64,000 nucleotides of DNA from Aliiroseovarius marinus. Lineage in GTDB: Bacteria; Pseudomonadota; Alphaproteobacteria; Rhodobacterales; Rhodobacteraceae. Made by a program: the position numbers and the translations under genes. How positions within the stretch are numbered: position 1 is the first letter of the stretch; each line of letters opens with the position of its first letter. Shown here piece by piece: positions 1 through 64,000 of the stretch. The notes under the pieces were generated by a model. That model worked only from the letters and a program-made list of their open reading frames with translations. It made no database searches and was not told the origin of the DNA. Location: NCBI RefSeq assembly GCF_004360145.1, contig NZ_SAIT01000003.1:186001-250000 (forward strand), in the 5' to 3' direction.

Positions 1-1314
1 GGCGGCGGCAATCCCATCCATCACGGTCTTGGCGCGCATCAAGCCGATCCCGGCGCTCATCGAGCGATCTTTTTCGGTCAGAAGGGTCCAGGACAGGGAC
101 ATCGCGTGTCCCACGGGTGTGATTAGCCCAAGATCATACATCTCGGACGGCAGGATCGGGCCATTGTCGGTCCACTGGAGGGTTACCGTGACCGGCGCTT
201 CATCCTTGACCCGTACGATGGTTCCGCGCGTTTTGATCGGGGCGTAACCGTCGGGGGTCAGAACCTCGTCCGGGTTGTCTGGGTTCAGCTTCTCAAGATG
301 TAAATCCTGATCGTCCAGATAGGAAGACGTGATGCCATAGCCAAACCCGTCCGTCCGGCCGGCCATGATCAGGGGCAGGCCGGGGATCGACCCGCCAATC
401 ACGCCGCCCGTGCTGAGTTCCAACCGTGCCAGATACCAGATCGACGGGGCCGAGAAGCCAAGATGCGGATCATTGGCCAAAAGCGTGCCACCCGCTGCCG
501 AACGGGTTGGGGCAGCGGCCCATCCGTTGGATGCCCCCGCAAAGCCGCGTTTGGGGCTGGGCCAGAGGTCCGGGCGGTCTTGCGTGTCGAGGACCGCAAA
601 GCGCGGGACGCCCTCGCCAAACAGGGCTGCGTAATCGGGCAGTGCCGCGACGCCGGTCCCCGGCATGTCCGGCAGAATGTCCCGCACGCGGTCCTCGGGC
701 AGGGCAAGCGAGACGCGGGCGCGCAGGACTTCCTCTTCCAACTGGCCAGCCAGTTGCACGCCCATCAGCTTCAGGATCGCCAGACTGTCGACGGGCTGCC
801 ACGGCGAGATTTCGTTTGAGAATAGGAAGAACTCTGGCGCACCACGGCCCAAAGCCTCGGAGTTCACCCGCGCCAGATAGGCATTCACACCCGACGCATA
901 GGCCGACAGCGCCGCCTTGGTATCTTCGTCCTGATACTGAAGCGATCCACGCGCCAGCGTATACAGATCCAGCCGCCGCATCAGCTCGTCGGTTTTTAGG
1001 GTGCGCGGGCCGAACATCTCGGACAGGCGGCCTTGCACGGTGCGACGCATCATCATCATCTGCCACAGGCGGTCCTGTGCGTGCACATACCCAAGGCCGA
1101 AGAAGACATCGCTGTCATTCTCACCCAGAATATGCGGGATGTTGGCGTTGTTGCGGATGATCTCGACCGGGGCGGTGATGCCGGGCGTTTCGCGGGTCAC
1201 GTCATAGTCGGGCAGGGACTGCGATGCCAAATAGTAAACCAGCCCCATAATCGCGACGGCCAATCCTACCAATGCGGCGGTGCCGCGGATCATCCACAGT
1301 ATGATTTTGCCCAT
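1..1314 (-). CDS. Penicillin acylase family protein (C-terminal part missing at window edge)
   Basis: N-terminal nucleophile (Ntn) hydrolase of the penicillin/acyl-homoserine-lactone acylase family, which cleaves amide-linked acyl chains in the periplasm. The first 438 residues are present and the frame runs off the window at position 1. Residues 1-30 form a single N-terminal membrane or signal segment. The alpha-chain motif HAQDRLWQM is present, and the autoproteolytic site is visible as GASNGWAAAP, with the catalytic Ser at residue 262 (codon 531-529). The downstream ANDPHLGF motif is also present. The ATG at 1314 gives a good hydrophobic N-terminus. No partner gene is visible. Members include beta-lactam acylases and AHL-lactone acylases; the substrate cannot be read from this fragment. 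Confidence 0.9.
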   Translation of the reverse strand, partial: MGKIILWMIRGTAALVGLAVAIMGLVYYLASQSLPDYDVTRETPGITAPVEIIRNNANIPHILGENDSDVFFGLGYVHAQDRLWQMMMMRRTVQGRLSEMFGPRTLKTDELMRRLDLYTLARGSLQYQDEDTKAALSAYASGVNAYLARVNSEALGRGAPEFFLFSNEISPWQPVDSLAILKLMGVQLAGQLEEEVLRARVSLALPEDRVRDILPDMPGTGVAALPDYAALFGEGVPRFAVLDTQDRPDLWPSPKRGFAGASNGWAAAPTRSAAGGTLLANDPHLGFSAPSIWYLARLELSTGGVIGGSIPGLPLIMAGRTDGFGYGITSSYLDDQDLHLEKLNPDNPDEVLTPDGYAPIKTRGTIVRVKDEAPVTVTLQWTDNGPILPSEMYDLGLITPVGHAMSLSWTLLTEKDRSMSAGIGLMRAKTVMDGIAAA

Positions 1315-1420
1315 ATGCAAACCTAATTTCTGGACCATGCGTCAGAAACGCAGGTTGAACTTGCCCTCGTGAGCGGTAACTACTGTGAACTGAATGGGAA
1401 TTCAACGAAAGGGTCTTGGT

Positions 1421-2293
1421 ATGGCAAAATGTGCGTTTTTAGGCTTGGGCGTAATGGGCTATCCGATGGCGGGTCACCTTGTTGCGCAGGGTCACGAGGT
1501 CACGGTGTACAACCGGACAACCGCCAAGGCCGAGGCCTGGGCGAAGGAACATGGTGGCAAATGGGCCTCGACCCCGCGCGAGGCGGCGATGGGAGCCGAT
1601 TTTGTCATGGCCTGCGTGGGCAATGATGACGACTTGCGCTCGGTCGTGTTGGGGGATCAAGGTGCGCTGGCTGGCATGACAGACGGGGCAATCTTCGTAG
1701 ATCACACCACAGTGTCCGCGGCTGTGACGCGCGAACTTTATGCGGAAGCCAAAGCCGCTGGCGTGTTCTTCGTGGATGCGCCCGTGTCGGGTGGTCAGGC
1801 TGGGGCCGAAAACGGTGTCCTGTCGATCATGTGTGGCGGAGATCAGGCTGCCTATGACGCGGCCGAGCCGATCATGCAGGCCTATGGCCGCACGGTGAAA
1901 CGTCTGGGCGAAAGTGGCGCGGGGCAATTGACCAAGATGGTGAACCAGATCTGTATTGCCGGGCTGGTGCAGGGCCTGTCGGAAGGGCTGCACTTTGCTG
2001 AGAAAGCCGGTTTGGACATCCGCGAAGTCGTCGACGTGATCCAAGGTGGTGCTGCGGGCAGCTGGCAGATGGTGAACCGGCACGAAACCATGGCGGACGA
2101 CCATTTTGACCACGGGTTTGCGGTGGACTGGATGCGCAAGGATCTGGGGATCTGTCTGAACACAGCAAACGAGAACGGCGCCAGCCTGCCGGTCACGGCG
2201 CTGGTTGATCAGTTCTATAAGGATGTTCAAAAGCTGGGTGGCGGTCGCTGGGACACGTCGAGCCTGATCAAACGGCTGCGCGCCCTCGATTAA
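1421..2293 (+). CDS. NAD(P)-dependent beta-hydroxyacid dehydrogenase (3-hydroxyisobutyrate dehydrogenase family)
   Basis: A 290-residue cytosolic oxidoreductase that interconverts a beta-hydroxyacid and its semialdehyde or keto form. The N-terminal Rossmann fold shows GLGVMGYPM (residues 8-16). The substrate loop DAPVSGG lies at 119-125, and the family GxGxxxKxxN motif places the catalytic Lys at 172 and Asn at 175. I chose the ATG at 1421 because the Rossmann strand begins right after it and an AAAGGG ribosome site lies upstream; an in-frame ATG 27 bases earlier would add a non-conserved tail. It stands alone, divergent from the acylase, so whether it acts on 3-hydroxyisobutyrate, tartronate semialdehyde or another acid is undecided. 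Confidence 0.88.
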   Translation: MAKCAFLGLGVMGYPMAGHLVAQGHEVTVYNRTTAKAEAWAKEHGGKWASTPREAAMGADFVMACVGNDDDLRSVVLGDQGALAGMTDGAIFVDHTTVSAAVTRELYAEAKAAGVFFVDAPVSGGQAGAENGVLSIMCGGDQAAYDAAEPIMQAYGRTVKRLGESGAGQLTKMVNQICIAGLVQGLSEGLHFAEKAGLDIREVVDVIQGGAAGSWQMVNRHETMADDHFDHGFAVDWMRKDLGICLNTANENGASLPVTALVDQFYKDVQKLGGGRWDTSSLIKRLRALD

Positions 2294-2310
2294 ACGTAAC
2301 CTCACAAAAC

Positions 2311-2340
2311 GAAAAAGGGCGGCTCTAAGGCCGCCCTAAG
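2311..2340. terminator. Intrinsic terminator, convergent genes
   Basis: An 8-bp stem AGGGCGGC/GCCGCCCT with a 6-base loop (2316-2337). On the reverse strand it is followed by a T run, so it mainly ends the SYLF lipoprotein transcript. It can also serve the dehydrogenase gene facing it. Confidence 0.7.
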
Positions 2341-2361
2341 CATTTCTGGATATGGATCGTA

Positions 2362-2928
2362 TCAGGGGATGATCCGGGTGTATTTCGCGCCTTCGATCGA
2401 CGCACCTGCGATCAGACCAGCCTGCCCGAACACCACGGCCACAACCGGAGAGGACGAGGTGATCGTGTCTGCCGTCAGGCGGTCACCTTCGTTCTGGAAG
2501 GCGTATTTGATGTCAGCCGAGGCCACCCAGCCTGCATCCGCACGGAAGTCCTGAAGCGCTTCATCGGTCATGAAGAACAGGACATGGGCGAATTGCTGCG
2601 CGCCAATCTGAAGACCCGCACTGGCTTGGGTCAATGAATAGTAATCCACCGTCACGCCATTGATGCGGAGAGCACCACGGCCATAGGCACCACCAAGGCC
2701 AAAGCCGGCCTCGGTCACCAGTGGCATCACCAGTTGTCCGGAGGATTTCTCGGCCAACTGACGTGCATCGGGATAGCGGTTATAGAGATAGGTCAGGGTG
2801 CTATCGGCGCGTGCGTCGATCCGCGCACCACCGTTGGAGCCAACGCTGTTGTCACAGGCGGCCAGCGCCATGCCTGCGCCGACCATACCGGCCAGAAGTC
2901 CACGTCGCGTAAATTTCGAAATTTGCAT
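2362..2928 (-). CDS. SYLF/YSC84-domain lipoprotein
   Basis: A 188-residue exported protein. The N-terminus has a twin-arginine-like TRRGLL segment, a hydrophobic stretch and a lipobox LAAC with Cys25, so it is predicted to be a lipoprotein. The body matches the SYLF (YSC84) lipid-binding family: G-rich GFGLGGAYGRGAL, the YYSLTQASAGLQIGAQ core and a GLIAGASIEGAKYTRI C-terminus. In bacteria this family is poorly characterised and thought to bind membranes. Start at ATG 2928 (MQISKF) is preceded by AAGGGCAAGAAC; an upstream in-frame ATG at 2949 is less well placed. Single gene, ended by the hairpin at 2311-2340. Confidence 0.82.
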   Translation of the reverse strand: MQISKFTRRGLLAGMVGAGMALAACDNSVGSNGGARIDARADSTLTYLYNRYPDARQLAEKSSGQLVMPLVTEAGFGLGGAYGRGALRINGVTVDYYSLTQASAGLQIGAQQFAHVLFFMTDEALQDFRADAGWVASADIKYAFQNEGDRLTADTITSSSPVVAVVFGQAGLIAGASIEGAKYTRIIP

Positions 2929-3100
2929 GTTCTTGCCCTTATGCCTCATGCTGGGCCGCCATACCGCCAAGGCATGTGATCGACCGGGTTGCTCGAACGC
3001 GGATCTGTGTCCGCTTTGGCACAAAATATAGCGGATCAGCGGTAAGCTGTCACCCAGAACTAAGCAGTCCTGCGAAATTTCGCTTGCGGTATATGTGGGC

Positions 3101-4147
<1,047 letters not shown>

Positions 4148-4299
4148 TCAGGGCCATAAAAGTGATCTGAAACTTCCTGCCACGGGTCCGCTCAGTTCAC
4201 AAGTCCGCAATTTTCCGTTCTCCCGGCTGTTCCCGCTGGCACAGGCCCCGCCCCAACGCTAGGGTGAAACGCATTAGGACCACCAGCAGGGAACCAAAG

Positions 4300-4824
4300 T
4301 TGGATATTTACGCCACCCTTTTCGAAATCATTGATATGCGGTCTTTTTCCAACCTGTGGTATTGGATTGGGCTTGCCGTGGCGTGGTCGATGGCCAGCTA
4401 TTGGGTGGTGGGCGTGCCCTATGACATGATACAGCGTGCTGGGCGTGTGGAAGGCGAGGCACAAGAGGACCTCGAGACCATTGTGCGCGTGAACTGCAAC
4501 CGCATCACTTCGCTGTCCGACCAATCTGGAATGTCCCTGATTGCCGTTGCGTCGGCCGTGCTGACGTCCCTGATCATACTTGGGTTTTGGTATGGCATAG
4601 AGTTCGCCCAAGCCGTGTTTCTGTTGATGTTTCCGATGGTGATTGTCGGACTGCTCTCTGCACGAACAGCTATTACGATCCAAAGCCAAGCACTTGAAGG
4701 AGAGGCCTTGCGCCGTTACCTGCTGCGGCATCGTCTGATGGTGCAATTGATTGGAATGCTTGCCATCCTGATCACCGCGCTTTGGGGTATCAACCACAAC
4801 CTTTCCAATGGCGTACTGAGGTAA
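4300..4824 (+). CDS. Small multi-pass membrane protein (Rhodobacteraceae family annotated as SufBCD-associated)
   Basis: About 174 residues. After a short DIYATLFEIIDMRSFSN head come a first transmembrane helix (WYWIGLAVAWSMASYWVVG), a charged middle segment and two or three further helices. From memory, related Rhodobacteraceae proteins begin with a similar ELIDMRSFSNLWYW block and carry the label 'component of SufBCD complex'; I know of no firm functional proof and no suf genes are nearby. I chose the TTG at 4300 because it is preceded by AGCAGGGA at good spacing and gives the family N-terminus. A GTG at 4264 would add 12 non-conserved residues. Confidence 0.65.
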   Translation: MDIYATLFEIIDMRSFSNLWYWIGLAVAWSMASYWVVGVPYDMIQRAGRVEGEAQEDLETIVRVNCNRITSLSDQSGMSLIAVASAVLTSLIILGFWYGIEFAQAVFLLMFPMVIVGLLSARTAITIQSQALEGEALRRYLLRHRLMVQLIGMLAILITALWGINHNLSNGVLR

Positions 4825-4877
4825 TCCTGACCGACCCGCCCCTTGCGTGGCCCTAACTGCACGGATACATCCGCCGC

Positions 4878-7800
4878 ATGGACAAGCTTATTCTTTCTGG
4901 TGCCCCCGAGGGCTTTGACGCGACCCTTCTGGTGAAGGAACTCGACCGGTCTGGCGGGCCGGTTGTTCATGTGGCGCGGGATGAAAAGCGGCTGGCGGCG
5001 ATGCAGGCGGCACTTGGCTTTTTTGCGCCGGACGTGACCTGTGTCACGTTCCCCGGCTGGGATTGTCTTCCCTTTGATCGCGTGTCCCCCAATGCGGACG
5101 TGTCTGCGGCGCGGATGGCGACCTTGGCCGGGTTGGCGACGGGGCAGATCAAGGGGCGGTTTGTCCTTCTGACCACGCTGAACGCCGTCACCCAACGCTT
5201 GCCTGCGCGGGCTACTCTGGCCGAGGCCAGCTTTGTCGCCAGTGTGGACAACCTGTTGGACGTCGATGCCCTGCGCGCGTTTCTAGTGCGCATGGGCTTT
5301 TCGCAATCCCCAACCGTGATGGAGCCGGGGGATTTTGCCGTTCGTGGTGGGATCATCGACATTTTCCCACCGGGCGAAAGCGGCCCCGTACGTCTGGACC
5401 TATTCGGAGACGTGTTGGATGGGGTTCGCCGCTTTGATCCGGCCACCCAACGCACGACGGAAAGCCTAAAGGGGATCGAGCTTGCCCCGGTGTCCGAGGT
5501 CATTCTGGACGAGGCCGCGATCACGCGGTTTCGGCAGAACTATCGCATTGAATTCGGCGCCGCTGGGTCGGACGATCCGCTTTACGAGGCCGTGTCTGCT
5601 GGGCGCAAGCATCAGGGTATCGAACATTGGCTGCCGTTCTTCCATGAACAACTGGAAACGCTATTTGACTATCTGCCCGATGCCTCGGTGATGTTGGATG
5701 ACGGGTTGGATCCCGCCCGCCTTGCCCGGTGGGAGGCGATTACCGACCAGTATGAGACCCGCAAGATTGCGATGAACGCGAAGAACCGGATGGACAGCGT
5801 CTATAAGCCTTGTCCGCCGGATCTGCTGTATCTGGATGATCCCGCGTGGGCGACCGCGCTTGATGGGCGTCGTGTGGTCCAGTTGACGGCATTGCCGCAG
5901 CCCACAGGTGCGGGTGTGGTCGATGGCGGCGGACGGATCGGGCGCAACTTCTCTCCGGAACGCCAGCAAGAGAACATTAACCTTTTCAAGTCTCTGGCGG
6001 ATCATATTGAAGCGAAAAATGAAACGTCTGTCATCGTTGCGTCCTATTCGGAAGGCGCACGGGAGCGTTTGCAGGGATTGTTGGCCGATGAAGGTGTGAT
6101 CACAAGTCAAGTGATCACAAATTTCCGCGATGTTCCGGATGCTGCGGGTGGTATCTATCTGGCGGTCTGGGCGCTGGAGCACGGGTTTGAGGGGCCGGGG
6201 CTAACGGTGATCTCGGAGCAAGACGTATTGGGCGACCGCTTGATCCGCGCACCCAAGCGCAAACGCCGCGCCGAGAACTTCCTGACCGAGGCGCAAAGCC
6301 TGTCTCCGGGGGATCTGATCGTTCACGTTGACCACGGGGTCGGCAAATATAACGGGTTGGAAACCGTGACTGCGATGGGTGCGCCGCATGAATGCCTCGC
6401 CTTGGAATATGCGGGCGGGGATCGCCTGTTTGTGCCCGTCGAAAACATCGAGCTTCTGTCCAAGTTTGGCCAAGACACCGGCCTTCTGGACAAGCTGGGC
6501 GGCGGCGCGTGGCAGGCTAAGAAAGCCAAGCTGAAAGAGCGCATCCGCGAGATCGCGGACAAGCTGATCCGGCTTGCTGCCGAACGCGAGCTGCGCAAGG
6601 CGCCGACGCTGGAAGCCCCGCATCACGCGTGGGAAGAGTTCTCGGCCCGGTTCCCGTATCAGGAAACCGACGATCAGCTGTCCGCCATTGAAGATGTGAT
6701 CGAGGATCTGGCCTCGGGCCGTCCGATGGATCGTCTGGTTTGCGGCGATGTGGGCTTTGGCAAGACCGAGGTGGCTATGCGTGCCGCATTCGTCGCCGCT
6801 ATGTCGGGCCAGCAAGTCGCGGTGATCGCGCCGACCACGTTGTTGGCGCGCCAGCACTTTAAAAGCTTCTCGGAACGCTTCCGGGGCTTTCCCATCAATG
6901 TCGGGCAACTGTCGCGCTTTGTGGGGCAGGCCGAGGCGAAACGGACCCGCGAAGGCATGTCGCGCGGTACGATGGATATCGTTGTCGGCACGCACGCGCT
7001 GTTGGCAAAAGATGTGCGGTTCGAGAACCTCGGCCTCTTGATTGTCGACGAAGAACAGCGCTTTGGGGTGAACCACAAAGAACGGCTGAAGGAGCTGCGT
7101 TCCGACGTGCATGTCCTGACGCTCTCGGCCACGCCAATCCCGCGTACGCTGCAGATGTCCTTGTCCGGGGTGCGCGATCTGTCGATCATTGGCACGCCGC
7201 CCGTCGACCGCCTGTCGATCCGCACCTATGTCTCGGAATTCGACGGCGTCACCATCCGCGAGGCGCTGCTGCGTGAACATTATCGTGGGGGGCAGAGCTT
7301 CTACGTGGTGCCGCGCGTCAAGGATATTCCAGACATCGAGGCCTTCCTGAAGGACCACGTTCCAGAAGTCAGTTTCGTCACAGCCCACGGTCAAATGGCG
7401 GCGGGCGAGTTGGATGACCGCATGAACGCCTTCTATGACGGAAAATATGATGTGCTGCTGGCCACGACGATTGTCGAAAGCGGCATCGACATACCGACCG
7501 CGAACACGATGGTCGTGCACCGCGCGGATATGTTCGGGCTGGCGCAGCTTTATCAGATCCGGGGCAGGGTGGGGCGCTCGAAAACCCGCGCTTATGCCTA
7601 TCTGACCACGAAACCGCGCGTGCCCCTGACGCAGACCGCGCAAAAGCGCCTGCGCGTGCTGGGGTCTCTGGATACGCTGGGGGCTGGGTTCACACTGGCC
7701 TCGCAGGATCTGGACATTCGCGGTGCCGGCAATCTGGTGGGTGAAGAGCAATCCGGCCAAATGCGTGAAGTGGGCTATGAGCTTTACCAACAGATGCTAG

Positions 7801-8333
7801 AAGAGGCGATTGCCAAGATTAAGTCGGGTCAGCTGGAGGGTCTGTCGGACGCGGACAGCAGTTGGGCACCGCAGATCAACCTTGGCGTTCCTGTATTGAT
7901 CCCAGATACTTACGTCCCTGATCTTGATGTGCGTCTAGGCCTCTATCGTCGCCTGTCATCACTGTCCAAGAAGGTCGAGCTGGAAGGCTTTGCCGCCGAG
8001 CTGATCGACCGCTTCGGCCCACTTCCGAAAGAGGTGAACACCCTGATGCTGATTGTGCGCATCAAAGGCATGTGTAAGCGTGCGGGCATTGCCAAACTGG
8101 ATGGCGGGCCGAAAGGGGCGACGATTCAGTTCCACAACGACAAGTTTGCCTCGCCCGTTGGATTGGTCGAGTTTATTCAGGCGCAGAACGGTCTGGCGAA
8201 GGTGCGCGACAACAAAATTGTTGTGCGACGCGACTGGCGCAAAACCTCGGACAAGATCCGCGGGGCCTTTGCGATTGCGCAGGATCTGGCGATGAAGGTG
8301 AAAGAGGCCAAGGCACAAGAAAAGAAAGCCTAA
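4878..8333 (+). CDS. mfd: Transcription-repair coupling factor
   Basis: An ATP-dependent translocase that removes RNA polymerase stalled at DNA lesions and recruits UvrA. The full-length 1151 residues show a UvrB-like N-terminal module, the RNA-polymerase-interacting CarD-like/Tudor segment (LIVHVDHGVGKYNGLE, about residue 480), and RecG-like helicase motifs: Walker A GDVGFGKTE, Walker B DEEQRFG, motif III SATPIPRTL and motif VI QIRGRVGRS. A TRCF C-terminal domain follows. It starts 54 bases after the membrane-protein gene and may be cotranscribed with it. Confidence 0.98.
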   Translation: MDKLILSGAPEGFDATLLVKELDRSGGPVVHVARDEKRLAAMQAALGFFAPDVTCVTFPGWDCLPFDRVSPNADVSAARMATLAGLATGQIKGRFVLLTTLNAVTQRLPARATLAEASFVASVDNLLDVDALRAFLVRMGFSQSPTVMEPGDFAVRGGIIDIFPPGESGPVRLDLFGDVLDGVRRFDPATQRTTESLKGIELAPVSEVILDEAAITRFRQNYRIEFGAAGSDDPLYEAVSAGRKHQGIEHWLPFFHEQLETLFDYLPDASVMLDDGLDPARLARWEAITDQYETRKIAMNAKNRMDSVYKPCPPDLLYLDDPAWATALDGRRVVQLTALPQPTGAGVVDGGGRIGRNFSPERQQENINLFKSLADHIEAKNETSVIVASYSEGARERLQGLLADEGVITSQVITNFRDVPDAAGGIYLAVWALEHGFEGPGLTVISEQDVLGDRLIRAPKRKRRAENFLTEAQSLSPGDLIVHVDHGVGKYNGLETVTAMGAPHECLALEYAGGDRLFVPVENIELLSKFGQDTGLLDKLGGGAWQAKKAKLKERIREIADKLIRLAAERELRKAPTLEAPHHAWEEFSARFPYQETDDQLSAIEDVIEDLASGRPMDRLVCGDVGFGKTEVAMRAAFVAAMSGQQVAVIAPTTLLARQHFKSFSERFRGFPINVGQLSRFVGQAEAKRTREGMSRGTMDIVVGTHALLAKDVRFENLGLLIVDEEQRFGVNHKERLKELRSDVHVLTLSATPIPRTLQMSLSGVRDLSIIGTPPVDRLSIRTYVSEFDGVTIREALLREHYRGGQSFYVVPRVKDIPDIEAFLKDHVPEVSFVTAHGQMAAGELDDRMNAFYDGKYDVLLATTIVESGIDIPTANTMVVHRADMFGLAQLYQIRGRVGRSKTRAYAYLTTKPRVPLTQTAQKRLRVLGSLDTLGAGFTLASQDLDIRGAGNLVGEEQSGQMREVGYELYQQMLEEAIAKIKSGQLEGLSDADSSWAPQINLGVPVLIPDTYVPDLDVRLGLYRRLSSLSKKVELEGFAAELIDRFGPLPKEVNTLMLIVRIKGMCKRAGIAKLDGGPKGATIQFHNDKFASPVGLVEFIQAQNGLAKVRDNKIVVRRDWRKTSDKIRGAFAIAQDLAMKVKEAKAQEKKA

Positions 8334-8400
8334 TCCGATCAGGATTTGCGCCCCAAGGCGGCCAGATGTGCAACACCTTGCAAACACCGTGTTTCGCGCT

Positions 8401-8429
8401 TTGACAAGGCGGTACTGACCCCTTATCCA
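8401..8429 (+). promoter_or_regulatory. Candidate sigma-70 promoter for bamA
   Basis: A perfect -35 TTGACA at 8401-8406 is followed after exactly 17 bases by TATCCA (8424-8429, 4 of 6 to TATAAT), 36 bases before the bamA start. It lies in the 131-base gap after mfd. Read by eye only; transcript ends would be needed to prove it. Confidence 0.55.
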
Positions 8430-8464
8430 CGTGGGCACTGGGATGTCTAAAGAAAGATAGAAAC

Positions 8465-10819
8465 ATGGCATTTTTCGAGGGGTCTGGCAGCGCAGCCGGG
8501 ACAACCGCATTTAAAGCGCTGAGAGGACTGGCCAGCAGCAGTGGATTGGCAATTTTGCTAGCAATTTCAGGGGGGGCTGCCACCCTTCCGATGCCCGCTC
8601 AGGCGCAGACATATTCTTTCACTAAGGTCGAGATCGAAGGCACGCAGCGGATTGAGGCTGCAACCATCCTGTCCTATCTGGGAATCGCTCAGGGCGAGAC
8701 GGTCAGCGCCGCACAGCTGAATGACGGCTACCAGCGCCTTGTCGCGTCCGGTCTGTTCGAAGACGTCAAAGTCATCCCGCGTGGCAATGTTCTGGTCGTA
8801 CAGGTCCGTGAATATCCGACCATCAACGTCGTCTCGGTCGAAGGGAACCGCCGGGTCAAGGATGAGGTCTTCGATGACCTGCTGAAATCACGCTCGCGTC
8901 AGGTATTCAGCCCTGCAACCGCCGAGCAAGACGTGCAGACCATTATCGAGGTCTATCAAGCACAAGGCCGCTTGGCCGCCCGTGTAACCCCAAGAATTAT
9001 TCGTCGTGCCAACAACCGCGTGGATCTGGTTTTCGAAGTGATCGAGGGCAAGAACACCGAAGTTGAACGTCTGTCCTTCGTGGGCAACCGCAAGTTCTCG
9101 GATGCGCGTCTGCGTCGGGTTCTGGAAACCAAGCAAGCCGGCATCCTACGTGCGCTGATCCAGCGCGACTCCTACGTTCCGGAACGGATCGAGTTTGATA
9201 AGCAGGTTCTGAAGGACTTCTATCAGTCGCGCGGCTATGTGGATTTCAAAACCACTGGCGTAACCAGCGAGTTCTCGCGCGAGCGCGACGCCTTCTTCAT
9301 CACCTTCAAGGTTCAGGAAGGCCAGCAATTCCGCTTTGGCGAGATCACGACCGTCTCTGAAGTCGAGGGCGTGGACACCGCAGATTTCCATGCGGCGCAG
9401 AACATCAAATCCGGGAACGTCTTTAGCCCAGCTCAGCTGGACAATGCGATCGCCCGGATGGAGCGTCTTGCCATCCAAAAAGGTCTGGATTTCATTCGCG
9501 TCGACCCGCGTGTCACCCGTGACGAACGCAACCAGCTTCTGAACATCGAACTGGTTCTGGTCCGTGGCCCGCGCATCATTGTTGAACGCATCGATATTGA
9601 GGGCAACGCCACCACACTGGACCGCGTTGTGCGCGATCAGTTCCGCGTGGTCGAAGGCGACCCGTTCAACCCGCGTGAAATTCGCGAGGCAACCGAACGC
9701 GTGCGCGCCCTTGGGTTCTTTGCCGACGCGCAAGTGGACGCGCGCCCCGGCTCTGCCCCCGATCAGGTTGTTATCGACGTCGATGTCGAAGAAGCACCAA
9801 CCGGCTCGCTGAGCCTTGGTGGTGTCTACAGCCTTGAAAACGGCTTTGGTCTGAACCTGGCCTTCACGGAACGCAACTTCCTGGGGCGAGGTCAGTATAT
9901 CTCGGCAAGTTTCCAGAACACCGATGACAGCCTGAGCTTCTCGTTCAAGTTTGCAGAACCGGCCTTCTTGGGCCGTGATCTGGAGTTCGGTTTCGAGACC
10001 TATTACCAGTCCACCGACCAAGCGTCGTCGTTCTACAACACGAACTCGCTGGCGTTCCGTCCATCCATCGCGTTCCCGATCAACGAATATTCGCGCCTTG
10101 GTCTGCGCGTCTATGCAGACGGGACGGAAGTGACTGACGTTAACGCGGACAGCTCGGACTTGCTGAAGGCGGACGAAGCTCGTGGTCGCCAGATTGGTGG
10201 CGGTGTCGGCTTCTCGTACAGCTATGACACGCGCCGCACCGGTTTGGACCCGAACCGTGGGTACTTGTTCCAACTGGACGGTGATATCGGCGGTATCGGT
10301 GCGGACTATCAATATGCCCGAGCCACAGCGCTGGCACAGGCGCTGACCAAGGTCTGGAATGACGAGGTCACGCTCTCGGCGACGGTTGAAGGTGGTTTCC
10401 TGACCAGCCTGAACGGCGCAAGCTCGCGCGTGACGGACCGTTTCCGCATGGGCCCGTCCAAGCTGCGTGGCTTCGCGACCAACGGTCTTGGTCCCCGTGA
10501 CCTGACCGCAACGAACCAAGACACGCTGGGCGGCAACATGTTTGCCGTGGCCCGTCTTGAGGCGCAGTTCCCGCTGGGTCTGCCGGAAGAATACGGTATC
10601 ACCGGCGGTCTGTTTGTTGACGCTGGTACGCTGTGGGGTCTGGATGACACCCTTGGTGGGGCCATCGATGATAGCGCGCAACTGCGGTCGTCCATCGGCG
10701 CGTCGATCTTCTGGGATACCCCGATCGGTCCGCTGCGCTTCAACTACTCCAAGGTTCTGGCCAAGGAAAGCTATGACGAAGAAAACAACTTCGAGCTCAC
10801 GATTTCGGCTCAGTTCTGA
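8465..10819 (+). CDS. bamA: Outer-membrane protein assembly factor BamA
   Basis: The Omp85-family core of the BAM machine that inserts beta-barrel proteins in the outer membrane. 784 residues: a signal peptide ending PAQAQ (about residue 48), five POTRA repeats, then a 16-strand barrel. The conserved loop-6 RGF is present in SKLRGFATNGLGPRD, and the protein ends in Phe, as expected of an outer-membrane barrel. The N-terminal leader is rather long. It heads the bamA-ompH-fabZ-lpxA-lpxI-lpxB run but lacks the usual rseP gene upstream; rseP is at 31.4 kb on the other strand. A promoter-like TTGACA/TATCCA pair lies upstream. Confidence 0.97.
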   Translation: MAFFEGSGSAAGTTAFKALRGLASSSGLAILLAISGGAATLPMPAQAQTYSFTKVEIEGTQRIEAATILSYLGIAQGETVSAAQLNDGYQRLVASGLFEDVKVIPRGNVLVVQVREYPTINVVSVEGNRRVKDEVFDDLLKSRSRQVFSPATAEQDVQTIIEVYQAQGRLAARVTPRIIRRANNRVDLVFEVIEGKNTEVERLSFVGNRKFSDARLRRVLETKQAGILRALIQRDSYVPERIEFDKQVLKDFYQSRGYVDFKTTGVTSEFSRERDAFFITFKVQEGQQFRFGEITTVSEVEGVDTADFHAAQNIKSGNVFSPAQLDNAIARMERLAIQKGLDFIRVDPRVTRDERNQLLNIELVLVRGPRIIVERIDIEGNATTLDRVVRDQFRVVEGDPFNPREIREATERVRALGFFADAQVDARPGSAPDQVVIDVDVEEAPTGSLSLGGVYSLENGFGLNLAFTERNFLGRGQYISASFQNTDDSLSFSFKFAEPAFLGRDLEFGFETYYQSTDQASSFYNTNSLAFRPSIAFPINEYSRLGLRVYADGTEVTDVNADSSDLLKADEARGRQIGGGVGFSYSYDTRRTGLDPNRGYLFQLDGDIGGIGADYQYARATALAQALTKVWNDEVTLSATVEGGFLTSLNGASSRVTDRFRMGPSKLRGFATNGLGPRDLTATNQDTLGGNMFAVARLEAQFPLGLPEEYGITGGLFVDAGTLWGLDDTLGGAIDDSAQLRSSIGASIFWDTPIGPLRFNYSKVLAKESYDEENNFELTISAQF

Positions 10820-10825
10820 TCACAG

Positions 10826-10856
10826 AGTGCCTCGGATAATCCGGGGCACTTTTTTT
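10826..10856 (+). terminator. Hairpin plus T-run between bamA and ompH, over the ompH start
   Basis: A 10-bp stem (10826-10835 with 10841-10850, one G-T pair), a 5-base loop ATAAT, then six more Ts: a textbook intrinsic terminator 7 bases after the bamA stop. The GTG at 10827, the only reasonable ompH start, is inside the 5' arm, so the structure may attenuate both transcription and translation of ompH. Confidence 0.75.
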
Positions 10857-11492
10857 CGGAACCTGATCGGCGGTGTTGCTTTGGCTTCAGCAATGTGTGG
10901 CGTGATCCTGCCGTCAGCCGTACAGGCGCAGCAAGTAGGCGTGCAGTCCGTCTCGCAGATCGTGACGATCGATCGCCAAAGGTTGTTTTCAGAAACGGCC
11001 TATGGTCAGCGTGTTGTGGCAACGGTCGAGGTTGAACGTACGCGTCTGGCGCAAGAAACCCGCGAAGCGGAAGCTGCGCTGGCGCAGGAAGAAAAGCTGC
11101 TGACCGAGCAGCGCAGCTCTCTGGATCCGACCTCTTTCCGTGTTTTGGCGGACGCTTTTGATAAAAAGGTCAATGAGTTGCGCGCCGAAGGTCAAGTGCG
11201 CGAGCAAGAGTTCGTGCGTGTTTTGGAACGCGAGCAGACTGCCTTCTTCGAACGTATCGGTCCGATCTTGGGCCGCATGGTGCGCGAGCTGGGGGCCGTC
11301 GTCATCCTTGACCGACGCGCTATTTTGCTTGCGACGCAGAACATCGACATCACGGACATGGCCATTCGCCGGATCGATCAGGAACTTGGGGACGGTCTAT
11401 CGACCCCCAACGCGCCGACGGACGATTCAGGTGATGAGGCCCCCGCTGACGCGCCAGAAAGCCCCGCGCCGGAAGGTGCCAGCAACAACTGA
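10827..11492 (+). CDS. OmpH/Skp family periplasmic chaperone
   Basis: A periplasmic chaperone that holds unfolded outer-membrane proteins for BamA. 221 residues: a signal peptide with a basic n-region (MPRIIRGTFFRN), a hydrophobic core and an AVQA cleavage site. The start of the mature domain (VSQIVTIDRQRLF) and the long charged helix-rich arm (residues about 70-130, many Glu/Arg) are typical of Skp. An acidic Pro-rich tail ends the protein. The start is a GTG because no other start codon gives a signal peptide. It lies 7 bases past the bamA stop with a weak ribosome site, so reinitiation is likely. The start is embedded in a terminator-like hairpin. Confidence 0.85.
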   Translation: MPRIIRGTFFRNLIGGVALASAMCGVILPSAVQAQQVGVQSVSQIVTIDRQRLFSETAYGQRVVATVEVERTRLAQETREAEAALAQEEKLLTEQRSSLDPTSFRVLADAFDKKVNELRAEGQVREQEFVRVLEREQTAFFERIGPILGRMVRELGAVVILDRRAILLATQNIDITDMAIRRIDQELGDGLSTPNAPTDDSGDEAPADAPESPAPEGASNN

Positions 11493-11579
11493 ATCGGATT
11501 GTTTCGCCTTCGCAGGGCTGATAATCAATGATGTCAGACAATTGGCGTGAAAAGCGCCGGGACAGAAGGAAAAACAGAC

Positions 11580-12044
11580 ATGGTCGACGTGCCCAGCACA
11601 GCTGATATTCAGCTTATTCAGGAATGTATCCCCCACCGCTATCCTTTCCTTCTGGTGGACAAGGTTGAAGACATCCGCGCAGGTGAATTTGCCCGTGGCA
11701 TCAAGATGGTCACGATGAACGAGCCGCATTTCCAAGGCCACTTCCCGGGTCTTCCGATCATGCCGGGCGTGACCATTATCGAAGCGATGGCTCAGACTTC
11801 GGCGGTGATGGTCTCGCTTTCGTTGGATCTGGTTGGCTCGGGTGCCGTGGTCTATTTCATGGGCATCGACACCGCGAAGTTCCGTCGCAAAGTGGTTCCG
11901 GGCGACCGTCTGGAGCTGGAAGTGACCACCGTGCGCGGTGGCGCAAAAGTCTGGAAGTTTGACGGCGTGGCCAAAGTGGACGGCGAGATCGCCTGTACCG
12001 CCACGTTCATGGCGATGATCGACGTCACCGGCGGAAAGGGCTGA
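11580..12044 (+). CDS. fabZ: 3-hydroxyacyl-[acyl-carrier-protein] dehydratase FabZ
   Basis: Dehydrates beta-hydroxyacyl-ACP in fatty acid elongation and balances acyl supply for lipid A. A 154-residue hot-dog fold with the substrate motif [11 protein letters not shown] and the catalytic stretch [20 protein letters not shown], read in two parts with His and Glu conserved. The ATG at 11580 is preceded by AGAAGGA; a GTG 33 bases upstream in frame adds nothing conserved. It sits between ompH and lpxA (2-base gap), as in most alphaproteobacteria, but no lpxD is present here. Confidence 0.97.
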
Positions 12045-12046
12045 TT

Positions 12047-12844
12047 ATGGGGATTGATCCCTCGGCCAAGATCCACGCCAGCGCCATTATCGAAGATGGC
12101 GCCGTTGTTGGCGCTGACTGTCACATCGGACCTCTTTGTACGGTCGGTCCTCAGGTCAAGCTGGGCAAGGGCGTCGAGCTGAAGTCTCATGTCGTCGTGA
12201 CCGGCGACACCGAGATTGGAGACGAAACCGTGGTGTTTCCGTTTTCCGTCATCGGTGAAATCCCACAGGATCTGAAATTTGCCGGTGAAAACACCAAGCT
12301 GATCATCGGTAAACGCAACCGCATTCGCGAGCATGTGACGATGAACACCGGGACGGCCGGTGGCGGTTATATCACCCGCGTGGGCGATGACGGGCTGTTT
12401 ATGGCTGGTTGCCATGTGGCGCATGATGCGCAGATCGGCAACAAGGTGATCTTGGTGAACAATGTGGCCGTTGCAGGCCATGTGGTGATCGAAGATGACG
12501 TGATCGTTGGTGGCCTGTCCGGTCTGCACCAATGGGTGCGCATCGGGCGCGGGGCCATTATTGGCGCGCTGTCGATGGTCACAGCAGATGTGTTGCCGCA
12601 TGCGTTGGTCCAAGGTCCACGTGGAGAGCTGGACGGCTTGAACCTTGTCGGGCTGAAACGCCGTGGCGTAGATCGGGCGGACATCACCGCTTTGCGCGCG
12701 GCTTTCCTGATGCTGAAACAGGGCGAAGGCTCGTTCCAGGAACGCGCGGCGCGTTTGGGCGAAGAAAGCGACAGCGCCTATGTGCGTGAAATGGTCGAGT
12801 TCATCACGGGCGACAGCGACCGTGGCTTCCTGACGCCGAAGTAA
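12047..12844 (+). CDS. lpxA: UDP-N-acetylglucosamine O-acyltransferase
   Basis: The first lipid A enzyme: it moves a 3-hydroxyacyl chain from ACP to UDP-GlcNAc. 265 residues with the left-handed beta-helix of hexapeptide repeats, the catalytic His in GCHVAHDAQIGN (His126), and a C-terminal helical part. It starts 2 bases after fabZ, so coupled translation is likely. Substrate chain length cannot be inferred safely from sequence alone. Confidence 0.97.
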   Translation: MGIDPSAKIHASAIIEDGAVVGADCHIGPLCTVGPQVKLGKGVELKSHVVVTGDTEIGDETVVFPFSVIGEIPQDLKFAGENTKLIIGKRNRIREHVTMNTGTAGGGYITRVGDDGLFMAGCHVAHDAQIGNKVILVNNVAVAGHVVIEDDVIVGGLSGLHQWVRIGRGAIIGALSMVTADVLPHALVQGPRGELDGLNLVGLKRRGVDRADITALRAAFLMLKQGEGSFQERAARLGEESDSAYVREMVEFITGDSDRGFLTPK

Positions 12845-12850
12845 GCGCCC

Positions 12851-13663
12851 ATGTCGGACCGCCTTGCCATCATCGCCGGAACCGGAGAGCTGCCGCAGAA
12901 AATCGCGGCGGCCAACGCGGACGCGCTTTTCGTGACGATCAAGGGCGTCGAGGTGTCCGTCCCGGACGGGTTTGAGCATGTGGATGCGAGCTATGAGAAG
13001 CTCGGCGCGCTGTTTAAGGCGATGCGCGGGGCAGGGGTTGCACGCGTTGTGTTTGCGGGCAAGGTGGATCGGCCCAAACTGAACCCCCTGCGCATGGATC
13101 GCATGACCTTAGGGCTGTTTCCGCGTGTGAAGGCGGTGCTTGGCAAGGGCGATGACGCGCTTTTGCGCCTTGTGGCCGAGGTGTTCGAGGAGCAAGGTTT
13201 CACCGTCGTAGGCGCCACAGAGGTGACCGCCGCGCTGGCCATCGAGGCCAGTCACGCCGGTCGCGCGACCAGCGCGCAGGACCGCGTTGATGCGGACCGG
13301 GGCTGGCAATTGCTGGACGTATTGGCAGGCGAAGACATCGCGCAGGGCGTGGTGATCGCAGGCGGGCAATGTCTTGGCATTGAGAGCATTCAGGGGACCA
13401 ATGCGCTATTGGCCTTCGCCGGACAGACGCCTGAGCACCTGAAACAAGGGGGGCGTGGCGTTTTTGTGAAACGCCCGAAGCCGGGCCAGGACGGGCGGAT
13501 GGATATTCCCACGATTGGCCCTGATACAGTACGTGCAGTGGCCGCGGCTGGTCTGGGGGGGATCGTGTTGGAAGAAGGCGTGATCGTGCTGGACCGGGCC
13601 GAGGTAGAAGCGCTGCTGGCTGAATATGATCTCTTTCTGGACGTGCGAAAGGGGCAGCCATGA
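12851..13663 (+). CDS. lpxI: UDP-2,3-diacylglucosamine pyrophosphatase LpxI
   Basis: Hydrolyses UDP-2,3-diacylglucosamine to lipid X plus UMP; it is the alphaproteobacterial replacement for LpxH. 270 residues, formerly DUF1009: an N-terminal domain opening LAIIAGTGELPQKIA, and a C-terminal catalytic domain containing GQCLGIESIQGTNALL and the FVKRPKPGQDGRMDIPTIG segment, split here as two blocks. It sits in the standard position between lpxA and lpxB and overlaps the lpxB start by 4 bases (ATGA). Confidence 0.95.
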   Translation: MSDRLAIIAGTGELPQKIAAANADALFVTIKGVEVSVPDGFEHVDASYEKLGALFKAMRGAGVARVVFAGKVDRPKLNPLRMDRMTLGLFPRVKAVLGKGDDALLRLVAEVFEEQGFTVVGATEVTAALAIEASHAGRATSAQDRVDADRGWQLLDVLAGEDIAQGVVIAGGQCLGIESIQGTNALLAFAGQTPEHLKQGGRGVFVKRPKPGQDGRMDIPTIGPDTVRAVAAAGLGGIVLEEGVIVLDRAEVEALLAEYDLFLDVRKGQP

Positions 13664-14820
13664 AGGTCTTTATGATTGCAGGCGAACCATCCGGCGACCG
13701 TTTGGGTGCGGCCTTGATGGAAGGCTTGAAAACCCTGCGCCCGGATGTTGAGTTCATGGGCATCGGCGGTGTTGCGATGGAAGAGCAGGGGCTGACCTCG
13801 CGCTTTCCGATGTCGGAGCTTTCGGTCATGGGGATTGCCGAAGTCGCGCCGAAATACTTCCACTTAAAACGCCGCATTCGTGAAACGGCTGAGGCCATCG
13901 TTGCTGCGGATCCGGATGTGTTGATCACCATCGACAGCCCGGATTTCTGCCTGCGCGTGGCGCGGATCGTGAAGGAAGAAGAGGTCGAGGGTCAGACCTT
14001 TGGCCATGACATCCCCATTGTGCATTACGTGGCGCCGTCGGTCTGGGCCTGGCGCCCGAAACGCGCGGCCAAGATGGCCCGTTGGGTGGATCATGTGCTG
14101 GCGCTCTTGCCGTTCGAGCCACCCTATATGCAGGCCGCGGGTATGGGCTGTGATTTCGTTGGGCATCCGGTCGTGGCCGAACCTCAGGCGGATGACGCTG
14201 CGGCGCAGGCCTTCCGTGACGCCCACGGCATTGGGGACGCACCGCTTTTGCTGGTCCTGCCGGGCTCGCGCAAGGGCGAGGTCTCGCGTCTGGCCGAACG
14301 CTTTGGCGAGGTGATTGCCCACGCCAAGCGCGAAAAACCAGAGCTACAGGTGGTGCTGCCTATGGCGCAAGGCGTCGAGGGTCTGGTGCGTGAAGAGACC
14401 GCGAAATGGTCTGTGTCGCCCATACTGATCCCCGCCGCGCAGCAGGATGACAAACGGGCGGCGTTCAAGGCGGCCGATGTGGCGCTAGCGGCCTCGGGCA
14501 CCGTGTCCCTTGAGCTTGCGGCGGCGCACACACCGATGGTCATCGCCTATGATATGAATTGGCTTAGCCGCTTCCTGATTGGGCGGATGTTACAGATCGA
14601 TACGGTGACACTGGTCAATCTGGTATCCGAGACCCGCGCAATTCCAGAGTTTCTTGGGAAGGACTGCACGCCAGACCGCATCACGCCAGCGCTTTTGGCG
14701 GTTCTGGATGCGCCAGAAGCTCAGAACGAGGCGATGCGGGTGACGATGGAGCGCCTTGGAAAAGGCGGTGAAGCGCCCGGACTACGCGCCGCGCGGTCGG
14801 TTTTGGCAGCGATCGCTTAA
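13660..14820 (+). CDS. lpxB: Lipid-A-disaccharide synthase
   Basis: A GT-B glycosyltransferase (family 19) that joins lipid X and UDP-diacylglucosamine into the lipid A disaccharide. 386 residues. The N-terminal IAGEPSGDRLGA motif, MGIGGVAM, HYVAPSVWAWRPKR and the late LPGSRKGEVSRL block are all present. Its start overlaps the lpxI stop (ATGA), so it ends the lipid A operon. The next gene is convergent, only 5 bases away. Confidence 0.97.
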   Translation: MKVFMIAGEPSGDRLGAALMEGLKTLRPDVEFMGIGGVAMEEQGLTSRFPMSELSVMGIAEVAPKYFHLKRRIRETAEAIVAADPDVLITIDSPDFCLRVARIVKEEEVEGQTFGHDIPIVHYVAPSVWAWRPKRAAKMARWVDHVLALLPFEPPYMQAAGMGCDFVGHPVVAEPQADDAAAQAFRDAHGIGDAPLLLVLPGSRKGEVSRLAERFGEVIAHAKREKPELQVVLPMAQGVEGLVREETAKWSVSPILIPAAQQDDKRAAFKAADVALAASGTVSLELAAAHTPMVIAYDMNWLSRFLIGRMLQIDTVTLVNLVSETRAIPEFLGKDCTPDRITPALLAVLDAPEAQNEAMRVTMERLGKGGEAPGLRAARSVLAAIA

Positions 14821-14825
14821 GCGCT

Positions 14826-15974
14826 TCACCCGCGCCAGATCCACCCGCCGCCAAAGATGCGCGGCCCGTCCATGTCATAAAACACACAGGCCTGTCCGGG
14901 GCTGACACCTTCCTCGGGTGTCAGCAGTTCCACTTCGGCTTCCGTGTCCGAGATCGGGTGGATGATCGCCTCGCGCGGGGGGCGGGTCGAGCGGATTTTG
15001 ACGCCCAAATGCCATTCCTTGCGCGAGGTGAAAGGCTCGTCGCCCAGCCAGTTGATCTCGCGCACCGGCACGATGCGGGTCGCCAGCATCTCTTTCGGGC
15101 CGACAACGACCTGTTTGTTGTCCACATCCAGCTTCACCACATAGAGCGGTTCAGACAGGCCTCCGATACCCAGGCCACGGCGCTGACCGATCGTGTAGTG
15201 AATGACGCCTTCATGCGTACCCAACACGCGGCCATCCGCATGGACGATCTCGCCGGGTTCGGCTGCACCGGGGCGCAGCTTTTCAATCACACCGGCATAG
15301 TTGCCATCGGGGACAAAACAGATGTCCTGGCTGTCGGGTTTGTCTGCGACCTCCAGCCCATATTTCCGTGCAAGTTCACGAGTTTCTGCCTTGGTCTTCA
15401 AGTGACCAAGCGGGAAACGCAGATAGTCGAGCTGCTCGGGTGTCGTCGAAAACAGGAAGTAGCTTTGATCGCGCACGGGATCAGCGGCGCGGTGCAATTC
15501 CGCGCCGTGTTCTCCCATCTCACGTTGGATATAGTGGCCCGTTGCCATACAATCGGCGCCCAGATCGCGCGCGGTCTCAAGCAGATCCTTGAACTTCACC
15601 CGTTCGTTGCAGCGAATGCAGGGCACCGGGGTCGCACCGCTCAGATAGCTATCGGCAAATTCCTCGATCACGGCATCCTGAAAGATGTTTTCGTAATCAA
15701 GCACATAGTGGGGGAAGCCCATATCTTCGGCCACACGGCGCGCGTCATGGATGTCAATCCCGGCGCAGCAGGCACCTTTCTTGGCCAGCGCAGCGCCGTG
15801 GTCATAAAGCTGCAGCGTGACACCAATCACGTCATAGCCTTCCTCGGCCAGCTTAGCAGCCACAACCGAGCTGTCCACGCCACCGGACATGGCAACGACA
15901 ACCCGCGTGTCAGCAGGGGACTTGGCAATGCCAAGGGAATTCAGCGCAGGCGCAGTCGTTACATTAACCGACAT
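14826..15974 (-). CDS. mnmA: tRNA-specific 2-thiouridylase MnmA
   Basis: Thiolates U34 of Lys/Glu/Gln tRNAs using ATP and a persulfide relay. 382 residues: PP-loop motif SGGVDSS near residue 31, the first catalytic Cys in [13 protein letters not shown], and the second in [12 protein letters not shown]. The ATG at 15974 is preceded by AAAAAGGATCC. A longer open frame reaches 16082 but runs into the sciP promoter and is not conserved. Convergent with lpxB and divergent from sciP. Confidence 0.96.
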
Positions 15975-16097
15975 GTTGGGATCCTTTTTAAAGCGTATCG
16001 GAATATAGGAAAATTCGAACGAACAACAAGGGGGCGCTTCACAGATCTTTAAGCCTGTCTCGTCATGGTCGGTCCAGATCATTTGCGAGGGTTCATC

Positions 16098-16376
16098 ATG
16101 TATCTAAAAAAAATAGAAGGGCCGCGCGCCGTCACCCTGCCAGACGGGTCGATCATGACGCGCGCGGATCTACCGCCAAAGGACACACGCCGCTGGGTTG
16201 CCAGCCGGAAAGCGCGCGTAGTCAAGGGGATACGTCATGGCCTACTGACGCATGACGAGGCCTGTTCGTTGTATGATCTGTCGGAGGAAGAGCTTGAAGA
16301 ATGGCTCAGGGCCGTCGAAAATCACGGTGAAGTTGCCTTGAAAGCCACAGAACTACAAAAATATAGACAACCATAG
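16098..16376 (+). CDS. sciP: CtrA inhibitor SciP (DUF1153)
   Basis: A small helix-turn-helix protein that, in Caulobacter, binds CtrA and blocks transcription of CtrA targets. 92 residues with the family signature [20 protein letters not shown] (split), [12 protein letters not shown] and the [20 protein letters not shown] helix-turn-helix. The start [12 protein letters not shown] at 16098 has GCGAGGG upstream; an ATG 33 bases earlier is in frame but non-conserved. It lies 95 bases upstream of ctrA on the same strand, placing the regulator beside its target protein. Confidence 0.93.
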
Positions 16377-16403
16377 GTAGTATTCGCTAAAAGTTCTCAT
16401 AGG

Positions 16404-16418
16404 GTAACCTGCGATTAA
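16404..16418 (+). promoter_or_regulatory. Candidate CtrA box upstream of ctrA
   Basis: GTAA-N7-TTAA, 7 of 8 matches to the TTAA-N7-TTAA CtrA consensus. The right half extends to TTAACCAT, a CtrA half-site form I recall for this order. It lies 54 bases before the ctrA start, so autoregulation is likely. Read by eye; not tested against background frequency. Confidence 0.5.
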
Positions 16419-16471
16419 CCATTTCACGCAATGTTCAACCCAAGACAGAACCAGATGCGGAGAAACCCATT

Positions 16472-17185
16472 ATGAGAATCCTTCTTGTTGAAGATGATCC
16501 GACGACATCACGCAGCATCGAGTTGATGCTGACACATGCGAACTTGAACGTCTATGCAACAGACCTGGGCGAAGAGGGGATCGATCTGGCAAAGCTTTAT
16601 GATTACGATCTTATTTTGCTTGATTTGAACCTGCCTGACATAAACGGACACGAAGTTCTGCGCCAATTGCGCATGGCCCGGATCGATACGCCAATCCTGA
16701 TCCTGTCGGGGGCTGACGACACCGAAAACAAGATCAAAGGGTTTGGTTTCGGGGCAGACGATTACATGACGAAACCCTTCCATCGGGAAGAGCTGATTGC
16801 GCGTATCCATGCAATTATTCGGCGCTCGAAGGGGCATTCACAGTCGGTGATCAAAACGGGCCAGGTCTCGATCAACCTCGATGCGAAAACTGTGGATGTG
16901 GATGGTCGCCCGGTACATTTGACCGGCAAGGAATACCAGATGCTCGAGCTGTTGTCGCTGCGCAAGGGCACGACTCTTACGAAAGAGATGTTCCTGAACC
17001 ATCTTTACGGCGGCCTGGATGAACCAGAACTGAAGATCATCGATGTGTTTATCTGCAAACTGCGCAAAAAACTGTCGACGGCCACCGGTGGCGAAAACCA
17101 TATCGAAACGGTCTGGGGGCGCGGCTATGTCCTGCGTGATCCGGATCCGGTCGAGCTGGATTCACAGATTGCGATTGGTGCCTAA
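16472..17185 (+). CDS. ctrA: Cell-cycle response regulator CtrA
   Basis: OmpR-class DNA-binding response regulator. In Rhodobacterales it controls flagella, gene-transfer-agent and signalling genes rather than being strictly essential. 237 residues: receiver domain with acidic pocket EDD (7-9), phospho-acceptor Asp51 in LILLDLNLP and the KPF lysine loop, then a winged-helix domain ([34 protein letters not shown]). The C-terminus is DSQIAIGA. Upstream are sciP and a CtrA-type box; downstream a bidirectional terminator separates it from psuG. Confidence 0.98.
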
Positions 17186-17222
17186 GTACCGGGTCTGTAA
17201 AGAGTGCTGAACTCCGGCATGA

Positions 17223-17250
17223 GAAAGGGCGGCTTGGCCGCCCTTTCTTT
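17223..17250. terminator. Bidirectional terminator between ctrA and psuG
   Basis: An 11-bp stem GAAAGGGCGGC (17223-17233) pairing with 17237-17247, followed by TTTG. A/T runs lie on both sides, and it sits between two converging genes. Confidence 0.8.
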
Positions 17251-17251
17251 G

Positions 17252-18163
17252 TTATGCTCCTACGAGTGCGCGGGCGATTTCCGCGGCCAGTCGCGCGTTG
17301 TTCTTGACCAAGGCGATATTGGCGACCAGCGACGCACCTTCGGTCGCATGAAAAATACGATCCAACAGATAAGGCGTGACCTTCTTGGCCGAAATGCCCT
17401 CGGCCTCGGCGGCTGCAAGCGCCTCTTCGATCACTGGCGTGATGACTTCGCGGGGGATTTCGGCATCTTCTGGGATTGGATTGGCCACCAACTGTCCACC
17501 TTCAAGCCCCATAAGCGCGCGGGTTTTGGCCGCTGCGGCAATCTGATCCGCGCTGTCCATACGCAGAGGGGCGGCCAGGTCTGAGGTGCGGGACCAGAAG
17601 GCGGGGAAACTATCCTGCCCATAGGCGATCACCGGAACGCCCAGCGTTTCCAGAACTTCCAGTGTTTTGGGCAAATCCAGAATGGCCTTGGCCCCAGCGG
17701 CGACCACGGTGACAGGTGTCTTCGACAGCTCGCGCAGATCGGCTGAGATATCAAAGCTGGCTTCGGCACCGCGATGCACGCCGCCGATCCCTCCGGTCGC
17801 AAAGACCGAGATTCCCGCCAGATGTGCAGCAATCATGGTGGCGGCGACGGTGGTGGCCCCGGTGCCCCCGGTGGCAATGCAGGCCGCTATGTCCGCGCGC
17901 GATAGTTTCGCGACGCCCTTGGCCTGACCCAACGCATCCAATTGCGCGTCATTCAGGCCGATATGTAGATTACCGTCCAACACCGCGATGGTCGCGGGGA
18001 CGGCGCCGTTTTCGCGAATGACGGCTTCGACCGCGCGGGCAGTTTCAACGTTCTGCGGAAATGGCATCCCGTGTGTGATGATGGTGCTTTCCAGCGCTAC
18101 AATCGGCGCGCCAGCATCACGCGCTGCAGCGACCTCGTCCGAGAAATGCAAGGGCAGGGTCAT
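17252..18163 (-). CDS. psuG: Pseudouridine-5'-phosphate glycosidase
   Basis: Splits pseudouridine 5'-phosphate into uracil and ribose 5-phosphate; part of RNA-base salvage in the cytosol. 303 residues with family motifs VALESTIITHGMPFPQNVETA (shown in pieces: ALESTIITHG, PFPQN), the GTGATTVAATM block and ATGGIGGVHRG. Its ATG overlaps the stop of the kinase gene (ATGA), giving a kinase-glycosidase operon psuK-psuG, the same pairing as in other bacteria. Confidence 0.95.
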   Translation of the reverse strand: MTLPLHFSDEVAAARDAGAPIVALESTIITHGMPFPQNVETARAVEAVIRENGAVPATIAVLDGNLHIGLNDAQLDALGQAKGVAKLSRADIAACIATGGTGATTVAATMIAAHLAGISVFATGGIGGVHRGAEASFDISADLRELSKTPVTVVAAGAKAILDLPKTLEVLETLGVPVIAYGQDSFPAFWSRTSDLAAPLRMDSADQIAAAAKTRALMGLEGGQLVANPIPEDAEIPREVITPVIEEALAAAEAEGISAKKVTPYLLDRIFHATEGASLVANIALVKNNARLAAEIARALVGA

Positions 18164-19047
18164 AGGTCTTCTCCTGAAACATATTGGGCGGCGGTTTTTT
18201 GGGCCATTTCAAGCGCGACTGCAGGTGCATTCCCGGCAAGTTCAGCTGCGATATGGGCGGCCATGAACGTGTCTCCGGCTCCGGTAATCCGACGTACGCG
18301 GACCGAGGGGCAGGGGGTCTGGATCACGCCACGTTCGTGATGACCATCGGCAGCGAAACTTCCACCATCAGTGACCAGAACCCGTGTGGCGCCAGCATCC
18401 AGCAGCCCCTGCGCAGCCCTGCCGGCGCTGTCATATTGAGCTTCGGTCAGATAGCCAGCTTCTTCGCGATTCACATAAAGCGTTGCCCCTGGATGCCGCA
18501 TCAAAGGCGCCAAGCGGCGCGCTTTGCCGGGACTGGCGGGCGCCACCCGCAGATCCGCACGGGCGAAACTGGCATGGGTCGCGATTTCCTCCAGAAGCGC
18601 GCGTGTCAGATTGCCATCGAGCGCAATTGTGCCCGAATAGGGCGCGCGTGCGCTTCCCAATCGGCCATCTTCCAACGGGGCGAGGATCGCATCCCCGGCC
18701 GCTTCCAGCGTATGGGCATCGGCCACTGCCGCGATCAGCCCTTCGGGGCCTTCAATTGCCATGTAGCGATCCGTGGGCAACCCGTCGGGGCGATTGATGA
18801 ACTCTGTGTTCATCCCGCGCGCCGCGCAGTCATCCAGTAACTCGTCGCCCTCGCGATCCCGTCCAACAGCAGTCAGCAGCGCCGAGCGCAGCCCAAACCG
18901 TTGTAGGGTCATCGCAATGTTCATCGCGACGCCTCCGGGCAGGCGCGTAATGCGACCCGGTTCGTCCGAGCCAACGCGCATCGGGTGCGGTGTGCGTCCG
19001 ATCACATCCCAAAGGACGGAGCCAATGCAAAGAATATCCTGTGTCAT
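18160..19047 (-). CDS. psuK: PfkB-family carbohydrate kinase, probable pseudouridine kinase
   Basis: Expected to phosphorylate pseudouridine before PsuG cleaves it. 295 residues: ribokinase-like fold with N-terminal ILCIGSVLWDVIGR, the PGGVAMNIA motif, and the C-terminal ATP/catalytic signature RRITGAGDTFMAAH containing the GAGD anion hole. The assignment as pseudouridine kinase rests on the overlap with psuG. Start at ATG 19047 (MTQDILCIG); the open frame continues far upstream through the antisense of rpsB, which is a codon-bias artefact. Confidence 0.85.
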   Translation of the reverse strand: MTQDILCIGSVLWDVIGRTPHPMRVGSDEPGRITRLPGGVAMNIAMTLQRFGLRSALLTAVGRDREGDELLDDCAARGMNTEFINRPDGLPTDRYMAIEGPEGLIAAVADAHTLEAAGDAILAPLEDGRLGSARAPYSGTIALDGNLTRALLEEIATHASFARADLRVAPASPGKARRLAPLMRHPGATLYVNREEAGYLTEAQYDSAGRAAQGLLDAGATRVLVTDGGSFAADGHHERGVIQTPCPSVRVRRITGAGDTFMAAHIAAELAGNAPAVALEMAQKTAAQYVSGEDL

Positions 19048-19121
19048 GCCAGTTTTGTGCCGTGATTTCCGAGTAAGGACAAGCCATGACCACGCGAGAC
19101 CATGCTTCGTCGTTTTGGGCT

Positions 19122-19150
19122 TGCGCGGTTGGCCCGCGCCCTGTATACGC
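19122..19150 (+). promoter_or_regulatory. Candidate promoter of rpsB-tsf
   Basis: TTGCGC (19122-19127) and TATACG (19145-19150) separated by 17 bases, about 120 bases before rpsB. The resulting leader contains a 6-bp ATGGGG/CCCCAT hairpin near 19182-19202. Ribosomal-protein leaders are often autoregulated, but I do not recognise a known leader family. Confidence 0.4.
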
Positions 19151-19269
19151 GCGCTCGTAAACCACAGGTGCTGTGCGGGCCTATGGGGGAGACATCCCCA
19201 TCGTGTCCACCGGTTGAAGGGCGACCTTCGAAACGCAGTGCCGAGGATGAAACCGGAAAGGATATAGAA

Positions 19270-20043
19270 ATGGCATTGCCTGATTTCTCGCTGCGCCAGC
19301 TGCTCGAAGCTGGTGTTCACTTTGGTCACCAGACCCAACGTTGGAACCCCCGTATGGCTCCGTTCATCTATGGTGAACGCAATGGGATCCACATTTTCGA
19401 CCTGACCCAGACCCTGCCGATGCTGGACGCCGCTCTGAACGCCGTTCGCGAAACCGTTGCTAAAGGCGGCCGCGTTCTGTTCGTTGGCACCAAGCGTCAG
19501 GCTGCTGGCCCGATCGCTGATGCGGCTGAAAAGTCGGCTCAGTACTACATGAACCACCGCTGGCTGGGCGGCACGCTGACCAACTGGCAGACCGTTTCGC
19601 AGTCGATCAACCGCCTGAAAGAGGTGGACGAGAAGCTGGCATCGGGTGCTGAAGGCCTGACCAAGAAAGAGCGTCTGGGCATGGAACGTGACCAGCAGAA
19701 ACTGCAAGCCTCGCTGGGCGGGATCCGCGAAATGGGCGGCGTTCCTGATCTGCTGTTCGTCATCGACGTGAAAAAAGAAAGCCTGGCCATCGCAGAAGCC
19801 AACAAACTGGGCATCCCGGTTGTTGCTGTTGTCGACACCAACTGCCCGCCGGAAGGCGTGGACTACATCATCCCGGGCAACGATGACGCCGCACGCGCCA
19901 TTGCTCTGTACTGTGACCTGGCTGCCCGCGCAGCTCTGGACGGCATGTCGGCCCAGATGGGCGCTGCTGGCATCGACCTGGGTGCGATGGAAGAAGCTCC
20001 GGCAGAAGAAGCCGTTGCTGAAGAAGCTGCTCCGGCAGAATAA
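19270..20043 (+). CDS. rpsB: 30S ribosomal protein S2
   Basis: Structural protein of the small ribosomal subunit. 257 residues: [20 protein letters not shown] start (given in part), [27 protein letters not shown] and the [16 protein letters not shown] block. An alphaproteobacterial acidic Ala/Glu-rich tail ([17 protein letters not shown]) ends it. The ATG at 19270 has GGAAAGGA upstream. It forms a typical pair with tsf after a 101-base spacer. Confidence 0.98.
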
Positions 20044-20144
20044 GTCAGACCGCGTGCGCGGGGCAGGGGACTGGCCCGCGCAACTGTCACTGAATTGATA
20101 CCCGGCGGGATTATCACCCAGCCGGAACCCCAAGGAGTAGAGAC

Positions 20145-21020
20145 ATGGCAATCACTGCTGCACTCGTAAAAGAACTGCGCGAATCCACCGGCGTTGGCAT
20201 GATGGACGCGAAAAAAGCTCTGGTCGAAAACGACGGCGACATGGAAGCCGCTCAGGACTGGCTGCGCACCAAAGGTCTGGCGAAAGCCGCTAAGAAAGCT
20301 GGCCGTACCGCCGCTGAAGGTCTGGTCGCTGTGACCGTTGCTGGTGGCAAAGGCGTCGCTGTCGAGGTGAACTCGGAAACCGACTTTGTTGCGAAAAACG
20401 CTGAATTCCAGGATATGGTATCGGGCATCGCTGCGGCTGCTCTGACCGTTTCTGACGTTGACGGCCTGAACGGCGCTGACATGGGCGGCAAAACCGTTGC
20501 TGACGTGATCACCGACAAGATCGCCACCATCGGCGAAAACATGTCGCTGCGTCGCATGGCATCGGTCGAAGGCGAAAACGTTGTGACCTATGTGCACAAC
20601 GCTGTCACCGACGGCATGGGCAAAATCGGCGTTCTGGTTGCCATGAACGGTGGCGACGAAGCCTTTGGCCGTCAGGTTGCCATGCACATCGCTGCTGCCA
20701 ACCCGCAGGCTCTGAACGAAGCTGCTCTGGATCCGGCGATTGTCGAGAAAGAGCGTCAGGTTCTGACCGATCAGGCTCGTGAAAGCGGCAAGCCCGAGAA
20801 CATCATCGAGAACATGATCAAGGGCCGCATGAAGAAGTTTCTGGCAGAAGTAACTCTGCTGGGCCAAGACTTCGTCATCAACCCGGATCTGACCGTTGAA
20901 GCCGCTGCCAAAGAAGCCGGTGCCGAGATCGTCGGCTACGTGCGCATGGAAGTTGGCGAAGGCATCGAAAAAGAAGAAGTCGACTTCGCTGCTGAAGTTG
21001 CTGCTGCTGTCCAGGGCTAA
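20145..21020 (+). CDS. tsf: Translation elongation factor Ts
   Basis: Nucleotide exchange factor for EF-Tu. 291 residues with the [14 protein letters not shown] motif in the UBA-like N-terminus and the ETDFVAKN core motif, plus a full dimerisation domain. AAGGAG lies before the ATG. It is followed by two hairpins and the accessory region rather than pyrH, the usual next gene in many bacteria. Confidence 0.98.
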
Positions 21021-21064
21021 GACCCACAGGGCAGGGCGCTTGCCCGCAACGTGAGAAGAACATG

Positions 21065-21093
21065 AAGGCCGGTCGTTTTGACCGGCCTTTTTT
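21065..21093 (+). terminator. Intrinsic terminator of rpsB-tsf
   Basis: Stem AAGGCCGGTC/GACCGGCCTT (10 bp) with loop GTTTT and a T6 run, 45 bases after the tsf stop. Confidence 0.85.
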
Positions 21094-21137
21094 GTTGGTA
21101 ACTGCACGCAAAGCGCACCAGTCAGGGTGCTAAAAAG

Positions 21138-21168
21138 AAAAAGCGCCGACGAATTGTCAGCGCTTTTT
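21138..21168. terminator. Second, bidirectional hairpin
   Basis: Outer stem AAAAAGCGC/GCGCTTTTT (9 bp) with an inner GAC/GTC pair around GAATT. A and T runs flank both arms, so it could terminate read-through from tsf or, more distantly, the leftward luxR transcript. Confidence 0.65.
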
Positions 21169-21462
21169 GTGCAAGCAGATAAACTGTATCTGAAGTGCTG
21201 GTGCCTTTGGGATCAATATTCCATCGACACCAGCTCCGTTTTCACGGAAGAATGAAACGCGATCTGAAATCACAGTCCGTTCACCCCAAAATGTCCCAAG
21301 GCCAAAGCCACCACTCACGGAACACTAAAATCATGCATGATTCGTGCAGCTATTGGAAGTACGGGAATCCCTACCATTTCTTCCGTTACGTCAACAAAGC
21401 GCCATTCGTTTGGAAAACTGTTTCGTGATAACTGCCTAATCTAACTAATAAAACTTAATAGG

Positions 21463-22209
21463 TTAAGATTTATCAGGGGTGAAGATTTGGTTCAAAAATG
21501 ACATTTTCAGTACCGCTTGTGCGGATGTGTCAACGCCCAACTTGTCCCGCGCAATGCGCAAATGCTTTTCGACCGTGGCGGGTGTAACGCCAAGAATGGT
21601 AGCGATATCCTGATTGGTTTTTCCGTCTCCAACCCACTCAAGAACTTCGCGTTGGCGTTTGGACAGGTCCGAGCGTTCCGTGCTGAGGGGAAGCGAAATA
21701 ATCTTCAGATGCGCCACATTGTTCAGCGCTTCAATCTCTTCCCCATGTTCATCCCAAATGCCATCAACATCTTCTTGGCTCAGCCCACGCCGGGCGGTCA
21801 ACGCAATGACACCTTTCGATCGACGCGAGGTTTCCTGAAAGGACAGGGTATATCCAGCGGTCACGCCCATTCTTTGGTTCAGCTCCATGACCTTGCGGTT
21901 GTTGTCATCCAACCGGTCCATGTTTTGGTGAATCCAAGACCAGCTACAGGCACCTGTATTCTCAGCCGCCCAAAGCAGCATTGGGCTCGATCTGTAGAGC
22001 TCCGGCGCATAATAGTGTTCCATGTATTCTGGATCATGCGACGAGAGTGTCATAACGTCTTCACGCGGCCCGAATGAATTGGCGGTCATGAAGTGGGTGA
22101 CGCCATAGATCAGTCTGTCAAAGCCGAAACTGTCCATTTTCCGACAATGGATTTCCCAAACCTCGGCCATGGATTCACATTGACAGATGCTTTTAATGTA
22201 TTGAAGCAT
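21463..22209 (-). CDS. LuxR-family regulator with an autoinducer-type domain (LuxR solo)
   Basis: A 248-residue transcription factor: N-terminal ligand-binding domain (1-165) and C-terminal LuxR helix-turn-helix (LSKRQREVLEWVGDGKTNQDIATILGV region, shown in pieces: LSKRQREVLEW, TNQDIA, VEKHLRIARDKLG). Aligning by eye to TraR numbering, the pocket positions are Tyr62 (Trp57 in TraR), Tyr66 (Tyr61), Ser75 (Asp70), Pro76 (Pro71) and Trp90 (Trp85). The acidic residue that holds the AHL amide is therefore lost. No luxI gene is in the window. Its ATG shares one base with the aroQ stop (TGATG), so the two are translationally coupled. Confidence 0.88.
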   Translation of the reverse strand: MLQYIKSICQCESMAEVWEIHCRKMDSFGFDRLIYGVTHFMTANSFGPREDVMTLSSHDPEYMEHYYAPELYRSSPMLLWAAENTGACSWSWIHQNMDRLDDNNRKVMELNQRMGVTAGYTLSFQETSRRSKGVIALTARRGLSQEDVDGIWDEHGEEIEALNNVAHLKIISLPLSTERSDLSKRQREVLEWVGDGKTNQDIATILGVTPATVEKHLRIARDKLGVDTSAQAVLKMSFLNQIFTPDKS

Positions 22210-22649
22210 CAGGGTTTTCCGACAATATCAGCAGCTGCATCAATCGCCAATTCATACCCCTTAGCGCCAAATCCACAGATTTGACCAACAGCAACGCGCG
22301 CGATGTACGAGCGATGACGGAATTCTTCGCGGGCATGAATGTTGGACAAGTGAAGCTCGATGGTTGGGACCTCGGCGGCGATAATCGCATCCATCAGGGC
22401 AATGGATGTGTGCGTATAGGCGCCGGCATTCAGAATGATGGCATCGTGGACACCACGAGCTTCCTGAATTTTCGTCACCAGCGTACCTTCGTCGTTCGAC
22501 TGCTCGCAAACACATGAGAAACCAAGCTTTTCTGCGTAGGCGATGCTCGACGCTTCGATATCCTCAAGACGCAGGGACCCATAAATCTCGGGCTGGCGGA
22601 CGCCCAGCATATTCAAATTTGGGCCGTTTAGAATAAGCAGTGAACTCAT
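22209..22649 (-). CDS. aroQ: Type II 3-dehydroquinate dehydratase
   Basis: Converts 3-dehydroquinate to 3-dehydroshikimate in the shikimate pathway or in quinate breakdown, as a dodecamer. 146 residues with LNGPNLNMLGVRQPEIYG (active-site loop Arg and Tyr), NAGAYTHTSIAL, and HLSNIHAREEFRHRS (catalytic His/Arg). The start at 22649 is preceded by AAGGAAGACGAC. An upstream open extension is AT-rich and non-conserved. It is placed first in an operon with a LuxR solo rather than with aroB/aroK (42.6-44.3 kb) or the DAHP synthase gene (54.1 kb), which suggests a regulated or specialised copy. Confidence 0.95.
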   Translation of the reverse strand: MSSLLILNGPNLNMLGVRQPEIYGSLRLEDIEASSIAYAEKLGFSCVCEQSNDEGTLVTKIQEARGVHDAIILNAGAYTHTSIALMDAIIAAEVPTIELHLSNIHAREEFRHRSYIARVAVGQICGFGAKGYELAIDAAADIVGKP

Positions 22650-23052
22650 GTCGTCTTCCTTGTGCGAACACTGTTTTATCAGCATTATTTCGGACATTGT
22701 CGAGAGAATTGAGGAAACGAAACAATCGGTTTTAGGATAGTCGCTGGATTGCAATATTAACATAATATGGATTATGCGCATTAATGCGTATCCGATCTGA
22801 GTAATACCATGGGCGTGCTATTGTGTTCAAACGCTACCCTCACAATGGATACCAAGCCCCTGATTTGTTTAGTTACCGCCGAAAACTGTGTTCAACACAG
22901 GCATATGGTCCAAGTCGAGCTGTCGACGCCGGAAGTATCCAAGCGTTGCACAATCCGGTACTCCGAAATGCGCTAAGAACTACGAGCGATCGTGGATGCA
23001 TCGGCAGAACGCGACCCCTACCCCAGAAAACTCGGCCCAAAATCGTGTTTCG
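22650..23052. other. Non-coding stretch between aroQ and the MFS gene
   Basis: About 400 bases. The aroQ-proximal half is AT-rich and contains the palindrome at 22774-22791. The half nearer the MFS gene has short open frames (up to 77 codons) without ribosome sites or recognisable motifs. It could be decayed coding sequence; nothing is supportable as a gene. Confidence 0.5.
22774..22791. promoter_or_regulatory. 18-bp imperfect palindrome upstream of aroQ-luxR
   Basis: Two 9-base arms, ATGCGCATT and AATGCGTAT, with 8 of 9 complementary positions and no spacer. It lies 125 bases before the aroQ start in AT-rich DNA. Size and symmetry suit a LuxR-family dimer site, but the sequence is not a canonical lux box. 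Confidence 0.4.
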
Positions 23053-24237
23053 CTAAGCAATGCTTTTATCGGTGTGACGCCCAGAGATCCCGCGCAGTAG
23101 CGCCATAGTGGCTTCGATCGCGGCCAGTACTGCTACCAGCGCCAGCAGCACGGTTGATCCAAGTTCAACAATTACCCAGCCGGCGATCAATGGGAACCCG
23201 AATATCCCGATAAAATAGGTCAGCGCGAAAAATTGGAGCGTTTGCGGAAGAATGTCTGGATTTGCATCATTGGCCGCCATCGCTGCCAAGATCGGATAGC
23301 TGACCCCGTACCCGATCCCAAACAGGAACGCGACCATCAGATAAACTGTCTGGCTGTCGCTAAGCCCGAGGAACAGCAAGACGGATCCGAACATCACGTA
23401 TTGTAGCATGGCGATGGTCAGATATGGATGACGCCCGCCCTTGTACCGTGCAAGCACAATGCGGAACAGGATAACGGTGACTGTGTAAGCTAAGAAATAG
23501 TTGGCGTAATCCAACCCGCGTTCGTCTGCGAAAACGGTTTGGAAGTTATTCATGCCGGCGAAAACGGACGCCCCTATACAAACCATGATCACAGGCAAAC
23601 GCGCGCGTGAGCGTAGGATTGCGAGAACCACATTGGGCGAAAGTGATGAGCGTGTTTCTTGTCCCATGTCGCGCGTATGACGGCGTACGGCCTTGGACAA
23701 AACCCCAAACAATCCGCCCGAAATCAGGCATAGGGTGGCCGTTACAAAGAAGGCGTCCTGCACCCCCAGGCCCGCCCGTTCCATCATGGACGCCATCACC
23801 GGAGACAGACCAAACCCCGCCATCACAGCGACAGAAAGCATGGCGAAATATCTAACACGCGCGTCTGATTCTACCAGCCGCGTCAACACAATGGGTGGCA
23901 GCGCATAGGTCAGCCCCCAGCCTGCCCCAAGGGCCAGGCTGGCATAGACAAGCAGACCGCCGACGCGTGTGGAAAACCCGTAAGACGCCAGGGCTGTCGC
24001 GATCAGAACTCCGGCCAAAGACAGCGTTTGCATTCGGCCCAAGCGATCTGACAGATGCCCAGCGAAATACACCGCGATGATCGTGGCGATTGCCGTGATG
24101 AACAGCATGGCCCCAACCACTTTCTCATTTGCCCCGAAGGTTTCAAATAGGCGCGGAAGCATGAATGTCAGGCCATAGACACCCGCCTGAAGGAAATTCG
24201 CAAGGAAGAACAAAGTGAATAGTGTCAGGCGGTTCAT
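23053..24237 (-). CDS. Major facilitator superfamily transporter
   Basis: A 394-residue inner-membrane protein with 12 predicted helices in two six-helix bundles. The MFS loop 2-3 motif is visible as GHLSDRLGRMQTLSLAG, and a long cytoplasmic loop with RRHTRDMGQETRSS lies in the middle. Closest in style to drug/metabolite proton antiporters of the DHA or YfcJ type, but the substrate is unknown. It diverges from a MocR-type regulator gene with 128 bases between, and a TTGG/CCAA inverted repeat lies in that gap, so control by that regulator is likely. Confidence 0.85.
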   Translation of the reverse strand: MNRLTLFTLFFLANFLQAGVYGLTFMLPRLFETFGANEKVVGAMLFITAIATIIAVYFAGHLSDRLGRMQTLSLAGVLIATALASYGFSTRVGGLLVYASLALGAGWGLTYALPPIVLTRLVESDARVRYFAMLSVAVMAGFGLSPVMASMMERAGLGVQDAFFVTATLCLISGGLFGVLSKAVRRHTRDMGQETRSSLSPNVVLAILRSRARLPVIMVCIGASVFAGMNNFQTVFADERGLDYANYFLAYTVTVILFRIVLARYKGGRHPYLTIAMLQYVMFGSVLLFLGLSDSQTVYLMVAFLFGIGYGVSYPILAAMAANDANPDILPQTLQFFALTYFIGIFGFPLIAGWVIVELGSTVLLALVAVLAAIEATMALLRGISGRHTDKSIA

Positions 24238-24316
24238 TCGGCGTCCATTTCAGGGTCAGGCGATCTGCGGATCAAAGCCGCGTGGTTTCATGTGTGTGAT
24301 TGCCGGATTGCCACAG

Positions 24317-24342
24317 TATTGGTTCATTATTAATGTCCAATA
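24317..24342. promoter_or_regulatory. Inverted repeat TATTGG-N14-CCAATA between MFS and mocR-type genes
   Basis: Perfect 6-base arms at 24317-24322 and 24337-24342 around an AT-rich centre (ATTATTAAT). It is 24 bases before the regulator start and about 80 before the MFS start, a good place for one operator to serve both directions. Confidence 0.45.
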
Positions 24343-24365
24343 GATGAAATTATGAGCATACCAAA

Positions 24366-25796
24366 ATGACACAGCTACCTTGGCTTGCCCTGTCGATCGA
24401 GCGCGGCTCGAAGACACCTATTTTCGAACAGATTAGCACAGCGATCCGTACGCAAGTGGTCTCGGGCGATTTGACGGCTGGGACAAAGATGCCCCCTACC
24501 CGCGCATTCGCCACCGAGCTTGGCGTTTCCCGCTCGACCGTCGTCACAGCCTATGAACAGCTTGTCGCCGAAGGCTATCTGCGCAGTCTCAGAGGTTCTG
24601 GATACACGGTTTGTGCCTTGGGGGAAGTCGAATTGTCACGGACCGCGCCCTACGATGGCGTAACATCCGAACCCGTCGATATACGCGCTCCGGTTCCGTT
24701 TGAAACTGGCATGCCAGATATGCGTTTGTTTCCATATCGCCAGTGGGCAAAGGCCGTGGCGCGTATATGTCGAACAAATCCACAGGCGATGTTGGTCGGC
24801 GGGGACGCATTCGGGAATTTCGAGCTGCGCAAATCAATTGCCGCGCATCTTTCAGAGTGGCGCGGGATCGATGCCTCGGCGCATCAGATCATGGTGACGG
24901 CTGGGTCGATGGACGCTCTAGAGATCTGCATGCGCAGTGTCGCCAGCACGGGCGATGTGATCGGTGTCGAGGATCCCGGCTATCCCCCATTGCATCATTT
25001 TGCGCAGGCACAGGGGTTGGTGCCGCATTATCTGAAAATCGACGATGACGGCGCGACATTGCCGTCCAGCACCACCCTTCCCGATCTGGTCGTCCTGACC
25101 CCCTCCCATCAATACCCGCTGGGCGGTGCGATGACGCCCAATCGACGGCTTGAATTCATTAACTGGGCCAACGCGCATGGTGCCTGGATCATCGAAGATG
25201 ATTATGACAGCGAGTTTCGCTATGCGGGACGGCCGATCCCTGCCCTTGCGGGTTTCGATCAACTTAGCCGCACGATCTATGTGGGAAGCTTTTCCAAGAT
25301 CTTCTCGAACGCTCTGCGTTTGGGCTATGTCGTCGTCCCCGAGGCGCTGATCGACCGTTTCCAAGATACAGTGAAGCGTTTTGGCCAAAAGGCGAGCTAT
25401 ATGCCCCAGCAAGCGCTGGCCGAGTTCATGTCCTTGGGCGAGTTCTATCGCCATCTGCGCCGTGTTCGCAGATCCTATGGCGATCGCCGCAAGTTGTTAT
25501 TGGATCGGTTGGAGCGCGAGTTTTCACAGTTTGGGTTCTTCAAGGACCATCAAGCGGGCATGCAAATCGTGTTTCACCTGAACCCGGGATTTCGGGATGA
25601 AGACATCGCCAGCTTAGCACGGCAGAGAGGTCTTATCATACGTCCGCTCACGTCTATGTTCGCCAGAGATAGCGGAGCAAATGGGCTGATGCTTGGCTTC
25701 TGCGCTTACACCGAAGACGAGCTGCCCCCGGCGATTGATGTCCTGAAGGTCTGCTTCGAAGAACTCGCGGCGGGGCGTTCACAAGGCGGCCACTAG
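24366..25796 (+). CDS. MocR-family regulator (GntR domain fused to aminotransferase-like domain)
   Basis: 476 residues. The N-terminal winged-helix domain of GntR type (about 15-80: IFEQISTAIRTQVVSGDL, PPTRAFATELGVSRSTVV read in pieces) is joined to a fold-type I aminotransferase-like domain. The PLP-binding Lys is in YVGSFSKIFS, and ITAGS-like and DDYDSEFRY motifs are also present. Such proteins sense PLP-linked amines or amino acids (PdxR, GabR, TauR), but which ligand is unclear here. Divergent from the MFS gene. Its stop overlaps the stop of the ACP gene by 4 bases tail to tail. Confidence 0.92.
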   Translation: MTQLPWLALSIERGSKTPIFEQISTAIRTQVVSGDLTAGTKMPPTRAFATELGVSRSTVVTAYEQLVAEGYLRSLRGSGYTVCALGEVELSRTAPYDGVTSEPVDIRAPVPFETGMPDMRLFPYRQWAKAVARICRTNPQAMLVGGDAFGNFELRKSIAAHLSEWRGIDASAHQIMVTAGSMDALEICMRSVASTGDVIGVEDPGYPPLHHFAQAQGLVPHYLKIDDDGATLPSSTTLPDLVVLTPSHQYPLGGAMTPNRRLEFINWANAHGAWIIEDDYDSEFRYAGRPIPALAGFDQLSRTIYVGSFSKIFSNALRLGYVVVPEALIDRFQDTVKRFGQKASYMPQQALAEFMSLGEFYRHLRRVRRSYGDRRKLLLDRLEREFSQFGFFKDHQAGMQIVFHLNPGFRDEDIASLARQRGLIIRPLTSMFARDSGANGLMLGFCAYTEDELPPAIDVLKVCFEELAAGRSQGGH

Positions 25797-26047
25797 GCTG
25801 CGATTTTACTGTCGATATGCGCCTGAAGGGCGTTCAGCATTGCGTGATTTTGGAAGTCGTCTTCGTTCAGTTCGATATCAAACGCCTCTTCCAGATGCAT
25901 CATGAACTCGAACTGCACCAGACTGTCTGCGTTTACTTCCAGAAGGTTTACATCGCCCTCTCCAAGCAGCTTCGGGGCCAGCAATGGATCGTCCAGTGCG
26001 CCTGTCGCTTGATGCAGGGCTTCAATAATTCTCTGACGTGTGGTCAT
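25793..26047 (-). CDS. Acyl carrier protein, dedicated
   Basis: An 84-residue acidic four-helix carrier protein. The phosphopantetheine site is Ser42 in VNADSLVQFEFMMHLEEAF, followed by helix III acidic residues. It differs from housekeeping AcpP (which has the canonical DSLDTVELVM), so it is a specialised carrier. Its ATG overlaps the P450-like stop (TGATG), making it the last gene of a three-gene operon. Role inferred: to hold an acyl or aminoacyl intermediate for the two upstream enzymes. No adenylation or ketosynthase gene is present in the window to load it. Confidence 0.88.
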   Translation of the reverse strand: MTTRQRIIEALHQATGALDDPLLAPKLLGEGDVNLLEVNADSLVQFEFMMHLEEAFDIELNEDDFQNHAMLNALQAHIDSKIAA

Positions 26048-27033
26048 CAGGAAATCTCCAATAAAACGGTGTCCGGAATGCGGAAAAGCGTGTCCTGCTT
26101 TTCATCGATTTGCGTGATTACGGCCTTTCGGTCAATCCCTGACACGACATGTGTAACGGCCTGCCAGTATTGCATGGACACTGGCCCGCCCAAACAGACA
26201 TGACGCCCGAGCCCAAAAATAAGCTTCCGGTCCGCATCTGGGCTTGGCGCGTCAAAGATGTTCAGCATGACACTGACGTCATGCCCCTTGGGAATACTCT
26301 GTTCGGCAAAGCTGACATCGTCACGCGCGGTCCGACGAATAAAGGGGACACCGGTGTGTGAAAACAGGTCGGGAAAGGGCATCTGCGCGAACGTCTTGCC
26401 GGGATGATCCATGATCATCTGCAACATGCTAAGCGCAGCGGACCCCATGGTGGAGTCATGCCCCATTGCCACAAGGGTTTTCTTAAACTGAATTTCGCGT
26501 GGCGAAGCGTCTGGAAACTGCGCCCGCAACGCGTCGTCCAAATCTTTCAACTGCTTTTCCAGCCTGCGCCGTTGCCGGATGCCAATTCCATCCGTCAGGA
26601 CCAACGACAATTCGCTGATGTCCAGTTTAGAGATGTCTACCCCGATGAGGTTGGTGAACAGAATGTCGACACTTGGCTTGATGACATCTTGCATCAGCTC
26701 GACCGGTCCGGTCTGGCCGAGACGGTCAAACTTGGATACCGCTTTCCGCAGGACCGTCCCGCGCTCTTTGCTGGTTTGGGCGATCATCTTGGCGATCTCG
26801 GCGCGTGTCTGCGCATGCGCCTCGCCCTCTTGAAAGACCGGAAGGTGGTCCAGCAACTCGGCGATCTGCGAGAAGTCGAGTTTGAGGTGCTCGGCAAGCC
26901 GGCGATAGTTCTCGGCGCCATTGTCCGAGGCAACCAACGCCGGGCAGCGCAACACCTCGCGTGATCCATCGACATGAATGTCTTTTCGAAAGGCTTTTTC
27001 CCGCGCCGGGGCGAAATAGTCTTCGATGCTCAT
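26047..27033 (-). CDS. Reduced cytochrome P450-like protein lacking the ExxR motif
   Basis: 328 residues, against roughly 400 for bacterial P450s. Present: a BC-region His73/Arg77 (EAHAQTR), an I-helix MGHDST at 190-195 resembling AGHETT, the RRTARDDV strand (233-240) and the heme-thiolate loop FGLGRHVCLGG with Cys280. Missing by alignment: the K-helix ExxR (the place reads FPDLFS, 220-225) and the meander, since only about 20 residues separate the following IPKG strand from the heme loop. The ATG at 27033 overlaps the stop of the hydrolase gene (ATGA). It probably binds heme; monooxygenase, peroxygenase or non-catalytic roles are all open. Confidence 0.8.
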   Translation of the reverse strand: MSIEDYFAPAREKAFRKDIHVDGSREVLRCPALVASDNGAENYRRLAEHLKLDFSQIAELLDHLPVFQEGEAHAQTRAEIAKMIAQTSKERGTVLRKAVSKFDRLGQTGPVELMQDVIKPSVDILFTNLIGVDISKLDISELSLVLTDGIGIRQRRRLEKQLKDLDDALRAQFPDASPREIQFKKTLVAMGHDSTMGSAALSMLQMIMDHPGKTFAQMPFPDLFSHTGVPFIRRTARDDVSFAEQSIPKGHDVSVMLNIFDAPSPDADRKLIFGLGRHVCLGGPVSMQYWQAVTHVVSGIDRKAVITQIDEKQDTLFRIPDTVLLEIS

Positions 27034-28049
27034 TTGCCGTCCCCCTTTGGACCGTCGCATTTGTACACGTATCCGCCCTGCGGTCGAGCAGACCAATTGG
27101 GCTGATCTGCCATTGACGCTGGGAAATCCTCGGCCAGCAGGCCCGGAAGGAACGCATCCAGATACCCGCGCGCCCAAAGTGGCCCCAGAACGGCATGTTC
27201 CATGACGGGCAGCACTTCAACAACCGCGCCACCTGTCAGTTCAGCCGCGGTCAAGCAGGCGTTCCTATAGCGCGGACTTTCGTTGGAATAGACAAACGTG
27301 AACTCTGGATGGTCAGCCCCCAAACAGGCACAGATGGGGTCAAAAGCCGGGACCGCACGCACCTGATTTCGGAGGATCCGCAAGGTATCATCTGGAAACG
27401 ATCCCCCGAAAGAGATTGCCTTGTCCGCACCCGCCATCAAGGCAAGGCGGACCGCAGGAAAGCCACCCCCGCTTGTGCCGAGTGTGATGAGCTTCCGATA
27501 GCGTTTCTTCGTGCGGAATTCCTGAATATATTCTGCGACAGAGTTTAGGCTGTCGAGTTGTTCAGAAACACCTTTACGGTAGTGGTTCCGATGAGGATCG
27601 TTCAGAACAAGAATGTCAAATTGCCTGTCGTCAATGCGTTGAAGAAACGCAGGCACCGGCATGCCCGGCCGCCGCGCATATCCGGCACAGACGACCAGAA
27701 GGCTTTTTTCATTGAAGCGTCCAGGGCCTTGATACAGCGTTCCACCTTGCGCGAGCTTGCGGCGTACAAACCGTAGCACCCGCGATCCGGTCGCGATCTC
27801 ATGCGCTGCTGGCTGTTTCAAAACGCGTTCATACAGCGTCGGGGACTGTTTACGCAGCGCGGTCAGGGCCGCAAGATACTCGCGCGGGGCAACCCAGTTC
27901 TCGAGCGCGTTCAAAGAAAGCTTGATCTTGTTGTCTGATGCCTCAGCAAGCGCCGGATCAATCAGCCCTGCGGCGCGCCCTCGGCCGGTAAGTCTTCTGG
28001 CCGCCCGTCGAAGCGTTGAAATAAGCGAAGAGCCGGCATGGTGGGGCAT
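27030..28049 (-). CDS. Alpha/beta-hydrolase-like protein, first gene of P450/ACP operon
   Basis: 339 residues. After an N-terminal helical part of about 120 residues comes a core with KSLLVVCAGYARRPGMP, a nucleophile elbow GTSGGGFPAV (G-x-S-x-G) and a late His in VMEHAVLGPL. Together these fit a serine hydrolase or thioesterase/acyltransferase. I start at ATG 28049: an open frame reaches a TTG at 28163, but that part has poor third-position GC, no ribosome site, and contains a 7+7 inverted repeat that looks like an operator. Coupled by ATGA to the P450-like gene. Could release or transfer the product carried by the ACP (inference). Confidence 0.68.
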   Translation of the reverse strand: MPHHAGSSLISTLRRAARRLTGRGRAAGLIDPALAEASDNKIKLSLNALENWVAPREYLAALTALRKQSPTLYERVLKQPAAHEIATGSRVLRFVRRKLAQGGTLYQGPGRFNEKSLLVVCAGYARRPGMPVPAFLQRIDDRQFDILVLNDPHRNHYRKGVSEQLDSLNSVAEYIQEFRTKKRYRKLITLGTSGGGFPAVRLALMAGADKAISFGGSFPDDTLRILRNQVRAVPAFDPICACLGADHPEFTFVYSNESPRYRNACLTAAELTGGAVVEVLPVMEHAVLGPLWARGYLDAFLPGLLAEDFPASMADQPNWSARPQGGYVYKCDGPKGDGK

Positions 28050-28145
28050 ATATCGGGCAAGCACCTGAATGACGAAATTCTGTGTCGCGGTTGTACCGGA
28101 ATGGCCTGCAGTAAGCAATCGCGCAAGCCTTTGAAAACAGGCTAA

Positions 28146-28166
28146 TCCTTGGAAGGTTGCCAAGGA
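28146..28166. promoter_or_regulatory. Inverted repeat TCCTTGG-N7-CCAAGGA before the hydrolase operon
   Basis: Perfect 7-base arms (28146-28152 and 28160-28166) with a 7-base spacer, between the katG terminator and the operon's ATG 97 bases away. The TTGG/CCAA halves recall the repeat at 24317-24342, although the spacing differs (7 versus 14 bases between TTGG and CCAA). Confidence 0.45.
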
Positions 28167-28184
28167 CGGCTATCTGAAAATAGA

Positions 28185-28208
28185 AAAGGGGCAGTCGCCT
28201 GCCCCTTT
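28185..28208. terminator. Terminator of katG
   Basis: A 10-bp stem AAAGGGGCAG/CTGCCCCTTT with loop TCGC. T-rich tracts follow on both strands; it lies 29 bases past the katG stop. Confidence 0.75.
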
Positions 28209-28237
28209 AGGTTTTTCGTGAGTGGTGAGGTGCAGGT

Positions 28238-30540
<2,303 letters not shown>

Positions 30541-31431
30541 ATGAGCAATATCACCCTGCGCCAGCTTCGGTACTTTGATGCGCTTGCCGAACACGGCCAC
30601 TTCGGGCGCGCAGCTGACGCCTGCGCCGTGTCCCAACCGGCCCTGTCTGTGCAGATCAAAGAGCTTGAGGACGCGTTGGGGTGTACTTTGTGTGAACGCA
30701 TGCCACGGCAAGTGCGCCTGACCACCTTGGGGCGCGAGTTTTTGCGTCGGACGCGGGATATTCTGCGCGCGGTGGACGAGCTTGAAGATGTGTCGCGCGC
30801 TGCCCGTGATCATTGGGTGGGCGAACTGCGGATTGGGGTGATTCCCACCATCGCGCCCTATCTGCTGCCCAAGATCGTGCAGGAACTGACCGAGCAGTTT
30901 CCGGGCGCTGAAATCCATATGCGCGAGACCATGACCTCGAACCTGATCCGAGAACTGATTGACGGGCGGATCGACACAGCCATTCTGGCCTTGCCCATCT
31001 CAGATCCCGCGCTGACCGAGGTGCCCCTGTTTGACGAGGAATTCGTTCTGGTGCGTCCCTTGTCCGACAAGGACAAGCCTGTCCCAAATCGTGACGGGTT
31101 GCGCGAGATGCGGCTGCTGTTGCTCGAAGAAGGCCACTGCTTCCGCGATCAGGCGCTGTCCTTCTGCGACATGCACAACACAAACCCGCGCGAGACGCTG
31201 GATGGCAGCGCCTTGTCCACTCTGGTTCAGATGGTTGGTGCAGGCATGGGGGTCACGCTGATCCCAGACATGGCAGTGGGGGTCGAGACACGCTCCGCCC
31301 CCGTCACTGTGTCGCGTTTTGACGCGCCCAAACCCAACCGCACGATCGGAATGGTTTGGCGCGCAAGCTCGCCCCTGGCACAGCAGTTTCACCACATGGC
31401 CGACTGTGTGAAACGGGCGGCGAAGGCCTGA
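30541..31431 (+). CDS. oxyR: Peroxide-sensing LysR regulator OxyR
   Basis: 296 residues. The N-terminal winged helix (LRQLRYFDALAEHGHFGRAA, in part) is followed by a two-lobed sensor domain. The two redox cysteines are present as Cys200 and Cys209 in GHCFRDQALSFC, the same 9-residue spacing as Cys199/Cys208 of E. coli OxyR. It is therefore expected to form a disulfide on oxidation by H2O2 and activate katG, which it faces across 122 bases. Tail to tail with rseP (5-base gap). Confidence 0.95.
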   Translation: MSNITLRQLRYFDALAEHGHFGRAADACAVSQPALSVQIKELEDALGCTLCERMPRQVRLTTLGREFLRRTRDILRAVDELEDVSRAARDHWVGELRIGVIPTIAPYLLPKIVQELTEQFPGAEIHMRETMTSNLIRELIDGRIDTAILALPISDPALTEVPLFDEEFVLVRPLSDKDKPVPNRDGLREMRLLLLEEGHCFRDQALSFCDMHNTNPRETLDGSALSTLVQMVGAGMGVTLIPDMAVGVETRSAPVTVSRFDAPKPNRTIGMVWRASSPLAQQFHHMADCVKRAAKA

Positions 31432-31436
31432 TTTTT

Positions 31437-32777
31437 TTACGGGCAGAACAGGTCGTTTGTCACCCCGAACACCATGAGCGAGATGACCAGCGCAAGACCG
31501 ATGGCCAGCAGGAAATTCAACGCCTTGTCCGAGGGCGGTTTGCCCGTCACGGCCTCCCACGCGTAGAACACAAGGTGGCCGCCATCCAGTACCGGGATGG
31601 GGAACAGGTTCAGCATGCCAATGGCTGTGGACAGCATGGCGATGAAGGCCACAAAGCTGACCGCGCCCTGCGACGCCACTTGGCCCGAGACCTGCGCGAT
31701 CCCAATCGGACCCGACAAGTTGCAGCTGGAAATCGCGCCGGTGATCATGTGCCACAGGCCCGACAGACTGCTTTGAATGATGTAGATCACCCGATCCACG
31801 CCTGACGACAGGCTTTCCCACACGCCTGCTGGGCGCGTCGCGGGTTCAAACACCAGCCCCGAGGTGATGCCGATCAGCCAGCGGGTTTCAAACCCGCCAT
31901 CGGCCGAGGGGATATCCTGGCGGCGCGGGGTTAGGGTCACGTCCATTGGCTCTCCATCGCGCAAGATCCCAAGTGCCAACTCTTCCCCGTCGCCGTTTAC
32001 CACGATCTCGCGCAGGGCGCCGAAGGTCGGAACGGCCTCGCCGTTAACTGTCTGAATGAAGTCCCCTTCGCGCAATCCAGCCGCCATCGCTGCGGATTGG
32101 GGCGTGACCGCGCCGACCAGTGGCGGGTACGGATGGGTGGCCGACAAGGTCAGCACCTGCCCGTCACGCTCAACCCGGTAGTCCACCAGCGAGGTTTCGG
32201 GCAGCTTTTCGATGACCTCATAGAACTCGGCCAAGGGCGGGGTTTCAAAGCCCGCGATGGACAGGATCGTGTCGCCTTCGCGCAGCCCTTGCTCCATCCC
32301 CGGCACATTCAGCACCGTTTTCACCGCCAGAGGATCGCGGGCGACGCCGGTGGACATCATGAGGGCTGCAAAGATCAAGGTCGACAGGATGAAGTTGAAA
32401 ATCGGGCCGGCAGCCACGGTGGCTGTCCGCGCCCACAAGGGCGCACCGTGCATCGTGTGGCGGCGGTCTTCTTCGGAGAGTTCGGCCATCACGGCCTCGT
32501 CTGCCCCACCAGACGTCGCATTCGCGTCGCCCCGGAATTTTACATATCCGCCAATGGGAAACGCCGCGACCTGCCACTGGGTGCCGTGCCGGTCTGTCCG
32601 CGCGAACAACACAGGCCCCATCCCGATCGAGAACACATCCGCCTTGATGCCGCTCCACCGTCCGACGATGTAGTGACCATATTCATGCACCGCGACAATC
32701 ACCGTCAAAGCGGCAACAAAGGCAAGGACCGTGAAGGCAAGATTGCCGAAATCGGGCAGGAAGCTGATCAGATCCAT
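31437..32777 (-). CDS. rseP: Site-2 zinc metalloprotease RseP
   Basis: An intramembrane protease that cleaves anti-sigma factors and leftover signal peptides. 446 residues: first membrane helix with His31-Glu32-x-x-His35 (HEYGH), two central PDZ domains (GDTILSIAGFETPP; GDFIQTVNGEAVP), and a C-terminal NLFPIPVLDGGHL motif supplying the third zinc ligand. Last gene of pyrH-frr-uppS-cdsA-dxr-rseP. bamA, normally next, is about 21 kb away on the opposite strand. Confidence 0.96.
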   Translation of the reverse strand: MDLISFLPDFGNLAFTVLAFVAALTVIVAVHEYGHYIVGRWSGIKADVFSIGMGPVLFARTDRHGTQWQVAAFPIGGYVKFRGDANATSGGADEAVMAELSEEDRRHTMHGAPLWARTATVAAGPIFNFILSTLIFAALMMSTGVARDPLAVKTVLNVPGMEQGLREGDTILSIAGFETPPLAEFYEVIEKLPETSLVDYRVERDGQVLTLSATHPYPPLVGAVTPQSAAMAAGLREGDFIQTVNGEAVPTFGALREIVVNGDGEELALGILRDGEPMDVTLTPRRQDIPSADGGFETRWLIGITSGLVFEPATRPAGVWESLSSGVDRVIYIIQSSLSGLWHMITGAISSCNLSGPIGIAQVSGQVASQGAVSFVAFIAMLSTAIGMLNLFPIPVLDGGHLVFYAWEAVTGKPPSDKALNFLLAIGLALVISLMVFGVTNDLFCP

Positions 32778-32819
32778 GTCTTAGAAATGTCCTTTGGGTT
32801 CAGCGCGTGGCGCGTCTGC

Positions 32820-34007
32820 TCAGTTCTTGTTGGCGAGGATCTCGCGGGCGACCTCACGTCCCATCTGGTCAGCGGACAGCACATTATCAAGGGTCATACC
32901 CGCATGGATCAGGCTGACATTTCCGTCAAGTCGGATCAGCGTGTCTTCCACCAGCCCGGCCATGTCCATAAAGCCGATCTGGCCTGCGATGAACCCGTCC
33001 AGTGCGATTTCCTTGGCCGCGTTGAAGACGGCACCACACAAACCGCCCGCCGCCATCACCTCGCGGGCCAGCCGCAGGGCAGGATAGCGTGTCTCGTCCG
33101 GGGCGCGGAACTCTAGCGTGGCGACCTTGGCCAGATCCAGCCGTTCGACGGGCAGATCACGGCGCTCGGGCCAGTGCAGCGCATAGCCGATGGCATGCCG
33201 CATATCCGGCGCGCCCAGATGCGCCATGAGGGCGCCGTCATTGAAGCCAACCAGCGCGTGGACCAGGCTTTGCGGGTGGACCAAAACCTCGATCTGATCG
33301 GGATCGATCTGGAAGAACTCTTTGGTCTCAATGACTTCCAGAGCCTTGTTGAACATCGAGGCGCTGTCGATGGTGATCCGTTGCCCCATATCCCAGTTGG
33401 GATGAGAGCTTGCCTGTGCCAGTGTCGCGGTGGCCAGCTTTTCCAAAGGCCAATCGCGGAATGCGCCGCCAGACGCGGTGATGATGATCCGCTCGACCGC
33501 GTCCATATCCTCGCCCACGAGCCCTTGGAACACGGCGGAGTGTTCGCTGTCGACGGGCAAGATCCGAGAATGGTGCGCCTGCGCGGTCGCCATGATCAGC
33601 GGCCCAGCGGTTACAAGGCTTTCCTTGTTGGCAAGGGCCAGTGTCGCGCGGGCTTCCAAAGCGCGTAGCCCCGGCAAAAGCCCCGCCGCCCCGACAATCG
33701 AGGACATGACCCAGTCACAGGGGCGCGTGGCGGCCTCTTCGATGGCTGAAGCGCCTGCAGCGGCCTCGATACCGCTTCCGGCCAGCGCGTCTTTTAACGC
33801 GGGCAGCTTGTCTTCATGTGCGGTGATTGCGATGTCCGCGCGCAGGTCGATGGCATCTTTGGCCAATTGCGCAATGTTGTGCCCGCCAGTCAACGCAACC
33901 ACGTCATAGGCGTCGGCATCGCGGCGGATCAGGTCAATGGTAGATTGCCCAATAGACCCGGTGGCCCCGAAGATCGAGATTCGGCGTGTGCCCGTTTCCT
34001 GCGTCAT
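32820..34007 (-). CDS. dxr: 1-deoxy-D-xylulose 5-phosphate reductoisomerase
   Basis: The second step of the MEP isoprenoid pathway: makes 2-C-methylerythritol 4-phosphate with NADPH. 395 residues with the N-terminal nucleotide site IFGATGSIGQSTIDLI, the catalytic stretch LPVDSEHSAVFQ and the flexible-loop region. It sits between cdsA and rseP in the same orientation, with a 9-base gap to cdsA. Confidence 0.97.
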   Translation of the reverse strand: MTQETGTRRISIFGATGSIGQSTIDLIRRDADAYDVVALTGGHNIAQLAKDAIDLRADIAITAHEDKLPALKDALAGSGIEAAAGASAIEEAATRPCDWVMSSIVGAAGLLPGLRALEARATLALANKESLVTAGPLIMATAQAHHSRILPVDSEHSAVFQGLVGEDMDAVERIIITASGGAFRDWPLEKLATATLAQASSHPNWDMGQRITIDSASMFNKALEVIETKEFFQIDPDQIEVLVHPQSLVHALVGFNDGALMAHLGAPDMRHAIGYALHWPERRDLPVERLDLAKVATLEFRAPDETRYPALRLAREVMAAGGLCGAVFNAAKEIALDGFIAGQIGFMDMAGLVEDTLIRLDGNVSLIHAGMTLDNVLSADQMGREVAREILANKN

Positions 34008-34016
34008 GCCCTGCCC

Positions 34017-34826
34017 TTAGCCAGCAAAAATCAACGAGCCTACGCCCGTCAGAAGGACTAGTGCCCCGGCCGCGCCAATCATGGCGTCAAAGCGGTCCAG
34101 CACCCCACCGTGCCCCGGGATCAGGTTCGAGCTGTCCTTGACACCGACCATCCGCTTGATGGCGCTTTGTGCGATGTCTCCCATCTGGCCGGCAAAGGCG
34201 ATGAACGGAAACAGCAATGCTTCGAATACGTTGAAGTACCCAAGCACCATACCGATCACGCCCAAGACCAAAGCGCCGATCCAGCCAGCAATCGTGCCGG
34301 ACCATGTTTTCTTGGGGCTGACACGCGGCCAGAACTTTTTGCCACCAATGACCCGACCGGCAAAATATCCGGCAACGTCCGAGATGATGATGATCAAAAT
34401 GAACCAAACCAGCGCGGGGCCCGGTCCCATGGACAGAAAGCCTAAGCCTGCCAGCATGATCAGAAGGCCATAGGCGAAGAACAAGAGGCGATGCTGGTTG
34501 GCCAGAACGGCCCCCATCACGGGGGCGATGAACAGGGCCGCGATCTGCGGCGACATGATGACGCCCGGCGCGTTGATCGATCCAAAACTGCTAAGAAACG
34601 TCCCGCCCGCTGCGGCCAAGCCCATCACAATCGGCAAGGCCGTGGGGGTGGGTTGTAGAAGGCGCGCGAACTCCCACATGCACAGGCCGATGACGACAAC
34701 GATCAGGGCCACATAGGCGGTGCCTCCGATCCAGATGGCTGCGATTGCGATTGCGGCCATGGCAATGGCGGACAAGACGCGCGGCGCCAGATCGGCCCAT
34801 TTCGAGGAAGATACTTCAGAACTCAT
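34017..34826 (-). CDS. cdsA: Phosphatidate cytidylyltransferase
   Basis: Makes CDP-diacylglycerol from phosphatidate and CTP in the inner membrane. 269 residues, about eight hydrophobic helices, with the signature area VSPKKTWSGTIAGWIGAL and the C-terminal segment FDAMIGAAGALVLL. The conserved KDSSNLIPGHGGVLDRFD motif is present (given in parts: IPGHGGVLDRFD). Confidence 0.95.
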   Translation of the reverse strand: MSSEVSSSKWADLAPRVLSAIAMAAIAIAAIWIGGTAYVALIVVVIGLCMWEFARLLQPTPTALPIVMGLAAAGGTFLSSFGSINAPGVIMSPQIAALFIAPVMGAVLANQHRLLFFAYGLLIMLAGLGFLSMGPGPALVWFILIIIISDVAGYFAGRVIGGKKFWPRVSPKKTWSGTIAGWIGALVLGVIGMVLGYFNVFEALLFPFIAFAGQMGDIAQSAIKRMVGVKDSSNLIPGHGGVLDRFDAMIGAAGALVLLTGVGSLIFAG

Positions 34827-34885
34827 TTGGGGGTTATCGCATTGCGAGGGCCGGGTCTCAAGTCAAAGTAAGGCCCTTGACCCAG

Positions 34886-35632
<747 letters not shown>

Positions 35633-35672
35633 CACCAAATCCAATACCTTTAAAACACAAGAAAATGCAGGA

Positions 35673-36236
35673 TCACACCTGCATGATCTCTTCCTGTTTT
35701 GTTTCCAGGGCCTTGTCCACGATGCCAACATATTTGTCGGTCAGTTCCTGAACTTCGTCCGACCACATTTTGGCGTCGTCTTCGGACATGCTGTCCTTGC
35801 CCTTTTTGATCTGCTGCATGCCGTCCTGACGCACGTTGCGTACGGCAACGCGGGCGTGTTCGGCATATTGTGCAGCGACGCGTGTCAGTTCGCGGCGACG
35901 TTCCTCGTTCAGCTCGGGGATCGGCAGCATGATGATCGTGCCATTGAGCTGCGGGTTGATGCCCAGACCGCTTTCGCGAATGGCCTTTTCGACTGCCTGA
36001 ACCATGCTTTTGTCCCAGACGTTTACGGTGACCATGCGCGGCTCAGGCACGTTCACAGTGCCGACCTGGTTCAGCGGCGTGCGCTGGCCGTAGGCTTCCA
36101 CCGTGATCGGGTCCAGCATCGAGGCCGATGCCCGCCCCGTGCGCAGCGATGCAAATTCGGTTCTCAGCGCACCAATTGCGCCATCCATACGGCGTTCCAG
36201 ATCATCCGTATCCAGTTCAAACTCTTCATCAGCCAT
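35673..36236 (-). CDS. frr: Ribosome recycling factor
   Basis: Releases post-termination ribosomes with EF-G. 187 residues: [21 protein letters not shown] in the first helix (read in part), [15 protein letters not shown], and the three-helix bundle with [23 protein letters not shown] (in part). Lies between pyrH and uppS, 40 bases upstream of uppS. Confidence 0.97.
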
Positions 36237-36385
36237 CGCTCGGCGTTCCCTTCGTCTTTCAAGCTCTTATTGTTAACGAGCGTGTTTCGCCCGGTATAAC
36301 GCCACCGCCCCCCGATTGTATAGATCTGGTTCTACCAGCGGTGGCAAAGATTTGTTTCTGGGCAGAAATCCGCCCTTATGCGCGG

Positions 36386-37138
36386 TTAGCCGCCCACGCG
36401 GGTATAGGTGCCCTGTCCGTCCAGAATACCACGGAACCCGCCCGGTTCATCCAGCGAAAACACGATGATCGGCAGGTTGTTGTCGCGGGCCAGAGCAATG
36501 GCGGATGCATCCATAACGCCCAGACGTTTGGCCAGCACATCGTCATAGGACACAGTATCATAACGCACGGCGTCGTCGTTTTTGACCGGGTCCTTATCGT
36601 ATACGCCGTCTACTTTCGTGCCCTTGAAAATGGCTTCGCAAGCCATTTCGTTGGCGCGCAGCGTGGCGGCGGTGTCCGTGGTAAAATACGGGTTGCCGGT
36701 GCCAGCCGCAAAGATGCAGACGCGTTTCTTCTCCAAGTGGCGCACAGCGCGGCGGCGGATGTAGGGCTCACACACCTGATCCATCGGAATGGCCGAGATC
36801 ACACGGGTAAATACCCCTAGCCCTTCCAGCGCGGATTGCATGGCCAGCGCGTTCATCACCGTGGCGAGCATCCCCATGTAGTCCGCCGTGGTCCGCTCCA
36901 TCCCCTGTGCCGAGCCCTGAAGCCCGCGGAAAATGTTGCCGCCGCCGATCACCATGCAGATCTCGACACCCATGTCGTGCACCGACTTCACCTCGCGGGC
37001 GATGCGTTCAACTGTGGGCGGGTTCAGGCCGAACCCCTGGTCGCCCATCAGGGCCTCGCCCGAGATTTTCAGCATGACACGTTTATAGGTCGGCTGCGGG
37101 GTTTCACCCTCTGTCGTGGTCTGGGCCTGATCACTCAT
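36386..37138 (-). CDS. pyrH: UMP kinase
   Basis: Phosphorylates UMP to UDP; an amino-acid-kinase-fold hexamer. 250 residues: [17 protein letters not shown] at the N-terminus, [10 protein letters not shown], and [16 protein letters not shown]. Start at ATG 37138 gives MSDQAQTT before the core. First gene of the reverse-strand cluster; upstream lies divergent miaA. rpsB-tsf, its classical upstream neighbours, are 16 kb away on the other strand. Confidence 0.97.
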
Positions 37139-37252
37139 CTGTTGCCACTCTCTGATTGTCGTGATTGTGTTGCCCGGCAATTTGACCGATTAGGGCCGGA
37201 TGATCAATGAGCGATCCGCCTGACGGACCGAAAAAAGTAAGGACAACACCTC

Positions 37253-38161
37253 GTGTCGACCGCGCAAGACAGCATCACGGAACTGGCCCGTCAGGTGGGC
37301 CCTGATCGCCCAGTCCTGATCGCGGGCGCGACGGCATCGGGCAAGTCTGCACTGGCCTTGGCCATCGCGGAAGCGTCGGGCGGCGTGATCGTGAACGCCG
37401 ATGCGCTGCAGGTGTTTGAAAACTGGCGTGTGGTGACGGCCCGCCCATCTGCCTACGACGAGGCCCGCGCGCCGCATCTGCTGTATGGGCATATTCCGGG
37501 GGATCAGGACTATTCCGTGGGCCATTGGCTGCGCGAAGTTGGGCCGATCCTGCAAGGCACAAAGCGCCCCATCATTGTCGGGGGTACGGGGCTAAACCTG
37601 ACCGCGCTGACAGAAGGTCTGGCCGACATCCCTCTGACCCCACCCGCCATTCGCAAAGAAGGCGAGGCACGCTTTGCTGAGGGCGGATTGCCTGCCCTTT
37701 TGGGCGATCTGGACCCCGACACGCTGGCCCGCATCGACACGCGCAACCCCGCCCGCGTCGCCCGCGCGTGGGAGGTGCAGCACACCACCGGGCGCGGTCT
37801 GGCCAGTTGGCAGGACGATACCCCGCCGCCGCTTCTGCCCCTCTCGTCTGCATGCGCTTTCCATCTGGACGCCGAGCGCGACTGGCTGCGTGACCGGATC
37901 GAACGGCGTTTCGACATCATGCTGGACGAAGGTGCGCTCGAAGAAGCCCGCCAAAACCTTGCGACCTGGGATCCCAAGGCACCGTCCTCGAAAGCCATCG
38001 GTGCGCCGGAACTGATCGCCCATTTGCAAGGCCAGATGTCGCTGGACGAAGCCCGCCAAGCGGCCATCATCGCAAGCCAGCAATACGCCAAACGCCAGCG
38101 CACGTGGTTCCGAAAAAGGATGCGAAACTGGCAGGTGATTCCCCTTGGGACGGATCACTGA
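37253..38161 (+). CDS. miaA: tRNA dimethylallyltransferase
   Basis: Adds an isopentenyl-type group to A37 of tRNAs reading UNN codons, using DMAPP. 302 residues: P-loop [35 protein letters not shown] and the late [15 protein letters not shown] and [12 protein letters not shown] motifs. The start is GTG with AAGGA 12 bases upstream. Divergent from pyrH. Confidence 0.95.
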
Positions 38162-38165
38162 ATCG

Positions 38166-38219
38166 CAACTTATCCACAGGCGCGTTTCTATTCTTGTGGA
38201 AGACCCTGTGGAAAAGTTG
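38166..38219. promoter_or_regulatory. Inverted repeat with DnaA-type boxes
   Basis: Arms of 15 bases, CAACTTATCCACAGG (38166-38180) and CCTGTGGAAAAGTTG (38205-38219), match at 14 of 15 positions. The left arm has a perfect DnaA box TTATCCACA (38170-38178). The right arm has a one-mismatch box, and a weaker TGTGGAAGA sits between them. It lies in the 149-base gap between miaA and an AraC-type gene. Confidence 0.55.
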
Positions 38220-38310
38220 TAATCTGTCAAAAATAATGAGACAGGTCGAACAGGGTAAGCTAGCGATTGGGCAGTAAGGTATTTTTACTGGCTGCTGCGA
38301 TTGCGTTCTT

Positions 38311-39117
38311 ATGACTGATACAACCCATCCGAATTCCTCGTTCCGTGCGCTCCCAATTGCCCGTTTGGGCGTAGGTGGTCGTTGGCGTACAGAAGCTATG
38401 CGTTCTTACGGGGCACCTGTTCTTTTGTGGTTTACCCGTGGACAGGGGCGCATCACCGTCAATGGCGTGACGTCCGGCTATGGTCCACATAACTGTATCT
38501 ATCTTCCAGCGGGCACCATGCACGGGTTCGAAATGAGCACACAGGTCGCCGGGACGATCATCGTGTTTCCGCAAGACAGTGAAGAGCAACTGGGCCTTCC
38601 TCAGGATTCCGTTCATTTGCGCCTGCGCGACGCGGATCGGCAGATCGAACTCAGCAATCTTGTCGATAATCTGCAGCGCGAGATGGAGAAAGGCACTGCG
38701 CGGGCAAGCCGTGCCATGATGTGTCATGCCGGGCTGATCTCGGTCTGGTTGGATCGCCAGCTAGAAGCGCTTGACGAAGGCGACAACAAACCCAAATCTG
38801 GGCAACGGTTGGTCAATGCCTTCACCGCGCTGGTCGAGCAGGATTTCCACAGCGCGAAAACCGTTCGGGACTATGCGGCAGATCTGGGCATCACCCCCAC
38901 GCACCTGTCGCGCGTGTGCAATAACGCCTGCGGGCGCCCTGCCTCGGCTATATTGCAGGACCGGGTCACCTATGAAGCACGGCGTTTGCTGACCGAAACC
39001 CGCGTCCCGATCAAAGACATTGCAGCGTCGCTTGGATTTACCTCGGCGGCCTATTTTACCCGCGCGTTCCAGAAACAAACCGGGCAGACACCCTCGGCGT
39101 TCCGTAAGCGGGGTTAA
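38311..39117 (+). CDS. AraC-family transcriptional regulator, cupin sensor
   Basis: 268 residues. The N-terminal cupin-like half (GHGR-type segment ...RGQGRITVNGVTSGYGP, then PAGTMHGFE) is followed by a C-terminal double helix-turn-helix of AraC type (DLGITPTHLSRVCNNACG; DIAASLGFTSAAYFTRAFQ; KQTGQTPSAFRKRG). It lies 93 bases upstream of a VOC-family gene and is the likely local regulator. Ligand unknown. Confidence 0.9.
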   Translation: MTDTTHPNSSFRALPIARLGVGGRWRTEAMRSYGAPVLLWFTRGQGRITVNGVTSGYGPHNCIYLPAGTMHGFEMSTQVAGTIIVFPQDSEEQLGLPQDSVHLRLRDADRQIELSNLVDNLQREMEKGTARASRAMMCHAGLISVWLDRQLEALDEGDNKPKSGQRLVNAFTALVEQDFHSAKTVRDYAADLGITPTHLSRVCNNACGRPASAILQDRVTYEARRLLTETRVPIKDIAASLGFTSAAYFTRAFQKQTGQTPSAFRKRG

Positions 39118-39210
39118 GCGGCCCCTTCCCCGGTTGGAGAAACTTCACACAACAATCGTTGCAAATGAAACGAATGTTGTGTATATCCTCGATCAAAAGG
39201 AGGAGCGCTC

Positions 39211-39756
39211 ATGAAAATCGAACAAATTCACCACGTCGCGTATCGCTGTAAGGACGCGAAAGAGACCGTCGAATGGTACGGTAAAATGCTGAAGATGGAC
39301 TTCATTCTGGCCATCGCGGAAAACCACGTCCCGTCGACCCACGAGCCTGATCCCTACATGCACGTGTTCCTGGATGCCGGGAACGAGAACGTGCTGGCGT
39401 TCTTTGAGCTGCCCACCAAGCCAGAAATGGGCCGTGACCCGAACACGCCGATCTGGGTGCAGCACATTGCCTTCAAGGTGAAAGACCGCGCCGAACTGAT
39501 TGAATTTAAAGAGCATCTTGAGGCCAACGGCGTCGATGTTCTGGGCGTGACCGATCACTCGATCTTCCACTCTATCTATTTCTTCGACCCGAACGGCCAC
39601 CGCATCGAACTGGCCTGCCCCGATCCCGAGGAAGAAGCCATGCTCAAGCGCATGGACGAAGTGAAATGGGACATGCTGAACGAATGGTCCGAGACCAAAC
39701 GCGCGCCTAAGCACGCGGAATGGCTGCACAAGAAAGAGCTGTCAGACGTCGAGTGA
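39211..39756 (+). CDS. VOC-superfamily metalloenzyme (glyoxalase/extradiol dioxygenase-like)
   Basis: 181 residues with two beta-alpha-beta-beta-beta modules. Possible metal ligands are His7/His8 (QIHHVAYRC), His in WVQHIAFKV and Glu in GHRIELACP. The C-terminal 40 residues are a charged helical extension. AAAGGAGGAGCG lies before the ATG. Neighbours: an AraC regulator upstream and an antibiotic-biosynthesis-monooxygenase-type gene downstream. The fold covers glyoxalases, dioxygenases and epimerases, so the reaction is open. Confidence 0.85.
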   Translation: MKIEQIHHVAYRCKDAKETVEWYGKMLKMDFILAIAENHVPSTHEPDPYMHVFLDAGNENVLAFFELPTKPEMGRDPNTPIWVQHIAFKVKDRAELIEFKEHLEANGVDVLGVTDHSIFHSIYFFDPNGHRIELACPDPEEEAMLKRMDEVKWDMLNEWSETKRAPKHAEWLHKKELSDVE

Positions 39757-39808
39757 CGCAGCGCTTTGATTGATTTATGCATGGGCGTATCTGTGAAAGG
39801 ATGCGCCC

Positions 39809-40162
39809 ATGTCTTTTGATGAAACCCGTTTCGCCCCTCTACCCGAACCGCCGTATTATGCGGTGATTTTCACCAATCAGCTGTCTTCGACCGTTCAGGG
39901 CTATGAACAGATGGCGGACAAGATGGTGGAACTGGCGCAGGCACAGGACGGCTATATCGGGGTTGAAAGCACGCGCGATGCGTTTGGAGTTGGGATCACC
40001 GTTTCCTATTGGCGCGACGAGGCCGCGATTTCCGCGTGGAAAGCCGATATGGATCATCTGATGGCGCAAAAGCTGGGCCAAACCCGCTGGTACGCGCAGT
40101 ACCATCTGCGCGTCGCGAAAGTCGAACGCGCCTATTCCGGTCCCGAAGGACGCGCGCTTTAG
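39809..40162 (+). CDS. ABM (antibiotic biosynthesis monooxygenase)-fold protein
   Basis: A 117-residue ferredoxin-like small domain: [14 protein letters not shown] strand, [24 protein letters not shown], and [20 protein letters not shown]. Such dimers are cofactor-free oxygenases or heme-degrading enzymes, or have no known activity. It starts 52 bases after the VOC gene and is probably cotranscribed with it. The stop overlaps that of the facing transglycosylase gene. Confidence 0.85.
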
Positions 40163-40767
40163 CTGCCGAGAATAGCTTTTACGTAGCCTTGGGTTTCTTT
40201 GTAGGGCGGAACGCCATTGTATTTGGCCACAGCCTCGGGCCCAGCGTTATAAGCGGCCAAAGCAAGGCGCCATGAGCGGAACCGGTCATATTGCTGACGT
40301 AGATACCGCGCGCCGCCTTCCAGGTTTTGCGAGGGATTCCAAGGGTCTACGCCAAGTTTCTTGGCGGTGAACGGCATCAGCTGCGCAAGCCCAATGGCCC
40401 CAGCATGGCTTTTCGCCTTGGGATTCCATCCGCTTTCCTGCTGCACAAGCCGCAAGAACAGATCCTCGGGAATGCCGTGACGACGCGCCATGGCCTGCGC
40501 GATCGGCAGGTATTGGCCTTTGTAATTGCCGGTATAGCTGGGAATGCCATAACTGGTCGGCGTCGTCGGGGCGTTTGGCGTCAAACGCGAGGAGCCGGCG
40601 TATTGCTGTGCCGCGCGCGAATCCAACACACCGACCTGCGATTTGAAGGCGCTGCGCCCACCCGAACTGCCAAACAGGCTTTCGGCCTGCGCCATATTTC
40701 GCGGTGCTTCGATGGAAAGGGCCGCGATAAGGCTCAGCCCGGCGATCGTGAATACTCTTTGGCGCAA
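40159..40767 (-). CDS. Soluble lytic murein transglycosylase (SLT family)
   Basis: Cleaves peptidoglycan in the periplasm to leave 1,6-anhydromuramyl ends. 202 residues: signal peptide (residues 1-28, cleavage near AQA), a spacer rich in Ser/Pro/Thr, then an SLT domain with catalytic Glu111 in [20 protein letters not shown] and the [12 protein letters not shown] motif. The start appears to be TTG at 40767, preceded by GGGGGCGG. Confidence 0.88.
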
Positions 40768-40947
40768 ATGTCCGCCCCCAGCTTGAATACGGCGCTAATA
40801 TAGGCGTTGCAGACCCGTCTGGGAAGTGCCGCCGGGCGAAACGCGCAAATCTAAGCGCATTTGGGAATGTCGCCCACAGAAATCACGTTTCTCTCGCCCA
40901 CAGATGATGTAACCATATGGCCCAACTTAGAATCGAAAGGACGCAGG

Positions 40948-41484
40948 ATGGCAGGTTCGCTTAACAAGGTCATGCTTATTGGTAATCTGGGTGCAGACCC
41001 CGAGGTACGGACCTTCCAGAATGGTGGCAAAGTGTGCAACCTGCGCATTGCGACCTCGGAAACCTGGAAAGACCGCAACACCGGCGAGCGTCGCGAGAAA
41101 ACCGAATGGCACACCGTGTCCGTCTTCTCGGAAGGTCTGGTCCGCGTGTGTGAGCAGTTCTTGCGCAAAGGCTCGAAAGTCTATGTCGAAGGTCAACTGC
41201 AGACCCGTAAGTGGCAAGACCAGTCCGGCAATGACCGTTATTCGACCGAGGTCGTGCTGCAAGGCTTTAACGGCACGCTGACCATGCTGGATGGCCGCAG
41301 CGGTGGCCAAGGCGGCGGTGGTCAAGGTGGCGGCTATGGCGGCGGCGGTGGCGGCTATGGTGGTGGCAACCAGGGCGGTGGCTTCGGTGGTGGCAACCAG
41401 GGCGGTGGCTTCGGTGGTGGCGGCCAAGGTGGCGGTGGTCCCGCTCCGGCTGGTGGTGGTTTCGACGACGAAATCCCGTTCTAA
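40948..41484 (+). CDS. ssb: Single-stranded DNA-binding protein
   Basis: Coats single-stranded DNA and recruits replication/repair partners. 178 residues: an OB-fold ([18 protein letters not shown] ... WHTVSVFSE ... [17 protein letters not shown]), a long Gly-rich linker with two exact 9-residue repeats GGGNQGGGF, and the acidic partner-binding tip DDEIPF. ATG at 40948 follows AAAGGACGCAGG. An 87-base open extension upstream is not conserved. Confidence 0.97.
41359..41412 (+). repeat. Two tandem 27-bp units inside ssb
   Basis: Units 41359-41385 and 41386-41412 are identical at the base level and encode GGGNQGGGF twice in the flexible linker; a degraded third unit follows. A slippage-prone in-frame repeat. 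Confidence 0.85.
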
Positions 41485-41520
41485 AGCACTCATAAAACAC
41501 ACAAAACAAGGAGGCGCGCG

Positions 41521-42591
41521 ATGTCATGGTCATTTCCAATCGGGCGCCTTTTTGGCTCGCAGCTGCGCGTCCATGTGACGTTCTTTCTTCTGCTGGCCTT
41601 CATTGGCGCCTCGACCTGGTCTGAACAAGGCCCCGAAGCCGCGCTTTGGACCATCGTCTTCGTACTTCTGCTGTTTGCCTGCGTTGTGGCGCATGAATTC
41701 GGCCACGCGCTGATGGCGCGCCGCTTTGGCATCCGCACGCCGGACGTGACGCTTCTGCCCATCGGCGGATTGGCGCGGTTGGAACGCATGCCCGAGAACC
41801 CGCGGCAGGAAATTCTGGTCGCGTTGGCCGGACCGGCCGTGAACGTGGTGATCTGGGCGGTTCTGACGCTCTTGATCGGCGCCCCGACCGAGACCGAGCA
41901 GCTGACCGGCATGGCGATTACCCCCTCCACCCTGCCCTCGCAACTGGCGACGCTGAACCTGATCCTTGCGGTCTTTAACTTGGTCCCGGCCTTCCCGATG
42001 GATGGCGGACGGGTGCTTCGTGCGGTTTTATCGATGTTCACCGATCGTGTCAGGGCAACACGTATCGCCGCGGGCGCGGGGCAATTTGTGGCCTTCCTGA
42101 TGGCGCTGACCGGTCTTATGTCCGGCAACCTGATGCTGGTGCTGATCGCGGGCTTTATCTTTATCGCAGCGGGCGGCGAAAGCGCGGACGTCGCCATGCG
42201 CGACGTGGCGCGCAAGCTGATGGCGCGCGATGCGATGATCACGGAATATGAAAGTCTGCGTCCCGAGGATCCCATCGCCCTTGCGGCGACCACCCTGATC
42301 CGGACCACGCAGCACGAGTTTCCGGTGCTGGATATCGAAGGACATTTGGCCGGCTTCCTGACCCGCGAAGCGCTGTTTCATGCGATGGCCGAAGGCGCCG
42401 CGGACACCCGTGTGGGAGATGTAATGACGTCTGTTCCGGCGGCCGCACTGACGGACGGGCTCGAGATGATCCTTGAACGGATGGGCACTGCGCCGACCGT
42501 CGCGGTTCTGGACGCCGAGGGGCATCTTCTAGGCTATATCACCCGTGAAAATGTGGGTGAGCTGATGGTGATTGCCAACGCACGCAAGTGA
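41521..42591 (+). CDS. Site-2 protease family protein with C-terminal CBS domains
   Basis: A 356-residue membrane metalloprotease: His58-Glu59-x-x-His62 (HEFGH) in the second helix, NLVPAFPMDGGRVL supplying the third ligand, about six membrane helices, then two CBS domains from residue 240 (MARDAMITEY..., VGDVMTSVPAAAL...). CBS modules usually sense adenine nucleotides. Substrate unknown. It is 36 bases after ssb with a strong AAGGAGG site. Distinct from rseP, as there are no PDZ domains. Confidence 0.9.
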   Translation: MSWSFPIGRLFGSQLRVHVTFFLLLAFIGASTWSEQGPEAALWTIVFVLLLFACVVAHEFGHALMARRFGIRTPDVTLLPIGGLARLERMPENPRQEILVALAGPAVNVVIWAVLTLLIGAPTETEQLTGMAITPSTLPSQLATLNLILAVFNLVPAFPMDGGRVLRAVLSMFTDRVRATRIAAGAGQFVAFLMALTGLMSGNLMLVLIAGFIFIAAGGESADVAMRDVARKLMARDAMITEYESLRPEDPIALAATTLIRTTQHEFPVLDIEGHLAGFLTREALFHAMAEGAADTRVGDVMTSVPAAALTDGLEMILERMGTAPTVAVLDAEGHLLGYITRENVGELMVIANARK

Positions 42592-42599
42592 CTTGAGGC

Positions 42600-43709
42600 T
42601 TAGGCGTCTGCCAAAGCCTCGGTCAGCACGTCTTTGACCACACCCATATCGACGTCGTCGGCCACGAAAGCATCGCCAATCGCGCGTGCCAGAATGAAGC
42701 GCAGCTTGCCCTGCACAACCTTCTTGTCCTGTGCCATCAGCGCGATCAAACCCTCCGCATCGGGCAGATCACCGGGGATGTCGCGGATGTCTTTCTTCAT
42801 CCCCATGGCCGCCAAATGCTCGCGGAAGCGCGAGGGGCTTTCTTGGCTCATCAGCCCCAACCGGGCCGAGGTTTCAAACGCGAGTGCGCAGCCAATGGCG
42901 ACGCCTTCGCCATGCAACAAACGGTCGGAATAGCCGGTCGCCGCTTCAAGCGCGTGGCCAAACGTGTGACCAAGGTTCAAAAGCGCGCGGTCGCCTTGCT
43001 CGGTCTCATCCCGCACAACGATGTCGGCTTTCATCTGTACCGACCAACGCACGGCTTCTTCGCGCAGCGCCAAGTCACCCGCTGCCAGTGCGGGCCCGTT
43101 CACTTCGAGCCAATCGAAGAAGGACGCGTCGCCCAGACCGCCATATTTCACGACTTCGCCATAGCCCGCCAGAAAATCACGCGGTTTCAGCGTGCCCAAC
43201 ACGTCGATATCCGCCAGCACCAACGAGGGCTGGTGGAACGCACCAATCAGGTTCTTGCCCTGCGGCGCATTGATCCCGGTCTTGCCCCCGACCGAACTGT
43301 CCACCTGCGCCAGCAGCGAGGTCGGCAACTGCACGAACCGCACGCCACGGCGCAGGATCGCGGCGGCAAAGCCCACCAGATCGCCGATCACGCCGCCGCC
43401 AAAGGCCAGAACGACGTCTTTGCGCTCGACCTTTTGCTCCAGCAGCCATTCGACGGTCTGCATCAGATAAGGCCAGCTTTTGGTGCTTTCTCCGGGCGGC
43501 AGGATCAGCGCTTCCGAGGCAATCCCCTCGGCCGAGAGCCCAGCTTTCAGAGCGTCCAGATGCAGACCTGCAACCGTTTCCTCCGTCACGATCCAGACCT
43601 TCGGGCGCGGCAGCAAGGGTGAGATTTCGGCCCCGGCACGTGCGATCAATCCCGGCGCGATGCGGACGTCATAGGCGCGATCATCTAAGGGGACGTGAAC
43701 GGTGGTCAT
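42600..43709 (-). CDS. aroB: 3-dehydroquinate synthase
   Basis: Converts DAHP to 3-dehydroquinate with NAD and a divalent metal. 369 residues with AFGGGVIGDLVGFAAA, SVGGKTGINAPQGKN, and the zinc-ligand region NLGHTFGHALEAATG and HGEGVAIG. Its ATG overlaps the aroK stop (ATGA), giving an aroK-aroB operon. Confidence 0.97.
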   Translation of the reverse strand: MTTVHVPLDDRAYDVRIAPGLIARAGAEISPLLPRPKVWIVTEETVAGLHLDALKAGLSAEGIASEALILPPGESTKSWPYLMQTVEWLLEQKVERKDVVLAFGGGVIGDLVGFAAAILRRGVRFVQLPTSLLAQVDSSVGGKTGINAPQGKNLIGAFHQPSLVLADIDVLGTLKPRDFLAGYGEVVKYGGLGDASFFDWLEVNGPALAAGDLALREEAVRWSVQMKADIVVRDETEQGDRALLNLGHTFGHALEAATGYSDRLLHGEGVAIGCALAFETSARLGLMSQESPSRFREHLAAMGMKKDIRDIPGDLPDAEGLIALMAQDKKVVQGKLRFILARAIGDAFVADDVDMGVVKDVLTEALADA

Positions 43710-44323
43710 TCGGGGATCTCCTCAAGCACATCCGGGCGGGTCTTCAGAACCTCGATCACCGCCTCGGTCATCTGCGCGATGGTATAGTCAGGATGGGCAT
43801 CCACAGCCACATCTGCCAGCTCGTAAACCGGCACGCGGGCGTTGTAAATTTCGGTCAGCGTGGCCTTTGGGTCAGGTGTACGTAGCAGCGGGCGCGTGTC
43901 CTTATGCTTCACCCGGTTCCACAGTAGCTCCAGATCCGCACGCAGCAGAAGCGAGACGCCCCGGTCGCTGATCATGGTGCGGTTGCGTTCGGCCATGAAG
44001 GCCCCGCCGCCGGTCGACAGGATGGCACGCGGTCCGTCCAGAAGACGCCCGATCACTTCAGTTTCGCGGTCGCGGAAAAAGGCCTCTCCGTCGCGCTCGA
44101 AGATCTCGGCGATCGACATATTGGCCGCGCGCACAATCTCTTCATCGCTGTCCAGAAACGGAACATCCAGACGGGCGGCCAGCGCCTGTCCGACGGCGGT
44201 TTTCCCCGCCCCCATCATGCCCACCATGACGATGGATTTCTTTAATTTGAATGCCAAAGCGGCGCCCACTTGCCCAAATTCAGATTTCTTTCCTGAATGG
44301 CGTGATCTTGCGGAAAATACCAT
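43706..44323 (-). CDS. aroK: Shikimate kinase
   Basis: Phosphorylates shikimate. P-loop GMMGAGKTAVGQALA, substrate motif FLDSDEEI, second motif STGGGAF and a LID region with LLRADLELLWNRV. The start is uncertain: I take ATG 44323 (205 residues), but a TTG at 44338 and later GTG/TTG codons near the SIVMVGMMGAGK core are possible, and none has a clear ribosome site. Coupled to aroB. Confidence 0.94.
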   Translation of the reverse strand: MVFSARSRHSGKKSEFGQVGAALAFKLKKSIVMVGMMGAGKTAVGQALAARLDVPFLDSDEEIVRAANMSIAEIFERDGEAFFRDRETEVIGRLLDGPRAILSTGGGAFMAERNRTMISDRGVSLLLRADLELLWNRVKHKDTRPLLRTPDPKATLTEIYNARVPVYELADVAVDAHPDYTIAQMTEAVIEVLKTRPDVLEEIPE

Positions 44324-44373
44324 ATATAAAATCAGCAAAACGAAGACCGAGGCAGAAAAATAGGTGATCCTCT

Positions 44374-44511
44374 ATGCTGATCCGCTTGATCAAGCTTTTG
44401 TTCTTTTTGGCGATTCTGGGCGTGATTGGGCTGTCGGGCTATGCCTATCTGGGCGATATGTCGCCCCCCAGCGCGCCGCAAAGTACCACAGTGACGTTGA
44501 ATGGCGGTTAA
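44374..44511 (+). CDS. 45-residue single-pass membrane peptide
   Basis: MLIRLIKLLFFLAILGVIGL begins the peptide: two basic residues, then a hydrophobic helix, then a polar tail ending TTVTLNGG. The stop lies inside the next gene, whose ATG overlaps it by 11 bases in another frame, so translation is likely coupled. Short but well placed; no function can be assigned. Confidence 0.6.
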   Translation: MLIRLIKLLFFLAILGVIGLSGYAYLGDMSPPSAPQSTTVTLNGG

Positions 44512-46084
44512 TGGTCCCTGCAAAGCCGCGATTATAGGCGCGGTTTTGGCCCTGACCGGGGGACCGGTGCAGGCGCAGGTGACGCAAGGCGCGCCCTTGT
44601 CGGCAATCGGTTGGCTGTCTGACAGTGTCGCCCTGCCGCCCCCATCCATCGACAGCGCGGTATTGCCCCCTGACCCAAATGAACCAGACGTGACGACAGG
44701 CGCATCGGTTGCCCAAGTCACGATGAGCCTTCTGGAAACCCCGGTGCTGGACGCCGTTGGATTGTTGTCCAGCGCGACCACAGGGTTTTCGCGCGATTTG
44801 TGGGGCAGTTCCCGCCCGGATGATCTGGCGCGGCGCATCACGGACATGCCTTTGTACCTGTATCCAGCGATGCAGGACCTGCTGAACACGCTTCTTCTGG
44901 CCGAGCTCAATCCACCCAAAGGCGCGCGCACCGGCGATGATCGCCTGTTCATGGCACGGGTCGATCGGCTGTTGTCCATCGGCGCCTTGGATCAGGCTGA
45001 GGCACTGTTAAACCGGGCCGGAACCAGTAATCCGCGCGTGTTCCGTCGCGGCTTTGACACTGCACTGCTTCTTGGCACCGAGGATCGGTTTTGCGAGATC
45101 CTGACGAACTCTCCTGACCTCAGCCCGACCTTCACCGCGCGTGTCTTCTGCTTGGCCCGGTCTGGCGAATGGGACGCAGCAGTCCTGACGCTCGAAACTG
45201 GACGCGCTCTGGGGTACATTTCGGATTTCGAGGACGCGCTGCTGGCGCGTTTTCTGGATCCTGAATTGTTTGAAGGCGAGCCTCCCTTGCGGCGCCCGCA
45301 TGATCTGACCCCCCTGACCTTCCGCATGTTCGAAGCAATTGGCGAGCATATCCCGACCGGAAACCTGCCGCTGGCCTTCGCGCAGGCCGATTTGCGCGCC
45401 AATATCGGCTGGAAAGCGCGTGCTGAAGCAGCCGAGCGTCTGGCCCGTGTGGGGGCTGCCACGCCGAACCAACTGCTGGGGCTTTATACTGAACGCCGTC
45501 CTGCGGCCTCGGGCGGAATTTGGGACCGGATGCAGAGCGTGCGCCGGCTTGAACAGAGCCTGAGTAGCGGCAATGAAGCCGCGCTAAGCGCATCCTTGAC
45601 CACCCTCTGGCCGCAGATCGAGGACGCGGCGCTGGAAGTCCCCTTCGCACGCCTGTTTGGTGAGCGGCTGATGTCACAGATTCCGCAACACCCGGACGCA
45701 CGAGACGTGGCTCTGTCTTTGGGGCTTTTGTCGTCCAAAAGCGAAGAATTCGCGGCTGCGTGGCCAACGCGCAGTACCGGGAAAGAAGCCCTGTTGACGG
45801 CGATTGCTTTGGGCAACACAGAGGACGCCTCGGGCTACAACGCAACATCGCGGGCGGTAGTGGAAGGCATGAACGCGCAAGACGTACCGGTGCGCTTGAA
45901 ATCTCTGATGGAGAGCAACCGGATGGGCGAAGCCATCCTGCGCGCCATTACGCTTTATGAGAACGGAACACACGGCAACCTGGACGAGATCGCGGATGCG
46001 CTGGCCTTCTTCCGCCAGATCGGTCTGGAGCGGATTGCGCGCCAAGCCGCGCTAGAGGTTCTGATCCTCGAGAGGCGCGGATGA
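44501..46084 (+). CDS. Large exported protein of unknown function, alpha-helical repeats
   Basis: 527 residues. A signal peptide with cleavage near VQA-QV (residue 25) is followed by a Pro/Asp-rich linker and a mostly helical body with Leu/Ala-rich pairs of helices (for example DRLLSIGALDQAEALLNRAG and DAAVLTLETGRALG) that look like TPR-type solenoid repeats. No catalytic motif recognised. Between a 45-residue membrane peptide (11-base overlap) and xerD (ATGA overlap), so a three-gene transcript is likely. May be a periplasmic or outer-membrane scaffold; unproven. Confidence 0.8.
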   Translation: MAVNGPCKAAIIGAVLALTGGPVQAQVTQGAPLSAIGWLSDSVALPPPSIDSAVLPPDPNEPDVTTGASVAQVTMSLLETPVLDAVGLLSSATTGFSRDLWGSSRPDDLARRITDMPLYLYPAMQDLLNTLLLAELNPPKGARTGDDRLFMARVDRLLSIGALDQAEALLNRAGTSNPRVFRRGFDTALLLGTEDRFCEILTNSPDLSPTFTARVFCLARSGEWDAAVLTLETGRALGYISDFEDALLARFLDPELFEGEPPLRRPHDLTPLTFRMFEAIGEHIPTGNLPLAFAQADLRANIGWKARAEAAERLARVGAATPNQLLGLYTERRPAASGGIWDRMQSVRRLEQSLSSGNEAALSASLTTLWPQIEDAALEVPFARLFGERLMSQIPQHPDARDVALSLGLLSSKSEEFAAAWPTRSTGKEALLTAIALGNTEDASGYNATSRAVVEGMNAQDVPVRLKSLMESNRMGEAILRAITLYENGTHGNLDEIADALAFFRQIGLERIARQAALEVLILERRG

Positions 46085-47019
46085 CCCCCGACCACGCGCG
46101 CTGGATCTCGGCCTTTCTGGATGCGCAGGCGGCCGAACTTGGCGCATCTGAAAACACACGGCTGGCCTATGGGCGCGACCTGAAGGCCTTTACCGAGTTC
46201 ATCGAGGACAAATCCAAGCGGTTTGATGACCTGTCACGCGCAGATATCGAAGCCTATCTGGTCGATTGCGACGTGCAGGGTTTGGCGGCCTCGACCCGTG
46301 CGCGCAGGCTGTCTTCGATCAAGCAATTGTTTCGCTTTGCCTATGAAGAAGGCTGGCGCACGGACAATCCAGCCCTGAAAATTCGCGGGCCGGGGCAGAT
46401 GAAATCGCTGCCGAAAACCCTGTCGGAAGAGCAGGTAGAGGCGCTTTTGGGCGCCACCCGCGCCGTGGGACGCACGGATGCAGACCGGCTGCGCAATATC
46501 TGTTTGATGGAGCTGCTCTATGCCACCGGGATGCGCGTCAGTGAACTTGTGTCCCTGCCCGTTTCCGCTACGCGCGGCGATCCCCAGCTTCTTCTGATCC
46601 GCGGCAAAGGCGACAAGGACCGGCTGGTGCCGCTGTCGTCCGAGGCCCGCGCCGCGCTGTCTGACTGGCTGGAGTATCGCGACACTGCCGAAGACACCGC
46701 GCGGATCGAGAAAGGCGCAAAGCCCTCGCCCTTCCTGTTCCCCTCCACGGGCGCCTCTGGCCATCTGACGCGACACCGGTTCTATGCGATCATCAAGGAC
46801 ATTGCCGTAGCTGCAGGCGTGTCACCCGGCGACGTCACGCCCCACCGGTTGCGCCACGCTTTTGCAACACATCTGCTGGCCCATGGCGCTGACCTCAGGT
46901 CAATACAGGCCCTACTTGGCCACGCCGATCTTGCCACCACCGAAATCTACACGCATGTTCTGGAAGAACGCCTGCGCGAGCTGGTCTTCACCCACCATCC
47001 GCTTGCCGAAAAGGACTAG
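46081..47019 (+). CDS. xerD: Site-specific tyrosine recombinase XerD
   Basis: Resolves chromosome dimers at dif with XerC and FtsK. 312 residues: core-binding SAM-like domain (SENTRLAYGRDLKAFTEF), then a catalytic domain with Arg in ATGMRVSELVSL, Lys in RGKGDKDRLVPL, HRLRHAFATHLL, LLGHADLATTEIYTH and the nucleophile Tyr in EIYTHV. XerD rather than XerC is inferred from its neighbourhood near aroK; no second Xer is present. Confidence 0.92.
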   Translation: MTPDHARWISAFLDAQAAELGASENTRLAYGRDLKAFTEFIEDKSKRFDDLSRADIEAYLVDCDVQGLAASTRARRLSSIKQLFRFAYEEGWRTDNPALKIRGPGQMKSLPKTLSEEQVEALLGATRAVGRTDADRLRNICLMELLYATGMRVSELVSLPVSATRGDPQLLLIRGKGDKDRLVPLSSEARAALSDWLEYRDTAEDTARIEKGAKPSPFLFPSTGASGHLTRHRFYAIIKDIAVAAGVSPGDVTPHRLRHAFATHLLAHGADLRSIQALLGHADLATTEIYTHVLEERLRELVFTHHPLAEKD

Positions 47020-47022
47020 GTC

Positions 47023-47385
47023 ATGAGTGTTCTGGTAACCGTTCTGATCCTGCTGATCGCCGCGCTTCATCTCTATATCCTGTGGTTCGAGATGTTCGCA
47101 TGGGAAAGCCGCGGCCCGAAGATCTTTCGCAGCTTTCCGAGTGATCTGTTCGCACCGACCAAAGCCATGGCTGCCAATCAGGGGCTCTATAACGGCTTTC
47201 TGGCCGCTGGCCTGATCTGGTCACGCCTGATTTCAGATTCCGCTTGGGCGCAGAATGTCGCGCTGTTCTTTTTGGCCTGCGTTGCCGTCGCGGGCATTTT
47301 CGGGGCGGCGACCGCATCTAAGAAGATCTTTCAGGTGCAAGCCCTGCCCGCCCTGATCACCATCGGGGTGCTTCTGATCAGCTGA
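47023..47385 (+). CDS. DUF1304 membrane protein
   Basis: 120 residues with four predicted membrane helices and the family opening AALHLYILWFEMFAWES, then TKAMAANQGLYNGFLAAGLIW (two blocks). Family function unknown. It follows xerD by 3 bases and faces the RatA-type gene tail to tail with no gap. Confidence 0.85.
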   Translation: MSVLVTVLILLIAALHLYILWFEMFAWESRGPKIFRSFPSDLFAPTKAMAANQGLYNGFLAAGLIWSRLISDSAWAQNVALFFLACVAVAGIFGAATASKKIFQVQALPALITIGVLLIS

Positions 47386-47835
47386 TCAGCTGGCGTAGAG
47401 CGCCTTCGCGCGCTTTTCGAATGCCGCCACGATCCGGTGCATCGCCTCGTTGAAGACAAGGCCGATCACCTTTTGAAGCATCGGGCTTTTGAACTCGAAA
47501 TCCACAAAGAACTCGACTTCGCAGCCCTGCGGGTGGTCTTTGAAGATCCAGAAGGATTTCAGGTATTTGAACGGCCCATCGAGATATTCCGTATCAATCC
47601 GCTGCCCTGCCTGATCCAAGGTCACGCGGCTGGTAAAGCGTTCGCGGAACACCTTGAAGCTGATAACAAGATCCGCTTCCATCAACTGACGGCCATCGTC
47701 CAGCGGCACCACCCGACGGACCCGCGCGGCTGAATTCCACGGCAAAAACTCGGGATAGCGACCAACATCCGCCACAAGATCGTACATCTGGCTGGCCGTA
47801 TAGGGCATCACGCGTTTTTCGCCATGAGTCGGCAT
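47386..47835 (-). CDS. RatA/Coq10-type START-domain protein
   Basis: 149 residues of the polyketide cyclase/START superfamily. Motifs: [25 protein letters not shown], the D-GP-FKYL segment [13 protein letters not shown] and the C-terminal [17 protein letters not shown]. In mitochondria and alphaproteobacteria such proteins bind ubiquinone; the E. coli homologue is called RatA. The ATG at 47835 opens MPTHGEKR. Divergent from hpt. Confidence 0.88.
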
Positions 47836-47904
47836 ATTGGGCTTTTTCCTTCTCTGTCAGACGCACATGTCTTAGGAATGCAGGCGAGAATCAAGGGGGA
47901 AGCA

Positions 47905-48462
47905 ATGGTTCAGCGACCATATGTCATTGATACGCTCATCTCGGCCAAGCAAATCGCGGCACGGGTGGAAGAACTGGCAAAAGAAATCCACGACGAGTTT
48001 GATGGTACCGACAAACTGGTTGTCGTCGGGTTACTGAGGGGATCGTTCGTGTTCATCGCGGATGTGGTGCGCGAACTGGACCTGCCCGTCGAGGTCGATT
48101 TCCTGGAAGCGTCCTCTTACGGAAACTCGACCGAAAGCAGCCGGGAAGTCCGTATTCTCAAGGACTTGCGCGGCGAGATTGCCGGACGCGATGTGCTGGT
48201 GGTCGAGGATATCGTCGACACAGGCTTTACTCTGCAACACGTGATCAAGCTGTTGCATGCCAAGGGCCCGCGCAAGCTGCGCACCATCGCCCTTCTGGAC
48301 AAGCCGTCCCGACGCGAGGTCGATGTGAAAGCCGACTGGACCGGGTTCGAGATCCCGGATGAATTCGTCGTCGGCTATGGCATCGACTTTGCGCAACGCA
48401 ATCGCAACCTGCCCCATATCGGCAAGGTGCGCTTCTTGGATACCCAAGACGGCGAGAGCTGA
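47905..48462 (+). CDS. hpt: Hypoxanthine phosphoribosyltransferase
   Basis: Salvages hypoxanthine and guanine with PRPP. 185 residues with the PRPP loop [14 protein letters not shown], the [19 protein letters not shown] substrate loop and the C-terminal [20 protein letters not shown] block (read in parts). The ATG at 47905 follows AAGGGGGA; an upstream open frame is rejected as it overlaps the divergent gene. A 58-codon gene follows after 3 bases. Confidence 0.96.
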
Positions 48463-48465
48463 GCA

Positions 48466-48642
48466 ATGAACCCGCTTTGGCTTCTCAGGATGTCAAAATG
48501 GGCGCGTAACCCGCCCTCGGCCAAACGGGTGGTGCTTGGCCTTGTCGTGATTGCGATCTGTCTGGCGTTGTTCGCGTATGAATACTTCATTGGTGCGCCC
48601 GACTGGATGGAAATCGAGCGCATCAGAAGGCCTAAGTCTTAA
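48466..48642 (+). CDS. 58-residue single-pass membrane protein
   Basis: MNPLWLLRMSKWARNPPSAK, then a hydrophobic helix (VVLGLVVIAICLALFAYEYF) and a polar tail GAPDWMEIERIRRPKS. It starts 3 bases after the hpt stop and ends 5 bases before the lipA stop on the other strand. I recall similar small proteins after hpt in related Rhodobacteraceae. Function unknown. Confidence 0.72.
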   Translation: MNPLWLLRMSKWARNPPSAKRVVLGLVVIAICLALFAYEYFIGAPDWMEIERIRRPKS

Positions 48643-48647
48643 TCATA

Positions 48648-49598
48648 TCAGGCTTTTGCAAGACTTTCTTCACGCGCCTTGCGCAGCTGCGCGAAGTCAT
48701 CACCTGCGTGATAGGACGAGCGTGTCAGCGGGGTGGCGGACACCATCAGGAAGCCCTTACCGTAAGCCGCCGTTTCGTAATCCTTGAACTCGTCCGGGTG
48801 CACAAAGCGCTCGACCGCGTGGTGCTTCGGCGTGGGCTGCAGATACTGCCCGATGGTCAGGAAATCGATGTCCGCGGCGCGCATATCATCCATGATCTGC
48901 ATGACCGCCTGACGATCCTCGCCCAGCCCGACCATGATGCCGGATTTGGTAAACATCGAGGGGTCCAGTTCTTTCACGCGCTGGAGCAGACGAAGCGAGT
49001 GGAAATAACGCGCGCCGGGGCGTACTTCAGGGTACAGGCCCGGAACGGTTTCGAGGTTGTGGTTGAACACGTCAGGACGCGCTTCAACGACGGTTTCCAG
49101 CACGCTGTCGTCACATTTCAGGAAGTCCGGCGTCAGGATCTCGATCGTCGTATCGGGCGACTGGTGACGGACGGCACGGATCGTCTGGGCAAAATGCTCT
49201 GCCCCACCGTCTTTCAGGTCATCCCGGTCCACCGAGGTGATGACAACGTGGTTCAGACCCAGTTTCTTCACCGCATGTGCCACACGGCCCGGTTCGAACG
49301 CGTCCAGATCATCCGGCTTGCCGGTGGCGACGTTGCAGAAGGTGCAGCCACGGGTACAGATCTCGCCCATGATCATCATGGTGGCGTGGCCTTGGCTCCA
49401 GCACTCGCCTGCATTGGGGCAACCTGCCTCTTCACAGACGGTGACCAGATTGTTCTCGCGCATGATCTTATGCGTCTCGGCATAGCCCTTGCCGCCGGGC
49501 GCCTTCACACGGATCCAGCTGGGTTTCTTGGGCTGAGCGTTATCCTTGCGATGCGCCTTTTCAGGGTGGCGGCTTTCAGGGATTTTCAGATCACGCAT
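48648..49598 (-). CDS. lipA: Lipoyl synthase
   Basis: A radical-SAM enzyme that inserts two sulfurs into octanoyl chains on lipoyl domains. 316 residues: auxiliary cluster cysteines in [13 protein letters not shown], the radical-SAM motif [13 protein letters not shown], and the C-terminal RSSYHAG motif. The ATG at 49598 opens [14 protein letters not shown]. No lipB is in the window. Confidence 0.97.
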
Positions 49599-49829
49599 GG
49601 CTTTCCTCCGGGCCAGTAGTTCTGACCTATATAAGCGCCCCGTGCCCCCAAGTCACCTTCAAAGCTTGTTTTCCAGATATGCAGTGGGCGCATAGCCAAA
49701 CGCCGGAACGACCCAAAATGACGCGGTGCAGAAAAACCCCGTTGAGCACCATTTGGAATCGTTCTAATCCTTCCATCAACGCGCGAAGCGATTCCCAGCC
49801 ACGCGCTTAGACAGTAAAGGATTTTCCCA

Positions 49830-50375
49830 ATGAAAGCAGGCGTTACCGTCCCCAACATCACCTTCCGCACCCGCGTTCGTGATGAAAGCATCGAAGGCCC
49901 GAACCCGTTCCGCTGGCAGGACATGACCTCGGACGATTACTTCAAAGGCAAGCGCGTTGTTCTGTTCTCGCTGCCCGGCGCGTTCACCCCGACCTGCTCG
50001 ACCTATCAGCTGCCCGGCTATGAAAACGGCTTTGCCGATTTCGCCGCGGAAGGCATCGACGAGATCTACTGCATGTCGGTCAACGACAGCTTCGTCATGA
50101 ACGCTTGGGCGCGCAACCAAGAGCTGGAAAACGTCAAAGTCATCCCCGATGGTTCGGGCGAGTTCACCCGCCTGATGGGTATGCTGGTTCAGAAAGACAA
50201 CCTGGGCTTCGGCGCCCGCTCGTGGCGCTATGCTGCCGTCATCAACGACGGTGTTGTAGAAGCATGGTTCGAAGAGCCGGGCCGCTGCGACAACCACGGC
50301 GAAGACCCCTATGGCGAAAGCGCGCCGGAAACCGTACTGGCATGGCTGAAAGAGGCCAAAGAAGCTGTGGCGTAA
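49830..50375 (+). CDS. Peroxiredoxin, Prx5 type
   Basis: A 181-residue thiol peroxidase of the Prx5 (PMP20/AhpE-like) group. The peroxidatic Cys56 is in LPGAFTPTCSTYQLPG, and further Cys residues (about 81 and 151) could resolve it. An N-terminal RTRVRDESIEGPNPFRWQ insert is seen. Reduces H2O2 and alkyl hydroperoxides with a thiol donor such as glutathione; no fused glutaredoxin is present. Monocistronic with its own terminator. Confidence 0.92.
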   Translation: MKAGVTVPNITFRTRVRDESIEGPNPFRWQDMTSDDYFKGKRVVLFSLPGAFTPTCSTYQLPGYENGFADFAAEGIDEIYCMSVNDSFVMNAWARNQELENVKVIPDGSGEFTRLMGMLVQKDNLGFGARSWRYAAVINDGVVEAWFEEPGRCDNHGEDPYGESAPETVLAWLKEAKEAVA

Positions 50376-50394
50376 GCGATTGCTTTGGATTTAG

Positions 50395-50424
50395 AAAGGC
50401 CGCTGATTTCAGCGGCCTTTTTTT
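50395..50424 (+). terminator. Terminator of the peroxiredoxin gene
   Basis: AAAGGCCGCTG/CAGCGGCCTTT stem with an ATTT-type loop, then a run of seven Ts; 20 bases after the stop codon. Confidence 0.85.
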
Positions 50425-50569
50425 ATGCGGTGATTATTAAGTGGCTTGGGACGAATTTTGTTTTGCTGGCCATTTCAGTCATTTCAAGCAGGAGTTCGCA
50501 GTTTTTTTGCATGTTCTAGCTGGAACGATTACGTCATTAAGTCGAAGAAGCCTGCGGTTGGAGAAATGA

Positions 50570-50896
50570 ATGAGCATTTTCTTTATTGATGGTGAAAAAA
50601 CCGTGTGGAATCCCGGAAACTCCACCGCAAGGCTATACTTGGATATGACGCGGAGTCTCGAGAGTTTTTTGGGCGTGCCGTCGGGATTGTCCAAGATAAT
50701 AGCAGACGAAGTTCACATCGATGCCGGATTGATGAGAGTGTTTGTTTCAAAGTATGAGAGGCAGGATCATCAGATTGTACTGACGCTTGCTGAGGGACAC
50801 TATCTTGTAACGTGTGTTTTGTGCTCTCGCATGGATATTCCTGTGTCTTTAGATTCAAGGCGAATTAAAGAACACTCTGCTAAAATGCCAATCTAG
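50570..50896 (+). CDS. Hypothetical protein in AT-rich stretch
   Basis: 108 residues, MSIFFIDGEKTVWNPGNSTA at the start, mixed alpha/beta look, no membrane segment and no recognised motif. TTGGAG lies 7 bases upstream of the ATG. Its base composition is clearly less GC-rich than both flanks (peroxiredoxin and gamma carbonic anhydrase), and its third positions are not GC-biased, which suggests recent arrival or an orphan gene. No neighbour is linked; could still be a non-gene. Confidence 0.5.
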   Translation: MSIFFIDGEKTVWNPGNSTARLYLDMTRSLESFLGVPSGLSKIIADEVHIDAGLMRVFVSKYERQDHQIVLTLAEGHYLVTCVLCSRMDIPVSLDSRRIKEHSAKMPI

Positions 50897-50949
50897 TGCA
50901 GACTAGCTGCAAGATCAGCAAAGCTTGAGAACCACCTATAGAAGCTGTT

Positions 50950-51483
50950 CTAGCAGCAATCGCTGCCAACCGGCTTCAGCCCCTTCAAGAACCGTGCCGC
51001 ATTCGCCTGATACCCCAGAGCCGAGGCTTCGAGCCCCTTGATCGCCGCCGCATCCAACTCGCGCACCACTTTCCCCGGTGCGCCCAGAACCATCGATCCG
51101 TCGGGGATCACTTTGCCTTCCGTCACCAAGGCCCCTGCCCCGATCAGGCAGTTTTTGCCGATCACAGCACCGTTCATCACGGTGGCGTTCATGCCAATCA
51201 GGCTGCCGTCGCCGATGGTACAGCCGTGCAGCAGCACTTTATGGCCCACGGTGACGTTTTCACCGATGGTCAGCGGAAAGCCCATATCGGTGTGAAAGAC
51301 GCAGTTCTCTTGCACGTTCGAGCCTGCGCCCACGTGGATCAGCTCGTTATCGCCGCGCAGGGTCGAGCCGAACCAGACCGAGGCTTTCGAATCGATCTGC
51401 ACCTTGCCGATCAGGTTGGCATCCGGCGCGATAAAGGCGTCTTCGGCAATCTCGGGCGCGATCCCGTCCAGTTCATAGATCAT
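50950..51483 (-). CDS. Gamma-type carbonic anhydrase-like hexapeptide protein
   Basis: 177 residues of left-handed beta-helix: repeated hexapeptides, His residues in [16 protein letters not shown] positioned as zinc ligands, and the tail [10 protein letters not shown]. Such YrdA/PaaY-family trimers may hydrate CO2 or act on CoA thioesters; activity is often unproven. The ATG overlaps the gmk stop (ATGA). Confidence 0.9.
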
Positions 51484-52133
51484 GCGTCTCCCTCCTCAAA
51501 CTCGGCTTGCAGCTTGCGCACGTGGTCCAGCAGGCTGGGCTGCTGGTTTCGGCGCTGGCGGGTGGCTTCGACGATGGTGATCAGCTTTTGCGCCGTCGCC
51601 TCAAGGTCGTCATTCACCAGCACATAGTCATAGCTACCCCAGTGGCTGATCTCGTCCCAGCTTTTCTGCATCCGTTTCTGGATCACCTCATCGCTGTCCT
51701 GACCGCGACCCACCAGACGGGACCGCAGTTCTGTGATCGAGGGCGGCAGGATGAAGATCGACAGGGAATGTGACGCCATGGACGAGTTGCGGATCTGCAC
51801 CTCGCCCTGCCAGTCCACGTCAAACAGCACGTCCTTGCCGCTTTCAATTGCCTCACGGACGGGCGCGGCGGGCGAACCGTAGAAGTTCCCGAAGACGTGG
51901 GCGTGTTCCAGCATCTCGCCCTTGATCACCATGTCCTTGAACTTGGCTTCGTCAACGAAGTGGTAATCCTTGCCGTCCACTTCGCCGTCACGGGGCGCAC
52001 GCGTCGTGGCCGAGACCGAGAAGCTGAGCGTCGGATCCCATTCCATCAGCCGCTTGGCCAGCGTCGATTTCCCCGCGCCGGATGGCGAGGACAGGATGAT
52101 AAGAAGGCCGCGACGGTTTTCCGGGGTACTCAT
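51480..52133 (-). CDS. gmk: Guanylate kinase
   Basis: Phosphorylates GMP to GDP. 217 residues: P-loop [35 protein letters not shown] (GMP-binding), and [11 protein letters not shown]. The start at 52133 (MSTPENRR) follows GGAGTGACCC. Forms yicC-gmk-carbonic-anhydrase order; yicC stops 4 bases upstream. Confidence 0.97.
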
Positions 52134-52137
52134 GGGG

Positions 52138-53031
52138 TCACTCCACGTTCTGAACTTGCTCGCGCATCTGATCAATCACATGCTTCAGGTCAAGCCCTAC
52201 ACGGGTCAGTTCGTTAAATTGTGCCTTGGAACACAAGGTGTTGGCCTCGCGGTTAAACTCCTGCATCAGGAAGTCGAGCTTGCGACCAGCGGGGTCCCCA
52301 GCGGTCAGGTGTGATCGCGCAACGGTGATATGGGCGCGCAACCGGTCCAGTTCCTCGCGCACATCGGTTTTCACGGCAATCAGCGCCAGTTCCTGTGCCA
52401 CGCGGTCCTCATCCGCGCCTTCAACCGCGTCCATGACGCGGGCCAGTGCTGTGCGCAGCGCGTCGGCTTGCGCTTGGGAGCGTTCGTCCAGCAACGCTTC
52501 CGCCTGCCCGACCAGCACCTCCACCTGATCCACCTGCCCTGACAGTATTTCGGACAGCGCCTGCCCTTCGTCCTGACGCGCGGCCACGAAGGCGTCGACC
52601 AAACTGGGGATCTGCTTTTTCAAGGCGTCGATCAGCGGCGCGCGGCTGTCGGCATCTGCGGCACGTACCTCGATCACACCACGCAGCTGCGCAATATCGG
52701 CCGGGGAAACCGGTGTCACCGCCAGCCCGCGCATCTCGGCCTCGGTCGAGATGGCCAGCAGGTGCGAGATCGCCTGCCCCAGCCTTTCCGGGTTTACCGC
52801 GTATTGCCCGTCGTCATCCGGATGCGAGACGCGTAAGGTGACCGAGACGTTCCCACGCGCGATCTTTTGCTTCAGCGCCTTGCGCAGTGTCTCCTCGACC
52901 CCGTCCAGCCCGTCAGGCAGCCGAAGGCGGATATCCAGCCCCCGCGCATTTACCGATCTGAGGTCCCAAACCCAGGTAAATCCGTTGAGTTCGCCAGTGG
53001 CGCTGGCGTATCCGGTCATCGAGTAGATCAT
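52138..53031 (-). CDS. yicC: YicC-family endoribonuclease
   Basis: 297 residues with the family opening [14 protein letters not shown], the [14 protein letters not shown] segment and the conserved C-terminal region [20 protein letters not shown]. Members are reported as stress-linked endoribonucleases in E. coli; here the role is not known. yicC-gmk adjacency is widely conserved. A CtrA-like box lies right in front of its start. Confidence 0.93.
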
Positions 53032-53037
53032 GGGTGG

Positions 53038-53052
53038 TTAACCATTTGATAA
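53038..53052. promoter_or_regulatory. Candidate CtrA box between yicC and PAS gene
   Basis: TTAA-N7-ATAA, 7 of 8 matches to TTAA-N7-TTAA, with the left half extended to TTAACCAT, exactly as in the ctrA upstream box. It lies 140 bases before the PAS gene. Confidence 0.4.
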
Positions 53053-53191
53053 GATTTTCCGCCAAATTCGATCAGAATGTGACATATTAAGACATCGGTA
53101 AGCATTACCTACGTATTCGTTAACAAACGGTCACCGTGAGAACAAGGATCAGGCGGATCCAAAACGGGACCACACTGTCGGGAACAAAGAG

Positions 53192-54010
53192 ATGAAGATC
53201 GAGTATTTGCGTAACGGGAATGTTGTCTCGCTGCTGTCGGCCCGGCAGTCCAAATCCTATCCGGCGATTGCACAGGTCGAAGCCTATTGGCATGCCCTTC
53301 GCAACGGGCGCCTGTGCCCCACCCGGCAAGAGGTTGATCCTCGTGGCATGGCGGGTGCCCTGCACGAAGCCTTCATTCTTGAAAAGATCGCTCCGGGGCT
53401 GGCCCGTATTCGGCTGGCCGGGCAGCATCTGAATGACATTATGGACATGGAAACCCGCGGCATGCCGATCTCGGTCCTTTTCGAGGCCGACGCCCGAAAA
53501 GAGCTGCACCGCGCGCTAGAGGCGCTGTTTGATATGCCCGCGCAAGTCACCCTTTCCTTGACCACCCAACCCGGCGCCTTTCGTAAGCCTGTCGAGGCGC
53601 AGATGGTGATGTTGCCGCTGCGTGATGAAGACGGCGAAATCACGCGTGTGCTGGGCGCGTTGCAAGTTGATGGCGACCTGAAGCGCGGGCCACATCGGTT
53701 CTCGATCCGCTCAGTGGAAACCACCGCCATCATCGTGAAAGCCGAGGCGACCGCATCAATGACGCGTTCTCAGACTGCCTATGACGAGGGTAAAAACGCC
53801 GCAACGCGCGCGCAAGAAACGCTGGATCTGCGCTTGGGCACCAGCCCCGGATTGCATCTCGGGCATGTCTATCGCGAGCCCATCCCGGGCGGCGACGACA
53901 CCTTTCGCAGCTTTGCCGAGGCTCAGCGCCACTTCGATCTGCGAATGGAACTGGACCGGCAGTCTGTCACCGGAAAGCGGGCACATTTGAAACTTGTGAC
54001 CTCTGACTGA
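53192..54010 (+). CDS. PAS-domain protein (PAS_5-like)
   Basis: 272 residues. The N-terminal half (20-140) fits the PAS-type family of alphaproteobacteria: AYWHALRNGRLCPTRQEVDPRGM, ILEKIAPGLARIRLAGQHLNDIMDMETRGMPISVLF (read in parts), and MVMLPLRDEDGEITRVLGALQ. The C-terminal 110 residues are charged and lack an output domain. Typically cytosolic sensors without known ligand. A CtrA-type box lies upstream. Confidence 0.85.
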   Translation: MKIEYLRNGNVVSLLSARQSKSYPAIAQVEAYWHALRNGRLCPTRQEVDPRGMAGALHEAFILEKIAPGLARIRLAGQHLNDIMDMETRGMPISVLFEADARKELHRALEALFDMPAQVTLSLTTQPGAFRKPVEAQMVMLPLRDEDGEITRVLGALQVDGDLKRGPHRFSIRSVETTAIIVKAEATASMTRSQTAYDEGKNAATRAQETLDLRLGTSPGLHLGHVYREPIPGGDDTFRSFAEAQRHFDLRMELDRQSVTGKRAHLKLVTSD

Positions 54011-54060
54011 TTTTGCCTGTACGTGGGAGCAAGGGGCGTTCTGCACTGCTTCAGGCAAAA

Positions 54061-54097
54061 AAACGCCCCGGCGACATTGCCGGGGCGTTTACTTTTT
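54061..54097. terminator. Bidirectional terminator, PAS gene and DAHP synthase
   Basis: A 12-bp stem AAACGCCCCGGC/GCCGGGGCGTTT with a 6-base loop, then TACTTTTT. A-rich sequence on the other side gives termination in both directions between convergent genes. Confidence 0.85.
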
Positions 54098-54113
54098 CGA
54101 TCTACGCTGACGC

Positions 54114-55487
54114 TTAGCTGGCTTTCGCAGCCAAGGCATCCCCGTTGCGACGGGCCGACAGCTCTTCGGCGACCAGGAAGGCTAGTTCCAGCGACTGGCT
54201 GGCGTTCAGGCGCGGGTCGCAGGCGGTGTGATAACGATCCGACAGATCTTCGTCGGTCACGGCACGCACGCCACCGGTGCACTCGGTCACGTCCGAGCCG
54301 GTCATCTCGAAATGCACGCCACCGGGGACCGAGCCTTCAGCTTTGTGGACGGCGAAGAACTCTTGCACTTCCTTCAGCACGCTGTCGAACGGACGGGTTT
54401 TATAGCCCGACGCCGACTTGATTGTGTTGCCATGCATCGGATCACAGGACCAAACGACGTTGGCGCCCTCTTCCTGCACGGTCTTGATCAGACGCGGCAG
54501 GTGTTCACCAACTTTACCAGCACCGAAGCGCGCGATCAGAGTCAGGCGGCCCGCTTCGTTTTCCGGGTTTAGCTTCTCAAGCAGGATCTTCAGATCTTCC
54601 GCGGTGGTGGTCGGACCACATTTCAGGCCGATCGGGTTGATCACGCCCCGCAGGAATTCAACATGCGCACCGTCGGGCTGACGGGTGCGGTCGCCGATCC
54701 ACAGCATGTGGCCAGAACCCGCAACGGTCTTGCCGGTGGTGGCATCCAGACGGGTCAGCGCCTCTTCATACTCCAGAAGCAGGCTTTCATGCGAGGTGTA
54801 GAAATCCACGGTCTGCAGCGTGTGCATACGGTCGGCGGTCACGCCAGCCGATTGCATGAAATCCAGGCTGTCCTGAATACGCTCGGCCATCGCGCGGTAC
54901 TTTTCGGCCTCACCCGAGGCCGTGAAGTCCAGCGTCCATTTGTGCACCTGATGCACATCCGCCAAACCACCGGTCGAGAACGCGCGCAGCAGGTTCAGCG
55001 TCGCCGCCGATTGCGTATAGGCCTGCAGCATCTTCTGCGGATCCGGGATGCGGGCATCTGCAGTGAAGTCCAGCTCGTTGATGATGTCACCGCGGTAGCT
55101 GGGCAGCTCGACGCCATCCACGGTCTCGGTCGGGGCCGAGCGCGGTTTGGCGAACTGACCGGCCATGCGGCCTACTTTGACCACCGGCACCTTGGCGCCG
55201 AAGGTCAGGACCATCGCCATCTGCAGCATCACTTTGAACGTGTCGCGAATGCCATCGGCCGAGAAATCGGCAAAGCTTTCAGCGCAGTCCCCGCCTTGCA
55301 GCAGGAACGCTTCACCACGCGACGCGCGGCCCAATTCTTCGCGCAGGCGCATGGCCTCGCCGGCAAAAACCAAGGGCGGATACTTTGCAAGTTGCGCCTC
55401 GACCTCGGCCAGTGCGGCCGGATCGGTATAGTCTGGCATCTGTACCCTTGGCTTGTTGCGCCAGGTCGACTTGTCCCACTCCGTCAT
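54114..55487 (-). CDS. 3-deoxy-7-phosphoheptulonate synthase, class II
   Basis: The first step of the shikimate pathway: condenses PEP and erythrose 4-phosphate. 457 residues of the plant/actinobacterial (AroA-II) type: [59 protein letters not shown] and CDPMHGNT. Divergent from the GlxA-type gene. The pathway enzymes AroB, AroK and AroQ are elsewhere in this window. Confidence 0.97.
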
Positions 55488-55724
55488 GATTTTCTCCGTA
55501 AACTGTCTGTCTTCGCCCGCGATATGGGGCGACGCCCCTTCTATCCTGTCCGGCGTTAACGTGCAAACAGAGTTGTGAAACAGGATTGTGACGGAAAATT
55601 CCCATCGTTTGTCGCATTAGCATTGCTAAGCTATGATTGGTAAAAAAGCGACTTGCTGCGGGCCTCTAAACCTGCTGAATTTGTCGCTACCTTTATAGAA
55701 CCCATGAAGAAAAGGGTGAGTCGG

Positions 55725-56711
55725 ATGGCCAAACTGTCAGAGATGAATGATCAATCCGCGCGCCGGTTTGTATTCGTTCTTGTTGACGGATTCACCCTTC
55801 TAAGTTTCGCAGGCGCTGTTGATGCCCTAAGGATCGCCAACCGTGCCAGCGGAACGAAGCTGTATGACTGGGTGATCCTGTCAGAGGACGGCGGCCAAGT
55901 GGCCTCGTCCGCTGGGCCAAGCTTTGTCGCGGATGGCCCGCTTGAGGAACTCCGTCGAGATGACACTCTGGTTCTTGTCTCTGGCGTCGATGTACAAAGT
56001 AAATGCAGCACCAAACTGCTGAACTGGTTGCGGCGCGAGGCCCGTCGCGGGGTGCGTATCGCAGGGCTTTGTACCGCCGCGCATATTCTGGCAAAGGCCG
56101 GGCTACTAAACGACAAGCGTGCCACGATCCACTGGGAAAACCATGACAGCTTCACCGAAGAGTTTGACGAGGTCGAACTGACCAAACGTGTTTTCGTAGT
56201 TGATGGCAAGATCATGACGGCGGCTGGCGGCACCGCTGCGATTGACTTGATCCTGAAGGTCATTGCCGAAGATCAGGGCGAGGACGTCGCGAACGTGGTG
56301 GCCGATCAACAGATTTACACGACGATCCGGACCGAAAGCGACAGCCAGCGCCTGTCCGTGCCCACCCGCATCGGCGTCCGGCACCCGAAGCTTTCCGATG
56401 TGATCCGCAAAATGGAAGCCAACATCGAAGAGCCGATCTCGCCTTCCGTTCTAGCCAGTGAAGTTGGCATGTCCACGCGTCAGCTGGAGCGTCTGTTCCG
56501 TCGCTATCTAAACCGCTCGCCCAAGCGCTATTACATGGAGTTACGCCTACAGAAAGCGCGTAATTTGCTGATGCAGACCGATATGAGCGTGATCAACGTG
56601 GCCCTGTCCTGTGGCTTCTCCAGCCCTTCGCATTTCTCGAAATGCTACCGGTCGCACTATGACACCACGCCTTATCGTGAACGCGGCAGCCGTGGGGCTA
56701 AACCTGCGTGA
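55725..56711 (+). CDS. GlxA-family regulator (DJ-1/PfpI-like domain plus AraC domain)
   Basis: 328 residues: an N-terminal glutamine-amidotransferase-like sensor (RRFVFVLVDGFTLLSFAGAVDALRIAN, in pieces; GLCTAAHILAKAGLL with the elbow Cys) and a C-terminal AraC helix-turn-helix (SVLASEVGMSTRQLERLFRRYL; NVALSCGFSSPSHFSKCYR). The start at 55725 has AAAAGGGTGAG upstream; earlier starts at 55653 or 55704 are in frame. Its stop overlaps the GTG of the GNAT gene. GlxA-type proteins often control amine or methylated-amine catabolism in this family, but no such genes are here. Confidence 0.9.
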   Translation: MAKLSEMNDQSARRFVFVLVDGFTLLSFAGAVDALRIANRASGTKLYDWVILSEDGGQVASSAGPSFVADGPLEELRRDDTLVLVSGVDVQSKCSTKLLNWLRREARRGVRIAGLCTAAHILAKAGLLNDKRATIHWENHDSFTEEFDEVELTKRVFVVDGKIMTAAGGTAAIDLILKVIAEDQGEDVANVVADQQIYTTIRTESDSQRLSVPTRIGVRHPKLSDVIRKMEANIEEPISPSVLASEVGMSTRQLERLFRRYLNRSPKRYYMELRLQKARNLLMQTDMSVINVALSCGFSSPSHFSKCYRSHYDTTPYRERGSRGAKPA

Positions 56712-57220
56712 TCCTAAGGACCGAACGGCTTGTCTTGCGACCTCCGCAGGCGCATGACCTCGAGGCACTGCATCACATATTCTCGAACACTCAGGCGATG
56801 CGGTTTTGGAGCCACCCAGCCCACGAAACGCTTGAGGAAACCCAAAAAACGCTGGACGGCATGCTGTGGTCCCATCGTGAGACTGGACTGGAGTTCGTGG
56901 TCGAACGCGACGGCGTAGTGATCGGCAAAGCAGGACTTTGGCGTCTGGCCGAGTTAGGCTACATCCTGCACCCCGACCATTGGCGACAGGGATTGGCCCG
57001 CGAGGCGCTTCGCGCGATCATCGACGCAACGTGGGATAAGTACCCTGCCCAGCTTGAAATCACCGCAGATATCGACCCCAGAAATTCGGCCTCAGCGCAC
57101 CTATTGGCGCATTTAGGTTTCAAGCTGACGCATTCCGCGCGCGCCACAATCCAGATCAATGGAGAATGGTTCGATAGCGACTATTACACCTTGCTGCGAC
57201 CGGATCCTGACGGCCCGTAA
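56708..57220 (+). CDS. GNAT-family N-acetyltransferase
   Basis: 170 residues of RimJ/RimL-type acetyltransferase fold: TERLVLRPPQAHDLEALHHIF, GYILHPDHWRQGLAREAL (acetyl-CoA loop) and SASAHLLAHLGFKLT. GTG start overlapping the upstream stop (GTGA), so coupled with the GlxA-type regulator. Substrate unknown. Confidence 0.88.
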   Translation: MILRTERLVLRPPQAHDLEALHHIFSNTQAMRFWSHPAHETLEETQKTLDGMLWSHRETGLEFVVERDGVVIGKAGLWRLAELGYILHPDHWRQGLAREALRAIIDATWDKYPAQLEITADIDPRNSASAHLLAHLGFKLTHSARATIQINGEWFDSDYYTLLRPDPDGP

Positions 57221-57321
57221 ACACTGGCGTTTTTTTAAGCAAATCGCCTGCTTCGGCCTTTTCTTTTCCGATGTCCGCGCCTAGGGTCGAGACCGGAATT
57301 TTCCAATTGGGAGTACACAAA

Positions 57322-58512
57322 ATGAAAAAACTTCTGCTCGCAACAGCAGCCTCCGCTTTGACCTGCGGCGCTGCGTTTGCTGACGATCATGCCGTCAAAA
57401 TCGGCGTTCTTCTGGCCTTCACCGGCCCTCTGGAATCTCTGGCTCCGCCGATTGCTGGTGGTGCTGAAGCCGCGATCAAAGAAATCAGCGACAGCGGCAA
57501 GTTCATGGGCGGCAAGGCTGTCATGCCGGTGCGCGCAGACTCGACCTGTGTCGATTCGGCAGCTGCAACCGCTGCGGCTGAACGTCTGGTGACCGGTGAG
57601 GGCGTTGCCGGCATCGTTGGCGCCATGTGCTCGGGCGCAACCGGCGCTGTTCTGACCGGCGTGTCGATGCCGAACGGTATCGCCCAGGTGTCGCCCTCGG
57701 CCACCTCGCCCGCCCTGTCGACGCTGGAAGACAACGGCCTGTTCTTCCGTCTGGCCCCCTCGGACGCCCGTCAGGGTGAACTGATGGCGGACATCATCAT
57801 GGGCAAAGGCATCAATTCGGTTGCCGTGACCTATACCAACAACGACTACGGCAAAGGCCTGGCTGACAGCTTCGCCGCGGCCTACGAAGCTGCTGGTGGC
57901 GCGGTCACCATCAACGCCGCCCACGAAGACGGCAAAGCCGACTATTCGGCTGAAGTTGGCGCGCTGGCATCGGCCGGTGGTGATGCACTGGTTGTTGCAG
58001 GCTATGCAGACCAAGGTGGTGCAGGCGTGATCCAAGGCGCACTGGACAGCGGTGCGTTTGACACGTTCGTACTGCCCGACGGCATGGTTACCGACGCTCT
58101 GACCGCCAAGTTCGGCTCGGATCTGGACGGCAGCTTCGGCCAGCACCCTGCATCGCAGAACGACGGCGCTGTGAAACTGGAAGAGATGCTGGCAGCTGCG
58201 GGTATTGACGGTGGTTCGGTCTACGCCAAAGAAGGCTACGACTCGGCTGCTATTCTGCTGCTGGGCATGCACAAAGCAGGCGCCACGGACGGTGCTTCGG
58301 TTTCGAAGGCCATTCTGGAAGTCGCCAACGCCCCGGGCGAGCCGATCGGACCGGGTGAACTGGCCAAAGCGCTGGAAATCCTGTCGAACGGCGGCGACAT
58401 CGACTATGTCGGTGGTTCGGACGTCGAGCTGATCGGTGCCGGTGAAAGCGGTGGTAGCTACCGTGAAGTCGTCATCGAAGGTGGCGAGTTCAAAGAAGTC
58501 GGCTTCCACTAA
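57322..58512 (+). CDS. Branched-chain amino acid ABC transporter, substrate-binding protein
   Basis: A periplasmic binding protein of the LivJ/K type (fold type I). 396 residues with signal peptide MKKLLLATAASALTCGAAFA, then VKIGVLLAFTGPLESLAPPIAGG-like binding motif (in part), a Cys pair (STCVDS, GAMCSGAT), and YAKEGYDSAAILLLG. It is the first gene of the transporter set; a hairpin after it probably allows higher expression than the membrane genes. Confidence 0.95.
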   Translation: MKKLLLATAASALTCGAAFADDHAVKIGVLLAFTGPLESLAPPIAGGAEAAIKEISDSGKFMGGKAVMPVRADSTCVDSAAATAAAERLVTGEGVAGIVGAMCSGATGAVLTGVSMPNGIAQVSPSATSPALSTLEDNGLFFRLAPSDARQGELMADIIMGKGINSVAVTYTNNDYGKGLADSFAAAYEAAGGAVTINAAHEDGKADYSAEVGALASAGGDALVVAGYADQGGAGVIQGALDSGAFDTFVLPDGMVTDALTAKFGSDLDGSFGQHPASQNDGAVKLEEMLAAAGIDGGSVYAKEGYDSAAILLLGMHKAGATDGASVSKAILEVANAPGEPIGPGELAKALEILSNGGDIDYVGGSDVELIGAGESGGSYREVVIEGGEFKEVGFH

Positions 58513-58534
58513 ACCGACCTACATAATCACGAAG

Positions 58535-58560
58535 CAGCCCGGAGTTTTCCGGGCTGTTTC
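58535..58560 (+). terminator. Hairpin after the binding-protein gene
   Basis: A 9-bp stem CAGCCCGGA/TCCGGGCTG with loop GTTT and only three Ts. Likely a partial terminator or mRNA stabiliser separating the binding protein from the transporter genes. Confidence 0.55.
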
Positions 58561-58601
58561 CGTAAGTTACGCCATAAACTTAAAGTGGCAGGAGAATTCA
58601 A

Positions 58602-59384
58602 ATGATCGTCATCGAGGATGTCCACAAGCATTTTGGCGGCTTTCGTGCCGTCGATGGGGCAACCCTGACCATCCAGAATAAGTCCATCACCGGACTGATC
58701 GGCCCCAACGGCGCGGGCAAAACGACGCTGTTTAACGTCATCGCGGGCGTGTTGAAGCCGACCTCGGGTCGGATCACCATGGCGGGCGAAGACATCACCG
58801 GCCTCCCCCCGCACGAACTGTTCCACAAGGGCCTTCTGCGCACTTTCCAGATCGCGCACGAATTCGGCTCGATGACCTGCCGCGAGAACCTGATGATGGT
58901 CCCGGGCGGGCAATCCGGCGAACGGCTGTGGGACACGTGGTTTGGGCGTAAGCGGATTGCAGATGAAGAGCGCGCGCTGAAAGCCAAGGCGGACGAGGTG
59001 CTGGAGTTCCTGACGATCTCGCACATTGCAGACCTGCGCGCGGGCGAGATTTCGGGCGGGCAGAAGAAGCTGCTGGAATTGGGCCGCACCATGATGGTGG
59101 ACGCCAAGATCGTCTTTCTGGACGAGGTAGGCGCCGGTGTGAACCGTACGCTGCTTTACACCATCGCCGATGCGATCAAACGCCTGAACGAAGAGCGCGG
59201 CTATACTTTCGTCGTCATCGAACACGACATGGATTTCATCGAGAAGATCTGTGACCCCGTGATCTGTATGGCGGAAGGCAAAGTGCTGGCTGAAGGCACG
59301 CTGGCCGAGATCAAGGCCAATGAACAAGTGATCGAGGCCTATCTGGGCACCGGCTTGAAAAATAAGGACAAAGTGGGCGCATGA
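58602..59384 (+). CDS. Branched-chain amino acid ABC transporter ATPase, LivG-type
   Basis: 260 residues. Walker A GPNGAGKTTLFNV, the ABC signature is ISGGQKKLLELGR, and Walker B reads VFLDEVGAGVN, where LDEP is expected. The Pro after the catalytic Glu is replaced by Val, which I note as a variation. The switch His is in EHDMDFIEKI. Coupled to the next ATPase gene by ATGA overlap. Confidence 0.92.
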   Translation: MIVIEDVHKHFGGFRAVDGATLTIQNKSITGLIGPNGAGKTTLFNVIAGVLKPTSGRITMAGEDITGLPPHELFHKGLLRTFQIAHEFGSMTCRENLMMVPGGQSGERLWDTWFGRKRIADEERALKAKADEVLEFLTISHIADLRAGEISGGQKKLLELGRTMMVDAKIVFLDEVGAGVNRTLLYTIADAIKRLNEERGYTFVVIEHDMDFIEKICDPVICMAEGKVLAEGTLAEIKANEQVIEAYLGTGLKNKDKVGA

Positions 59385-60208
59385 GCGGGAATCCATATCA
59401 GGATGATCGTGGCAACAAAGATGCCTCTATCGTCAACCCAAAGGGATCAGGGACGCTGGTTTCGGCCACGGGAACCGGCCATGAAATGCATACGCAAGAG
59501 GCCTTCCTGATCGGAGACAGCATGACCGGTGGCTACGGCAAGTCCGGCCCCGACATCCTGCATGACTGCACCATCGCTGTCGACAAGGGCGAGATCGCAG
59601 TAATCGTCGGCCCCAACGGCGCGGGTAAATCCACTGGTATGAAAGCCGTGTTCGGGATGCTGAACCTGCGCCAGGGCTCGGTCCGTCTGGGTGGCGAGGA
59701 CATCACCGACCTGTCTCCTCAGGCGCGGGTGCGCAAGGGCATGGGGTTTGTACCCCAAACCCACAACATCTTCACCTCGATGACGGTGGAAGAGAACCTC
59801 GAGATGGGCGGTTTCATCCGCGAGGATGACATTCAGGACACCATCGAGCAGGTCTATGAACTGTTCCCGATCCTGCGCGACAAACGCAACCAGCCCGCGG
59901 GCGAGTTGTCGGGCGGTCAGCGTCAGCAGGTGGCCGTAGGCCGCGCGCTGATGACCAAGCCGACTGTCCTGATGCTGGACGAACCCACCGCAGGCGTCAG
60001 CCCCATCGTGATGGACGAACTGTTCGACCGCATTATCGAGGTCGCGCGAACCGGGATTTCGATCCTGATGGTGGAACAGAACGCCCGCCAAGCGCTTGAG
60101 ATCGCTGACAAAGGCTATGTCCTTGTACAGGGCAGCAACGCGCATACTGGATCGGGCAAAGACCTTCTGGCCGACCCAGAAGTCCGCCAATCGTTCTTGG
60201 GAGGCTAA
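59381..60208 (+). CDS. Branched-chain amino acid ABC transporter ATPase, LivF-type, with N-terminal extension
   Basis: 275 residues. About 50 residues precede the usual start, DSMTGGYGKSGPDILHDCTIAV. Walker A GPNGAGKSTGMKAVFG, signature LSGGQRQQVAVGRAL, Walker B LMLDEPTAGVSP. The ATG that overlaps the previous stop gives the extension; an internal ATG at 59486 would give a more typical protein, so the true start is undecided. Lies just before the permease genes. Confidence 0.92.
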   Translation: MSGNPYQDDRGNKDASIVNPKGSGTLVSATGTGHEMHTQEAFLIGDSMTGGYGKSGPDILHDCTIAVDKGEIAVIVGPNGAGKSTGMKAVFGMLNLRQGSVRLGGEDITDLSPQARVRKGMGFVPQTHNIFTSMTVEENLEMGGFIREDDIQDTIEQVYELFPILRDKRNQPAGELSGGQRQQVAVGRALMTKPTVLMLDEPTAGVSPIVMDELFDRIIEVARTGISILMVEQNARQALEIADKGYVLVQGSNAHTGSGKDLLADPEVRQSFLGG

Positions 60209-60210
60209 GA

Positions 60211-61221
60211 ATGGACTTTCTGAACGCGCTTGTCGCGCTTTCCAACTTTGTACTGATCCCCGCGATCGCCTATGGCAGCCAGCTGGCGCTTGGCGCGTTG
60301 GGGGTGACGCTGATCTACGGCATTCTGCGCTTCTCGAACTTCGCTCATGGCGACACGATGGCCTTCGGGGCGATGGTGACGATACTGTTCACTTGGTGGT
60401 TCCAGTCGATGGGCATCTCCATCCACCCGTTGCCAACCGCGCTTTTGGCCCTGCCCTTTGGCATCGTGGTCACGGCCATGCTGCTAATCCTAACGGACCG
60501 GACGGTGTACCGCTTTTACCGCCGTGTGAAAGCGAAGCCGATCGTGTTCGTCATGGCCTCGATGGGTGTGATGTTCATCATGAACGGCGTTGTGCGTTTC
60601 ATCATTGGGCCGGGTGATCAACGCTTTGCCGACGGCGAGCGCTTCATCATCCGCGCACGGGACTTTAAGAACGCCACGGGGCTGAACGAAGGTCTGGCCT
60701 TCAAAACCTCGCAGGGTATCACCATCGTGACCGCGATCATCGTCGTGGCCGTGCTGTTCTGGTTCCTGAACCGCACGCGTACGGGCAAATCGATGCGGGC
60801 ATTCTCGGACAACGAGGATCTGGCGCTGCTGTCAGGCATCAACCCCGAGCGCGTGGTGATGATCACATGGATCATCGTGGCTGCCCTGATCACCATCGCG
60901 GGCACGCTCTATGGGCTTGATAAGACCTTCAAACCCTTCACCTATTTCCAGCTTCTGCTGCCGATTTTCGCCTCGGCCATCGTGGGTGGTCTGGGCAACC
61001 CTCTGGGCGCCATCGCGGGCGGGTTTGTCATTGCGTTCTCTGAGGTCACGATCACCTATGCCTGGAAGAAAGTCGCGGTCTATCTGCTGCCCGAAAGCCT
61101 TGAGCCATCGGGCCTCGTTCAGTTGATGTCGACTGACTATAAATTCGCGGTCAGCTTTGTGATCCTGATCGTCGTGTTGCTGATCAAACCTACGGGTCTA
61201 TTCAAGGGGCAATCGGTATGA
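60211..61221 (+). CDS. Branched-chain amino acid ABC transporter permease, LivH-type
   Basis: 336 residues with eight or more membrane helices and family stretches YGSQLALGALGVTLIYGILRFSNFAHGD (in part), RTRTGKSMRAFSDNEDLALLSGINPE (in part), and GGLGNPLGAIAGGF. It starts 2 bases after the ATPase gene and overlaps the LivM-type gene by 4. Confidence 0.92.
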   Translation: MDFLNALVALSNFVLIPAIAYGSQLALGALGVTLIYGILRFSNFAHGDTMAFGAMVTILFTWWFQSMGISIHPLPTALLALPFGIVVTAMLLILTDRTVYRFYRRVKAKPIVFVMASMGVMFIMNGVVRFIIGPGDQRFADGERFIIRARDFKNATGLNEGLAFKTSQGITIVTAIIVVAVLFWFLNRTRTGKSMRAFSDNEDLALLSGINPERVVMITWIIVAALITIAGTLYGLDKTFKPFTYFQLLLPIFASAIVGGLGNPLGAIAGGFVIAFSEVTITYAWKKVAVYLLPESLEPSGLVQLMSTDYKFAVSFVILIVVLLIKPTGLFKGQSV

Positions 61222-62573
61222 GCCAGTCACTTCGTACTCCTGTTCTGTTTTTTGTGGTGGCGCTGCTGTTCATTCTTGAAGGGTCCACCTCGTTCTGGGT
61301 GTTCAGCGGTAGCTGGAACTCGTCCCTTGCCATTCTGAACATGGCGCTGATTTCCGCGATCATGGCTTTGGGCGTGAACCTGCAATGGGGCTATGCGGGC
61401 CTGTTTAACGTGGGGATCATGGGCTTCGTGGCCCTTGGTGGTCTGGCAACGGTGCTGATCTCGATGCCGGTCACGCATGGCGCGTGGAGCCAAGGCGGCA
61501 TCGGCATCGTCTTTGGCCTTTTGGTCGGCGCGGCCACGGTTATCGCCGCTGTCCTGCTGCACACGCGCATGGCGGCTGGCCGCAGCCGCACCCTGGCCGT
61601 TCTGGGCACGCTGATTGTGGGCTTCTTTGTCTACCGCTATATCTTCGACGCGGGCGTTGCCGGGGTCGAGGCGATCAACCCCGCGCAAACCGGGTTTCTG
61701 GGCGGTCTGAACCCCGGCGGTCCCGACAACTACAAGGCACATGGCTATATGACTGTTCTGGCGTGGCCAGTGGGCGGTCTGTTGGCTGCTGGCGCTGCGT
61801 GGGTCGTCGGCAAGACTGCTTTGGGGCTACGGTCGGACTATCTGGCGATTGCGACCCTTGGGATCTCGGAAATTGTCATTGCCGTCATCAAGAACGAAGA
61901 CTGGCTGTCCCGTGGTGTGAAGAACGTAATCGGCCTGCCCCGCCCGGTGCCCTACGAGATCGACCTGCAACAAAGCGCTGATTTCGTGGCCCGTGCAGAC
62001 AGTCTGGGACTTGATACCACCACCGCCTCGACGCTTGCCGTGAAACTGTCCTACTCGGCGCTGTTCACCGTCGTTCTAGTGGCCCTGATCATTCTGGCGC
62101 AGCTGTCTCTGAACTCGCCCTGGGGCCGCATGATGCGTGCGATCCGGGATAACGAGGTTGCGGCTCAGGCGATGGGCAAGGATGTCACCAAACGGCACCT
62201 GCAAATCTTCGTCTTGGGATCGGCCCTGTGCGGTCTGGCGGGCGCCATGATGACCACGCTGGATGGGCAATTCATTCCGGGCACCTATCAGCCGCTGCGT
62301 TTTACCTTCCTCATCTGGGTGATGGTCATCGTGGGTGGCTCGGGCAACAACTTTGGGTCTGTCCTTGGCGCCTTCCTGATCTGGTACCTCTGGGTTCAGG
62401 TGGAACCGCTGGGCCAATGGTTGATGGCAGTGATCACCTCCTCGATGGCTGACGGCTCTGCCCTCAAGGATCACCTGATCAATTCGGCAGCCTATATGCG
62501 CCTGTTCTCGATGGGGATCGTTTTGCTTTTGGTGCTGCGGTTCAGCCCGCGCGGCCTGATCCCCGAGAAGTAA
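61218..62573 (+). CDS. Branched-chain amino acid ABC transporter permease, LivM-type
   Basis: 451 residues, about ten membrane helices. Motifs: LNLQWGYAGLFNVGIMGF-type N-terminal segment (NLQWGYAGLFNVG), RSDYLAIATLGISEI, MRAIRDNEVAAQAMGKDV and VGGSGNNFGSVLGAF. Somewhat longer than LivM of E. coli, with an extra periplasmic loop in the middle (about 145-190). A MocA-like nucleotidyltransferase gene follows 3 bases later. Confidence 0.92.
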   Translation: MSQSLRTPVLFFVVALLFILEGSTSFWVFSGSWNSSLAILNMALISAIMALGVNLQWGYAGLFNVGIMGFVALGGLATVLISMPVTHGAWSQGGIGIVFGLLVGAATVIAAVLLHTRMAAGRSRTLAVLGTLIVGFFVYRYIFDAGVAGVEAINPAQTGFLGGLNPGGPDNYKAHGYMTVLAWPVGGLLAAGAAWVVGKTALGLRSDYLAIATLGISEIVIAVIKNEDWLSRGVKNVIGLPRPVPYEIDLQQSADFVARADSLGLDTTTASTLAVKLSYSALFTVVLVALIILAQLSLNSPWGRMMRAIRDNEVAAQAMGKDVTKRHLQIFVLGSALCGLAGAMMTTLDGQFIPGTYQPLRFTFLIWVMVIVGGSGNNFGSVLGAFLIWYLWVQVEPLGQWLMAVITSSMADGSALKDHLINSAAYMRLFSMGIVLLLVLRFSPRGLIPEK

Positions 62574-62576
62574 ACC

Positions 62577-63179
62577 ATGACGGCGGCCAATATCGCGATT
62601 GTGCTGTTGGCCGCCGGTCAGTCCCGCCGCATGGGACAAGACAAGCTTCTGAGGCAGCTTCCAAGCGGGGAGCGCCTTTTAGAAAACCGCATCCACACAA
62701 TTCTTGCTGCCGGGTCTGTGCCCTATGTCGCCGTCCCGAATGAGCCGCAGAAGGCCGGGCTAGTCGCCAAAACCTCTGCCATCCCCGTGCAGGTCTCCGG
62801 TACGGCACAGGGCATGGGCGACAGCATTTCAACCGCCATACGCGTGCTCCCTGAGGATATCGCAGGCATTATGATCTTGCTGTCTGACCTGCCGGATGTG
62901 ACTGCGGACGATCTGCGCGCCCTGCTGACCCGTTTTGACGGAGAAACGATCCTTCGGGCGGCGACCGAGGCGGGGAAACCGGGCCACCCGGTAATCTTTC
63001 CCGCGCGCTACCGCCCGCAACTCGAGGCTTTGTCAGGGGATATTGGAGCGCGTGATCTGCTGAAGTCAGAACCCGTCGACCTGCATCCCCTGCCCGGCCA
63101 GAACGCTGTGCGGGATCTGGACACCCCGGAAGATTGGACAGTTTGGGAAGAAGGCGTACTTACGCGCCCGAGAAAATAA
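62577..63179 (+). CDS. MocA/MobA-like nucleotidyltransferase
   Basis: 200 residues: GT-A fold with the nucleotide site LLAAGQSRRMGQDKLLR, SDLPDVTADDL as the metal-binding DxD-type motif, GKPGHPVIFP and GDIGARDLL. The family transfers CMP or GMP to molybdopterin or to sugars. It follows the LivM-type gene by 3 bases, so it is likely on the same transcript, yet no molybdoenzyme is present here. Overlaps the convergent Hint gene by 20 bases. Confidence 0.88.
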   Translation: MTAANIAIVLLAAGQSRRMGQDKLLRQLPSGERLLENRIHTILAAGSVPYVAVPNEPQKAGLVAKTSAIPVQVSGTAQGMGDSISTAIRVLPEDIAGIMILLSDLPDVTADDLRALLTRFDGETILRAATEAGKPGHPVIFPARYRPQLEALSGDIGARDLLKSEPVDLHPLPGQNAVRDLDTPEDWTVWEEGVLTRPRK

Positions 63180-63906
63180 CGCTCGCCTCGCGCCGATCAA
63201 TCACCAGATGGTCCCGCAAATACGAGGCGATCCCCTGGCGACTACGCAATCTGGGACATGCGTCCAGAATTTCTTCAGCGGCGTCTGGCGCATCACGGCG
63301 GATCAGATCGATCTCGGGGATCAGGCTTTCCACCCAATAGTCGCCACAGCGGATCATTTCGGTCTTATCGAGAAGAATGTGCACCATCATGGGCGACACC
63401 GTCGCATCCGCCTTTGCCTGACCGAGTTCGGCCAGCATGTCAGCCGCGCAGACAACCTGCGCTTCGCCTGTCAGCATTTCACAGAACGGGTGGTCGACCA
63501 GAACCAGTGTTCCCGGTGTCAGCAACGCGCCGGACTGGCCATCCGAAAGCTCGGGGAAGCGGATCGGCGCGGTGTTTCGGGACTTGGACATGGCCGAGTG
63601 GCCCAACCAGCGAATGGGGGCAAACCGCCCTTTCAGCGTACGCACTTGATCTCCGGCCTGAAGCGCCCGTGCGGGCACTGCCCCGCGTGCCGTTTCGACC
63701 ATCGTGTTGGCAGAAATGCCTGACAGCGCCCCGCTCAGGGTCGCACGACGCGATTCATTTTGCGTCGAAACGGACGTGTCATTCCGGACAGCCGGCACCC
63801 CCGGCCACGATACGCTCAAGTCGTCCTCAATTCTGAAATCACGAAGTACCAAAGTGTTCGCCACAACTCGTATTGATGGTTGGGTAGCTGTTTTTCCAGC
63901 TTTCAT
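63160..63906 (-). CDS. Hint-domain protein, self-cleavage residues apparently lost
   Basis: 248 residues. A central Hint-like fold is seen in ANTMVETARGAVPARALQAGDQV and RFAPIRWLGH (read in parts), matching the GTxIxTxxGxxxVxxLxxGDxV and IRWxGR pattern. The first residue of the fold, normally Cys, aligns with Gly63, and the second-block His lies in LTPGTLVLVDHPF as Thr. So it probably cannot splice or cleave itself. The C-terminal part is IPEIDLIRRDAPDAAEEI. Roseobacters carry many Hint proteins, often in secreted or surface proteins; no signal peptide is evident here. Overlaps the MocA-like gene by 20 bases. Confidence 0.75.
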   Translation of the reverse strand: MKAGKTATQPSIRVVANTLVLRDFRIEDDLSVSWPGVPAVRNDTSVSTQNESRRATLSGALSGISANTMVETARGAVPARALQAGDQVRTLKGRFAPIRWLGHSAMSKSRNTAPIRFPELSDGQSGALLTPGTLVLVDHPFCEMLTGEAQVVCAADMLAELGQAKADATVSPMMVHILLDKTEMIRCGDYWVESLIPEIDLIRRDAPDAAEEILDACPRLRSRQGIASYLRDHLVIDRREASVIFSGA

Positions 63907-64000
63907 TAAGGGGAATTTACCGGAAGAACGTGCCTAAAGTGTGAAATAACGACAAAGAAACCGGATTCTTGCGTTTACGCCACGCGCGACAAGCTCCGGG

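What the first reader, a model, noticed from the sequence alone, without database searches (positions are those of the whole stretch)
25793..28049. Coupled hydrolase / P450-like / acyl-carrier-protein operon with no assembly-line partner
Seen: three genes with ATGA and TGATG overlaps, so translation is tightly coupled. Products: a GTSGGG-elbow alpha/beta-hydrolase-like protein, a reduced P450-like protein and a carrier protein with Ser42 in ADSL. Known: carrier proteins paired with P450s are used in some natural-product pathways, where the P450 acts on an ACP-bound chain. Inference: a compact enzyme set that oxidises or handles an acyl or aminoacyl group on a private ACP and then releases it. 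No ketosynthase or adenylation gene is nearby, so loading must come from elsewhere.
Basis: partly seen in the sequence, partly recalled or inferred. Interest (0 to 1): 0.75.

Follow-up and report, generated by a model that had tools for sequence, protein, structure and literature searches.

The report
Mini-P450 cassette with private acyl carrier
Three tightly overlapping genes make a small P450-type oxidising enzyme that lacks a motif nearly all P450s have, a carrier protein that probably holds its substrate, and a hydrolase that may release the product; the set recurs in related bacteria and looks like a portable chemical-modification kit.

The parts
27030..28049 (-). alpha/beta-hydrolase-fold protein, 339 aa, nucleophile Ser193 (codon 27471-27473), His285 (codon 27195-27197), DPICAC motif 237-242
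26047..27033 (-). short P450-like protein, 328 aa, heme-ligand Cys280 (codon 26194-26196), no ExxR at the K-helix columns; His73/Arg77, Arg234, His278 kept
25793..26047 (-). free-standing acyl carrier protein, 84 aa, Ser42 in ADSL (codon 25922-25924)
   Evidence: PF00550 28.4 bits; Ser invariant in 8 of 8 aligned ACPs
25767..28183 (.). stretch absent between katG and the MocR-type gene in one congener (G866): the trio as a discrete unit
   Evidence: in L081 the two flanks lie 61 bases apart; no DNA match inside this stretch in any of the 20 other genomes of the genus searched
28185..28208 (.). terminator-like hairpin between katG and the trio, found on both strands
   Evidence: 10 pairs, 6 G-C; 5 terminator-like sites found in the region against 3.2 (sd 2.1) in shuffles, so weak evidence by count

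Best explanation
A self-contained acyl-modification cassette that moves between genomes. Proposed order of events: the ACP is primed with phosphopantetheine on Ser42 (inferred) and loaded with an acyl, probably fatty acyl, chain by an enzyme encoded elsewhere (inferred; some relatives have an AMP ligase beside the ACP). The P450, which lacks the ExxR pair, binds the acyl-ACP and oxidises the chain with its heme-thiolate centre, using general redox partners of the cell (inferred). The hydrolase then cleaves the thioester, or transfers the oxidised acyl group (inferred). Shown: gene coupling, conservation of the P450-ACP pair, recurrent hydrolase partner, P450 homology and predicted fold with heme-site residues kept and ExxR absent, and absence of the trio as a block in one congener.
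For: ACP gene adjacent to the short P450 in 13 of 13 loci; family hydrolase in 9 of 12 single-domain loci; a PF00975 thioesterase (53.4 bits) in a tenth. Distances among the P450, ACP and hydrolase of 9 trio loci correlate (Spearman 0.80, 0.81, 0.83; 6, 4 and 0 of 5000 permutations reach them). P450 homology: profile against three canonical P450s, probability 97.9%, E 6e-13; 205 distinct PDB sequences at E <= 0.01, including OxyB and BioI. Heme Cys, C-helix His and Arg, and cysteine-loop His invariant in 11 of 11. Structure: rank 1 by both Foldseek and VIA is BioI with acyl-ACP, tied within 1 Z with CalO2. Loading enzymes in relatives: AMP ligase, ACP and hydrolase with 4-base overlaps in G509 and G412 (AMP-binding confirmed by Pfam for G509 only, 137 bits); in G187 a ligase (NCBIfam: first an NRPS/PKS model, 313.7 bits over its N-terminal part, then a fatty-acid-AMP ligase model, 261.1 bits; both below cut-off), ACP, double P450 and NodU-like carbamoyltransferase. 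None of the 3 canonical P450 genes of this genome has a carrier match within about 20 kb on its contig.
Against: No loading enzyme beside the trio in the window; the nearest AMP-binding match on the contig is over 110 kb away. Absence of ExxR could mean no catalysis. Structure ranks within 1 Z are ties and do not show substrate, many other listed P450s act on free substrates (recalled), and the cysteine loop is modelled with low confidence. The window hydrolase has Tyr261 where 11 of 12 aligned members have Asp, the likely catalytic acid, so its triad is uncertain. In 3 of 12 loci the third gene is not this hydrolase, and the hydrolase also occurs without the P450. Only one PPTase-domain match was found in this genome. 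The distance correlation could partly reflect species relatedness.
Confidence: 0.56

Rival explanations
1. Non-catalytic P450 relative: the protein is a scaffold or activator that holds the acyl-ACP or the hydrolase, as P450-derived glycosyltransferase activators help their enzymes, and oxidises nothing.
For: ExxR absent at the K-helix columns in 11 of 11 and only a three-residue turn predicted between 210 and 230; the tandem relative's best NCBIfam match is the P450-derived glycosyltransferase activator family (82.8 bits, cut-off 343).
Against: The heme-ligand Cys and neighbouring heme-contact residues are invariant in 11 of 11, which a scaffold would not need. That known activators lack the Cys is recalled, not from a call. 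Neighbouring genes were not annotated systematically, so a glycosyltransferase partner is not excluded.
Confidence: 0.2
2. Offline amino-acid hydroxylation cassette as in vancomycin-type glycopeptide pathways: the ACP carries an aminoacyl group, the P450 hydroxylates it, the hydrolase frees the product.
For: Same three-part logic as bhp/bpsD/oxyD (PMC10687080, passages) and as Qui15, which acts only on PCP-loaded tryptophan (PMC3578932, abstract); best sequence matches in PDB are OxyA entries (names). The genome has NRPS-like frames.
Against: No adenylation domain fused to or beside the ACP in the window; the carrier reads DSL followed by an acidic stretch, ACP-like (my reading); the one relative whose ligase was typed has a fatty-acyl-AMP-ligase-like one, though its first match is an NRPS/PKS model.
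Confidence: 0.14
3. A biotin side route: BioI-like cleavage of long acyl-ACP to pimeloyl-ACP, with the hydrolase as a BioH-like esterase.
For: BioI is the top structural match and cleaves acyl-ACP to pimeloyl-ACP (PMC7645780, passages).
Against: The 4 same-genus genomes of one sample lack the P450, so it is not a core vitamin gene; the paper reports that the alpha-proteobacteria it studied use BioZ. Biotin genes near the trio were not searched for systematically.
Confidence: 0.04
4. A decaying remnant with no present function.
For: One relative (L022) has a broken P450 frame.
Against: Intact P450 and ACP frames in the window and in 10 of the 11 other single-domain loci, with invariant active-site residues although P450 identity to L017 is only 20-54%.
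Confidence: 0.03

Closest known systems
bhp / bpsD / oxyD (rpsE in ristomycin) cassette for beta-hydroxytyrosine in vancomycin-type glycopeptide pathways
   Same: A three-gene cassette that makes a building block offline (paper passages); that the parts are a hydrolase, a carrier and a P450 acting on the carrier-bound substrate is recalled.
   Different: There the carrier is fused to an adenylation domain (recalled) and the P450 is a canonical one (recalled); here the ACP stands alone, the P450 lacks ExxR, and the hydrolase has no Pfam match above cut-off.
P450 BioI (CYP107H, name recalled) with acyl-ACP
   Same: Best structural match by two programs; P450 that acts on acyl-ACP.
   Different: 14-16% identity; BioI chains of about 380 residues; different gene context.
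CYP157 family
   Same: P450s without the ExxR pair (PMC3599690, abstract and passages).
   Different: CYP157 keeps the K-helix Glu (EVLW, EQSLW) and is linked to conservons; here the Arg is lost in 11 of 11 and the Glu in 10 of 11 (kept in L019), and the model has no full helix there.
Fatty acyl-AMP ligase / free-standing ACP loading pairs
   Same: Free-standing ACP beside an AMP ligase, seen in relatives G187, G509, G412.
   Different: The window trio has no such ligase beside it.

Membership tests
Cytochrome P450 superfamily (PF00067) | sequence homology to P450s | tested here: met
   family profile vs 3 canonical P450s E 6e-13; 205 PDB sequences at E <= 0.01. The window protein alone does not reach Pfam's cut-off; 3 of 11 members match PF00067 at E <= 1
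Cytochrome P450 superfamily (PF00067) | heme-ligand cysteine loop GxGxHxCxG | tested here: met
   Cys and the loop Gly and His invariant in 11 of 11
Cytochrome P450 superfamily (PF00067) | ExxR in the K-helix | tested here: not met
   0 of 11 at the columns aligned to it. ExxR strings do occur elsewhere in 9 of the 11 sequences, as short motifs will. CYP157 shows the motif is not absolute
Cytochrome P450 superfamily (PF00067) | P450 fold | tested here: met
Cytochrome P450 superfamily (PF00067) | binds heme and shows a 450 nm CO band | not testable with these tools
   bench assay
Acyl carrier proteins (PF00550) | phosphopantetheine-site Ser in a PP-binding domain | tested here: met
   28.4 bits over cut-off 20.8; Ser invariant in 8 of 8
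Acyl carrier proteins (PF00550) | is phosphopantetheinylated and acylated | not testable with these tools
   mass spectrometry
alpha/beta hydrolases | fold with nucleophile elbow and catalytic His | tested here: met
alpha/beta hydrolases | catalytic acid | tested here: inconclusive
   Asp in 11 of 12 at the likely column, Tyr261 in the window protein
Glycopeptide-type bhp/bpsD/oxyD cassette | adenylation domain with the carrier (recalled) | tested here: not met
   84-aa stand-alone ACP; no AMP-binding match near it in this genome
BioI (CYP107H) | sequence family identity over 40% | tested here: not met
   14-16% identity over the structural alignment; the 40% rule as given in PMC3599690

The most novel reading that the evidence does not exclude
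A catalytically active P450 family that dispenses with the K-helix and its ExxR pair, stabilised instead by its dedicated acyl-ACP partner, so that the P450 is functional only as a complex with its own carrier protein; with exchangeable release enzymes it forms a transferable acyl-oxidation module found in this family and at least one other family of its class.
Probability: 0.38. Interest if true: 0.78.

Novelty: new variant of a known kind. Interest (0 to 1): 0.62.

Why it matters
If active, these would be unusually short P450s and would show that a heme-thiolate oxygenase can work without the K-helix glutamate-arginine pair, a long-used hallmark for recognising P450s. The single-domain members tested fall below the curated cut-offs of Pfam (11 scanned, 3 matching PF00067 even at E <= 1) and NCBIfam (3 scanned), so such enzymes and their small pathways are likely to be missed in annotation. 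A three-gene unit that oxidises an ACP-bound chain and releases it would also be a compact tool for tailoring acyl chains.

Tried and rejected
Genome-collection scan with the window P450 alone found no relative; with a 4-member alignment it found 5 loci, one of them new (Frigidibacter sp. ROC022). Plasmid records gave no match for the three family P450s tried. Two weak matches (L014, L015) proved to be ordinary long P450s and were dropped. L022 was left out of the alignments A1, A8 and A9 because its P450 frame is broken; L130 because it is a tandem form. Of the 11 other genomes with a hydrolase match, 5 have the trio; of the 6 weaker ones only G210 was looked at and it has no short P450. The hydrolase profile matched 15 of 337 genomes of a class sample at E <= 0.001; I fetched 8 of its 18 places, the strongest ones, and saw no short P450 beside them. 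Family hydrolases or short P450s near three other carrier genes of this genome: none. A need for the neighbouring MocR-type regulator: a congener has it beside katG without the trio. The third genes of L022 and L069 look to me like acyltransferases, but Pfam gives nothing; they are weakly alike (E 2e-5) and I leave them unassigned. No paper describing this trio was seen in the listings of ten searches of the held open-access library, a limited library and narrow terms. In the structure tables, families not listed are not excluded.
Full report
What is there. The window's minus strand carries, in order of transcription, a hydrolase-like gene (28049-27030), a P450-like gene (27033-26047) and an ACP gene (26047-25793); overlaps are 4 and 1 bases. 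The upstream neighbour is a peroxidase-family gene that I call katG (PF00141, 232 bits; the name is recalled) with a terminator-like hairpin at 28185-28208 after it. The convergent neighbour is a MocR/PdxR-type regulator whose end overlaps the ACP end by 4 bases.

The trio is a recurrent unit. A scan of 248 same-family genomes with the P450-like protein gave matches in 10: the window's own, 7 short relatives and 2 ordinary P450s that I dropped. A separate scan of the same sample with the hydrolase gave 12 of 248, and in 5 of the 11 genomes other than the window's the hit lies beside the short P450. Two more short P450s came from an order sample (3 of 341 genomes with the window's own), one from a class sample (2 of 318 with the own) and one from the named collection. 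Of these 12 loci, 12 have an ACP gene next to the P450 and 9 the family hydrolase. In 7 of these 9 the order is P450-ACP-hydrolase, in the window hydrolase-P450-ACP, in L067 ACP-P450-hydrolase. In the other three the third gene is a PF00975 thioesterase (53.4 bits) or one of two weakly alike unassigned proteins. A thirteenth, tandem-P450 locus also has an ACP and no family hydrolase. Pairwise distances of P450, ACP and hydrolase in the 9 trio loci correlate at 0.80-0.83.

It comes and goes as a block. In 20 other genomes of the genus the DNA of the trio has no match, while the katG stretch matches in 16 of 20. In one congener (G866) katG and the regulator are 61 bases apart, so the trio is missing exactly between them; in four others window 22.78-28.18 kb (transporter, regulator, trio) is replaced by 195-225 bases (five congeners compared). 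At protein level the 4 same-genus genomes listed have no match. With the 11-member profile, 9 of 247 same-family genomes match at E <= 1e-8, including the own and the tandem form; in a phylum-wide sample only the window's own of 229. This patchiness fits horizontal movement, though loss is possible in single cases. No repeats were found at the ends and no plasmid record holds a match to three family P450s.

Loading. This genome has one PPTase-domain match, 8 carrier domains including ours, and 18 AMP-binding matches, none near the trio. Relatives help. In two genomes of one genus an AMP ligase, an ACP and this hydrolase overlap by 4 bases each, without a P450 beside them (Pfam check on one). 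In G187 a ligase, a 753-aa protein with two P450-like domains (26% alike), an ACP and a NodU-like carbamoyltransferase lie together. The ligase's first NCBIfam match is an NRPS/PKS model (313.7 bits, N-terminal part), the next a fatty-acid-AMP ligase model (261.1 bits), all below cut-off. There both P450 domains keep the heme Cys, and near the K-helix position a Glu is seen but no Arg (my reading of the sequence); this tandem protein does pass Pfam's P450 cut-off (50.1 bits). A chain that is loaded, hydroxylated and then carbamoylated would make sense of that set; this is inference.

Mechanism and confidence. That the genes work as one unit: about 0.93. That the P450's substrate is bound to the ACP: about 0.7. 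That it is a working heme enzyme: about 0.65. That the cargo is a fatty-acyl-like chain: about 0.55. These are judgements, not computed. Known parallels are the three-gene beta-hydroxytyrosine cassette of glycopeptide producers (PMC10687080, passages), Qui15, which hydroxylates only carrier-loaded tryptophan (PMC3578932, abstract), and BioI (PMC7645780, passages). ExxR-less P450s exist in CYP157 (PMC3599690, abstract and passages). On checking, the residue at the likely acid column was corrected (Tyr), the K-helix statement was softened to a three-residue turn, and the ligase matches of G187 were told in full; I lowered the best explanation from 0.57 to 0.56, raised the aminoacyl rival from 0.13 to 0.14, and set the novel reading at 0.38 instead of 0.40 for that reason.

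Verdict. A real, conserved, transferable module around a P450 family that standard libraries score below their cut-offs; the logic is known, the P450 form and the free-standing gene set are a new variant.

Noticed in passing
L130 (G187), 3960-12015, minus strand: 753-aa protein with two P450-like domains in tandem, beside an ACP, an acyl-AMP-ligase-like gene, a NodU-like carbamoyltransferase and a 742-aa TPR protein with a weak VexE-like C-terminus (55 bits): a small acyl pathway that I could not match to a known one.
   Followed up: partly
L058 6702-9414 and L059 8397-11121: AMP ligase, ACP and a hydrolase of this family with 4-base overlaps, no P450 beside them.
   Followed up: partly
L061 8376-10380 and L064 7202-9247: ACP beside a more distant relative of the hydrolase, with a further unassigned protein of 220-250 aa upstream in both.
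   Followed up: no
L063 7032-9532: TPR protein with a C-terminal domain like this hydrolase, beside a gene with a weak radical-SAM match (22.9 bits, below cut-off).
   Followed up: no
L067 8160-11289: ACP, short P450, distant hydrolase and a weakly sulfotransferase-like gene (15 bits, below cut-off) in a row.
   Followed up: no
window 22783-28184: About 5.4 kb (MFS transporter, MocR-type regulator, trio) replaced by 195-225 bases in four congeners.
   Followed up: partly
L022 8839-9877: Short P450 split over two frames, ACP after it intact: a broken copy or a sequencing error.
   Followed up: no
hydrolase family, window 27324-27341 and relatives: DxxCxC motif in 8 of 9 hydrolases linked to the short P450 and 0 of 3 unlinked ones: a possible mark of P450-linked members, role unknown.
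   Followed up: partly
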